DNA of 42,715 nucleotides from an uncultured Alphaproteobacteria bacterium (GTDB lineage Bacteria; Pseudomonadota; Alphaproteobacteria; RF32; CAG-239), in NCBI GenBank assembly GCA_944391435.1, contig CALXTP010000041.1, positions 1 through 42,715 of the forward strand, given 5' to 3'. Made by a program: the position numbers and the translations under genes. The notes below the pieces were generated by a model that saw only the letters and a list, made by a program, of their open reading frames with translations, had not been told where the DNA came from and searched no databases. Shown here one piece after another: positions 1 to 42,715 of this stretch. Each line of letters starts with the position of its first letter. Within the stretch, counting starts at the first letter, position 1.

Positions 1-315
1 GCTTCTTACCTCATCTCCGGAAACATTGATGATGCAAACAGAGATTTGGATCAATCCGTTAAAGTCGGTGCGCATAAATACTTCGGCAAATATGCCCTTG
101 ATTTAGGCCTGCGCTATAACTTCAGTACGGACGACGGCAATAGCGGCATGTACGAAGGCAACTACAATGATTTGTGGGTAGAAGCTGCGGCTGACTATTA
201 TGTCAAAGAAAATATTGCTGTCGGCTTATATGGTGGATACCGCATTGACGGAACGCAGGACAAGAACATTGACTATGCGTATACGGCCGGTGCACATGTG
301 AAAGTTTTGTTCTAA
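1..315 (+). CDS. Outer-membrane beta-barrel protein, C-terminal part (5' truncated)
   Basis: The reading frame is open from the first base of the window and stops at a TAA, so only the last 104 codons are present. The sequence alternates polar and hydrophobic/aromatic residues in short strands (for example YALDLGLRYNF, VGLYGGYRI) and ends in KVLF. A terminal phenylalanine after an alternating strand is the usual C-terminal signal recognised by the BAM complex in outer-membrane barrels. This matches small porin-like or OmpA-barrel-like surface proteins, but too little is present to name the family. A strong terminator follows directly, so it closes its own transcription unit. Confidence 0.7.
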   Translation, partial: ASYLISGNIDDANRDLDQSVKVGAHKYFGKYALDLGLRYNFSTDDGNSGMYEGNYNDLWVEAAADYYVKENIAVGLYGGYRIDGTQDKNIDYAYTAGAHVKVLF

Positions 316-334
316 TTAAAAAACAGAATTTTCG

Positions 335-361
335 GAGGGCTCTTTTGAGCCCTCTTTTTTT
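335..361 (+). terminator. Rho-independent terminator of the barrel-protein gene
   Basis: A perfect 8-bp stem (GAGGGCTC / GAGCCCTC) with a TTTT loop is followed by seven T residues. It starts 20 bases after the stop codon of the barrel protein. Confidence 0.9.
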
Positions 362-523
362 GCCCGCACGACCCTAAAGTATAAAACATTAAATATTTTA
401 CAAACTTTTTTTCTTATTTGCCTTTTTTAGCTTTCTTTAATATTAACAGTATATGCTATAGCCATTGTAAAATATTTACAGATGCTGTATATGTACCTAA
501 TAAGGATGACGCAGGAGGGAGAC

Positions 524-2080
524 ATGGCAAAAAAAGCTATCATCATCGGAGCCGGCCCCGCCGGATTGACGGCGGCTTATGAGTTGTTGGCACGTTCGGA
601 TATTGAACCGGTTATTTTGGAAGAAAATGACTTTGTCGGCGGTATCAGCGCCACGCTTGATTATAAAAATAATAAAATTGATATGGGCGGGCACCGCTTT
701 TTCTCCAAATCCGAGCGGGTTATGGACTGGTGGCTCAGCATATTGCCCTTACAGGGTGCGCCGGCAAAAGACGATATTTTGTTGGACAGAGATGTCCCCT
801 TGTCTACCCTGCCCGAGGCGCCAGACCCCGAAAAAAGCGATAAGGTTATGCTTAAACGCCACAGGCTTTCGCGAATCTATTATCTTAAAACTTTTTTTGA
901 TTACCCGGTCAGCCTTAATATGAATACAATCAAAGGACTCGGCTTGTGGAGAATGTTTAAAATCGGCTGTTCTTATATGAAAGCATTGGCCTTTCCGATT
1001 AAAAACGAAAAATCATTGGAAGATTTTATGATTAACCGGTTCGGGCGTGAACTTTATCTGACCTTTTTCAAGGATTATACCGAAAAATTATGGGGCATAG
1101 ACTGCGCCAAAATTTCTGCCGAATGGGGGGCGCAGCGGATTAAAGGCATATCTATCCTCAAAGTGTTAAAACAAATGGCCAATAATATGTTCGGGCATAA
1201 AGATAAGGCCGTGGAAACCAGTTTTATTGACAGTTTCTTTTATCCTAAATTCGGCCCGGGGCATTTATGGCAAAACGTTGCCGAGCAAATTGAAGCCAAA
1301 GGCGGCAAAATTTTGAAAAGGCACAAGGTTATCCGCATTACCAAAAAGGAAAACAACGTTACGGCGGTTGAGGCCTTAGACGATAAGGGAAAATTGCACG
1401 TTTTTGAAGGGGACTACTTTATCTCCACAATGCCGGTTAAAGATTTAATTGAGGCCATGACCGATGTGCCGGCAAAGGTCAAGAAAGTTGCCGATGGCTT
1501 GATGTATCGCGATTTTCGGACTGTCGGCATTTTACTTAATAAATTAAAAATTAAAAATACGACGCGTTTTAAGACGGTTGGCAATATCGTTCCGGATACG
1601 TGGATATATGTTCAGGAACGCGACGTAAAACTCGGACGGCTGCAGATATTTAACAACTGGAGCCCTTATATGGTTAAAGATTTGGAAAATACCGTATGGA
1701 TAGGGCTGGAATATTTTTGTAATGAACAGGATAAAATCTGGACAGACGACGATGATACTTTTATCAAATTTGCCATCGGCGAAGCGGCAAAAATCGGCAT
1801 TTTTGATGAAGCTGACGTTTTAGATGCCTACACGCACAAAGTAAAAAAAGCTTATCCGGCTTATTTCGGCACATACGACCGGTTTGAAGAAATCAAAAAT
1901 TTTGTTAACAAGATTGATAACCTATTCCTGGTCGGAAGAAACGGAATGCACCGCTACAACAATATGGACCATTCTACATTGGCGGCAATGAAAACCGTTG
2001 ACTTCATTCTCGGAGACGGAGGCAGCCGGGAAGAAATATGGTCGGTCAATACCGAATCCGATTATCATGAAGAAAAATAG
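524..2080 (+). CDS. FAD-dependent oxidoreductase, UDP-galactopyranose-mutase-like
   Basis: The 518-residue protein opens with a dinucleotide-binding Rossmann motif ([13 protein letters not shown]) about 10 residues from the start. [10 protein letters not shown] segment near residue 60 and a C-terminal second FAD contact ([14 protein letters not shown]) follow. This layout is that of the amine-oxidase / UDP-galactopyranose mutase-like superfamily often found among surface-glycan genes. The start at 524 is chosen because a GGAGGG ribosome site lies 5-10 bases upstream and the Rossmann motif then sits at its usual place; in-frame start codons from 482 have no such site. The membrane glycosyltransferase 16 bases downstream suggests the pair acts on a nucleotide sugar or lipid-linked sugar. 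The substrate is not determined. Confidence 0.75.
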
Positions 2081-2096
2081 TATTTCGTAACAGATT

Positions 2097-3557
2097 ATGA
2101 TGCTTCAGGAATTTACCGACAGACACTTAAAAGATTTTAACGAAAATGCCCTAATCCGCATTTTTAAGATTTTTACGGCAGCGGCCGGAATTATCATCTT
2201 ATATGCCTTTGTTTTTTCCGGCTTTCAGATTGTTGACGAATTTGAGCATCTGCACGCTTCCTGGCTGGTGAGCATCGGCAAGGTTCCTTATAAAGATTTT
2301 TTTGAGCACCATCACCCGCTCTTGTGGTATGTCAGCGCACCTTTGGTGGGTGCTTTTTATAATCAGGTTGCAATTTTTTATGTTATGCGCGGCATCAGCG
2401 TGCTGGTTTCGCTGGCTACGTTTTTTTATCTATATAAGACAGCATTGCTTTTTACTTCCAAAACCGGTGCATGGCTGGCGGTAGCCTTGGGGCTTGGCAA
2501 TCTCGTTACCCTTTATAATTTTTACCAATTCCGGCCAGATAATTTTATGAATTGCGGTTTTATTATCGGAATCTACTATTGGTTTTGCTACTTAAGAGCT
2601 CCTCAGCCAAAACTTCTTGTTTTTTCATTTTTAGCTTTTACCCTGTCTTTTCTCTTTTTACAGAAAATCGCCTTATCGCTGATTGTGGTCGAGGGTTTGC
2701 TTTTGTTACTTATCATTGCAAAAAAAATGCAGTTGGCAGCCGTTATCCGTGCTGCCGTTCCGTCGCTTGCCGTACTCGGACTGTTTTTTGTTTTTCTCTA
2801 TACTAACGGCATATTAAACGACTACCTGATTTTTAATCTGCACTTTAACCAGGCGATGGTTGCATACTTTGCCAGGGGCGCATTTTGGTACGGGAATTTA
2901 TTTTTTACTTTTTACGGCGCGGCGCTTCTGGCCGGGGTCTGTTTTTACAGACGGCAAAATATTCTCTATAAGTTTGCCTTTATTCTCTATGCTGCCGAAT
3001 TTTTTATGCGGGCTTATTATTTTGCCCCGCATCCTAACTATTATACATTGCTAACCCTGCTTGCGGCATTGGTCTGCGCCCCTGCCGCCGCTTGGTTGTT
3101 CCCCCACCATAAAATATGGACTATCGCCAGCATTGTCCTACTCTTTGCGCACCTTGGCTTTTTATTTAACCGGATAGACGCCTCTGCTGCAAGACATAAC
3201 AGTTTTGAACATTATAAACTTGCCGAGTATGTCCATCAAAATTCTGCACCTGATGATATTCTGATGAACGGATATGACAAGAATTTTAATATTTACCGCC
3301 CAGATGCCAGCTATTACTGGTTTGGGCTGGATATGCTGCTGCCTATTATGGATTTGGAATACCACCTGACCAACAAACCAGATGTCAATGCCCTCATCAT
3401 GCAATACCGGCCGAAATTTATTTATGTGAAAGATTATCCGGATTTAAGGGCTTACAGGACATACGGGGAAAGCAAGTTCACACAGGTATTTATTCCGGAA
3501 CTGGTGCAAAAATTTTATGCGCAGACGCCTTTTGAATATCTTGCCGTACGCAAGTAA
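2097..3557 (+). CDS. Membrane glycosyltransferase, GT39/ArnT-like (GT-C fold)
   Basis: A 486-residue protein with about ten hydrophobic segments. The first extracytoplasmic loop carries a DE pair (IVDEFEHLH) followed by a histidine-rich stretch (FFEHHHPLLWY), the arrangement expected of GT-C enzymes that use a polyprenyl-phosphate sugar donor. The C-terminal part (from about residue 365) is a soluble, periplasmic-looking domain. It probably transfers a sugar to a lipid or protein acceptor on the outer face of the inner membrane. It follows the FAD enzyme by 16 bases, consistent with one operon. No convincing Shine-Dalgarno is seen; adjacent ATG codons at 2097 and 2100 are both possible starts. 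Confidence 0.75.
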   Translation: MMLQEFTDRHLKDFNENALIRIFKIFTAAAGIIILYAFVFSGFQIVDEFEHLHASWLVSIGKVPYKDFFEHHHPLLWYVSAPLVGAFYNQVAIFYVMRGISVLVSLATFFYLYKTALLFTSKTGAWLAVALGLGNLVTLYNFYQFRPDNFMNCGFIIGIYYWFCYLRAPQPKLLVFSFLAFTLSFLFLQKIALSLIVVEGLLLLLIIAKKMQLAAVIRAAVPSLAVLGLFFVFLYTNGILNDYLIFNLHFNQAMVAYFARGAFWYGNLFFTFYGAALLAGVCFYRRQNILYKFAFILYAAEFFMRAYYFAPHPNYYTLLTLLAALVCAPAAAWLFPHHKIWTIASIVLLFAHLGFLFNRIDASAARHNSFEHYKLAEYVHQNSAPDDILMNGYDKNFNIYRPDASYYWFGLDMLLPIMDLEYHLTNKPDVNALIMQYRPKFIYVKDYPDLRAYRTYGESKFTQVFIPELVQKFYAQTPFEYLAVRK

Positions 3558-3612
3558 TCTCTTTTTAATGTTTTTGCCGTATTATATTGGTGTTTTAAGG
3601 AAAAGACGGACG

Positions 3613-4299
3613 ATGAAAAATATTTTGAAATATATCCTGCTCGTTTTTTGGCTTGTTGTTTCCGGCGAAGCTTTTGCCTCCGGTGCGGCCGTTGACAGTG
3701 CAACTGCCCGAAAGTGGGCAGAGGATAAAGGGCAAGAGCTCTTGGCGACCCTTTCCGAATCCGATTTGGCAAAAAAATATGCCAAACTGGATGTTATGAT
3801 GACAGAAGATGTTAATCTGGATTATGTTTCCAAATTCGTTATCGGAAAATATGCCCGGCTGATGACTAAAGAGCAGATGCTGCGCTATACAGATCTTTTT
3901 CGCCGTTATGCTTTAAGCCTCTATAAACAAATCAATTTCAATTTTGATGCCAATGCCATTCACTTTTCCATTGACAGCGTTATGGAATATCCGCTTTTCA
4001 CGACAGTTAACTGTTCGGTTGATTCAAGCTCACTGACAAAAGATATTCCGCAAATTGAAAAACAACAAATACCGGTTAAATTTAAACTCATAAGAGGAAA
4101 AGACAATCGGATACAAGCTGTTGACGTAGAGATTTCGGAAGTCAGCCTCGTTATTGAATATCGCAAACAATTTTATAAAATGATGGAAGAAGAAGAAGGC
4201 GATGCCAATTGGTTTTTGAACAGATTGCAAAATATGGTTCAAGCCAATGAACAGGCTGCCGCCCAAAAACTCGGCACTTTGCCTCAGGCAACTTTATAA
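3613..4299 (+). CDS. MlaC/Ttg2D-family phospholipid-binding periplasmic protein
   Basis: The 228-residue protein has a signal peptide (hydrophobic run, then GEAFASG near residue 20). The mature part has the MlaC pattern: a helical N-terminal part (AKLDVMMTEDVNLDYVSKFV), an FRRYALSLY motif, then strands containing VKFKLIR and DVEISEVSLVIEYRKQF. MlaC proteins ferry phospholipids between inner- and outer-membrane complexes; hopanoid-associated HpnM belongs to the same family and cannot be excluded. The start at 3613 gives a proper signal peptide, with TAAGGA about 12 bases upstream. The gene stands alone here, 11 kb from the two mlaD genes, with no mlaE or mlaF in view. The next gene, leuS, follows a 98-base AT-rich gap in which I found no well-spaced promoter. 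Confidence 0.8.
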   Translation: MKNILKYILLVFWLVVSGEAFASGAAVDSATARKWAEDKGQELLATLSESDLAKKYAKLDVMMTEDVNLDYVSKFVIGKYARLMTKEQMLRYTDLFRRYALSLYKQINFNFDANAIHFSIDSVMEYPLFTTVNCSVDSSSLTKDIPQIEKQQIPVKFKLIRGKDNRIQAVDVEISEVSLVIEYRKQFYKMMEEEEGDANWFLNRLQNMVQANEQAAAQKLGTLPQATL

Positions 4300-4397
4300 G
4301 TTTTGCTTAAAATTTTTAAAATAGCGTTGTATTTTTTTTTCATTATGCTAAGTTTAATTTAACTTTCGGGATTTTTAATTGTATAAGGATTTTAGCA

Positions 4398-6875
4398 ATG
4401 GTGGAAAATGCCAGATATAACGGAAAAGAAACTTTTGAAGAATGGAAAAAAGACTGGGATTTGGAAGAACGCTACAATTTCAGGGCTGTTGAAAGCAAAT
4501 GGCAAAAAATTTGGGAAGATGAAAAAGCTTATAAAGTAGAAATTGATCCTAATAAAGAAAAATTTTATGCTCTGGTTGAATTCCCATATCCGTCGGGCGC
4601 AGGTTTGCATGTCGGACACCCCCGTTCTTATACGGCATTGGACGTTATTGCACGCAAAAAACGTATGGAAGGTTATAACGTCCTGTATCCCATGGGGTTT
4701 GATGCTTTTGGGCTGCCTGCCGAAAACTATGCGGTAAAAACAGGTATTCATCCCGCCATTTCTACAAAAGCAAATATTGAGAATTTCACCCGCCAGATGA
4801 AGTCTATCGGCTTTTCCTTTGACTGGGACAGATGTATCAGCACCTGTGATCCGGAATATTACAAATGGACGCAGTGGATGTTTTTGAAATTCTTTGAAAA
4901 AGGATTGGCTTATAAAGCTAAAATAGCAATTAACTGGTGCCCTTCCTGTAAGGTCGGCCTGGCAAACGAAGAAGTGGTTGACGGCCATTGCGAACGCTGC
5001 GGCGCGGAAGTTGTCAGACGTGATAAAGAACAGTGGATGCTGGCTATTACAAAATATGCCGACAGGCTAATTGACGACCTGAAAGATGTTGATTTTATTG
5101 ACCGTGTCAAATCTCAACAAATTAATTGGATCGGGCGGTCCCACGGTGCCGAGCTGGATTTTGAATTAACCGATAATAACGGCGTTTCCCTGGGGCGCAA
5201 GTTAAGAGTTTATACGACCCGTCCGGATACGGCTTTCGGCGTAACCTATATGGTAATGGCACCGGAACATCAGTATGTCAAAGAGCTGGCAGATAAATTT
5301 GATAACTGGCAGGAAATTGTTTCTTATGTTGCCGAAGCGGCCAAGAAATCTGATTTGCAACGCACGGCTAACGACTCTAAAACCGGGGTTGAACTATTAG
5401 GCATCAAGGCCAAGAATCCTTTTAACGGCAACCTTATCCCGATTTTTATTTCCGACTATGTCCTGACAGGATATGGTACGGGAGCCATTATGGCGGTGCC
5501 CGCGCATGACCAACGCGACTATGATTTTGCAAAAGTATTTAATTTGCCGATTATACAGGTTCTGGACGGCGGGGATATTTCCGAAAAAGCTTTTGAAGAA
5601 GACGGGCCGCATATCAATTCTGACTTTTTGGACGGTTTGGGCAAAGATGACGGAATTAAGGCGGCAATAGATTTTGCCAGAGAAAACGGCTTCGGCGAGG
5701 CTAAAGTTAACTTTAAACTACGTGATTGGGTTTTTTCCCGCCAAAGATATTGGGGTGAGCCTATTCCGATGGTTTATTGCGAAAAATGCGGCTGGCAACC
5801 TATTCCTGAAAGCGAATTGCCGCTAAAATTGCCGGAAATTTCCGATTTCCAACCGAATGATAATGGCGACTCGCCGTTGGCCAAGGCGACTGAATGGGTT
5901 AATACAACCTGCCCGAAATGCGGCGGTCATGCAAGGCGCGAAACGGACGTTATGCCGAACTGGGCCGGCTCGTCGTGGTATTTTCTGAGGTACTGCGATC
6001 CGCATAATGACAAGGAATTTGCCTCCAAAGAAGCTCTGGATTACTGGATGAACGTTGACTGGTATAACGGCGGCATGGAGCATACAACGCTGCACCTGCT
6101 TTATTCCCGTTTCTGGTATAAGTTTTTATATGACTGCGGTTTGGTGCCAACAAAAGAACCTTATCAAAAGCGTACTTCACACGGCATGATTTTGGCCGAA
6201 AACGGAGAAAAAATGTCTAAATCCCGCGGCAATGTCGTTAATCCTGATGATGTGATTGATGCCTACGGAGCAGATGCTTTCCGCTTATATGAAATGTTTA
6301 TCGGCCCGTTTGACCAAACCGCGATGTGGTCCGAAGAGAGCTTAAACGGCGTTTACCGGTTTGTGAATAAGATATTCTCCCTGTTCGGCAAAGTTACCAA
6401 GGCTTCACCTTCAGCCAAAGATTTACAAGTAATGCACAAATGCATTATTGAAGTCAGCGAGCGTATTGAGCAAATGAAATTTAACACCGCCGTTTCTTCC
6501 TTGATGACCTATGTCAACTATATGGCGGGCCTGCCGGAAATCCCGGAAGAAATGTATGCTGTTTTGCTTAAACTGATTGCACCGTTTGCGCCGCATATTG
6601 CAGAAGAAATGTGGGCCAGAACCGGTAATGATACGCTTATTGTCAAAGAAAGCTGGCCGAAAGGCAATCCGGAGCTGGCTAAAGACAATACGGTTACGGT
6701 CGCCGTTCAAATTAACGGTAAAATGCGCGGTACCATTGAAGTTGAACGTGATTGCGATAACGATAAAGTTATTGCAACAGCCAAATCATTGGAAAACGTG
6801 GCAAAGCAATTGGCAACGGCCGAACCGAAGAAGATAATTGTTGTACCAAATAGGATTGTAAACATTGTTTTGTAA
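4398..6875 (+). CDS. leuS: Leucyl-tRNA synthetase
   Basis: An 825-residue class I aminoacyl-tRNA synthetase that charges tRNA-Leu. It has the HIGH-type motif (FPYPSGAGLHVGH), the zinc-ribbon cysteines WCPSCK and CERCG, a long inserted editing (CP1) domain, a second CEKCG/CPKCG cluster, and the KMSKS loop (GEKMSKSRGNVVNPDD). The anticodon-binding domain and C-terminal ubiquitin-like region (VAVQINGKMRGT) complete it. An AAGGA ribosome site 8 bases before the ATG fixes the start. That start gives about 25 charged residues before the usual beginning of the family (YNFRAVESKWQ). The stop overlaps the start of lptE by 11 bases. Confidence 0.97.
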   Translation: MVENARYNGKETFEEWKKDWDLEERYNFRAVESKWQKIWEDEKAYKVEIDPNKEKFYALVEFPYPSGAGLHVGHPRSYTALDVIARKKRMEGYNVLYPMGFDAFGLPAENYAVKTGIHPAISTKANIENFTRQMKSIGFSFDWDRCISTCDPEYYKWTQWMFLKFFEKGLAYKAKIAINWCPSCKVGLANEEVVDGHCERCGAEVVRRDKEQWMLAITKYADRLIDDLKDVDFIDRVKSQQINWIGRSHGAELDFELTDNNGVSLGRKLRVYTTRPDTAFGVTYMVMAPEHQYVKELADKFDNWQEIVSYVAEAAKKSDLQRTANDSKTGVELLGIKAKNPFNGNLIPIFISDYVLTGYGTGAIMAVPAHDQRDYDFAKVFNLPIIQVLDGGDISEKAFEEDGPHINSDFLDGLGKDDGIKAAIDFARENGFGEAKVNFKLRDWVFSRQRYWGEPIPMVYCEKCGWQPIPESELPLKLPEISDFQPNDNGDSPLAKATEWVNTTCPKCGGHARRETDVMPNWAGSSWYFLRYCDPHNDKEFASKEALDYWMNVDWYNGGMEHTTLHLLYSRFWYKFLYDCGLVPTKEPYQKRTSHGMILAENGEKMSKSRGNVVNPDDVIDAYGADAFRLYEMFIGPFDQTAMWSEESLNGVYRFVNKIFSLFGKVTKASPSAKDLQVMHKCIIEVSERIEQMKFNTAVSSLMTYVNYMAGLPEIPEEMYAVLLKLIAPFAPHIAEEMWARTGNDTLIVKESWPKGNPELAKDNTVTVAVQINGKMRGTIEVERDCDNDKVIATAKSLENVAKQLATAEPKKIIVVPNRIVNIVL

Positions 6876-7425
6876 AAAGATACATTCTCTGCTTTCAGTT
6901 GTCCTCATGCTGTCTGCATGCGGTTTTGAGCCGCTTTATGTTGAAAAGACTTCTTCCAGCGACTGGTATTATGACAGTCATTTTGATACCGGCATCAAGA
7001 AGGAAATGGCCAGTGTACGAGTTGAGCTTATTCAAGACAGAATCGGGCAACTTATCCGCAACGACTTATTGGATAGGTTGACTCCGAAAGGGGAACCGAA
7101 GCAAGCTAAATATATCCTTAAAGTTACTAATATTGATAAACAGGAAATTGACCAGGCTCTGCGCAATGATATTACCGCAACGCGTAAGAAGGTTATTTAT
7201 AAGGTATCATACGTTTTACAAAATATGGAATATAAAACGTTAATCAACAGTACCAGCGTTGCCTATACTGGTTATGATATTTTGCGCGACCCTTATTCTA
7301 CGACTTTTGCCCAGAAAAAAATTGAAAAAAATGCTGCAAAGATTATTGCCAACGACATTTCTTTGCGTTTAGGCGCGTATTTCCATTCTTTGCAAACACA
7401 ACGGGGCAATCCGCATGAATATTAA
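6865..7425 (+). CDS. lptE: LPS-assembly lipoprotein LptE
   Basis: A 186-residue lipoprotein with a short hydrophobic leader and a lipobox LSAC, so Cys19 would be lipidated. The mature start (GFEPLYVEK) is the hallmark of LptE proteins, the lipoprotein plug of the LptD channel that inserts LPS into the outer leaflet. The start is a TTG at 6865 with AGGA 9 bases upstream. No other in-frame start gives a full leader, because the preceding in-frame codon but one is a stop. The gene overlaps leuS by 11 bases and holA by 11 bases, which implies translational coupling. The leuS-lptE-holA order is conserved across many Proteobacteria. Confidence 0.88.
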   Translation: MFCKKIHSLLSVVLMLSACGFEPLYVEKTSSSDWYYDSHFDTGIKKEMASVRVELIQDRIGQLIRNDLLDRLTPKGEPKQAKYILKVTNIDKQEIDQALRNDITATRKKVIYKVSYVLQNMEYKTLINSTSVAYTGYDILRDPYSTTFAQKKIEKNAAKIIANDISLRLGAYFHSLQTQRGNPHEY

Positions 7426-8440
7426 ACCCGAAGATGCCGAGCGCCGTGTTGCCGCTTTGCCGCCTCAAATCAGAGGCGTTTTGCTTTATGGCAGCAACGA
7501 AGGGATGATAACGACTATCGCACAGCAGTTTATAAAAAAAATTTCGCCGGATATTTATGACGCTTTTCATGTCAGCTATTTGGATATGTCTGATGTTTCT
7601 GCCGATGCGGGGGCTTTGTATGCTGAATTCAACGCCCAGTCTTTAATGGGCGGGCGCCGGGTGGTAGTTATCAAAGATGCAACAAACTTGTTGACGAAGA
7701 CCTTAAAAGAACTGCTGTCCTCCAGCTCGTCTGATTCTTTTTTGGTAATTACATCCTCTAGCCTTAAATCCAAAGACTCTCTGGCTGTTTTTGCCAAAGA
7801 TGATGACTGTTTTTACCATATCAGCTGCTATGACGACCGTGATGAGGATATTTCTGTTTTTGCTTCTGAATTTATACGCAAAAACGGATTTAATATTGAT
7901 CGTACGGCCTTTCAATTGCTTTGCTCACGCCTTTCCAACGACCGAAAAATCAGCATCAATGAATTGGAGAAGCTTATTACTTATATGGGTGATAAAAAGA
8001 ATGTTGAAACCAACGATATTTTAACGGTTATCAGCGACACGTCTGCCTCCTCGCAGGAAGACTTATGTTATTTTATCGCGCAGGGGCAGGCAGAAAAAGC
8101 CATAGCGTCGTATAACCGGCTTGTTTTTGAAGGAGATAATCCGGTGACACTGGTGCGAACTGTCAGCTATCATTTTTTGAAGCTTTTAGATTGTGCCGTC
8201 AAAATGGAAAAAGGGGAAACGGCTGACAGGGTCGTATCGTCGTTGCGGCCGCCGCTTATTTTTTTCCGCAAACCGGCGTTTTTAAGCCAGCTCAGAGTAT
8301 GGAACAGAAACAGGCTTATGAACGCTCTGGCACTTTTGTATCAGACTGAGCGGGAATGTAAAACAACGGATATTCCGGCAGAGGAAACAGCGAGTTTCGC
8401 TTTTATGCGAATCGCAAACGGAGTAAAAAGGTTTCGTTAA
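7415..8440 (+). CDS. holA: DNA polymerase III, delta subunit
   Basis: The 341-residue protein matches the delta subunit of the clamp loader, which opens the beta clamp for loading on DNA. The N-terminal region has the degenerate AAA+ pattern (LLYGSNEGMITTIAQQF), followed by the VVVIKDATN and FLVITSSSLKSKDSL strands and the conserved C-terminal collar (AIASYNRLVFEGDNPVTLVRTVSYHFLKL). Delta has no functional Walker A motif, as here. It begins inside lptE and is followed by a terminator, so it closes the leuS operon. Confidence 0.93.
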   Translation: MNIKPEDAERRVAALPPQIRGVLLYGSNEGMITTIAQQFIKKISPDIYDAFHVSYLDMSDVSADAGALYAEFNAQSLMGGRRVVVIKDATNLLTKTLKELLSSSSSDSFLVITSSSLKSKDSLAVFAKDDDCFYHISCYDDRDEDISVFASEFIRKNGFNIDRTAFQLLCSRLSNDRKISINELEKLITYMGDKKNVETNDILTVISDTSASSQEDLCYFIAQGQAEKAIASYNRLVFEGDNPVTLVRTVSYHFLKLLDCAVKMEKGETADRVVSSLRPPLIFFRKPAFLSQLRVWNRNRLMNALALLYQTERECKTTDIPAEETASFAFMRIANGVKRFR

Positions 8441-8495
8441 TTTTTGTGGTATAAATAATTTTACTGTACCATAAACCTTTATTTGTGGCAGCATT

Positions 8496-8522
8496 AAAGA
8501 GCCCTTTTGAGGGCTCTTTTTC
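8496..8522. terminator. Bidirectional terminator between holA and clpX
   Basis: A 9-bp stem (AAAGAGCCC / GGGCTCTTT) with a TTTTGA loop, flanked by A residues on one side and T residues on the other. It lies between convergent holA and clpX and can serve both. The string GAGGGCTCTTTT also occurs in the terminator at 335-361. Confidence 0.85.
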
Positions 8523-8559
8523 ATGTTGTCAATTTTACTTATTATGATTAAGATTACAA

Positions 8560-9819
8560 TTAAGCGCTTTTTTTGTGTTTTTTGCGGACATAAACCGGTT
8601 CTGCGCCGTTGTTGATGACATCCTCGTTGATAATAATTTCCGTAATATCCTTTTTATCCGGAATATCATACATCAAATCAAGCAAATTTTCTTCCATAAT
8701 CGCGCGAAGCCCGCGAGCGCCGGTTTTGCGTTCTATGGCTTTTCTGGCTATGGCGGTTAAGGCTTCGTCCGTTATAGTCAATTTGACATCTTCCATCTCA
8801 AACAAAGTCTTGTATTGTTTGATAAGGGCATTTTTCGGTTCGGTCAAAACTTTTATTAACGCCTCTTCATTTAAATCATCCAATGTGGCAATAACCGGCA
8901 AGCGGCCGACAAACTCCGGAATCAAACCGTATTTTAACAAATCTTCCGGTTGAACCTGCTTGTAAATCTCGCCCAGAGATTTTTCTTCCGCGTCTTTTAT
9001 TTGTGCGCCAAAGCCAATGGATGTTTCCTGCCCGCGGCGGCCGATAATTTTTTCCAAACCGGCAAAAGCGCCCCCGCATATAAACAAGATGTTGGTAGTA
9101 TCAACGTGCAAAAACTCCTGTTGCGGATGTTTTCTCCCCCCTTGAGGCGGAATGTTGGCAACCGTGCCTTCTATGATTTTCAACAGGGCCTGCTGCACAC
9201 CTTCCCCCGATACGTCACGAGTAATGGACGGGCCATCCGTTTTGCGGGTTATCTTGTCTATCTCATCTATATAAACAATGCCGCGTTCAGCTTTTTCTAT
9301 GTCATAATTAGCGGCTTGAACCAGTTTTAAAACGATATTTTCAACATCTTCGCCGACATAACCGGCTTCTGTCAAAGTTGTGGCATCTGCAATTGCAAAC
9401 GGGACGTCCAAAACCTTGGCCAAAGTCTGCGCCAACAACGTCTTTCCGGAACCGGTGGAACCAATCAATATCACATTGGATTTGGATATTTCTATTTCCG
9501 GATTTTGCTGTTGGTTATTTAAACGTTTGTAGTGATTATACACGGCAACGGACAAGACACGCTTGGCATATTCCTGCCCGATGACATATTGATCCAAAAA
9601 TTCTTTTATTTTAGATGGGGTCGGCAAATGCTCGTGGATTGCCGCTTCTTCGGCTTTTTTTTCTTCCTGAGCTTCCTGCGACACAATGTTTATGCAAACA
9701 TCAATACACTCATCGCAGATATACACGCCGCGCCCGGCAATCAGCTTTTTTACCTCGTTCTGGCTTTTGCCGCAAAAAGAGCAGTGCAATACCTTATCGT
9801 CATCTGTCCTGTCAGTCAT
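8560..9819 (-). CDS. clpX: ATP-dependent Clp protease ATP-binding subunit ClpX
   Basis: The 419-residue AAA+ unfoldase feeds substrates to ClpP. An N-terminal zinc-binding domain has Cys13, Cys16, Cys35 and Cys38 (CSFC...CDEC). Then come Walker A ([13 protein letters not shown]), Walker B ([10 protein letters not shown]), the pore region (GYVGED), the [13 protein letters not shown] segment, the ClpP-docking IGF loop (SIGFGA) and the sensor-2 region (RKTGARGLR). Length is typical. It follows clpP by 10 bases with an AAGG site before its ATG, so the two form one operon. In alphaproteobacteria ClpXP commonly degrades cell-cycle regulators, which is relevant given gcrA nearby, though that link is inference. 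Confidence 0.98.
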
Positions 9820-9829
9820 CCTTCTTTCC

Positions 9830-10456
9830 TTATTTTATTACTTCCAAACGATTTTTTACAATATGGTCAATCAATCCGAAGTCTTTGGCTTCTTCCGGAT
9901 TCATAAAATTGTCCCTGTCCATCGCCTTCTCTATGACGGATAATTTGTTGCCTGTGTTTTCGGCATAAATTTTATTCAAACGCTTTTTTAATTCTAAAAT
10001 TTCGCGTGCTTGTATTTCAATATCCGAAGCCATACCTCTGGCACCACCGGAAGGCTGGTGTATCATAATGCGGGAATTCGGCAGGGAAAACCTTTTGCCT
10101 TTGGTGCCGCCGGCCAACAAAAACGATCCCATTGAGCAGGCCTGGCCGATGCATAATGTGGCAACATCACAAGAAATATATTGCATCGTATCGTACATGG
10201 CCAACCCTGATGATACTACTCCCCCCGGCGAATTTATGTATAAATAAATGTCTTTTTTCGGATTTTCCGACTCCAGAAATAAGAGCTGGGCACATACCAG
10301 CGCCGACACTTCATCGTTTACTTCTCCGGTTAAAAAAACGATACGCTCTTTTAACAGCCGTGAAAAAATATCAAAAGACCGCTCTCCCCGCGAGGTCTGT
10401 TCTATGACCATCGGCACCAGGGTGTTGTCATAAACTTCTAATGCGCTTTTGTTCAT
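9830..10456 (-). CDS. clpP: ATP-dependent Clp protease proteolytic subunit
   Basis: A 208-residue serine peptidase of family S14. The catalytic triad is visible as Ser108 (GQACSMGS), His133 ([10 protein letters not shown]) and Asp182 (MDRDNFM), with spacing as in characterised ClpP. The hydrophobic-pocket and head motifs ([18 protein letters not shown]) are intact. The ATG is preceded by AAAGG. There is no tig gene upstream; instead an unrelated VirB8-like gene lies beyond a 96-base gap, so the clpP promoter should be in that gap. Confidence 0.97.
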
Positions 10457-10552
10457 CTGCCTTTAATCCTTATATTTAACTGTAAATTACTGCCATGAGC
10501 ATATAATTGATATCATCAACAAATCGTAAACAAATGCAAGTTTTTTTCATGC

Positions 10553-11290
10553 TTATTCCCGTTTGCTTTTTATATTGTTGCCCATATATGACAGGTCGTA
10601 AGTCGTGATGGTCAAGCCAAACGGGTTTATCAAACCCAAATCTTTGTCATTGGCAAATTTGGTAAAATCAAAACTCATCCGCATGGTGGCTATCCAATAG
10701 CTGATAACAGGTTTCTCCTTTTCGGGGCTTTCTTCGGTGATGGTAAAGCGAACCTGCCAAAAATCAAAAGATACCGGATATATCATGGTTGTTTCAACTT
10801 TTCTTCTGATGCCTTTTTTTTGCAACATTTCAAAATACGGATATTCCGTATTCTTAAAATCCATATATACCCCGTCCGACGATGTCAGCTGGACGTATTG
10901 CTTATCGCCCAGACGATATTGCATTTCCTGCAAATCATCGCCGATTGTATAACGTTTGACAATATATTCGTTTAAAAGGCTTTCTGTAACCAAATCTCCG
11001 GCAAAAGCCTCGCTCTGCGCCGCCTCCATGTGCGTTACCTGATAACGGTCGTAATCTATCTGCAGCGGCATAATTTTTGTTTTTTTGAGCGGAATAAGAA
11101 TACACAGCAAGCTGCCCAAAATCATACTCGTACACAGGCTCAAACAGGAAATTACAACCAAAAAACGCGACGTCCACAAAAAACGACGTTCAGGAAACGC
11201 CCTGACATTTACTTTTTCCGGATAGTATCCCAATTCGTCTTTGGGCGCTTTTTCCTTGTATTTAAACAGCGTATAAAAAAGATTAAACAT
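10553..11290 (-). CDS. VirB8-like type IV secretion inner-membrane protein (isolated)
   Basis: A 245-residue protein with a cytoplasmic N-terminus of about 45 residues, one membrane helix (FLVVISCLSLCTSMILGSLL) and a periplasmic domain. The domain starts IPLKKTKIMPLQIDYD and ends INPFGLTITTYDLSY, closely matching the start (PLK...V.VD) and end (NP.G..V..Y) of VirB8/TrbF NTF2-like domains. VirB8 proteins nucleate the inner-membrane part of type IV secretion systems. The start at 11290 has GGGAG about 10 bases upstream; in-frame codons further up would add an unlikely extension. No other virB gene is visible, so the partners must be elsewhere or the protein has another role. Confidence 0.7.
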   Translation of the reverse strand: MFNLFYTLFKYKEKAPKDELGYYPEKVNVRAFPERRFLWTSRFLVVISCLSLCTSMILGSLLCILIPLKKTKIMPLQIDYDRYQVTHMEAAQSEAFAGDLVTESLLNEYIVKRYTIGDDLQEMQYRLGDKQYVQLTSSDGVYMDFKNTEYPYFEMLQKKGIRRKVETTMIYPVSFDFWQVRFTITEESPEKEKPVISYWIATMRMSFDFTKFANDKDLGLINPFGLTITTYDLSYMGNNIKSKRE

Positions 11291-11427
11291 TGTTTGATTT
11301 TCTCCCTGCCTTTTTTCGCTTACAGCATATTTTACATTAAAGTTGTATAAAATCAAATAAAATACTACCAATTAAAAAATATTTAGTGTAGATGTTTATT
11401 AAATGATATTATTTGAGGGAAAGCCTG

Positions 11428-13287
11428 ATGAAAAAGATTATTTGTATTTTAGGAGGTATTGCAGGCGTGCTGACAGCCTGTTCAACTACTACGCAACAAG
11501 AAGTTCCCGTTGTTGAAGCTCCGGTTATGTCCGCTTATTATTCCGACTGGGACAGGGCTGTACGGGCGGATGTTGACCTGCAGAATATGTATGTCGGAAC
11601 GCCATCACAGATATCGCGCCCCATAGATATGTATATGGCTATGGCTTTAGCCCTGAAATATAACTATACACGCCGTCTGGCCAGCTATCAGGAAAGCCTT
11701 ATCAAGGGCAATATAAATCCGGCTTCCTTGCCGACCATGGCCGAAAATCTGGGATATGATAATTCCACAAACTCACGTGCGACTCCGGCTGACCTGAAGT
11801 TGTCATGGAATTTGCTTGATCTTTCCTCTTTGTATTATCAAAACAGTTTTGCCTCGCAAGAAATTGCTGCACAAGAGCAAAGCCGCAAAGTGGTTAACAA
11901 CATTTTGCAGGAAGCGCGTTCGCTTTATTGGAAAGCTTTGGCTGCGCAACGCCTTATTCCGGTTATTGACGACATGAATGAATATCTTATCCGGGTTGTT
12001 GATGAACTTAACGCCCGTTCAAACGAGATGCTCAAAGAAGGCAAAACCCCTTCTACGAATCTGCTGTTGAAAAAAAGAAAATATCTTGAAAGCGTACGAG
12101 AATTAGCTGCTTTAAAAAAAGAGCTTGATACGGCACAAGCTGAATTTGCCGGTTTTCTGGGGTTTTATCCCTCTACCGAAATAAAGCTGGCCGGCTCAGA
12201 ATACGGAAATTTTGCCATTCCCTCCATGCGTGCCAAAATTCAGCAACTGGAGTGGCTGGCGTTAACGAATCGCCCCGAGCTCCGGGCTTTTGATAATATG
12301 ACGGATAAATCCGAGCTGGAATTAGTAATTAAAGATTTTGAAAATGTGGATAACAGCGATTACCGCCAAGATCCAAACTATTATAACCGCAAGTGGGCAA
12401 AAGAATCCAATGATTTGGCCATGACAGTGTTTGAAGATATCCGCTATTCCGGTACAGGCACTTATAATTCTTTGGCAAGGCAACGTATGACCAATATTAT
12501 CCTGAACCAGGTCTATCTGTCTTGGGCTATGTATCAATCTGCCGTGGAAGATTATCTGCTTAATATGAGTGTCGCCACAACGTCGGAGGATATTGCCGAG
12601 GACATAACGGATAAAGAAGGGAGCAATAAGGCCGTCAGCCACTTAGAATCGGCAAAAGCCATTATTGATGAGGCGCGGGCTTTCCTTTCTTATATTGATG
12701 TGCAGGAGGCTATCGGACAACTGTATGCCAGTATAGGCATGGATGCCATTCCGGCAGATATGCTGGCTGATTCACCTTCTGTTCTGGCCGTTCAAATCAA
12801 AAAGACTCTGGATAAATGGCAAGACGGCATTTTTGTCGTGTCGCTGCAAGGAGCCAGTACGACTTTGACTTCTCGCAAACCGCCGGTTGACGTGTCTTCC
12901 AGCAAATTGGTGCCTAATGTGGTTGTCAGCACGGATTCAGATGTCAACGTTACAATTCCGGCAGAAGCTTTCAGTTCTATTGCCTGGAACGGAGATTATT
13001 CCACATCTGCCGGCTCTTTAGATGATTCAGGGCTGCCTGCATGGCTTAAATATGATGAAAAGTCGCGTACTTTTACCGGACACCCGTCACAGGACGACGA
13101 AGGTACATATAAAATTAAAGTTTATGCCACGGACAAGACCGGTAATTCTGCGGTTTTGGGTTTTACCATCACGGTTGAAAACCTCTATATCCAGACAATG
13201 GAATATAAAGGCCTGACCGGCTATAGAAGGGCTAAAGTATATCATAAATGTACACCGGGTGCACCTTGTGCCAAAGATGATATTTAG
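11428..13287 (+). CDS. TolC-like outer-membrane lipoprotein with C-terminal Ig-like domain
   Basis: The 619-residue protein has a lipobox (LTAC, Cys18). Residues from about 50 to 450 look like an outer-membrane efflux protein: long amphipathic helices, a WNLLDLSSLYYQ strand in place of the usual WxLFD motif, and LALTNRPELRAF, a common TolC-family signature. Residues from about 495 to 585 form an Ig-like, putative He_PIG/cadherin-like domain (PAWLKYDEKSRTFTGHPS, then GTYKIKVYATDKTGNSAV). A short tail has two cysteines (CTPGAPC). TolC proteins form channels across the outer membrane for exporters; an appended Ig-like domain is not usual. A GAGGGA site fixes the ATG at 11428. The downstream glycosyltransferase-like gene starts 11 bases later. 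Confidence 0.72.
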   Translation: MKKIICILGGIAGVLTACSTTTQQEVPVVEAPVMSAYYSDWDRAVRADVDLQNMYVGTPSQISRPIDMYMAMALALKYNYTRRLASYQESLIKGNINPASLPTMAENLGYDNSTNSRATPADLKLSWNLLDLSSLYYQNSFASQEIAAQEQSRKVVNNILQEARSLYWKALAAQRLIPVIDDMNEYLIRVVDELNARSNEMLKEGKTPSTNLLLKKRKYLESVRELAALKKELDTAQAEFAGFLGFYPSTEIKLAGSEYGNFAIPSMRAKIQQLEWLALTNRPELRAFDNMTDKSELELVIKDFENVDNSDYRQDPNYYNRKWAKESNDLAMTVFEDIRYSGTGTYNSLARQRMTNIILNQVYLSWAMYQSAVEDYLLNMSVATTSEDIAEDITDKEGSNKAVSHLESAKAIIDEARAFLSYIDVQEAIGQLYASIGMDAIPADMLADSPSVLAVQIKKTLDKWQDGIFVVSLQGASTTLTSRKPPVDVSSSKLVPNVVVSTDSDVNVTIPAEAFSSIAWNGDYSTSAGSLDDSGLPAWLKYDEKSRTFTGHPSQDDEGTYKIKVYATDKTGNSAVLGFTITVENLYIQTMEYKGLTGYRRAKVYHKCTPGAPCAKDDI

Positions 13288-13298
13288 GAGTTTGCCGC

Positions 13299-14873
13299 GT
13301 GTTTGGTTTTGCCTTGAAATATCCGTTTCAGGCAACGGGAATATTTTGCCTGCTGTTATATGTTACGGCAGGCTTCTTTTTTAATGCTACTCCATTATCC
13401 GGCGAGGAAATATCTTATTTGCTTATTGCTGTCATGCTGCCTCTTTGCTGCAATGACTTTTATCACAAAATCACCCTTTTTATTTTTTCCCTGATTTTAT
13501 TTTTGTTTTTTCAACTCTCAGAAACGGACTGTCCTCTTTTTTTATGGGGTATGGCCTTTGCTTTGCTTATTGCTTTTACCGTACTGGAACAGAAAGACTT
13601 ATTCCACTTCTTGTTTGCTATTATCATGGCTTCTTTTTTATGCCATTTGGCTTATGTGCAGGCAACAGCAACAGATGTGCGCCAACATGATTTACAAGGT
13701 ATTTTTTTATATATGACCGAAATTACCCGCGGCGGAATTAACTGGCGCAATTTTAATCCATGGAATATGTATTATTTGTTTCACCAGCCATTGCATTTTA
13801 TTCTTTGCAGCTATTTATACCAGCTGGGGCTATTTTTATGGAATTCCTCGGCGGCCGCACGCGAATCGTTGCAGTATCTTTCCTTATTTTTGGTTACCGC
13901 AACTTCTCTTTTGGCTGTTTTGATTCTGTACCGGTTGAAGTTCCCGTCAAAATTATTGGCGGCGGGCGGCCTGCTTTTTGCCTTTCATCCGGTTTTCTTT
14001 TTATTTTCCGGTTATATTTCCGACGATGCACCTGTTATGTTTTGGAGTGTTGCGACAACGTATTTTTTGCTTTGCTGGCATGATAGCGGATTGAAAAGCC
14101 ATTTGATATGGGCAGCCGTTTGTTTCGGATTGGGAACGTTAACAAAGTTATCTATGTTGCTAATGGTTCCGGCCATTGTTTTCTTATTTGTTTATAAACT
14201 TGTTGCCTGCAAAACCGACCGTTTGCTTTTGTTTCAAGATTTGTGCTTATTTGCCATTGTTGCCATTCCATTGTCTTTGATATGGGTTATGCGCAACCAT
14301 ATTTTATACGATATGCCCTTTTACAATGTTCCGGATACGGCTCCGGCGGGACAAAATTTTAAAACGCTCGGGCTGAGCGAAAGAATTTTTGATTTTTCGC
14401 AAATATTTTCACCCTTTTTGAGTGTTCCGCAAATTGTTGATGCAAATATTTGGCTTGCTATTTTAAAAACTGAGCTATTCGGAGAATGGAATTTTGCACT
14501 GGTTAATTCCGCAATTTTTATTCCGGCCTATATATTATATATATTAAACATAGTGCTGAAGGTTTGTCTTGTTGCCGCTTTTTTGTACAGCATCATTCTT
14601 TTGTTGCGCAAAAGACTTGCCTTTTCTCCCATTGCTGCATTTTTCCTTATCCAATATCTGACTGTTTGGATTTATTGTTTTAAGTATGCGATGGATTATC
14701 CTTATGCCTGCTCAACAGATTATCGCCTATTTGCCCAAATTCTGTTACCAGAGATAATCCTGGCTTGCTGGCTATGCCGGGTGTTTCTCCCTATCAAAAA
14801 AAATTCCTTGCCGTTAATTTTTGCGGCTGCCTATGCATTGTTAACAACAACTATTTATATGAGCATTCTTTAA
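13299..14873 (+). CDS. Polytopic membrane protein, GT-C glycosyltransferase-like
   Basis: A 524-residue protein with at least ten hydrophobic segments. An early extracytoplasmic loop holds an acidic DVRQHD motif; a later loop has YISDDAPVMFW; GLGTLTKLSMLLMVP precedes a membrane helix. These resemble the loop and helix arrangement of GT-C (PMT/ArnT-like) glycosyltransferases, but the assignment is from general pattern, not a diagnostic motif. The start is GTG at 13299 with TAGGAG 9 bases upstream. It is translationally close to the TolC-like gene. It ends only 4 bases from the convergent DUF2155 gene, and no terminator hairpin is visible between them. Confidence 0.6.
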   Translation: MFGFALKYPFQATGIFCLLLYVTAGFFFNATPLSGEEISYLLIAVMLPLCCNDFYHKITLFIFSLILFLFFQLSETDCPLFLWGMAFALLIAFTVLEQKDLFHFLFAIIMASFLCHLAYVQATATDVRQHDLQGIFLYMTEITRGGINWRNFNPWNMYYLFHQPLHFILCSYLYQLGLFLWNSSAAARESLQYLSLFLVTATSLLAVLILYRLKFPSKLLAAGGLLFAFHPVFFLFSGYISDDAPVMFWSVATTYFLLCWHDSGLKSHLIWAAVCFGLGTLTKLSMLLMVPAIVFLFVYKLVACKTDRLLLFQDLCLFAIVAIPLSLIWVMRNHILYDMPFYNVPDTAPAGQNFKTLGLSERIFDFSQIFSPFLSVPQIVDANIWLAILKTELFGEWNFALVNSAIFIPAYILYILNIVLKVCLVAAFLYSIILLLRKRLAFSPIAAFFLIQYLTVWIYCFKYAMDYPYACSTDYRLFAQILLPEIILACWLCRVFLPIKKNSLPLIFAAAYALLTTTIYMSIL

Positions 14874-14877
14874 GCTA

Positions 14878-15681
14878 TCAGTTGTCCTGTTGCAGCTTTT
14901 CCATCTCGGCATCTATGGCCGCATTCCAGCCATCATCGGTTATACCGCCGTTTTGAGTACCGTCTTCAGCCTTCGGAGCATTTTTCTTTTCGCCCTGTCC
15001 GGCACCGGCTTCCTGAATTTTCATAAACTGCAACAAGTTCTGCGGCTCATCGCCTTCTTCAATATCGCTCACATAAGAAGTTGACGACTCGGATATGTAT
15101 CGGGGCATTTCTTTAATATCTTTTTCTATATCCCGGTCTTCCGTCGTAAAATCTTTGATGTGAATGATGTTTTCCTGCGGTTTGTCCAGCTCTTCTTCCT
15201 GTTCTTTAATTTCCGGCTTTGCCTTGCCCAACAACACATCTTTGCCCGGCAGATTATCCCGTGCGGCCAATTCTTCCGGAGTCAGCAGTTTTGTGCCGTC
15301 TATCTCTGCATCTACACATTCCAGCAGCCAGACATCATATATAGGGTGTTCTATGGCATTAATCCCCGGCGTAGAGGATAACAACCAGCCTCTGAAAATA
15401 TTATATTCGTCCGTACCGAAACTTTTATCCGCTACATCCACAAAGGCAAAATTCTCCGGCGTTTCTTCTGCCGGGCGCTTTTTACACGCCCGCAAGACCA
15501 GAGAAAAATCTCCGAAGGTAATTTTGGAGTTAACTGGAACGGTTATTTTATTAACCCGCCCCGTTACTTTGTCCATTGCCTGCATTAAAGCCGCATTTGT
15601 CGCAATTTCCGCTGCATTTGCGGCAGAAGCCAGACACAGCGCTATGCTGCCGGCTATCAGCCATTTATTCCTTTTGGTCAT
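14878..15681 (-). CDS. Secreted DUF2155-family protein
   Basis: A 267-residue protein with a clear signal peptide (cleavage after AANAAE near residue 24). The DUF2155 core follows: MDKVTGRVNKITVPVN, LRACKKRPAEETPENFAFVDV, then FRGWLLSSTPGINAIEHPIYDVWLLEC. This family is largely alphaproteobacterial and of unknown function. The C-terminal third is low-complexity, acidic and not conserved in type. It begins inside the mlaD gene (17-base overlap), so it is translated as part of the mla operon. That supports a role in outer-membrane lipid homeostasis, by association only. Confidence 0.85.
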   Translation of the reverse strand: MTKRNKWLIAGSIALCLASAANAAEIATNAALMQAMDKVTGRVNKITVPVNSKITFGDFSLVLRACKKRPAEETPENFAFVDVADKSFGTDEYNIFRGWLLSSTPGINAIEHPIYDVWLLECVDAEIDGTKLLTPEELAARDNLPGKDVLLGKAKPEIKEQEEELDKPQENIIHIKDFTTEDRDIEKDIKEMPRYISESSTSYVSDIEEGDEPQNLLQFMKIQEAGAGQGEKKNAPKAEDGTQNGGITDDGWNAAIDAEMEKLQQDN

Positions 15682-16123
15682 TTCCGGTCACCATAAAAAT
15701 AATTTCACCAACCATATCTTCCAAAGATTTCGCATCTTTTGTATTTTCAGCAACGCTTCCCGGCAATAATTTTTCTGAGGAGGTTCCCGGCTCTATTTTG
15801 ATAAATTTATCGCCCATAAGCCCATCGCCGGCCACCGAAACAACACTGTCCACAGGTAATGATATTTCCGGCATGAGACTCATCGTAACATCCACCATAT
15901 AATCATTAGGATTGATTTTTTGCGACAGTACCGTTCCGACTTTAATGCCGTTTATTCTAACATCCGCACCGACATTTAGTCCGCCGACTTTTATGAATTT
16001 GGCGTTTATTTCATATCCTTTCACAACTTGCAAATCGGAAACGTTGTACGCAAAAACCATAAACAAGGCGGCCACCGCCAAAACTACCAATCCCATTATT
16101 GTTTCAACAGGTCTTTTATTCAT
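15665..16123 (-). CDS. mlaD: MlaD, MCE-domain phospholipid transport protein
   Basis: A 152-residue protein: a short N-terminus (NKRPVETIMG), one membrane helix (LVVLAVAALFMVFAYNV) and one MCE domain (YEINAKFIKVGGLNVGADVRINGIKVGTV) ending with GDGLMGDKFIKIEPG. This is the standard MlaD layout of a single helix anchoring a hexameric lipid-binding ring to the inner membrane. It lies 11 bases after a second MlaD-like gene and overlaps the DUF2155 gene. In most bacteria mlaD is next to mlaE and mlaF; neither is in this window. Confidence 0.88.
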   Translation of the reverse strand: MNKRPVETIMGLVVLAVAALFMVFAYNVSDLQVVKGYEINAKFIKVGGLNVGADVRINGIKVGTVLSQKINPNDYMVDVTMSLMPEISLPVDSVVSVAGDGLMGDKFIKIEPGTSSEKLLPGSVAENTKDAKSLEDMVGEIIFMVTGNDQKE

Positions 16124-16134
16124 CTCAAACTCCT

Positions 16135-16653
16135 TTAATTTGCTAACATCTCATCTGCAGCATCCGTTTGCGGTGCCTGCTTTTGTTTGCTTTTTCCCAT
16201 GGATATCATCCTGTCTAAAAGTTCTTCCAAAATCATCGCGTCCTGCGTATAGCTGATTTCCCCCTCAGCGGGTATAAAATCCTCAGAACCGCCGACATCA
16301 ATTTCAACATATTTGCCGCCGACGAGCCCGAAGCTGACAATTGACGCGCTGCTATCTTCCGGAATTTTATATTCCTTGTCTATTTCCAACGTCAATTTGG
16401 TACGAAAATTATTATCCAACACGGCGGATGTTACCCTGCCGATATCCACACCGGACAGGCGTACGGCGTCCCCGACATTCAATCCGTCAGTCCGGCCAAA
16501 ACTGGCATAAACATTATAGGTCTTCCCTAAGCCTTTCCTTTCAATTGATGCGTTATGCGAAACGGTAATAAACACAGCAACCAATATCACGCATAACGAT
16601 ATTATCCCGATACGGATAGACTTAAGTTCTTCTTTGGTATATTTATCTTCCAC
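16135..16653 (-). CDS. Second MlaD-like MCE-domain protein
   Basis: The 172-residue protein has the same architecture as the neighbouring MlaD: a membrane helix (IGIISLCVILVAVFITV) then an MCE domain (YNVYASFGRTDGLNVGDAVRLSGVDIGRV) ending in FGLVGGKYVEIDVGG. It is clearly a paralogue but diverged, with a longer, polar C-terminus (KSKQKQAPQTDAADEM). As the first gene of a three-gene minus-strand unit, it could form mixed rings with MlaD or serve a separate MCE system. Which of the two is the functional MlaD is not decided by sequence alone; the downstream copy is the closer match. Confidence 0.82.
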   Translation of the reverse strand: MEDKYTKEELKSIRIGIISLCVILVAVFITVSHNASIERKGLGKTYNVYASFGRTDGLNVGDAVRLSGVDIGRVTSAVLDNNFRTKLTLEIDKEYKIPEDSSASIVSFGLVGGKYVEIDVGGSEDFIPAEGEISYTQDAMILEELLDRMISMGKSKQKQAPQTDAADEMLAN

Positions 16654-16811
16654 CTAGAATCTCCCCATTTTGGTATTTGGCAATTTTTTTTATTTTATAT
16701 TCCATAAATAATTTTTTGTCATCAAAGTTTTCTATCTTTCATACAAATTGTGAAAATTTTAAACATTTTTTGCTATTTGTAATCACAGAATACAGTTATC
16801 AGGGTTTATTC

Positions 16812-17531
16812 ATGATTGAAGTTAGTAATATTTCCAAAACATTTGGCAGCAAAAATGCATTAAATGATGCTTCCTTTACGCTTCGCCCCGGCGAAATTGC
16901 AGCTCTTATAGGGGAAAACGGGGCGGGAAAATCCACCTTGATGCGCATCATGTCCGGCTACCTGCAAGCCGACGGCGGATCGGTGCTTATCTTTGGCAAA
17001 AATGTTGAATATGACAGACTCGGTGCATTGTCGCACATCGGGTATGTTCCGGAAATATCTTCGCTCTACGGCGATATGACCGTGTATGATTTTTTGCGTT
17101 GGATTGCCGGGTTGTGGCAGATTAAAAATTACAATGAGGCTATTTTTGATGCGGCACGGCATATGCAGATTGTGGAAGTGCTTACCGATAAAATAGACAG
17201 CTTGTCCAAGGGATTTAAAAAACGCGTAGAGATTGCCTCTGCCTTGTTACACACTCCGGATTTGCTTATTTTAGACGAGCCTACCGACGGGCTTGACCCA
17301 AACCAAAAACATGACATCCGTCAGTTTATGAAAAAATATGCACAAAAGAATATCGTTTTGGTTTCCACTCATGTTTTGGAAGACGCCAATATTGCCGACC
17401 GGGTCATTATGTTGGCAAAAGGTTCCGTTTTAAGGGATACATCCATTGATGAATTTAAAAAAGTTTCGCATCATAAAGACCTGAGCGAAGCTTTTCGTAT
17501 TTTGAGCAAACAACAGCAGGAGCAGAAATGA
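16812..17531 (+). CDS. ABC transporter ATPase, GldA-like
   Basis: A 239-residue nucleotide-binding subunit. Walker A is at 34-42 (GENGAGKST), the Q-loop region reads IGYVPEISSLYGDMTV, the signature is the ABC-2 exporter form LSKGFKKRV, Walker B is LLILDEPTDGLDPNQ, and the H-loop is VSTHVLED. The start at 16812 has CAGGG about 8 bases upstream. Its stop overlaps the next start as ATGA, so it is coupled to the permease. A 158-base AT-rich gap before it, shared with the divergent mla unit, should hold its promoter, though I could not find a well-spaced one. Confidence 0.92.
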   Translation: MIEVSNISKTFGSKNALNDASFTLRPGEIAALIGENGAGKSTLMRIMSGYLQADGGSVLIFGKNVEYDRLGALSHIGYVPEISSLYGDMTVYDFLRWIAGLWQIKNYNEAIFDAARHMQIVEVLTDKIDSLSKGFKKRVEIASALLHTPDLLILDEPTDGLDPNQKHDIRQFMKKYAQKNIVLVSTHVLEDANIADRVIMLAKGSVLRDTSIDEFKKVSHHKDLSEAFRILSKQQQEQK

Positions 17532-19903
17532 AACAATTTTGGGTTCAATTCAGCAAAGATTTTAAATCTAATTTCAGCGGATCCAGCGCTTATGTTATAT
17601 TGGCGGCATACTATATGCTGTCAATATTTGCGGCTCTTTATCTCGGCGATTATTTTTTGCGCGAATCCGAAATTATGAATGCCTATTTTGTCATGCAGCC
17701 GGTTATTTTGACTTTTATTATTCCGGCAACGACCATGCGCACCTGGGCCGATGAAGCTAAAAGCGGCACGTTGGAACTCCTGCTGACACAACCTATCAGC
17801 TATGGCAAACTGGTTTTGGCGAAGTTTTTTTCCGCTTACCTCTTTTTTGCCATTATGGCAGCGACTTCCCTGTTTTTGTTTTATGTTTCAAACAAACTTT
17901 CCGTGTTAGACTTGGGGCTTACCTTTTCCGGCTATTTCGGCCTGTTTTTAGCCGGAGCCTTGTTTACCGCCGCCGGGTGCTGCATTTCATCACTTTGCCG
18001 CAACAATATTCTCAGTTATGTCTTCACAATTTTCTTTTTGTTTTTTATAACCCAGTTTGAACTTACTTCCTGGGACAGTGCGACCTATTCCATATCGCTC
18101 CGCCCTCTTAACTTTGAAGATAATTTTGATGCTTTTTTAACCGGAGTCCCTGCTGTCAGCAACGTTTTGTATTTCGTTATTGCAACGGCATTGTTTTTGT
18201 GGCTTAATACGGCAGCTATAGAATGCCGGAGGCTTCCTTCGGCATATGCCAGAAAAATGTTTTCGCTTTTGGCTTTTTTATTGCTGGCTATTTTTTGCGG
18301 CAGCATTCTCAGCGCCAATTTTTTATACCATAAGACTTTTGATATGACTGACGCGCAAAAATATACTCTGCCCGAAGAAGATATTTCTTACCTAGAAAAA
18401 ACAGACAAACGCGTTGATATTATGCTGTATGAAGCAAAAAACAAACGCGAAGAGGCTAACTCCAGCTATGCCGTTTATGCCGAGTTTGTTGAGCGTATTT
18501 TTAAACTTATTGAATTTCATTCCCACGGTGCCATCCGTACACATACCATCCTGGTAGAACCTTTCAGCCAACTGGAGCATCAACTTGTATATGAAGATAA
18601 TATCCCGTATGAAGAAGACAAGTTCGGACAGAAGATTTTCATGGCGGCTGCTTTTTCGGATAACGAAGGGACACGCCGTATCATAAATAACTTCAGCAAT
18701 CTGCGCCAAAATCTGCTTGAAGCCGATATTTTGAGAGTTATTAAACAATTCGGCAGCCCTCGCAAAAAGGCCGCTTTTTACACTTCTGAAAAGGATCGGC
18801 AGGAAATGCTCCACTTTCATGGGCTTTTACAGGAATTTTACGATGTGCGCGATTTAGGAGAAAAACCGCTTTTTATTCCACCCGAATATGATATCGCGAT
18901 TGTTGTAAATCCCTCTCATGTTTCAACCGAAACCCTGCTTGCGATGGAACAATACGTGTTATCCGGCGGAAACCTTTTGCTCTTTGCCGACCCGGATATT
19001 ATCGGCAATACGCAAGGGGCGCCGCTGGTTTCCTTTTTGAAAAATTTCGGAATTGCTGCCGAAACGAAAAAAACTAAAACAACATCGCATACCGATACCA
19101 CCGTAGAAATAGCCCATTCCGCCTTTTTTGAAACAAGCAGAGATGTTCGTGCCATCCTGGTCAACGGCACGGGGAAAGTTTCTTATAAAAATGCCGGAGA
19201 ATATACCGTTTTCCCCCTGCTTTCGGCAGAAGGAACCGATATTGCCGCCGTCTCTGCGGGAAAATATGTTTCCAACTATATCAAATATGCAATGGAAGGA
19301 GCTTCCGTTGAGCCTGTTTCTACCAGAGACGGCAAACTTATCTTTGTTGCTGACAGCGATATTCTAAAAGATTATATTTATGTGTCCGACGAATCAAAAG
19401 GCAACAGTTTTTACCAAACGGTCCCATTGGCGGACAATATGCTTTTTTTCTTGCGGCTGCTTAGTTATGCGGCCGGAGATAAAGTTGAAAATACGCTGTC
19501 CTATCGGCATTATCCCCTCAATACAGCAAGTATCGGCAATGCCGTTCTTGCCTATATCCGCCAATCATATAATGCTGATATCAAGCAATATGAAGATAAA
19601 AAAGCTTCTTTGTTGCGGCAAAAAGAAAAATTTTATGATGTTTTGTCTTCCCAAGGGTATGCTTCCGTTAAAAATATCGGCGACATCAGCCATATTGAAC
19701 AGGACTTAAACGAAACGGAGAGCAAACTCTATCAAATAAAATCAGAAATTGCCTCTTATTATCAGACCGTCATTATGAGCATTACTTTGATTTTACTTTT
19801 TGCCGTTCCCGCATTTTTACTTGTTTTTTTACTTTTGGGAATTTCAAAGAGATATAAACAATACAAAATCAGGAGGTTAATTGATGTTGCGAAAACATAT
19901 TAG
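17528..19903 (+). CDS. ABC-2 permease fused to GldG-like auxiliary domain
   Basis: A 791-residue protein. Residues 1 to about 240 hold six hydrophobic segments with the ABC-2 permease pattern (TWADEAKSGTLELLLTQPISYGKLVLAKF), matching GldF. From about 270 to 700 lies a GldG/ABC-type auxiliary domain (KRVDIMLYEAKNKREEANSSY, FIPPEYDIAIVVNP, LSGGNLLLFADPDI). A coiled region and a final membrane helix near residue 760 follow. In Flavobacteria GldF and GldG are separate proteins used in gliding; here they are one chain. The set with the ATPase and the DUF4340 protein is an exporter-like complex of unknown cargo. Confidence 0.85.
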   Translation: MKQFWVQFSKDFKSNFSGSSAYVILAAYYMLSIFAALYLGDYFLRESEIMNAYFVMQPVILTFIIPATTMRTWADEAKSGTLELLLTQPISYGKLVLAKFFSAYLFFAIMAATSLFLFYVSNKLSVLDLGLTFSGYFGLFLAGALFTAAGCCISSLCRNNILSYVFTIFFLFFITQFELTSWDSATYSISLRPLNFEDNFDAFLTGVPAVSNVLYFVIATALFLWLNTAAIECRRLPSAYARKMFSLLAFLLLAIFCGSILSANFLYHKTFDMTDAQKYTLPEEDISYLEKTDKRVDIMLYEAKNKREEANSSYAVYAEFVERIFKLIEFHSHGAIRTHTILVEPFSQLEHQLVYEDNIPYEEDKFGQKIFMAAAFSDNEGTRRIINNFSNLRQNLLEADILRVIKQFGSPRKKAAFYTSEKDRQEMLHFHGLLQEFYDVRDLGEKPLFIPPEYDIAIVVNPSHVSTETLLAMEQYVLSGGNLLLFADPDIIGNTQGAPLVSFLKNFGIAAETKKTKTTSHTDTTVEIAHSAFFETSRDVRAILVNGTGKVSYKNAGEYTVFPLLSAEGTDIAAVSAGKYVSNYIKYAMEGASVEPVSTRDGKLIFVADSDILKDYIYVSDESKGNSFYQTVPLADNMLFFLRLLSYAAGDKVENTLSYRHYPLNTASIGNAVLAYIRQSYNADIKQYEDKKASLLRQKEKFYDVLSSQGYASVKNIGDISHIEQDLNETESKLYQIKSEIASYYQTVIMSITLILLFAVPAFLLVFLLLGISKRYKQYKIRRLIDVAKTY

Positions 19904-20828
19904 AGTTGCGCTGCTACTTTTGGCGGTTGTTCTTCCTCTTACTATTTTCGGCAGTATCCATACCGCCGGCCAAATGCGTATTTTTTCGCGAGGAAGCTAT
20001 TTTTTTGAAAAAACGCGTGAAAATGCCGATATTTTATCTGTTTCCATAACCTTCCCCGGCGGCAAAACCATTACTGTAGAAAAAAAAGACAGTTTCTGGC
20101 GTATTAAAGAAGCTGATGATTATTTTGCATCTTTTGCTAAAGTCAATGCCCTGATTGCCCTTATCCGCAATACGGTCATATACAGAGCCGATGCTTTGAA
20201 TAGCGATAGCCCGCATCAAATTTCCGATGCCATCAGAATTGCAAGCACCGACAGCCATGGCAATATTGTTGATGATGCATATATTCTGCCGTTAAAAGAC
20301 GGCAACAGCCGCCATTATGCCCTTTTGAACGATGACGGCTATTTGTACCAGCTTAAAGGGAATTTTTCACTGTCATCCCAGGTGAGCGACTGGTTGCAGA
20401 TGCCCCTGTTTTCATGGGACAACAGACGGATTAAGCGCATTAAAACCGACCGGTTTGAAGTATATCGCCGGACCACAGGTTCTGATTTCCGAACCGCCGG
20501 CAGTAATAAGATCTGCCCGCAGATTGCCAACCTCATCGGCAACTTTGCTTATCTGGTGGCCGATGATATCCGGCATGCTTCTCATTTTATCCCGGAAAAA
20601 TATCAGAAGGCCGGATATTTTGAGATATACCTGTTTGGCGGGCTTGTGTACAAAATCAGCCTTTATCGCGGAGAAGATGGTTATTGGATGCGCGTCCGCC
20701 TGGATAAAGGCGGCCTCATCAACAAACCTTCGCTAAATGTTATGAAAGAAAACAGCATTTTATATGACGGCTGGTATTTCAAAATTAATACCGATAAAGG
20801 AAAATTGATTTCCGGCTTTGTCATATAG
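19884..20828 (+). CDS. DUF4340-like membrane-anchored protein
   Basis: A 314-residue protein with one N-terminal helix (VALLLLAVVLPLTIFGSI) and an extracytoplasmic domain of repeated strand patterns (ITVEKKDSFWRIKEADDYFAS, YALLNDDGYLYQLKGNFS, RIKTDRFEVYRR). This is the layout of DUF4340 proteins, which commonly follow gldG-like genes. The start at 19884 is set by a full AGGAGG site 6-7 bases upstream, inside the end of the permease gene (20-base overlap). The operon ends at the terminator 23 bases downstream. Confidence 0.72.
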   Translation: MLRKHIRVALLLLAVVLPLTIFGSIHTAGQMRIFSRGSYFFEKTRENADILSVSITFPGGKTITVEKKDSFWRIKEADDYFASFAKVNALIALIRNTVIYRADALNSDSPHQISDAIRIASTDSHGNIVDDAYILPLKDGNSRHYALLNDDGYLYQLKGNFSLSSQVSDWLQMPLFSWDNRRIKRIKTDRFEVYRRTTGSDFRTAGSNKICPQIANLIGNFAYLVADDIRHASHFIPEKYQKAGYFEIYLFGGLVYKISLYRGEDGYWMRVRLDKGGLINKPSLNVMKENSILYDGWYFKINTDKGKLISGFVI

Positions 20829-20850
20829 CGGCAATTTTTAACCTTCTGCA

Positions 20851-20880
20851 AAAATCCCCTTGGCCTGCCAAGGGGATTTT
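20851..20880. terminator. Bidirectional terminator between the DUF4340 gene and ettA
   Basis: A perfect 13-bp inverted repeat (AAAATCCCCTTGG and its complement) around a CCTG loop, with A/T runs built into both ends. It lies between converging genes. Confidence 0.9.
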
Positions 20881-20892
20881 CGCTAACAGGAA

Positions 20893-22572
20893 TCAACGTT
20901 CCAATTTTTTATATTTGATACGATGCGGACGGCATGCTTCTTCGCCTAAACGCCTTATCTTATCTTTTTCATAGTCTTCAAAGTTTCCTTCAAACCACTC
21001 CACATGCCCTTCGTCTTCATAAGCCAGAATATGAGTAGCCAACCGGTCCAAAAACCAACGGTCGTGCGACGTTACCAATACACATCCCGGATAGTTCATA
21101 ATTCCTTCTTCCAATGAACGTAATGTGTCTACGTCCAAATCATTGGTCGGTTCATCCAGCAATATGACATTTGCCCCCTTGCGCAACATTTTGGCGAGAT
21201 GCACCCGGTTGCGTTCACCGCCTGACAACTGACCTATTTTCTTTTGCTGATCCGTTCCTTTAAAATTAAACTGGCCGACATAAGCACGGGAAGACATTTG
21301 TTTCTTTCCCAACTCTATTATATCCAACCCGTCGGATATTTCCTCCCAAATCGTTTTGTTGTCATTCAGTTCATCGCGGCTTTGGTCCACATATCCCAAA
21401 TCAACCGTATCTCCAATGACAATTTCGCCCGAATCCGGTTTTTCCTGTCCGGTAATCATCCGGAATAGTGTTGTTTTGCCGGCACCATTAGGACCGATAA
21501 TACCGACAATAGCGCCCTTGGGAATTTTAAAAGACAAATTATCAATCAGAACTTTATCGCCATAGGCTTTGGAAATATTTTTTGCTTCTATAACCATATC
21601 GCCCAGACGTTCACTCATCGGAATATTGATATGCGCCTGGGAAATCTGCTCTTTGGACGCCTCAGATAGAAGTTCCTCATAGGCGTTGATACGTGCTTTG
21701 GATTTTGCCTGGCGGGCTTTAGGATTTTTATGTATCCACTCCAATTCGCTGGCCAGCGTCTTCTGCCGGGCACTCTCCTCGCGGGCTTCCTGCTCCAGGC
21801 GTTTCTGCTTTTGTTCCAGCCAGGATGTATAATTACCTTCATAGGGGATGCCCTGTCCGCGGTCTAATTCCAAAATCCAACCGGTTACATTGTCTAAGAA
21901 ATACCGATCATGCGTTACCATAACCACTGTTCCCTTGTAATCGCGCAGATGATGTTCCAGCCACGCTACCGACTCGGCGTCCAGATGGTTTGTCGGTTCA
22001 TCTAACAACAGCATATCCGGTTTTGATAATAACAGCCGACACAGGGCGACCCGTCTTTTTTCACCTCCGGAGAGCTTAGTTACATCTGCATCAGCAGGAG
22101 GACAACGCAACGCATCCATGGCTATTTGCACGGTTCTTTCTATGTCCCAACCGTTCACGGCATCTATTTTTTCCTGCAATGCGGCCTGCTCCTCTATCAG
22201 GGCATTCATTTCATCATCGGTTATCGGTTCGGCAAATTTCATGGAAACTTCTTCAAAACGCTTCAGCAAAGCTACCGTTTCGCTCAAGCCGTCCATAACA
22301 TTTTCCATCACATTTTTAGACGGATCCAGTTTGGGCTCCTGCTCCAAATAGCCGACTTTTACGCCTTCTGCCGCCCAGGCCTCACCGCTGTATTCTTTAT
22401 CAACACCGGCCATAATTTTCAGCAAAGTGGATTTTCCGGCGCCGTTTACACCCAAAACGCCGATTTTTGCGCCGGGGAAAAACGAAAGGCTGATATTCTT
22501 AAACAGCTCTTTTCCGCCGGGAAATACTTTGCTTAAATTTTGCATAACATAAATGTATTGATACGATGCCAT
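20893..22572 (-). CDS. ettA: Energy-dependent translational throttle protein EttA (ABC-F)
   Basis: A 559-residue protein with two ABC cassettes and no membrane segments. Walker A motifs are GVNGAGKST and GPNGAGKTT; signatures are LSGGEKRR and LSGGERNR; Walker B motifs are [11 protein letters not shown] and [11 protein letters not shown]. The inter-domain linker is charged and helical ([21 protein letters not shown]). Length and linker match EttA, which binds the ribosomal E site and regulates entry into elongation according to energy status. The ATG is preceded by AAAGGA. Confidence 0.93.
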
Positions 22573-22624
22573 TATTTTTTCCTTTTCAATTTCAGATGTC
22601 TTTTGGTTTCCATTTTGTTAAATA

Positions 22625-23161
22625 TTAATTTCGCGCTCTTGCTTCCTGCTGCCTGATTTTTTGAAAAATGCCCTGACGAACCGCGCTTTTTCTTTTTCTT
22701 GCCATTATTCTGGCGTAATATTCATCAAGTTTGGCGCTTTCATTTTCATCCCGGTTATAAACCAAAGTTGCGTCATAGGCCTGCCGCGGTTTTATGATTT
22801 TTCCGTCCGGCATTTTTAATGTGCCATTTTTGTAAACAACGGTTTGAAAAATTTTTTGATTATTAAAGCGGCTGTTTACTTCTGGGCAATCATAATTTCC
22901 GTTTCTTTTTTTATTTAGATACGCGGTTGCCTTGGCGCTGTTATATTCATACATTCCGTCTGCCTGTTCCGCATCCGAACGGGCTGAAGTTATCATATAC
23001 GCACGGGCTATAAATTCATACGACGGATAGCGCACGGCACCGCAAGCTAAGCCTTCGCCTGAAATATACCCAAGATTTTTTACATCCTGCAAATAATCGG
23101 ACGCATATGCCGGTCCGGCCAGTAAGCATATTCCGATTGCTGTCAAAATTCTTTTTTTCAT
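22625..23161 (-). CDS. Secreted protein of unknown function
   Basis: I do not recognise this 178-residue protein. It has a signal peptide (LTAIGICLLAGPAYASD, cleavage near residue 20). The mature part has two cysteines (GLACGAV, NYDCPEV) that could form a disulfide, and a basic, helical C-terminus (RIMARKRKSAVRQGIFQKIR). Spacing from ettA is 52 bases on the same strand, so the two may share a transcript with this gene first. An AAGGG site sits just before the ATG. Confidence 0.6.
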   Translation of the reverse strand: MKKRILTAIGICLLAGPAYASDYLQDVKNLGYISGEGLACGAVRYPSYEFIARAYMITSARSDAEQADGMYEYNSAKATAYLNKKRNGNYDCPEVNSRFNNQKIFQTVVYKNGTLKMPDGKIIKPRQAYDATLVYNRDENESAKLDEYYARIMARKRKSAVRQGIFQKIRQQEARARN

Positions 23162-23234
23162 CCCTTCAGACTGCCTGTTTTTTAAGTTTTTTCATTATAA
23201 GGGCAAATAAATCTATTTCAAGTGAAAAAATCAT

Positions 23235-23263
23235 TTGACAAATTAAAACAAGTATCGTATGTC
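23235..23263 (+). promoter_or_regulatory. Sigma-70-type promoter of rpmJ
   Basis: TTGACA (23235-23240) and TATGTC (23258-23263) are separated by 17 bases, and rpmJ starts 31 bases later. The -35 is a perfect consensus. Confidence 0.65.
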
Positions 23264-23294
23264 TTGTTCAAACTTTTGTGTAAGGAAGAAAAAA

Positions 23295-23420
23295 ATGAAA
23301 ATATATAGCTCTTTAAAGTCTAAGAAGGCCCGCGTCAGAGGTTGTAAGCTTGTTCGCCGCAGAGGGCGTCTTTATGTAATTAACAAAAAAGAGCCGAAAT
23401 ATAAGGCTCGCCAAGGTTAA
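23295..23420 (+). CDS. rpmJ: 50S ribosomal protein L36 (zinc-independent form)
   Basis: A 41-codon gene with TAAGGA about 9 bases before its ATG. The protein has the core L36 pattern ([20 protein letters not shown], then [16 protein letters not shown]) and a high basic content. It keeps one cysteine and lacks the CxxC...C...H zinc ligands of the classic 37-residue form, so it is the longer C-minus type usual in alphaproteobacteria. It has its own promoter and terminator, so it is monocistronic. Confidence 0.93.
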
Positions 23421-23440
23421 TTTGGAAGATGACTTTTCTT

Positions 23441-23468
23441 AAAGCCGGCTAATTTGTCCGGCTTTTTG
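23441..23468 (+). terminator. Terminator of rpmJ
   Basis: Stem AAAGCCGG / CCGGCTTT with a 9-base loop followed by a T run, 20 bases after the rpmJ stop. Confidence 0.85.
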
Positions 23469-23563
23469 TTTGTCCTGATTGCACTCTTTTCTGCCGACAT
23501 TTGACTATATGAAATCTCTCCGCTTTTTATTCTTCTTTAAACCGGATAATTTTTTGTTGCCTT

Positions 23564-23968
23564 TTACATATTCTCCAATACGGCAACGGCATTTACATAC
23601 TCACGCTCATTAGATATGGTCAAGTGCATTTTGAAATTTTGATTTTGCGAAACACTGAACGCGCGGGATAAGGCATTTCCGTACAAATTGACTTTCGGGC
23701 AGCCTAACGAATCGTGGACAATTTCAATGTCTTTTAGCGTGATGCCGGAACGAAAGCCGCTACCCAAAGCTTTGGATACGGCCTCTTTGGCTGCAAATCT
23801 GGTTGCTGCTGCCAGCCGCAAGCTCTCATCTTCATAATAAATATTCTTTTTTTCAAGCTCGGCTATCTCTTTCATTGTGAAGCATTTTTTTATAAAACGC
23901 AGTAAAAAAGCTTTGTCTTTGGCAAAACGCGTTACCTGAACAATATCACAACCCAATCCCAGTATCAT
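23564..23968 (-). CDS. acpS: Holo-[acyl-carrier-protein] synthase
   Basis: A 134-residue phosphopantetheinyl transferase that activates ACP for fatty-acid and lipid A synthesis. Diagnostic motifs are GLGCDIVQVTRF at the N-terminus (Mg-binding Asp) and the central RFAAKEAVSKALGSG, followed by the C-terminal HLTISNEREYVNAVAVLE. Two ATGs are possible; 23968 is preferred because AAGGA lies 7 bases before it, while it is almost adjacent to the ATG at 23974. It overlaps the upstream DUF2062 gene by 23 bases. Confidence 0.95.
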   Translation of the reverse strand: MILGLGCDIVQVTRFAKDKAFLLRFIKKCFTMKEIAELEKKNIYYEDESLRLAAATRFAAKEAVSKALGSGFRSGITLKDIEIVHDSLGCPKVNLYGNALSRAFSVSQNQNFKMHLTISNEREYVNAVAVLENM

Positions 23969-24488
23969 TTTCATTCCTTTCCGTTTGAGACGTTTCTGCC
24001 GATTTAAGCAGAACCCTTTTGGTCGCTTCGTATATTCCCGCCCATACGATTATATAAATCGGCATGCTTCCTACCAACATCGGCAAAAATACCGGCCAGA
24101 TATCCTTAAAGAAAGCTTTAACATCAAGTTCCAACACATTATGAAACATTTCTACAAACAATATTTTGAATTCCGGCGGCTGCGACGGTGCATCTGTTCC
24201 TAAAATCAACAATCCCAGATGTAAAGTCAACAGCCATATAAAAGGAAATGTCCAAGGATTGCCAAAAAGCGTCCCCAAAGCCGCCGCCACACCGTTTTGA
24301 CCGGACAGTTTGGTTATGGCTATACACAACAGCAGATGAAAGCCGACAAAAGGCGTGAAAGACATGGCGACCCCGGTTGCGAACCCTTTGGCGATTTCAT
24401 CTGGCGTTCCTTTTAACGAATCTAAGCGTTCCAGTACTTTTTGATAACTGTTTTGCAGTTCCCGTTTCACAAAATGCCACAGGGACAT
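23946..24488 (-). CDS. DUF2062 membrane protein
   Basis: A 180-residue protein with three to four hydrophobic segments and the DUF2062 core: GTPDEIAKGFATGVAMSFTP, FVGFHLLLCIAITKLSGQN, then ALGTLFGNPWTFPFIW. The function of the family is not established. The ATG at 24488 carries a GGAGG site just upstream; a TTG at 24506 that overlaps the end of rsh is less likely. The gene sits between rsh and acpS in one minus-strand run. Confidence 0.85.
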   Translation of the reverse strand: MSLWHFVKRELQNSYQKVLERLDSLKGTPDEIAKGFATGVAMSFTPFVGFHLLLCIAITKLSGQNGVAAALGTLFGNPWTFPFIWLLTLHLGLLILGTDAPSQPPEFKILFVEMFHNVLELDVKAFFKDIWPVFLPMLVGSMPIYIIVWAGIYEATKRVLLKSAETSQTERNENDTGIGL

Positions 24489-24502
24489 GCTTCCTCCATT
24501 TT

Positions 24503-26629
24503 TCAAACCCGAGCCACAAAGCTGACTACTTTTGAAGCCTTTAATGCAGCAATTATATCATTCAGATGTGCCATATTTTTTACATCAACATCAATCAGTA
24601 TTTCAAAATAACTAATCGTTCTGTATACGATATTCAAGTTTGCAATATTTGCATTTTGGCGAGCAATCAGGTTTGACAACTCACCCAACGTTCCCGGCTC
24701 ATTGCTTATTATCACTTTAATCCGCGCCGTATGCGTTTCCGTTTCAGCATCTTCGCCCCATGAAATATCCAACCAACGTTCCGGTTCATCTGCATATTTT
24801 TCTAAAGCTTTGCATGATAAAGAATGAATCGCTACGCCTTTGCCCGTTGTTACAATTCCGACAATACGGTCGCCGGGAATCGGGTGGCAGCAACCGGCAA
24901 AATGCACGGCCATTCCCGATATCAGGCCTTCAATTTTGAGTGCTCCGCTTTTTTTCTTTTTAGGTTTGGACAATTTGATGGAATTAACAACTTTGGTTAT
25001 TTTTGACTGCTTATATGCCGGATAAACGGTTCTCAACACATCCCAACCGGTTACAAGCCCCTCGCCCACTTTGGCATATAGGTCTTCCATACTTTCACAT
25101 TCAAAATGCGGAAGCGTTGCATAAACGGCCTTTTCGTTAAATTCCAAATTTTCCTGCTTAAATAATTTTTCCAGAATGTCTTTTCCCAAAGACAAAAATT
25201 GTTCGCGCTTGCAGGCACGAACATATCTTCTTATGGCGGCTTTCGCTTTTCCAGTAACCACAAAACGCTCCCATTCCGTAGACGGGTGTTGCGCTTTTGA
25301 AGTCAACACTTCTACCTGGTCGCCATTTTGCAAAACACTGCGCAGCGGTTTAATTTCACCGTTGATTTTTGCTCCGACGCATTTATCGCCAACGCTGGAG
25401 TGTACCGCATAAGCAAAATCAACCGGCGTTGAACCGTACGGCAGACCTATCAAATCGCCTTTCGGGGTAAAGCAAAATACCTGGTCATTATACATTTCCA
25501 GCTTGGTATTTTCCAAGAATTCATCCGGATTTTGCGCCTGTTCCAGAATTTCAAGGAGTTCACGCATCCAACGGAAACTCTTTCCTTCAACTTTTTGCCC
25601 CTGTTTGTATGCCCAGTGGGCCGCGACTCCCTTTTCATTTATTTCATGCATTTCGTGCGTGCGAATCTGGACTTCAATACGTGTGTTCTCCGGCCCGATA
25701 ATGCCGGTATGTATGGATTGGTAACCATTTGGTTTCGGCGTTGATATATAATCTTTAAAACGGCGCGGGACCATATGATATTTGCTGTGTATTACCCCTA
25801 AGGCCTGGTAACAGGCGGCAATGTCATCTACACAAATACGAAATGCCATAATATCGGACAATTGTTCAAAAGAAGCATTTTTTAACTGCATCTTGCGCCA
25901 GATGGAATACGGAGATTTTTCCCGACCGGTTACCACCGCTTTTATGCCGTTGTCTTCCATATCTTGTTGCAACCGGCTGATAATTTTAGGAACCAGATTG
26001 CTACCCTGCTCCCTTAAAAAATTCAACCGTGCAACTATAGAATCGTGCGCCTCTTTATGCAGCTCGGCAAATGCAATTTCTTCCAATTCGGTTTTTATTT
26101 CCTGCATACCGATACGTTCGGCAAGCGGCGCATATATGTCTAATGTTTCTTTAGCTATCCTTTTGCGCTTTTCCTCCGGGCAAAAATGCAGCGTCCGGAT
26201 ATTATGAAGCCGGTCAGCCAGCTTTATCAGCAATACGCGGATATCTTCAGACATGGCCAGCAAAAGCTTACGAAAGTTTTCCGCCTGTTTGCTGGAGCCT
26301 GATTTTTGTTCAATAATCGCAAGTTTGGTTACGCCGTCTACAAGAGCTGCGACCTGCGGCCCGAACAGTTCCTTGATTTCTTCTACCGTCGTGTCCGTAT
26401 CTTCCACCGTATCGTGCAAAAGACCGGCTATGATGGAATTGCAATCCAGCCGGAATTTTGTTAAAATTCCTGCCACTTCAATAGGATGCGAATAGTACGG
26501 ATCCCCCGACGTACGCAACTGCGCTCCATGCTTTTTCATGGCAAAAACATAAGCACGGTTCAGCGCATCTTCATCTGCGTTCGGATCATAGGACTTTACC
26601 AAATCAACTAATTCATATTGTCTTAACAT
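24503..26629 (-). CDS. rsh: Bifunctional (p)ppGpp synthetase/hydrolase, RelA/SpoT family
   Basis: A 708-residue RSH protein. The N-terminal HD hydrolase has its metal-binding HD at residues 72-73 (GLLHDTVEDT), so hydrolysis should be active. The synthetase domain follows (GREKSPYSIWRKM, MAFRICVDD, PKPNGYQSIHT, EVQIRT). Then come a TGS domain (CFTPKGDLIGLPYGSTPVDF), a zinc-finger-like region (HFAGCCHPIPGDRI) and a C-terminal ACT domain. It makes and removes (p)ppGpp in the stringent response and is the only such gene here. It is separated from rpoZ by a terminator and has its own promoter. Confidence 0.96.
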   Translation of the reverse strand: MLRQYELVDLVKSYDPNADEDALNRAYVFAMKKHGAQLRTSGDPYYSHPIEVAGILTKFRLDCNSIIAGLLHDTVEDTDTTVEEIKELFGPQVAALVDGVTKLAIIEQKSGSSKQAENFRKLLLAMSEDIRVLLIKLADRLHNIRTLHFCPEEKRKRIAKETLDIYAPLAERIGMQEIKTELEEIAFAELHKEAHDSIVARLNFLREQGSNLVPKIISRLQQDMEDNGIKAVVTGREKSPYSIWRKMQLKNASFEQLSDIMAFRICVDDIAACYQALGVIHSKYHMVPRRFKDYISTPKPNGYQSIHTGIIGPENTRIEVQIRTHEMHEINEKGVAAHWAYKQGQKVEGKSFRWMRELLEILEQAQNPDEFLENTKLEMYNDQVFCFTPKGDLIGLPYGSTPVDFAYAVHSSVGDKCVGAKINGEIKPLRSVLQNGDQVEVLTSKAQHPSTEWERFVVTGKAKAAIRRYVRACKREQFLSLGKDILEKLFKQENLEFNEKAVYATLPHFECESMEDLYAKVGEGLVTGWDVLRTVYPAYKQSKITKVVNSIKLSKPKKKKSGALKIEGLISGMAVHFAGCCHPIPGDRIVGIVTTGKGVAIHSLSCKALEKYADEPERWLDISWGEDAETETHTARIKVIISNEPGTLGELSNLIARQNANIANLNIVYRTISYFEILIDVDVKNMAHLNDIIAALKASKVVSFVARV

Positions 26630-26657
26630 ATAACCTCTTTTTCACCCACAGTCTTTG

Positions 26658-26685
26658 ATTATAGCGCATAAATAAAAAAAAGCAA
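26658..26685 (-). promoter_or_regulatory. Sigma-70-type promoter of rsh
   Basis: On the minus strand TTGCTT (26680-26685) and a perfect TATAAT (26658-26663) are 16 bases apart, 28 bases before the rsh ATG. The -35 overlaps the T-tract side of the rpoZ terminator. Confidence 0.55.
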
Positions 26686-26707
26686 GACGAGAAAATATCC
26701 CGTCTTG
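26674..26707 (-). terminator. Terminator of rpoZ
   Basis: Reading the minus strand, CAAGACG and CGTCTTG form a 7-bp stem around 11 bases and are followed by GC and eight T residues. It lies 33 bases after the rpoZ stop. Confidence 0.8.
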
Positions 26708-26739
26708 TTTTTTATTATTCTGACTGATGAATTTATTTT

Positions 26740-27231
26740 TTATTCTTCAACGTCACCCATATCATCGGCAAAATCATCTTTGCCATCCAGCATATCATCA
26801 TCCAAATCCGCATCATCTAAAGATATGTCATCACTTTCGCCATCCATATCAACATCAATGGTTTCGCCATCGCTATCCTGAATCTGCATATTATCGGCAA
26901 GTGCCGTATCCAAAATTGCATCACCATCAAATTGCGAATCCAATTCGGACAGTTCTTTTTCCGCTGCCATAATTTCCAATTCTTCTTCTTCCGGCTCTTC
27001 AACTTCAACATGCTTCTGCAGGCCCATTACCAAAGATTTCTGCAAATCTTCAATATCAGCTTTACCTTCTGCTATTTCCCGCAGTGCAACCACGGAGTTT
27101 TTATCGTTATCGCGTTCCACCTTTATCGGAGAACCAGCCTCTATATCTTTGGCCCGCTGTGCCGCCACCAGCAACAGCTCATATCTGTTCGGGATTTTTT
27201 CAATACAGTCTTCAACCGTTACACGTGCCAT
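26740..27231 (-). CDS. rpoZ: DNA-directed RNA polymerase omega subunit with long acidic tail
   Basis: The first ~75 residues are a standard omega: [28 protein letters not shown], then [13 protein letters not shown]. Omega supports assembly of the beta-prime subunit and helps form the ppGpp site. The start at 27231 is supported by AAAGGTGG upstream. The protein is 163 residues, well above the roughly 70-130 usual for the family; about 40 of the last 90 residues are Asp or Glu, ending [12 protein letters not shown]. The rpoZ-rsh order is conserved in many Proteobacteria. Confidence 0.93.
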
Positions 27232-27267
27232 TTTGACCACCTTTAATGTTGTTTCATGTTTTTTGAT

Positions 27268-27296
27268 TTTATATACAAAGCGTTTGAGAAATGCAA
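27268..27296 (-). promoter_or_regulatory. Sigma-70-type promoter of rpoZ
   Basis: On the minus strand TTGCAT (27291-27296) and TATAAA (27268-27273) are 17 bases apart, 36 bases before the rpoZ start. Confidence 0.6.
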
Positions 27297-27314
27297 CCTT
27301 TTTTTTGAAAAACT

Positions 27315-28607
27315 TTAGTAGAATATCGGAGCAGTCAGCAGTATCCCCCTATTTTTAAGCAATTTTTGCTCCAGGTCTTTCTGGTGAGGGCGCACAGCAG
27401 CAACATCTTCTTTGAAAACCGTATACATTTTTATGATGGCTGCTTCTACGGCATACATATCTTTTTGCCACTTCTCCGGCAATTGCTTAATGTAATCATC
27501 ATAATAGCCGCGGCGGTGAAAACGAACCGCATAAGCGACGGACTGGTTGGCCTCTGCCACACGAAAGGCTTTTACCGTCTTGTCACAAGTATAGGCCCAT
27601 TCTTCCGGCGTAAAACCTTGTTTGATAACAACCGAGGCAAATTCGTCATATATCCCGGCAAAACGTGTTTTCAAAACAAGCCTCTGGCAAGGGTTTACAA
27701 TATCTTTCAGACTGTTTTGCCTTAAAGCCGTCCCCTGCCCGGCCTCCCAGGCATCAAGTACCGCTTCGGCGACTATCAGCTTGCCATAATTTCTCATTTG
27801 GTTTTTGGTGCCGAATTCCATTATGCCGTCTATTGTTGCCACAAACGCCCCGACATCTTTGGATGTTAACGGCGATGTCAATGTCGGGTGCAATGTGCGC
27901 AAATTTAAAGCATAATTTTGCCCGCGGCCTTTTTTTTCCGCGGCTCCGGATATTTGCCTTTCTTTCGCCGAAGGCGTTTTCTCTTTATTATCATCTTTTT
28001 CTGCTTTTTTTATTTTTTCTTTCAAAAAGTCCGGCAATTCTATATTTATCCGCGGTTTTTTGACCCGTACCGAACGCGGGCGGTCTAAATCTTCAGGCTT
28101 CTTTTCTCCCCATATTTCCGGCATCAGCAAAAAATATAGCCCCGGCGACATAAATTCCAGATTTTCCATACCTTTGAATTTTTCAGCCACATCCTTGGGA
28201 AATTGGTTTTTTGTTTCTTTAATGCCGGGTAAATTCAAAATTTTTTCAGACATTCCAGGCACCTGATGCAACATCGGCCCGATATATTGATACGAATCCT
28301 TAGGGAGCCAGCTTAAAATTTCCAACAGCTCGTCTTCATAATTATTTTTCAAACGCCCTTCGCTTAAGCCATAAAAACGGATTGTCTGGCTGAATTCTTT
28401 CTTAAATTTGCGCTCCATGCGAAAGCGAGACGTATAGCCGCGATCGTACAAATCTTTCATAGAGCCGATTTGACTTTTTATTTTTTGCACATCGGGGATT
28501 TCCATATCCATATCAACAACGAAATACCGGTCAAAATCCGACACACCTGCGCAGCAGGGTGAAACCAATGCACACATCATCAAAACCAAAGCAAGAGTTT
28601 TCCGCAT
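27315..28607 (-). CDS. Secreted protein of unknown function
   Basis: I do not recognise this 430-residue protein. A signal peptide is clear ([16 protein letters not shown], cleavage near residue 20; the CCAG could also be read as a weak lipobox). An N-terminal part of about 185 residues is rich in charged and aromatic residues. It is joined by a Lys/Glu-rich linker ([19 protein letters not shown]) to a helical C-terminal domain of about 200 residues with two cysteines ([18 protein letters not shown]). No catalytic motif is evident. The ATG has AAGGA just upstream. It precedes rpoZ on the same strand, but rpoZ has its own promoter. Confidence 0.65.
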
Positions 28608-28671
28608 ATTATCTTTTCCTTATAAGGTGTTAACCCTACGATAACGGGTAAAATTTAAAAAAACGTTATGC

Positions 28672-28700
28672 TTGCAATTTAAATTCCGTTAGACTATGAT
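28672..28700 (+). promoter_or_regulatory. Sigma-70-type promoter of gcrA
   Basis: TTGCAA (28672-28677) and TATGAT (28695-28700) have an ideal 17-base spacer. The gcrA ATG is 36 bases further on. Confidence 0.65.
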
Positions 28701-28736
28701 TTATGAGAATATAAATCACTTTTACGGAGAAAAGTT

Positions 28737-29198
28737 ATGATCTGGACCGATGAAGCTGTTGAAGAATTAAAAAGAATGTGGGATCGCGGCATGACTACCG
28801 GGCAAATCGCCAAGGCCTTAAACGTCACAAAAAACTCTATCATAGGAAAAGTCCACCGTTTGTGCCTTACAGCCAGACCTTCCCCCATTAAAAAATCTTC
28901 TGCACCCAAAACCGATAAAAAGACCGTCGTTGCCGGAAAAACAACCAAGAACGAGAAAAATACCGCTACCGCAACAAGCAAACAGGCTTGCATTCCAAGC
29001 TCTTCTGCCGCTGCTGCCCCTCTTAATGAAGAGACTAATATCCCGTTGGTCAAACTGGACAACCACACCTGCCGCTGGCCACTCGGCGATCCCCGCGATG
29101 ACGATTTTTGTTTTTGCGGCAAGCATGTCAAAACGGGGCAAACATATTGTGAAGAGCATGCGGCCATTGCCTATGTCAAACCCGGAAAGAAAATCTGA
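28737..29198 (+). CDS. gcrA: Cell-cycle regulator GcrA
   Basis: A 153-residue protein with the GcrA N-terminal helix-turn-helix (WTDEAVEELKRMW, TGQIAKALNVTKNSIIGKVHR) and the conserved C-terminal module (CRWPLGDPRDDDFCFCGK, TYCEEHAAIAY). The linker is Ala/Ser/Lys-rich. GcrA is found essentially only in Alphaproteobacteria, where it binds sigma-70 holoenzyme and activates promoters marked by CcrM methylation at GANTC. Its presence is the best lineage marker in the window. No ctrA or ccrM gene is in view. An inverted repeat downstream (CCGGCTT at 29202, AAGCCGG at 29246) could be a weak terminator. Confidence 0.96.
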   Translation: MIWTDEAVEELKRMWDRGMTTGQIAKALNVTKNSIIGKVHRLCLTARPSPIKKSSAPKTDKKTVVAGKTTKNEKNTATATSKQACIPSSSAAAAPLNEETNIPLVKLDNHTCRWPLGDPRDDDFCFCGKHVKTGQTYCEEHAAIAYVKPGKKI

Positions 29199-29280
29199 TT
29201 TCCGGCTTTTCTTTTGACGATGCTTACTTGCTGGTGTTTTAATGTAAGCCGGTTTTAATGCAGACTGGCTGAAGTTTGAT

Positions 29281-30036
29281 ATGCTTTGTTCAGATTTAAG
29301 GGCGTTTGGCTCAGTTAGAGGTAGTTGTTTGTATAGTCAAAAATTTTCAAAATTCATAACCCTTTGGCAAGATGAATTTGCTTATGAAAAGACGCTGGAA
29401 GAACAGGCCTGTTTTGATAAAAACGGAAACCCAATCCCGTGGTATACATATCCGGCAACAGAGTATCTTTCGCAGTTTGATTATTCCGACAAGAGCATAT
29501 TTGAATACGGGTGCGGCTTTTCATCTTTGTTTTGGGCACAAAGAGCACGCCAGGTTATCAGCATAGAAGATAATCCGGCCTGGTTTGAAAAATGGCAACA
29601 ACTGACACGAAATAATCTGACCTTTCGCCTTGAAACCGATTTAGATGCTTATGTCCATTCTATTTTTGACAATGAGAAAAAATATGATGTCATTGCCATT
29701 GACGGCAAACGGCGAGCCGCATGCGCTCATGCCGCCACACAAGCATTAAAAGACGGCGGTTTTATCATTTTGGATGACAGCGACAGAATCAATAACAGCA
29801 ACGAATATGTTGATGCCGTGCATACCTTAAAAAAGCATAATCTGCTGCAAGTTGACTTTTACGGGTTCAGCCCTATGGATAATTTTACCAAAGCGACCTC
29901 CGTCTTTTTCAGCCGGGATTTTAATTTTTCTACCCTTAATGCAAAGCAACCTGCCAACGGAATCGGAAACCTTTGGGGCATGGGACGCAGAAAACGCAAA
30001 GAATTCTATCGCGAAAGCTATTCAGCCCCTAAATAA
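29281..30036 (+). CDS. Class I SAM-dependent methyltransferase-like protein
   Basis: A 251-residue protein with a Rossmann methyltransferase pattern: motif I as FEYGCGFSSLFWAQRA, an acidic end of strand 2 (VISIEDNPAWFEKW), motif IV region YDVIAIDGKRRAACA and then GGFIILDDSDR. The DG at motif IV, instead of the NPPY/DPPY of N-methyltransferases, suggests an O-methyltransferase-type or FkbM-like enzyme, but the substrate is unknown. The ribosome site is weak, so the exact start within the first ~20 codons is uncertain. It follows gcrA by 82 bases and converges on mrp. Confidence 0.65.
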   Translation: MLCSDLRAFGSVRGSCLYSQKFSKFITLWQDEFAYEKTLEEQACFDKNGNPIPWYTYPATEYLSQFDYSDKSIFEYGCGFSSLFWAQRARQVISIEDNPAWFEKWQQLTRNNLTFRLETDLDAYVHSIFDNEKKYDVIAIDGKRRAACAHAATQALKDGGFIILDDSDRINNSNEYVDAVHTLKKHNLLQVDFYGFSPMDNFTKATSVFFSRDFNFSTLNAKQPANGIGNLWGMGRRKRKEFYRESYSAPK

Positions 30037-30057
30037 TTTTTTCCGTTTTCGGTTATT

Positions 30058-31062
30058 TTAACCTTTGTCCGCCGCCAAACCCAGTTTTAGAGCAATTTTT
30101 GCCGCTATTTGCTTATAAGCCAAAGCATACGGGCTGTCCGGTGCACTTTGCACAATCGGCGTTCCGGCGTCAGCATTCACTCGGATATCATAATGCAGAG
30201 GGATTTCACCAAGGAAATCAACTCCATATCGTTCGGCGGTTTTTGCAGCGCCGGCATGGCCGAATATATCGGCGCGATGTCCGCATTTTTCACAAATATA
30301 ATAGCTCATATTTTCAACAATGCCTAAAACCGGCACGCCGATTTTGTTAAACAGGTTTAATCCCTTTATTGCGTCAATAAGAGCTATATCCTGAGGCGTT
30401 GACACAATGACGGCACCGGAAAAATTTATTTTTTGCGACATGGTAATTTGTATATCCCCCGTACCGGGCGGCATATCCACCACCATAACATCCGTATCGT
30501 CCCAGGCCGTTTGCGTCAACATTTGTTCTATTGCACCGCAAGCCTTAGCACCTCTCCAGATTAAAGCAGCATCTTCGGATATCATGCTGCCGATGGACAT
30601 TGATTCCACACCGCCTTCTTTAAATGGCTGGAAAGTTTCCCCATCATACGAAACCGGCGGCATATTTTTGTAGCCCAACATTGCCGGAACCGACGGTCCG
30701 TATATATCTGCATCAAACAATGCCACTTTTAGATTTAAATCAGCCAGCGCTAACGCCAAATTGACCGCCGTTGTTGATTTGCCGACTCCCCCTTTGCCCG
30801 AAGCAACCGCAATAATGTGCCGAACGCCCTTGATATGCCATTTATCATCCGCCGGTTGCTCTTTTTTCTCTACAACATGTATAACATTTACTTTTTTATC
30901 CGGCCGGATTGCCGCCAGAGCCGTTTTTATATTTTGTTCTGTTGCGGCATTTACCAGTGTTTTCAGCGTTACGATTATCCTGCCGCCAAACTCCTTAATT
31001 GACGCAATGTCTTCCGGACGCACATATTCAGCGAGGCTCTTCCACAGTTCTTTTTCCGACAT
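30058..31062 (-). CDS. apbC: Mrp/NBP35-family iron-sulfur cluster carrier ATPase
   Basis: The 334-residue P-loop protein has an N-terminal MIP18/DUF59-like region (about 1-65). A deviant Walker A (SGKGGVGKSTTAVNLA, near residue 90), Walker B-like VMVVDMPPGTGD, and the CxxC cluster-binding pair (YICEKCGH) near residue 250 follow. Mrp/ApbC proteins carry and transfer Fe-S clusters. The ATG at 31062 is chosen because AAGGGG lies about 10 bases before it; a TTG six bases upstream is less likely. A 112-base gap separates it from divergent hflK. Confidence 0.93.
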   Translation of the reverse strand: MSEKELWKSLAEYVRPEDIASIKEFGGRIIVTLKTLVNAATEQNIKTALAAIRPDKKVNVIHVVEKKEQPADDKWHIKGVRHIIAVASGKGGVGKSTTAVNLALALADLNLKVALFDADIYGPSVPAMLGYKNMPPVSYDGETFQPFKEGGVESMSIGSMISEDAALIWRGAKACGAIEQMLTQTAWDDTDVMVVDMPPGTGDIQITMSQKINFSGAVIVSTPQDIALIDAIKGLNLFNKIGVPVLGIVENMSYYICEKCGHRADIFGHAGAAKTAERYGVDFLGEIPLHYDIRVNADAGTPIVQSAPDSPYALAYKQIAAKIALKLGLAADKG

Positions 31063-31174
31063 ATTCAATTCCCCTTGTGTGGATATTATTTTTTCAATAT
31101 TGTTTTTATATCTGCTTTATATTATTTTTTGGAAAAATGTTAAGTCTTATTTCTGATTTGTTAGAGGTTTTCAA

Positions 31175-32194
31175 ATGACAGATAAATTAGCCACTTTTGA
31201 CATCAACCCGTGGGATAATTCCAGCGACTCCCCATCAAAACCGAAGGTTGTTGATTTTACGACAAAAATTTCAAAAATGCAGCAGAGCAACGATAATTTT
31301 AACGGCCTTTTTAAAATTATCGGCGGCGTTTTGCTTTTTTTGTGGCTGATTTCCGGTTTTTACCAGGTCGGCCCCAGCGAACAGGGCGTCGTTTTGCGGC
31401 TCGGAAAATATACCGAAACAACCGATGCCGGACTGCATTACCATTTGCCTTACCCGTTTGAAACGGTTTATCTTGTTAACATCAGCAAAGAGCGCAGCAT
31501 AAACCTCGGCGTGAACGACGAATCTTTTAGCAACTCCGGCGGACTGTCCGAAAGCCATATGCTGACAGGCGACGAAAACATCGTAGATATCAATCTGACG
31601 GTTGTCTGGAATATTAAAGATGCACGGGACTTCCTGTTTAAAACCAGGACGCCGGATTTAACGGTCAAAGTGGCCGCCCAATCCGTTTTGCGCGAAATTA
31701 TCGGACAATCAAAAATGGAAGATGTCATTACCGGCGACCGTGCAAAAATTGAAAACGATACGCTTAAGGAATTACAAGGATTGCTTGATAAATTTCAGAC
31801 AGGCGTAAACATTGTCCGCGTCAAGCTGCAAAAAGCCGACCCGCCCAAACAAGTTGTTGATGCATTCAACGAGGTTCAGCGCGCCAAAACCGACGCCGAG
31901 CGTTTTAAAAACGAAGCAGAAGCTTATGCGAACGAAGTCCTTCCCAAAGCGGAAGGAGAGGCTATCAAACGCAAACAGGAAGCAGAAGCCTACCGGGCTG
32001 CCGTTATCAGCAAAGCCGAAGGTGAAGCCCAGAGATTTTCTTCCGTTTATGATGCTTACAAGACAGGAAAACTGGTAACGTCAAAACGCCTTTATCTGGA
32101 AACGATGGAGGATATTTTGAAAAAATCCAAGAAGGTCATTATGGAACCCGGACAAAAGAGTTCCAACATGATGCCCATTTTACCGTTAAAATAA
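31175..32194 (+). CDS. hflK: FtsH modulator HflK
   Basis: A 339-residue SPFH-family protein: a 45-residue polar N-terminus, a membrane helix (IIGGVLLFLWLISGFYQV), then the SPFH domain starting at PSEQGVVLRLGKYTETTDAG. The coiled helical part (RAKTDAERFKNEAEAYANEV, EGEAIKRKQEAEAYRAAV) and the C-terminus (YLETMEDILKKSKKVIME) are typical. HflK and HflC form a large membrane cage around FtsH and modulate its proteolysis. The N-terminal glycine-rich stretch seen in many HflK proteins is absent. It starts a hflK-hflC-degP-holC unit. Confidence 0.95.
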   Translation: MTDKLATFDINPWDNSSDSPSKPKVVDFTTKISKMQQSNDNFNGLFKIIGGVLLFLWLISGFYQVGPSEQGVVLRLGKYTETTDAGLHYHLPYPFETVYLVNISKERSINLGVNDESFSNSGGLSESHMLTGDENIVDINLTVVWNIKDARDFLFKTRTPDLTVKVAAQSVLREIIGQSKMEDVITGDRAKIENDTLKELQGLLDKFQTGVNIVRVKLQKADPPKQVVDAFNEVQRAKTDAERFKNEAEAYANEVLPKAEGEAIKRKQEAEAYRAAVISKAEGEAQRFSSVYDAYKTGKLVTSKRLYLETMEDILKKSKKVIMEPGQKSSNMMPILPLK

Positions 32195-32213
32195 TCTATG
32201 TGCGGAGTTTGCA

Positions 32214-33074
32214 ATGAAAAAGAATTTACATATAATCCTGGTTTGCGCAGCGGTATTGCTCGTTGTAGCATTTCAATCCCTCTATATCGTGCAACAGCCT
32301 GAGCAAGCCATTGTTTTGCAATTCGGAGAACCGGTCAGACTGGTTCAGGATTCCGGGTTAAAAATCAAAGTTCCGTTCATTCAAAATGTTGTTTTTTATG
32401 ACAAAAGACTGCTTAATCTGGAGCCTCCGGCGCAGGAAGTGGTTTTGAAAGACAAAAAGCGTTTAGACGTGGATACTTTTTCCCGTTACAGGATTGTGGA
32501 ACCGCTGACGTTTTATAAAACCGTACGTTATGAATACCAGGCACAAAACCGTTTGCAGGAAATTGTCAATTCTTCGGCACGCAATGTCTTGGCGACCGTA
32601 ACATTGAGAGAACTGCTCTCTGAAAAGAGAACCGAAATTATGCGCCGCATCAGCGAGGCCGTTAAAGATGATGCCAAGCAAATCGGCGTGGAAGTTGCTG
32701 ATGTGCGCATCAGGCGTGCCGACCTGCCCATCCAAGTATCCCAAGCCATAAACGACCGGATGAAAACAGAACGTATCCGTGAGGCAAAAGGCTATCGTGC
32801 GGACGGTGAGAAAATGGCGCAAGAAATCAGAGCCACGGCAGACAAGCAAGCGACAATTACCGTTGCCAATGCCGAAAAAGAAGCCCAGCAGATAAAAGGT
32901 GAAGGCGATAAAAAAGCAACCGAAATATGGAATAAGGCTACCAGCGCAGATCCGGAGTTTTATGCCTTTTACCGCTCGCTTGAAGCGTATCGCAACTCTT
33001 TTGATGCCGAAACATCAATGGTTTTGGCACCGGAAGGCGAGTTCTTTAATTATTTCGGAAAATCATTGAAATAG
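32214..33074 (+). CDS. hflC: FtsH modulator HflC
   Basis: A 286-residue partner of HflK. It has an N-terminal membrane helix (IILVCAAVLLVVAFQSLYIV), the SPFH start QPEQAIVLQFGEP, the conserved KVPFIQNVVFYDKRLLN, and the C-terminal coiled region ending YRSLEAYRNSF. The gene lies 19 bases after hflK and 9 bases before degP. The spacing and order match the common hflKC-degP arrangement. Confidence 0.96.
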   Translation: MKKNLHIILVCAAVLLVVAFQSLYIVQQPEQAIVLQFGEPVRLVQDSGLKIKVPFIQNVVFYDKRLLNLEPPAQEVVLKDKKRLDVDTFSRYRIVEPLTFYKTVRYEYQAQNRLQEIVNSSARNVLATVTLRELLSEKRTEIMRRISEAVKDDAKQIGVEVADVRIRRADLPIQVSQAINDRMKTERIREAKGYRADGEKMAQEIRATADKQATITVANAEKEAQQIKGEGDKKATEIWNKATSADPEFYAFYRSLEAYRNSFDAETSMVLAPEGEFFNYFGKSLK

Positions 33075-33083
33075 GAAAAGCCG

Positions 33084-34436
33084 ATGCATCTTTTATCCGT
33101 TCTTTTGCTGTTTGCAGCGACAACAGGCCAGGCTTTTGCCCTTGATTCATACGCCGATTTGGTTGAAACCCTGATGCCGTCGGTAGTTAATATTTCCACA
33201 GAAAAAGAAGCCGTTGCAGACACGGACGAGGGAATTGATAATTTCATGCTTAATCCGGAACTTAAAGGCCGGGAATCTCTCGGTTCCGGCTTTTTTATCC
33301 ATAAAGACGGCTATATACTGACCAATCTTCATGTGATAAAAGGCGCAAAGAAAATTTCGGTTATTACCGACGATAACGAATCTTATACAGCAACCATTGC
33401 CGGAACCGATGCCCCCAGCGATTTGGCGGTTTTGAAAATAGATTTGCAGCAAGATGAAAAGCCCAGAGAGGTTCGTCCTGTTGTTTTTGGCAATGCCCAT
33501 GATGCACGAATCGGCGACAAAGTTTTGGTATTCGGCAATCCTTACGGCCTCGGCGTCAGCGTATCATCCGGAATTATTTCAGCAAAATCCCGCAATATCG
33601 GACTCGGTTCACAACAATATTTACAAACAGATGCAGCCATCAACAAAGGAAACTCGGGCGGCCCTATGTTTAACCTGGACGGCGAAGTTATCGGCGTCAA
33701 TGCCGCTTTATTTACATCCCAGGGAGCTAGCGGGATAGGTTTTGCCCTGCCTTCAAATACCGCAAACTGGGTATCAAACCAGCTAATGAAAGACGGGAAA
33801 GTCCGGCGCGGCTGGCTCGGATTTTCCGTTGCCAACGGAATCGATTCATATACAGGAAAACCCGGCTTTGTCATTACGGAAATAGATGAAGAATCTCCGG
33901 CATACAAAGAAGGATTGCGTGTCGGAGAAATTATCAGCGCCTACGACGATATGCCGGCGGCTGATGTTGCCGATTTTTTGAACTATGCCGAGACACTGGA
34001 GCCCGGTGATATGCTACGGCTCAAGACATTGAGCTTTGGCGAAGAATTCAGGACCGTTATCAAAATACAGGATATGCCTGCCCAGAAACTAAAAGACTAT
34101 ACCGACAAAGCCTTAAAAGAGAGCCGCCAGCGTTCCGTCCAGGATATTGACAGTGAAGTTTTCTACATTTCCGAATTTAAAATAGCCGTTAAAGAAGCGG
34201 ATCCCCGCGGATTGGCTATTGTTAAAATAGAAAAAAAATCACCGCTTGCAGGCAAAGGCATTAAAGTGGGGGACGTTATTTTAGAAGCAGACAGGTCTGA
34301 CATTTATACTGCCGACAATTTGCTGGATAATATCAGGACTGCCGTTGTCAACGATTTTCGTCCGATATCCCTGCTTATTCAAAGCAGTGATAATGCTTTT
34401 TATACCTCCGTTGAATTGGTGAATGAAAATGATTAG
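33084..34436 (+). CDS. degP: Do-family periplasmic serine endopeptidase
   Basis: A 450-residue HtrA-family protease and chaperone for misfolded envelope proteins. A signal peptide (cleavage near residue 20) precedes the trypsin-like domain with His83 (TNLHVIKGA), Asp113 (PSDLAVLKID) and Ser191 (NKGNSGGPMF). Two PDZ domains follow (from about residues 250 and 360). Which paralogue (DegP, DegQ or DegS-like) cannot be decided; two PDZ domains and a cleavable signal favour DegP/DegQ. The last codons overlap holC. Confidence 0.94.
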   Translation: MHLLSVLLLFAATTGQAFALDSYADLVETLMPSVVNISTEKEAVADTDEGIDNFMLNPELKGRESLGSGFFIHKDGYILTNLHVIKGAKKISVITDDNESYTATIAGTDAPSDLAVLKIDLQQDEKPREVRPVVFGNAHDARIGDKVLVFGNPYGLGVSVSSGIISAKSRNIGLGSQQYLQTDAAINKGNSGGPMFNLDGEVIGVNAALFTSQGASGIGFALPSNTANWVSNQLMKDGKVRRGWLGFSVANGIDSYTGKPGFVITEIDEESPAYKEGLRVGEIISAYDDMPAADVADFLNYAETLEPGDMLRLKTLSFGEEFRTVIKIQDMPAQKLKDYTDKALKESRQRSVQDIDSEVFYISEFKIAVKEADPRGLAIVKIEKKSPLAGKGIKVGDVILEADRSDIYTADNLLDNIRTAVVNDFRPISLLIQSSDNAFYTSVELVNEND

Positions 34437-34884
34437 GGTTGATTTTTATCATTTGCAGCGTTCTTCTTTGGAGCAAATTTTGCCTAAATTATGCGAAAAA
34501 GCTTATTCTACGGGAAAAAGGATTAAAATTCAGCTCGGGACGGAAGAACGTATTGAATTTATCAACACCCTCTTATGGACGTACAATGAAGAATCCTTCT
34601 TGCCCCACGGCAGCAAAAAAGACGGTTTCAGCGAAGAACAGCCTGTTTTCATATCCGCAGATGAAGATAATCCCAACGGGGCGTCTTTGCTCATCCTTGC
34701 CGACGGCGCCATGCCCAATCCGGATACTTTGCAACACTATGAGCGTGTTTTGAATATCTTTGACGGAATGAATGATGTTTCGTTGAACAATGCACGAAAT
34801 TATTGGAAGCAGATACGGGATTTAGATGGAGAGCTCCATTATTGGCAACAAAACGAAAAAGGCAGTTTTGAACAAAAAGTTTGA
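34429..34884 (+). CDS. holC: DNA polymerase III, chi subunit
   Basis: A protein of about 151 residues with the chi pattern: RVDFYHLQRSSLEQILPKLC, TGKRIKIQLGTEERIEFIN, LLWTYNEESFLPHG, and the C-terminal ERVLNIFDGMND. Chi links the clamp loader to SSB. The ATG at 34429 has GGTGA 6 bases upstream; one codon pair earlier (34423) is also in frame. It overlaps degP by 8 bases, so the chi gene is coupled to the protease operon, whereas in many bacteria it is near pepA. After it, an AT-rich hairpin (34911-34935) may end transcription. Confidence 0.85.
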   Translation: MIRVDFYHLQRSSLEQILPKLCEKAYSTGKRIKIQLGTEERIEFINTLLWTYNEESFLPHGSKKDGFSEEQPVFISADEDNPNGASLLILADGAMPNPDTLQHYERVLNIFDGMNDVSLNNARNYWKQIRDLDGELHYWQQNEKGSFEQKV

Positions 34885-35028
34885 CTTTTCCATACAGTCA
34901 GCCTTTGGAAAAATAAAATGTTTCCAATTTTATTTCGGGCTGTTTTATTTTTTTTGCACGGCAACGGATTATGCACAAAAGAAACTTTTAAAATTTTTCC
35001 GGGGCTGTATATTCTGAAATAAGGCTTG

Positions 35029-35047
35029 CACAATTAGAAAAATTGTG
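35029..35047. promoter_or_regulatory. Inverted repeat overlapping the kdsD promoter
   Basis: CACAATT and AATTGTG form a perfect 7-bp inverted repeat around AGAAA, with no T-tract. Its right arm covers the first five bases of the -35 hexamer. It has the shape of an operator, but no binder is known. Confidence 0.4.
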
Positions 35048-35070
35048 TCAGCATCTGCGCATAATATAAT
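35043..35070 (+). promoter_or_regulatory. Sigma-70-type promoter of the kdsD-lpt operon
   Basis: TTGTGT (35043-35048) and a perfect TATAAT (35065-35070) are 16 bases apart. The kdsD ATG is 17 bases after the -10, giving a very short leader. Confidence 0.55.
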
Positions 35071-35086
35071 TTTCAGGGGATAGACC

Positions 35087-36091
35087 ATGTCAAATTTGCA
35101 AGCGTCAAATGACAGTTTTAAATATGATGATTTGAAACACGCGGTTGAAACAATTGACCAAGAGATTGAAACTCTTGAAATTTTAAAAAACAGCCTTGAC
35201 AGCAATCTTTCCAAAGCTTTGGATTTGTTGCAAAACACAAAAGGGCGCGTTATTGTTACGGGGATGGGAAAATCCGGCCACATAGCGCGAAAAATGGCGG
35301 CAACCTTCGCATCAACAGGTACTGTTGCTTTCTTTGTCCACCCGGCAGAAGCAAGCCATGGCGACTTGGGAATGATTTCAGACGATGATGTCATTATTGC
35401 CATTTCATACAGCGGCGAATCGAAAGAATTATCCGATATTCTGGTTTATGCCAAACGCCGCAACATTCCGCTGATTGCCATTACCCGCAATCCGGAGAGC
35501 GCTTTGGGCAAAAATGCTTCTTTGGTATTAAAGCTGCCGGATAACGGCGAAGCCTGCCCGCTCGGGTTAGCACCGACTTCATCTACAACGGCAACAATTG
35601 TTTTGGGCGATGTCCTGGCCGTAGATTTGATGGAACGCCGCGGCTTTTCCGCAACGGATTTTCGCCAGCGCCACCCGGGAGGCAAACTCGGAGCTATTTT
35701 GTGCAAAGTTTCCGATGTTATGCACAAGGGAGATGAAATGCCGCTGCTGAAAGATGACGCCCTGATGCGCGATGCCTTATTGGTCATGAGTGAAAAAATG
35801 CTCGGCTGCGTCGGCATTGTCAATGAAAGCGGAGAGCTTATCGGAATTATAACCGACGGTGACTTAAGGCGCTGGATGCTGCCGGATATGTCCCCGAATT
35901 TGATTATGGAAAAAGTTTCCTCCGTTATGACTAAAAATCCGAAAGTCATTTCGCCGGATGCCCTTATCGTAGATGCCGTCAATACAATGAACAACACCGG
36001 GCACGGCATTACCAATTTGTTTGCCGTCCAAGATAAAAAACCGGTCGGCGTTATCCATATTCATGACTGCTTGAAAGCCGGAGTAGCATAA
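35087..36091 (+). CDS. kdsD: Arabinose-5-phosphate isomerase
   Basis: A 334-residue protein that converts ribulose 5-phosphate to arabinose 5-phosphate, the first committed step of Kdo synthesis for LPS. The SIS domain (GRVIVTGMGKSGHIARKMAA, HPAEASHGDLGM, ISYSGESKEL) is followed by two CBS domains (MLGCVGIVNESGELIGIITD and the VMTKNPKVISPDA to GVIHIHDCLKA stretch). Length is typical. It lies 2 bases ahead of the lptC-lptA gene, tying Kdo supply to LPS export. CAGGGG gives the ribosome site. Confidence 0.95.
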   Translation: MSNLQASNDSFKYDDLKHAVETIDQEIETLEILKNSLDSNLSKALDLLQNTKGRVIVTGMGKSGHIARKMAATFASTGTVAFFVHPAEASHGDLGMISDDDVIIAISYSGESKELSDILVYAKRRNIPLIAITRNPESALGKNASLVLKLPDNGEACPLGLAPTSSTTATIVLGDVLAVDLMERRGFSATDFRQRHPGGKLGAILCKVSDVMHKGDEMPLLKDDALMRDALLVMSEKMLGCVGIVNESGELIGIITDGDLRRWMLPDMSPNLIMEKVSSVMTKNPKVISPDALIVDAVNTMNNTGHGITNLFAVQDKKPVGVIHIHDCLKAGVA

Positions 36092-36093
36092 GC

Positions 36094-37497
36094 GTGTTTG
36101 AGACACAAAAGATTGACAGTTTTTTCAGCGGAGAAAAGAACCTTTTAGACGAGGAAGAAAAGAACTACACAACGCGAAGAACGAAAGTTGTGCGCTTTTT
36201 TAAGCTTTTTCTTCCTTGTTTAACGGCGTTGCTTTTGGGCGTGGGCATTGTTCTTTTTGATTTTGATTCTGACAAGGATTCCACATTTGTTCTTGCCAGT
36301 GAAGAAAAGGTGTATTTTGAAAAATTCCGTATGAAAAATACGGTGTTTGAAATCACGGAAAAAGATAATGATCTGAGCACGCTGATGGCTGACGTGGTTG
36401 AAGAAACCGAACCAGGAAAAAAACAATATAACCTGACGACTCCGAAAGCTAAAACTTTTGACGGAACCAAAACAATTACCCTGGAAGCAAAAACGGGAAA
36501 ATATGACCAGAACCGGCAAGTTTTGGATTTGTTTACAGATGTGGTTGCCAATTATGACAAACAAATGGAAATAAAAACAAACAGTGCAACTTATTCCTTT
36601 GCCAAAGAGGCCGGGTATGGCAATGAAAAGGTTGTCGGCAACGGCGAGAAGGGTTATTTTGAGGCTGATAAATTTACTTTTGACAAAGGCAAAGGCGTAG
36701 TTACCCTTATTCATAATGTTTTCATTAAAAACGATACGACCGAACTGCGCACGCCAGAAACAGCTTCTTTGTTTTTGAATGGCAACAAGTTTGTCGCCAC
36801 TAAGGCAACCATCAAAAAAGGCAAGGATACGCTTAAAGGAAATACCGTTACCGCCCTTTTTAAGGATACGCGCAGTTTTGAAATCTCCCATGTCTATGCC
36901 GAAGGGCAAACGCAAATTGTTTCCGATGGCAAAACAGCTTTTGCCGATAAAAGCGACTACGATGAGACAACAGGCTTAGTCAAACTGTTCGGCAATGTTA
37001 AAGTTGTTGCCGAAGGCGGCTATACAGCAACGGCAAATAACGGCGTGTATGATGATAAAGCGCAGACTTTTACATTGATTGACAATGTTAATGTCAAAAA
37101 CGACAGCGGCTATACCGCCGTTGCCCAAAAAGGCATTTATAATTTAAGCAAAAATACGTTTACATTGCAAAATAACGTGCGCATTACAAAAGGCAACAAC
37201 ATTATCACGGCGCCCAAAGCCATTTATTTCCAAAATAAAGACGAATTTCGTTTTTACGAAGATGTCAGAGTTACACAAAAAGACGGAACGGCAACGGCCA
37301 AAAGCGGCGTATATTATATCAAAAAGAATATTGCCGAACTTGAAAATGATGTTGTTATAACAAAAGACGGCAATATTGTCCGCGGCGACAAAGCCATTTC
37401 TGACTTTAATACGTCAAAGAGCCGCCTGATTGCCAAAGGAGGCGGGCGGATTTCCGGCAAATTAATTGAGAGCACTTTGAAAGATAAGGACGACTGA
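36094..37497 (+). CDS. Fused LptC-LptA LPS export protein
   Basis: A 467-residue protein starting at GTG 36094. Residues 34-56 are a membrane helix (RFFKLFLPCLTALLLGVGI). The next ~160 residues match LptC (EKVYFEKFRMKNTVFE, YNLTTPKAKTFDGTKTITLE, YDKQMEIKTNSATYSF). From about residue 230 on, strand repeats of the LptA/OstA type recur (NGVYDDKAQTFTLIDNVNVK, KGIYNLSKNTFTLQNNVRIT, SGVYYIKKNIAELENDVVIT) and it ends with VRGDKAISDFNTSKSRL, the usual LptA C-terminus. Both parts are normally separate proteins that form the periplasmic LPS bridge. There is no internal signal peptide, so the LptA part is tethered by the LptC helix. The gene is followed at once by lptB. Confidence 0.85.
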   Translation: MFETQKIDSFFSGEKNLLDEEEKNYTTRRTKVVRFFKLFLPCLTALLLGVGIVLFDFDSDKDSTFVLASEEKVYFEKFRMKNTVFEITEKDNDLSTLMADVVEETEPGKKQYNLTTPKAKTFDGTKTITLEAKTGKYDQNRQVLDLFTDVVANYDKQMEIKTNSATYSFAKEAGYGNEKVVGNGEKGYFEADKFTFDKGKGVVTLIHNVFIKNDTTELRTPETASLFLNGNKFVATKATIKKGKDTLKGNTVTALFKDTRSFEISHVYAEGQTQIVSDGKTAFADKSDYDETTGLVKLFGNVKVVAEGGYTATANNGVYDDKAQTFTLIDNVNVKNDSGYTAVAQKGIYNLSKNTFTLQNNVRITKGNNIITAPKAIYFQNKDEFRFYEDVRVTQKDGTATAKSGVYYIKKNIAELENDVVITKDGNIVRGDKAISDFNTSKSRLIAKGGGRISGKLIESTLKDKDD

Positions 37498-37498
37498 T

Positions 37499-38242
37499 AT
37501 GACCAAGCAAAATGAAGATGCTTCTATTTTGGAAGTTTTTAATATTGGAAAAAGATATAAGAACAGAAGCGTGCTTCGTAATGTTTCCTTAAATGTTAAG
37601 AGAGGCGAGGCTGTGGGATTGCTCGGGCCGAACGGGGCCGGCAAAACGACTTGCTTTTATTGTGTTACCGGACTGATAACTCCTGATTACGGCGATGTAC
37701 ATATTGACGGGCAGGATATTACATATATGCCGATGTATAAACGAGCCAGAATGGGTATCGGCTATCTTCCGCAAGAGGCGTCTATTTTCAGAAATTTAAG
37801 TGTTGAAGATAATATTATGGCAGTTTTGGAGATTGTTGTTGACGACAAAGAAAAAAGAAAAACAATGCTTGAAGATTTGCTTAATGAGTTTTCAATAGCC
37901 CACTTGCGCAAATCGCCATCTATTGCCCTTTCCGGCGGTGAAAGGCGCCGGCTTGAAATTGCACGAGCCCTTGCCGGACAGCCAAATTATATTTTGCTGG
38001 ATGAACCGCTGGCGGGAATTGACCCTATTGCCGTCGGAGAAATCAGAGAGCTTGTTTCCCAACTAAAAAACCGGGGGCTCGGCGTTTTAATTACAGACCA
38101 CAACGTGAGGGAAACTCTTGATATTATTGACAGAGCATATATCTTACACGGAGGCTCCGTTTTGATGGAAGGGACACCGGCAGAAATTGTTGCCAGCCAA
38201 GAAGTGCGCAAAGTTTATCTTGGCGATAATTTTTCAATATAA
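37499..38242 (+). CDS. lptB: LPS export ABC transporter ATPase
   Basis: A 247-residue ABC ATPase with Walker [10 protein letters not shown], the LptB-typical GIGYLPQEASIFRNLSVEDN, signature LSGGERRRLEIARAL and Walker B ILLDEPLAGIDP, then ITDHNVRETL. LptB powers LPS extraction with LptF and LptG, which are not in this window. It starts one base after the lptC-lptA stop. Confidence 0.95.
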   Translation: MTKQNEDASILEVFNIGKRYKNRSVLRNVSLNVKRGEAVGLLGPNGAGKTTCFYCVTGLITPDYGDVHIDGQDITYMPMYKRARMGIGYLPQEASIFRNLSVEDNIMAVLEIVVDDKEKRKTMLEDLLNEFSIAHLRKSPSIALSGGERRRLEIARALAGQPNYILLDEPLAGIDPIAVGEIRELVSQLKNRGLGVLITDHNVRETLDIIDRAYILHGGSVLMEGTPAEIVASQEVRKVYLGDNFSI

Positions 38243-38255
38243 AGTGGCTTTTTTG

Positions 38256-38285
38256 TTGACTTTTTGTTGTTTTTTGAGATATGAT
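38256..38285 (+). promoter_or_regulatory. Sigma-70-type promoter of hpf-ptsN
   Basis: TTGACT (38256-38261) and TATGAT (38280-38285) are 18 bases apart, 37 bases before the hpf ATG. I see no sigma-54 element here (TGGCAG at about 38288 has no TTGC partner). Confidence 0.6.
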
Positions 38286-38322
38286 TTTGGCAGAAAAACA
38301 GAATTGATTAAAGGGGAAAAAG

Positions 38323-38889
38323 ATGATTGTTACATTGTCAGGAAAACAAGTTGATATCAGCGATAAATTGCGTAAACATGTTGAGGCCGGCGTTACAGCG
38401 GCAGTAGAAAAATATTTTAACGCACCGATAAGCTGTTCTGTTGCTTTTTCTAAAGAAGGTGAGGATTTCTCTGCAGAAATTACCGTCCATCCGGCAAAAA
38501 ATATCGTATTAAAAGGTTCAGGAACCGCGGCTGACCCGTATTCCGCTTTTGATAATGCCAATGAACACATGGCGACTCGGCTGCGCCGCCATAAAACCAA
38601 GTTGAGCGCCCATAAGAGTAAAATCGGACTGGCCGAGCTCGCTTATTCTGCAGTTTTGCCTTTGGTTGAGCAAGACGATGAAGTTGACGTTAATGAAGAT
38701 GCCCCGCTGACTATTGCCGAAACCGATGCCAATATTCCGGTTTGTACCGTCAGCGAAGCCGTTATGCTTATGGATTTGGGCAATGAATGTGCCTTAATGT
38801 TCAGAAATAGTGCAAACAATCACATCAGTATGGTATATCGCCGTAAAGACGGCAATATCGGCTGGGTAGAGCCTAAAGCTGATGAATAA
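38323..38889 (+). CDS. hpf: Ribosome hibernation-promoting factor, long form
   Basis: A 188-residue protein. The N-terminal S30AE domain (VTLSGKQVDISDKLRKHVEA, FSAEITVHPAKNIVLKGSG) binds the decoding centre. The C-terminal domain (NIPVCTVSEAVMLMDLGNEC, YRRKDGNIGWVEPK) is the dimerisation module that makes 100S ribosomes in long-form HPF. The start has AAGGGG about 8 bases upstream. It forms a pair with ptsN 17 bases downstream, both probably from the promoter at 38256. Confidence 0.93.
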   Translation: MIVTLSGKQVDISDKLRKHVEAGVTAAVEKYFNAPISCSVAFSKEGEDFSAEITVHPAKNIVLKGSGTAADPYSAFDNANEHMATRLRRHKTKLSAHKSKIGLAELAYSAVLPLVEQDDEVDVNEDAPLTIAETDANIPVCTVSEAVMLMDLGNECALMFRNSANNHISMVYRRKDGNIGWVEPKADE

Positions 38890-38906
38890 ATTCGGAGGAT
38901 AAGCAG

Positions 38907-39350
38907 ATGAATATTGCTGATATAATTTCTAAAAAAGCAGTTCTGGACAATCTTCAGGCGGCCAGCAAGCGCGAGCTTGTTCAGATTTTATCCGAACATT
39001 TGGCTTTGCTGTCCGGAATGGACGAACGTGTGGTTTTTGACGCTGTTTGGGAACGTGAAAACCTCGGCTCTACCGGATATGGCGAAGGCGTTGCTTTTCC
39101 GCATGCCAGAATTGAAGGATTGGATAAAGTATGCGGCATGTTTGCAAGGCTGGAAGAACCGGTAGATTTTGATGCTTTAGACGGCAAGCCGGTTGATTTG
39201 GTCTTTATGCTTATCAGTCCTGAGAACAGCGGTGCCGACCATCTGACGGCGCTGGCTGCGCTGTCTCGGATATTAAAGACGGAAGGCAGCTGCGAAAAGC
39301 TTAGAAAAGCTCGCTCTATTGATGAAATTTATGCAATATTAAATGCTTAG
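38907..39350 (+). CDS. ptsN: Nitrogen PTS phosphocarrier EIIA-Ntr
   Basis: A 147-residue EIIA domain with the phosphorylated histidine at residue 66 (GEGVAFPHARIEGL). The ERENLGSTGYGEGVA lead and the C-terminal HLTALAALSRILKTEG are family hallmarks. EIIA-Ntr is a regulatory phosphocarrier rather than a sugar transporter. GGAGG lies 9 bases before the ATG. In most alphaproteobacteria rpoN precedes hpf-ptsN; here lptB does. Confidence 0.95.
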   Translation: MNIADIISKKAVLDNLQAASKRELVQILSEHLALLSGMDERVVFDAVWERENLGSTGYGEGVAFPHARIEGLDKVCGMFARLEEPVDFDALDGKPVDLVFMLISPENSGADHLTALAALSRILKTEGSCEKLRKARSIDEIYAILNA

Positions 39351-39359
39351 AAAACGATT

Positions 39360-39388
39360 AAGCCCCTTTATTTAAGGGGCTTTTTTTT
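39360..39388 (+). terminator. Terminator of hpf-ptsN
   Basis: A 9-bp stem (AAGCCCCTT / AAGGGGCTT) with a 5-base loop followed by T residues, 9 bases after the ptsN stop. Confidence 0.9.
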
Positions 39389-39501
39389 GTATCTTTATAA
39401 TGTTTAGGCTTTGCTGAATTATATCAGGCCAAATGCGAAAAATGGTCTTTCCATACTCCGCCGGACAATGTTCCGGTGTTGGATTTGCGGTACTTCTGCC
39501 A

Positions 39502-40248
39502 TTAAATATCAAAACAGCTTTTTGCCTGCCGGAGTATCTTTTCGGCCTCATTAGTGTATGTTCCGTCTTCATTATGCGTATATAACGGCGGCAGAATTTT
39601 GGTTATACCGCGAGAGCCTTTTTTTCCGTTAACAATAATCCTTTTTGCATTTTGCCCATGTTTGGAGTAAAGCGGTAGGATTTGGATATCTCCGGCACGA
39701 TTGTGCATCACGGATAAAATTTCATTTAGCGCTTCGGCCCGGTTTATTAAAAATATTTCCCCTTTCGGGCGCAGCATTTTCAAACAGAACTTTAACCACC
39801 CTGCCAAATCAAAATTTTGATGATTGTGTGCCAGCTGCTTGCCAAGTTTTGGCGACGGCATATCATGGTCGCTGTATGGCGGATTAGTCACCACAATATC
39901 AAAACTTGCGGGTAGTAAACATATTTTTTGGCGGATATCGGTTTTTTGATATGTCAAAAACGAGGCAAACCCGTTAGCGGAGGCGCTCCGGTTTGACAAA
40001 TCTACCAAATCTTGCTGTATATCCAGGCCGGCAATCTGCACATTTTTTGCGGCCAACCGGTAGGCAAGGCATAATGACACGGCCCCCGTTCCGGAACCGA
40101 CATCCAAAATTTTTTCTCCGCCTTTTACTTTATCGGCGTTGACCATTGCCGATAAAAATACGGCATCTATTGAAGCGCGGTATCCGTCTTTGGGCTGAAA
40201 GACTTTTACCCTTTTGTTGAGCAAATAATCTTCCGTATATTCCGACAT
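39502..40248 (-). CDS. tRNA1(Val) adenine-N6 methyltransferase-like protein (TrmN6/COG4123)
   Basis: A 248-residue methyltransferase. The N-terminal YRASIDAVFLSAMV leads into motif I (ILDVGSGTGAVSLCLAYRL). Motif IV is FDIVVTNPPYSDHD, the NPPY of adenine/cytosine N-methyltransferases. The pattern matches TrmN6, which modifies A37 of tRNA-Val in E. coli, but some relatives have other targets, so the substrate is tentative. GGGAG lies about 5 bases before the start. The 150-base gap to ptsN holds the ptsN terminator and nothing else clear. Confidence 0.8.
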   Translation of the reverse strand: MSEYTEDYLLNKRVKVFQPKDGYRASIDAVFLSAMVNADKVKGGEKILDVGSGTGAVSLCLAYRLAAKNVQIAGLDIQQDLVDLSNRSASANGFASFLTYQKTDIRQKICLLPASFDIVVTNPPYSDHDMPSPKLGKQLAHNHQNFDLAGWLKFCLKMLRPKGEIFLINRAEALNEILSVMHNRAGDIQILPLYSKHGQNAKRIIVNGKKGSRGITKILPPLYTHNEDGTYTNEAEKILRQAKSCFDI

Positions 40249-40287
40249 GGCAACTCCCGATAACAGTTTTGGCGAATAAACAAAAGA

Positions 40288-40313
40288 CTTAAAAAAGGAA
40301 ATCCTTTTTTAAG
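40288..40313 (-). terminator. Hairpin after the ferredoxin gene
   Basis: A perfect 12-bp inverted repeat (CTTAAAAAAGGA and complement) with a 2-base loop, between the ferredoxin stop and the methyltransferase start, both minus strand. Its T run is inside the stem and the following TCTTTTGTTT is not a clean tract, so termination may be partial. Confidence 0.55.
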
Positions 40314-40341
40314 CCTCCCTCTTCAATTAACAAAATTGCGA

Positions 40342-40578
40342 TTATGCAGCCGGGCAATCTTTAGCCTTGTCGGCATTTATCTTAACCCATTTTTCTTCCG
40401 CTTCATCATCGGAAGTGATAGCACTCTGCGGGCATTCGGAAATGCAAACACCGCAATCAATGCAGGTATCCGGATCAACAACATACTGTTCATCACAAAT
40501 ATGGAATGCTCCTACCGGGCAAACGCCGGCGCATGTTCCGCATTTAATGCAAGAATCACCGTTTACAACTGAAGGCAT
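40342..40578 (-). CDS. 2[4Fe-4S] ferredoxin
   Basis: A 78-residue protein with two complete CxxCxxCxxxCP motifs: Cys10, 13, 16, 20 and Cys39, 42, 45, 49. These bind two [4Fe-4S] clusters for low-potential electron transfer. It has a C-terminal extension of about 25 residues (acidic, then NADKAKDCPAA) beyond the cluster domain. It is a clostridial-type, not an FdxA-type seven-iron, ferredoxin. GGAG lies before the ATG. Confidence 0.93.
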   Translation of the reverse strand: MPSVVNGDSCIKCGTCAGVCPVGAFHICDEQYVVDPDTCIDCGVCISECPQSAITSDDEAEEKWVKINADKAKDCPAA

Positions 40579-40618
40579 AGCTTAATCTCCTAAAATTAAA
40601 TCATCTAACGTCTGTCTT

Positions 40619-40645
40619 TTTATAGGCAATATCCGTTAATTGCAA
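40619..40645 (-). promoter_or_regulatory. Possible promoter of the ferredoxin gene
   Basis: On the minus strand TTGCAA (40640-40645) and TATAAA (40619-40624) are only 15 bases apart, which is shorter than usual. It is divergent from the gltX promoter. Confidence 0.35.
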
Positions 40646-40687
40646 GAAAAAAATAAGATTTCCGCGCGGATTTAAGCTAATTTAAGA

Positions 40688-40715
40688 TTGAATTTATAAA
40701 AATTAAAGGTATGAT
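40688..40715 (+). promoter_or_regulatory. Sigma-70-type promoter of gltX
   Basis: TTGAAT (40688-40693) and TATGAT (40710-40715) are 16 bases apart, 31 bases before the gltX ATG. Confidence 0.55.
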
Positions 40716-40746
40716 GCGCATAAATTATGGCTAGCTGAGGTATGAA

Positions 40747-42069
40747 ATGAATCAAATTAAAGTCAGGTTTGCGCCCAGCCCTACCGGGTGGATGCATATC
40801 GGAAACACGCGCACGGCGCTGTTTAATTATCTTTGGGCAAAAAAAATGGGCGGCAAGCTGCTGCTCAGAATTGACGATACGGACAAGGTGCGCTCCAAAA
40901 AGGAATATGAAGACGGAATCAGGGACGCGCTGACATGGCTCGGTATCAAATGGGACGAAGAGGCCAGGCAATCCGCACGTTTTTCCCGCTATGACGAAGT
41001 GGTGGAAAAGCTTAAGCAAGAAGGGCGGATTTATGCCTGCTATGACACACCGGAAGAGTTGGAATTTAAGCGTAAGAAACTCCTGAGCCGGGGGTTGCCA
41101 CCGATATACGACCGGCAGGCTTTGCATTATACTGCCGAAGATTTGGCGCGCTTTGAGGCGGAAGGACGCAAACCGCATTACCGTTTTAAGCTGATTGATG
41201 AGGAAATTGCCTGGCAGGATGCCGTGCGCGGAACTTGCCGCTATGAGGCGGCCAAACTTTCGGATCCGATTATCATCCGCGAAGACGGCAGCTATTTGTA
41301 TCATCTGCCGTCGGTGATTGACGATGTGGATTTTCAGATTACGCATATTGTCCGCGGCGAAGACCATGTTACCAATACGGCGGCGCAAATCCAGATGTTT
41401 AAGGCTATCGGCGGCAAAGTGCCGATGTTTGCACACCTGCCGCTTCTGACAGGCAAAGAAGGAAAGCTATCCAAGCGACTCGGCAGCCTCGGCGTGCGTG
41501 AACTGCGCGAAGACGGGATTGAAGCGATGGCGATATGTTCATTTTTGGCCAAACTCGGCACATCAGAAGCGATTGAACCGTTTTATACACTTGATGAGCT
41601 GGCGGAAACGCTTGATTTTGGCAAGGTCGGGCACGCACAGCCAAAGTTTGATGAAGAAGAGCTGAAAAAGTTTAATACCAAAGCTGTGCACAATATGCCT
41701 TATGCCGCCTTAAAAGACAATTTCGGCGTCAGCGAATCGTTTTGGGAAACGGTTAAAGGCAATTTGAATGTTGCCAAAGATGTGTTGTTGTGGGACAATA
41801 TCTGCAACAAGGCGATTGAGCCGGTTATGGAAGACGCGGCCTTTACAGCCCAGGCGGCGGAATTGCTGCCGAAAGGGAATTTTGACGAAGCAACGTTCGG
41901 CGAATGGATTAACGCGGTCAAAGCTGCCAGCGGGCGCAAGGGCAAAGAGCTGTTTCACCCGATACGCATGGCACTGACGGCGCAAGCGGACGGGCCGGAG
42001 CTCAAAGCACTGCTGCCGCTCATCGGGTATGACAAGGCTTATAGGAGACTCCGCGGCGAAAAGGCCTAA
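40747..42069 (+). CDS. gltX: Glutamyl-tRNA synthetase
   Basis: A 440-residue class I synthetase. The signature RFAPSPTGWMHIGNTRTALF contains the HIGH-type motif and LLRIDDTD follows. The second signature is KLSKRLGSLGVRELREDG in place of KMSKS. The anticodon-binding C-terminal half is shorter than in the ~470-residue form. Many alphaproteobacteria have two gltX genes with different tRNA preferences; which type this is cannot be settled without alignment. GAGG lies about 8 bases before the ATG. Confidence 0.95.
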   Translation: MNQIKVRFAPSPTGWMHIGNTRTALFNYLWAKKMGGKLLLRIDDTDKVRSKKEYEDGIRDALTWLGIKWDEEARQSARFSRYDEVVEKLKQEGRIYACYDTPEELEFKRKKLLSRGLPPIYDRQALHYTAEDLARFEAEGRKPHYRFKLIDEEIAWQDAVRGTCRYEAAKLSDPIIIREDGSYLYHLPSVIDDVDFQITHIVRGEDHVTNTAAQIQMFKAIGGKVPMFAHLPLLTGKEGKLSKRLGSLGVRELREDGIEAMAICSFLAKLGTSEAIEPFYTLDELAETLDFGKVGHAQPKFDEEELKKFNTKAVHNMPYAALKDNFGVSESFWETVKGNLNVAKDVLLWDNICNKAIEPVMEDAAFTAQAAELLPKGNFDEATFGEWINAVKAASGRKGKELFHPIRMALTAQADGPELKALLPLIGYDKAYRRLRGEKA

Positions 42070-42099
42070 CGCGCATAATGAACGTATATTGGCGATATA

Positions 42100-42127
42100 A
42101 AAAAGAGCTCTTAGCGGAGCTCTTTTT
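42100..42127. terminator. Bidirectional terminator after gltX
   Basis: An 11-bp stem (AAAAAGAGCTC / GAGCTCTTTTT) around TTAGCG, 30 bases past gltX. It also lies downstream of the converging minus-strand gene. Confidence 0.88.
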
Positions 42128-42159
42128 TAGTATGTATGTTTTAACATGTTTCAGAAAAA

Positions 42160-42715
42160 TCAACGGCCGCTGCTGATTTTTTGGCGGCAGGCCGCGCAGA
42201 GGTTTTGCTTCTCCAGTTGCGGATTAAGGGCGCGGAAGATTTTGCGCGCCGCGGCAAGATATTTCTGCTTTTCTGCCGGCGTGTGGGCGGCAGCGGCTTT
42301 TTCCTGAGCCTCATGCAATTTATCCCGCGGCGACAGAGTTTCATAACCTTTTTCCGCCAAAGCCTGTTTGAAAGCGGAGATGTTTTCTTTGGCGATGACA
42401 TAGAATTGATGTACACCTGCCTGAACATAAGTAAACAGCTCCGGCTGTTGTTGTTGCGACTGCTTAAACAAGTCGCTTTTATTTTTCACTTCCAGCGCTT
42501 TGCCATTTTGCCGGCATGACCATCTCTTTTGAAATGTGTCTATATCTAAATCACTTGCCAGCTTGGCGCGGGAAACTGCAGCGGTTTTCTCTTCCGGAGC
42601 CGTAACTTCATAACCCCTTTCCGCCAAAGCCTGTTTGAAAGCAGGGATGTTTTCTCTGGCGATGACATAGGATTGTTTTGTACTGGACTGAACACAAGTA
42701 AACAGCTCCGGCTGT
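42160..42715 (-). CDS. Tandem-repeat protein of unknown function (5' truncated)
   Basis: The minus-strand frame is open to the window edge, so at least the last 184 residues are visible and the start is outside. I do not recognise the family. Two 43-residue blocks (starting QPELFTCVQ and QPELFTYVQ) are 29/43 identical and 89 residues apart. The linker between them is charged and holds SDLDIDTFQKRWSC and a QSQQQQ run. After the second block comes an Ala/Lys-rich helix (EKAAAAHTPAEKQKYLAAAR) and a CAAC pair near the end (NLCAACRQK). No signal or membrane helix is seen in this part. Confidence 0.6.
   Translation of the reverse strand, partial: QPELFTCVQSSTKQSYVIARENIPAFKQALAERGYEVTAPEEKTAAVSRAKLASDLDIDTFQKRWSCRQNGKALEVKNKSDLFKQSQQQQPELFTYVQAGVHQFYVIAKENISAFKQALAEKGYETLSPRDKLHEAQEKAAAAHTPAEKQKYLAAARKIFRALNPQLEKQNLCAACRQKISSGR
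42319..42447 (-). repeat. Copy 2 of a 267-bp-spaced direct repeat
   Basis: The second 129-base repeat block in the right-edge gene, from QPELFTYVQ to LSPRDK. It matches the block at 42586-42714 at an exact offset of 267 bases (89 codons), for example AACAGCTCCGGCTGT at 42434 and again at 42701. Confidence 0.9.
42586..42714 (-). repeat. Copy 1 of a 267-bp-spaced direct repeat
   Basis: The first visible repeat block, from QPELFTCVQ to TAPEEK, cut close to its start by the window edge. Further copies may lie beyond. Confidence 0.9.

Follow-up and report, generated by a model that had tools for sequence, protein, structure and literature searches.

A TolC-like lipoprotein with an Ig-like domain, TolC-HePIG, has a near-constant divergent neighbour of the VirB8 family, VirB8p, and this pairing suggests an undescribed envelope-spanning complex. 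To the specific reading that the two proteins, an outer-membrane lipoprotein derived from TolC and a VirB8 paralogue of the inner membrane, form an envelope-spanning module independent of the T4SS, we give an even chance. It builds on comparisons of sequences and genomes: the architecture of TolC-HePIG and its conservation, the pairing of the two genes and their joint absence, their dissociation from the T4SS, and a shortening of the barrel hairpins. The window, that is, the whole stretch of DNA analysed, comprises 42,715 nucleotides; its relevant features are listed in the table.

Table. Features of the TolC-HePIG/VirB8p locus, in coordinates of the window
Feature	Position	Strand	Basis
TolC-HePIG, TolC-like lipoprotein with Ig-like domain, 619 aa	11428..13287	+	ORF, translation, Pfam OEP and He_PIG, core gene
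Signal peptide with LTAC lipobox; Cys18 lipidated	11428..11481	+	All 65 aligned sequences carry Cys18, none with Asp at +2
TolC-type helical body, residues 66-462 (OEP profile 71-245)	11623..12813	+	VIA-align Z 17 to TolC; Pfam OEP
First barrel hairpin, reduced to 40 aa (T1SS relatives: 63 aa); residues 98-137	11719..11838	+	Alignment; no strands in model
Second barrel hairpin, 38 aa and degenerate, with 28% charged residues on family average; residues 298-335	12319..12432	+	Alignment; model
He_PIG (Ig-like) domain, residues 495-583	12910..13176	+	Pfam 51 bits; genome search; fold
Two-cysteine tail, Cys608 and Cys614	13249..13284	+	Each kept in 60/65
VirB8p, divergently encoded partner and VirB8-family paralogue, with the cytosolic motif ELGYYPEKVNVRAFPERRFLWTSR, a single membrane helix and a periplasmic NTF2-like domain	10553..11290	-	Pfam 66 bits; profile E 2.8e-9; AlphaFold/Foldseek; clade 100/99
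Divergent intergenic region common to VirB8p and TolC-HePIG, 137 bp	11291..11427	.	Family gaps -21 to 173 bp, 75 loci

The preliminary description had read four parts from the letters of TolC-HePIG, an outer-membrane-efflux-like helical body, a lipobox, an Ig-like/He_PIG-type domain and a two-cysteine tail, and all four are borne out. On inspection of the sequence, the reading frame starts at the ATG that opens the tabulated gene, with a ribosome-binding-like GAGGGA upstream. The Pfam matches reach 29 bits for OEP (cut-off 22) and 51 bits for He_PIG (cut-off 24). The OEP match covers the first repeat only, while relatives show two; just 16 of the 65 aligned family sequences reach OEP at E 0.001, and He_PIG is recognised in 62 of them. 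The lipobox cysteine is followed in no sequence by Asp at +2, and the mature protein contains no cysteines other than Cys18 and the two of the tail. An AlphaFold2 model built on the 65-sequence alignment (pLDDT 74, pTM 0.59) shows long helices, an Ig-like sandwich and a last strand that precedes the cysteine pair. Foldseek and VIA-align searches with this model match the strongly conserved helical barrel body to TolC, OprM and CusC, across both of its halves in the VIA-align superposition, and match residues 483-587 to the Ig-like domains of dystroglycan and SraP (Z 9.3-12.1, rmsd 2.1-3.3 Å).

This architecture is not a product of chance, since it is present in 142 of the 152 genomes of the family, including 104 of the 109 that are at least 90% complete. 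The gene is almost always single-copy and full length where contigs allow; it is split over contigs in two genomes, and an extra weak OEP match occurs in two. The named loci belong to gut and rumen alphaproteobacteria, among them Azospirillum sp. CAG:239, and the sole genome of a sister family carries the protein at 34% identity. Because families f51 and f74 share the lipobox cysteine, OEP-like body, He_PIG and C-terminal cysteine, and f40 has a more degenerate form, the He_PIG fusion on a TolC body is old and vertically inherited, not a local oddity.

That no adaptor or pump gene is adjacent, as the preliminary description stated, is literally true: Pfam annotation shows no HlyD adaptor or inner-membrane component beside TolC-HePIG in the window. 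However, a divergent VirB8-type envelope gene adjoins it, and this conserved neighbour was overlooked together with the reduced barrel hairpins described below. Its product, VirB8p, is assigned to the VirB8 family by Pfam and by profile comparison with crystal structures of VirB8, and AlphaFold and Foldseek place a VirB8/NTF2-like domain behind one transmembrane helix. Judged by where its conserved N-terminus begins, the gene probably starts at 11290. In the VirB8 tree, VirB8p forms one separate clade, which is marked exactly by the cytosolic motif LG.YPE.V.V.AMPERRYL; AMPERRYL is absent from the VirB8s of T4SSs. In the R388 T4SS, the N-terminal tails of VirB8 dock on VirB4 (PMC12857230); the changed but conserved cytosolic tail of VirB8p therefore fits a changed partner.

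How constant is this neighbour? A first scan found VirB8p divergent to TolC-HePIG in 75 of 80 named loci. Among the other five, it was recovered in two (L139, L172), two lie at contig edges, and one (L170), matched by position to genome G109, is an exception, with VirB8p on another contig. Of the 78 testable loci of CAG:239-type gut alphaproteobacteria, 77 retain the pair, and it recurs in two further families, f2 (L100, with one ORF between) and f51 (L107); in f74 and f40 both genes are present but unlinked. The pair's other neighbours vary between genera, with an anaerobic ribonucleotide reductase gene in many and a mannosyltransferase-like gene in the window's genus, and VirB8p is the only constant neighbour of TolC-HePIG across the sampled genera. 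As the remaining neighbourhood changes in this way, general synteny does not account for the pairing. We found no description of a VirB8-TolC pair in the literature searched. Two other features of the window deserve mention: a PMT-type glycosyltransferase gene (13299-14873, +), which lies 11 bp downstream of TolC-HePIG and of all sampled genera is retained in this one alone, and two tandem single-domain MlaD paralogues (15665-16653, -), each just below the MlaD equivalog cut-off, beside a DUF2155 gene.

The two genes are also usually absent together. With a profile of the paired VirB8, VirB8p is missing from seven of the ten genomes without TolC-HePIG (G012, G014, G031, G058, G085, G121, G141) and present in three (G081, G082 and G094, the last at a contig edge), and it is missing from only two of the 142 genomes with TolC-HePIG (G138, G147), both on contig ends; the weaker match in G070 was scored as present. 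Fisher's test gives p ~1e-8 for the 152 genomes and ~1e-6 for those at least 90% complete, values that ignore relatedness and draw on few joint absences.

The barrel hairpins, normal in the relatives that serve adhesin exporters, are reduced in TolC-HePIG when it is aligned with them. The first lacks an extracellular loop, and the second, with 44 residues in T1SS relatives, has also lost its LLPG motif. Charged residues, on average 28% of the second hairpin in the family, account for 7-25% of it in T1SS relatives and for 14-16% in f51 and f74. The AlphaFold model contains no strands at either hairpin, at moderate confidence and with pLDDT below 50 in parts of the second. Strand S2 (DLKLSWNLL) keeps a beta-like amphipathic alternation; the contrast in hydrophobicity with relatives is modest, and the hydrophobic-moment analysis is suggestive, not decisive. 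Taken as one moderate model plus sequence trends, these data suggest that the outer-membrane barrel was likely lost and that the hairpins probably no longer span the membrane.

But what if TolC-HePIG is an ordinary OMF for unlinked ABC or RND pumps, with the Ig-like domain a decoration of the equatorial belt and VirB8 incidental? E. coli TolC illustrates that a solitary OMF can serve many pumps, the genome contains several pump operons, for example MacAB with its own OEP gene, and the close match to the TolC fold would agree with such a role. We nevertheless consider it unlikely: it does not sit well with a VirB8 pairing that persists although every other neighbour changes across the family, with the usual joint absence of the two genes, or with the shortened hairpins.

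The VirB8p clade is broader than TolC-HePIG. In f74, f70 and f23, VirB8p is found near map and radC; the TolC-like protein of f70 shows no recognised domain at its C-terminus, and that of f23 ends in a SPOR domain. Some VirB8p must function without TolC-HePIG, because it is retained alone in G081 and G082 and in f91, where TolC-HePIG was not seen in the two genomes tested. In the f91 genomes G241 and G351, VirB8p ends a tolC-macA-ABC-permease operon; as independent proof of a link to TolC, we give this macAB-tolC-virB8p arrangement little weight, since it is missing in 20 other f91 neighbourhoods, a few of them cut by contig ends. In f23 (L286, L291, L293) and f91 (L323, L327, L329), VirB8p often adjoins, or lies one gene from, a gene without family assignment whose small product (147-174 aa) resembles a lipoprotein. 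A purely structural tether of outer membrane, peptidoglycan and inner membrane that takes no part in transport would accommodate these small lipoproteins, the SPOR replacement, the lipid anchor and the reduced barrel, but it would have no need of the helical barrel body that is so strongly conserved, and we judge it quite unlikely.

Where did TolC-HePIG come from? By profile and tree, its nearest relatives outside the clade are the OMFs of adhesin-type exporters, which also contain a pair of HlyD proteins and a fusion of M50 with HlyD (L114, L117, L101, L098). Pfam shows two OEP repeats in these OMFs and one in TolC-HePIG; unlike TolC-HePIG, they have linked HlyD genes, and several adjoin giant He_PIG or cadherin proteins, whose He_PIG domains are up to 42% identical to that of TolC-HePIG. 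Genomes such as G152, G201, G224 and G340 hold both an exporter OMF and TolC-HePIG as paralogues, and the tree splits TolC-HePIG from the T1SS paralogues of the same genomes with a support of 98/100 (row L113 of this tree, a wrongly picked adhesin ORF, was disregarded). The exporter loci at L114:5323-11176, L117:9348-15312 and L101:8863-15681 encode, besides the OMF and both HlyD proteins, an M50 peptidase fused to HlyD, with no ABC ATPase among the annotated adjacent genes, and may represent an unusual secretion system. In G152, a T4SS coupling protein of the VirD4/TraG type comes after the locus with TolC and M50-HlyD (L101:16800-19868).

On which side of the outer membrane does the Ig-like domain lie? 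In related TolC proteins, its C-terminal place is occupied by SPOR, a peptidoglycan-binding type of domain. The C-terminal tail of OMFs is part of a periplasmic equatorial belt that contacts partner proteins (PMC8277102). By analogy with these tails and with the SPOR relatives, He_PIG would sit in the periplasm, not on the surface. The preliminary description had allowed for either side, with altered docking or adhesion as the consequence; TolC topology and the SPOR relatives favour the periplasm, a changed docking is plausible, and a surface position with a role in adhesion finds no support. Very little probability is thus left for a surface adhesin or a device for adhesin retention, in which the TolC part would serve as an anchor and He_PIG would be exposed or hold a partner. 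The proximity of some T1SS relatives to giant He_PIG or cadherin proteins, and the similarity of those He_PIG domains, would suit an origin from giant He_PIG adhesin loci; TolC-HePIG, however, has a single Ig domain, and the genome search found no second He_PIG match in the window's genome.

VirB8p, finally, is the third VirB8 of its genome; the other two VirB8 genes adjoin a VirB9-like gene, and a VirB10 gene adjoins a VirB11-like gene. VirB10 was found in 104 of the 128 family genomes (of 152) covered by the survey, and VirB8p and TolC-HePIG are unlinked to any T4SS cluster. Three genomes (G031, G085, G121) keep VirB10 and two T4SS VirB8s and lack the pair; six (G055, G087, G071, G137, G140, G110) have the pair, with neither VirB10 nor a T4SS VirB8 found. 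Despite the membership of VirB8p in the VirB8 family and the presence of these T4SS genes, we therefore reject the pair as an accessory of the rvh-like T4SS, to which we give scarcely any credence given this double dissociation and a cytosolic tail that differs in the very part docking on VirB4 in T4SSs (PMC12857230). The T4SS of this genome has peculiarities of its own: an oversized VirB9-like protein of 680 aa combines CagX with a C-terminal SPOR domain (G000:C17, L208:4978-7020), and the VirB10 of 1462 aa carries beta-flower repeats before its TrbI domain (G000:C40, L209:8599-12987).

How might an envelope-spanning module of TolC-HePIG and VirB8p be built? An OMF of the adhesin-exporting type would have given rise to TolC-HePIG, retaining the periplasmic alpha-barrel part, while its hairpins were shortened and probably ceased to span the membrane; its pore would thereby be lost. 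Anchored in the outer membrane, the alpha-barrel would reach towards the inner membrane and there meet VirB8p with its periplasmic NTF2-like domain, so that the two proteins would be in physical contact. He_PIG and the disulfide-type cysteine tail at the equatorial end would form a periplasmic docking belt. Such a module could act as an export conduit, as an envelope tether or as a platform on which an unlinked pump assembles. More tentatively, and with clear doubt, we consider that a barrel-less TolC and a VirB8 freed from the T4SS might constitute a trans-envelope machine of a new type, which combines parts of a T1SS and a T4SS but is neither, and which is near-universal in the family.

We would also like to place the pair alongside known systems. 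TolC-HePIG shares with TolC, OprM and CusC the fold of its body, with OprM and CusC the lipidated cysteine, and with all of them a C-terminal variation in the equatorial belt; it differs in its shortened hairpins, the second of them charged, in the lack of barrel strands in the model, in the added He_PIG domain and cysteine pair, and in having no adjacent pump or adaptor gene. Bucl8 of Burkholderia, an OMF with an extracellular collagen domain encoded in an efflux operon (PMC7682875), likewise combines an OMF with an added non-OMF domain, but that of TolC-HePIG is Ig-like and probably periplasmic, and there is no pump operon. With the He_PIG domains of dystroglycan and SraP it has fold and profile in common, here as a single domain on an envelope lipoprotein. 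VirB8p, for its part, shares fold and profile with the T4SS VirB8s TrwG and rvhB8, but belongs to a separate clade with its own AMPERRYL motif, is encoded outside the T4SS cluster and is present without a T4SS.

VirB8 is usually regarded as belonging to the T4SS, and TolC is seen as a channel for export. That a clade of VirB8s stands beside a TolC-derived lipoprotein and is kept after loss of the T4SS indicates that different systems reuse parts of envelope machines. Should the barrel truly be lost, TolC-HePIG would show what the helical body of TolC can do without a pore. And because nearly all members of this poorly cultured family of the human and animal gut carry the pair, it likely matters to the envelope of these bacteria.
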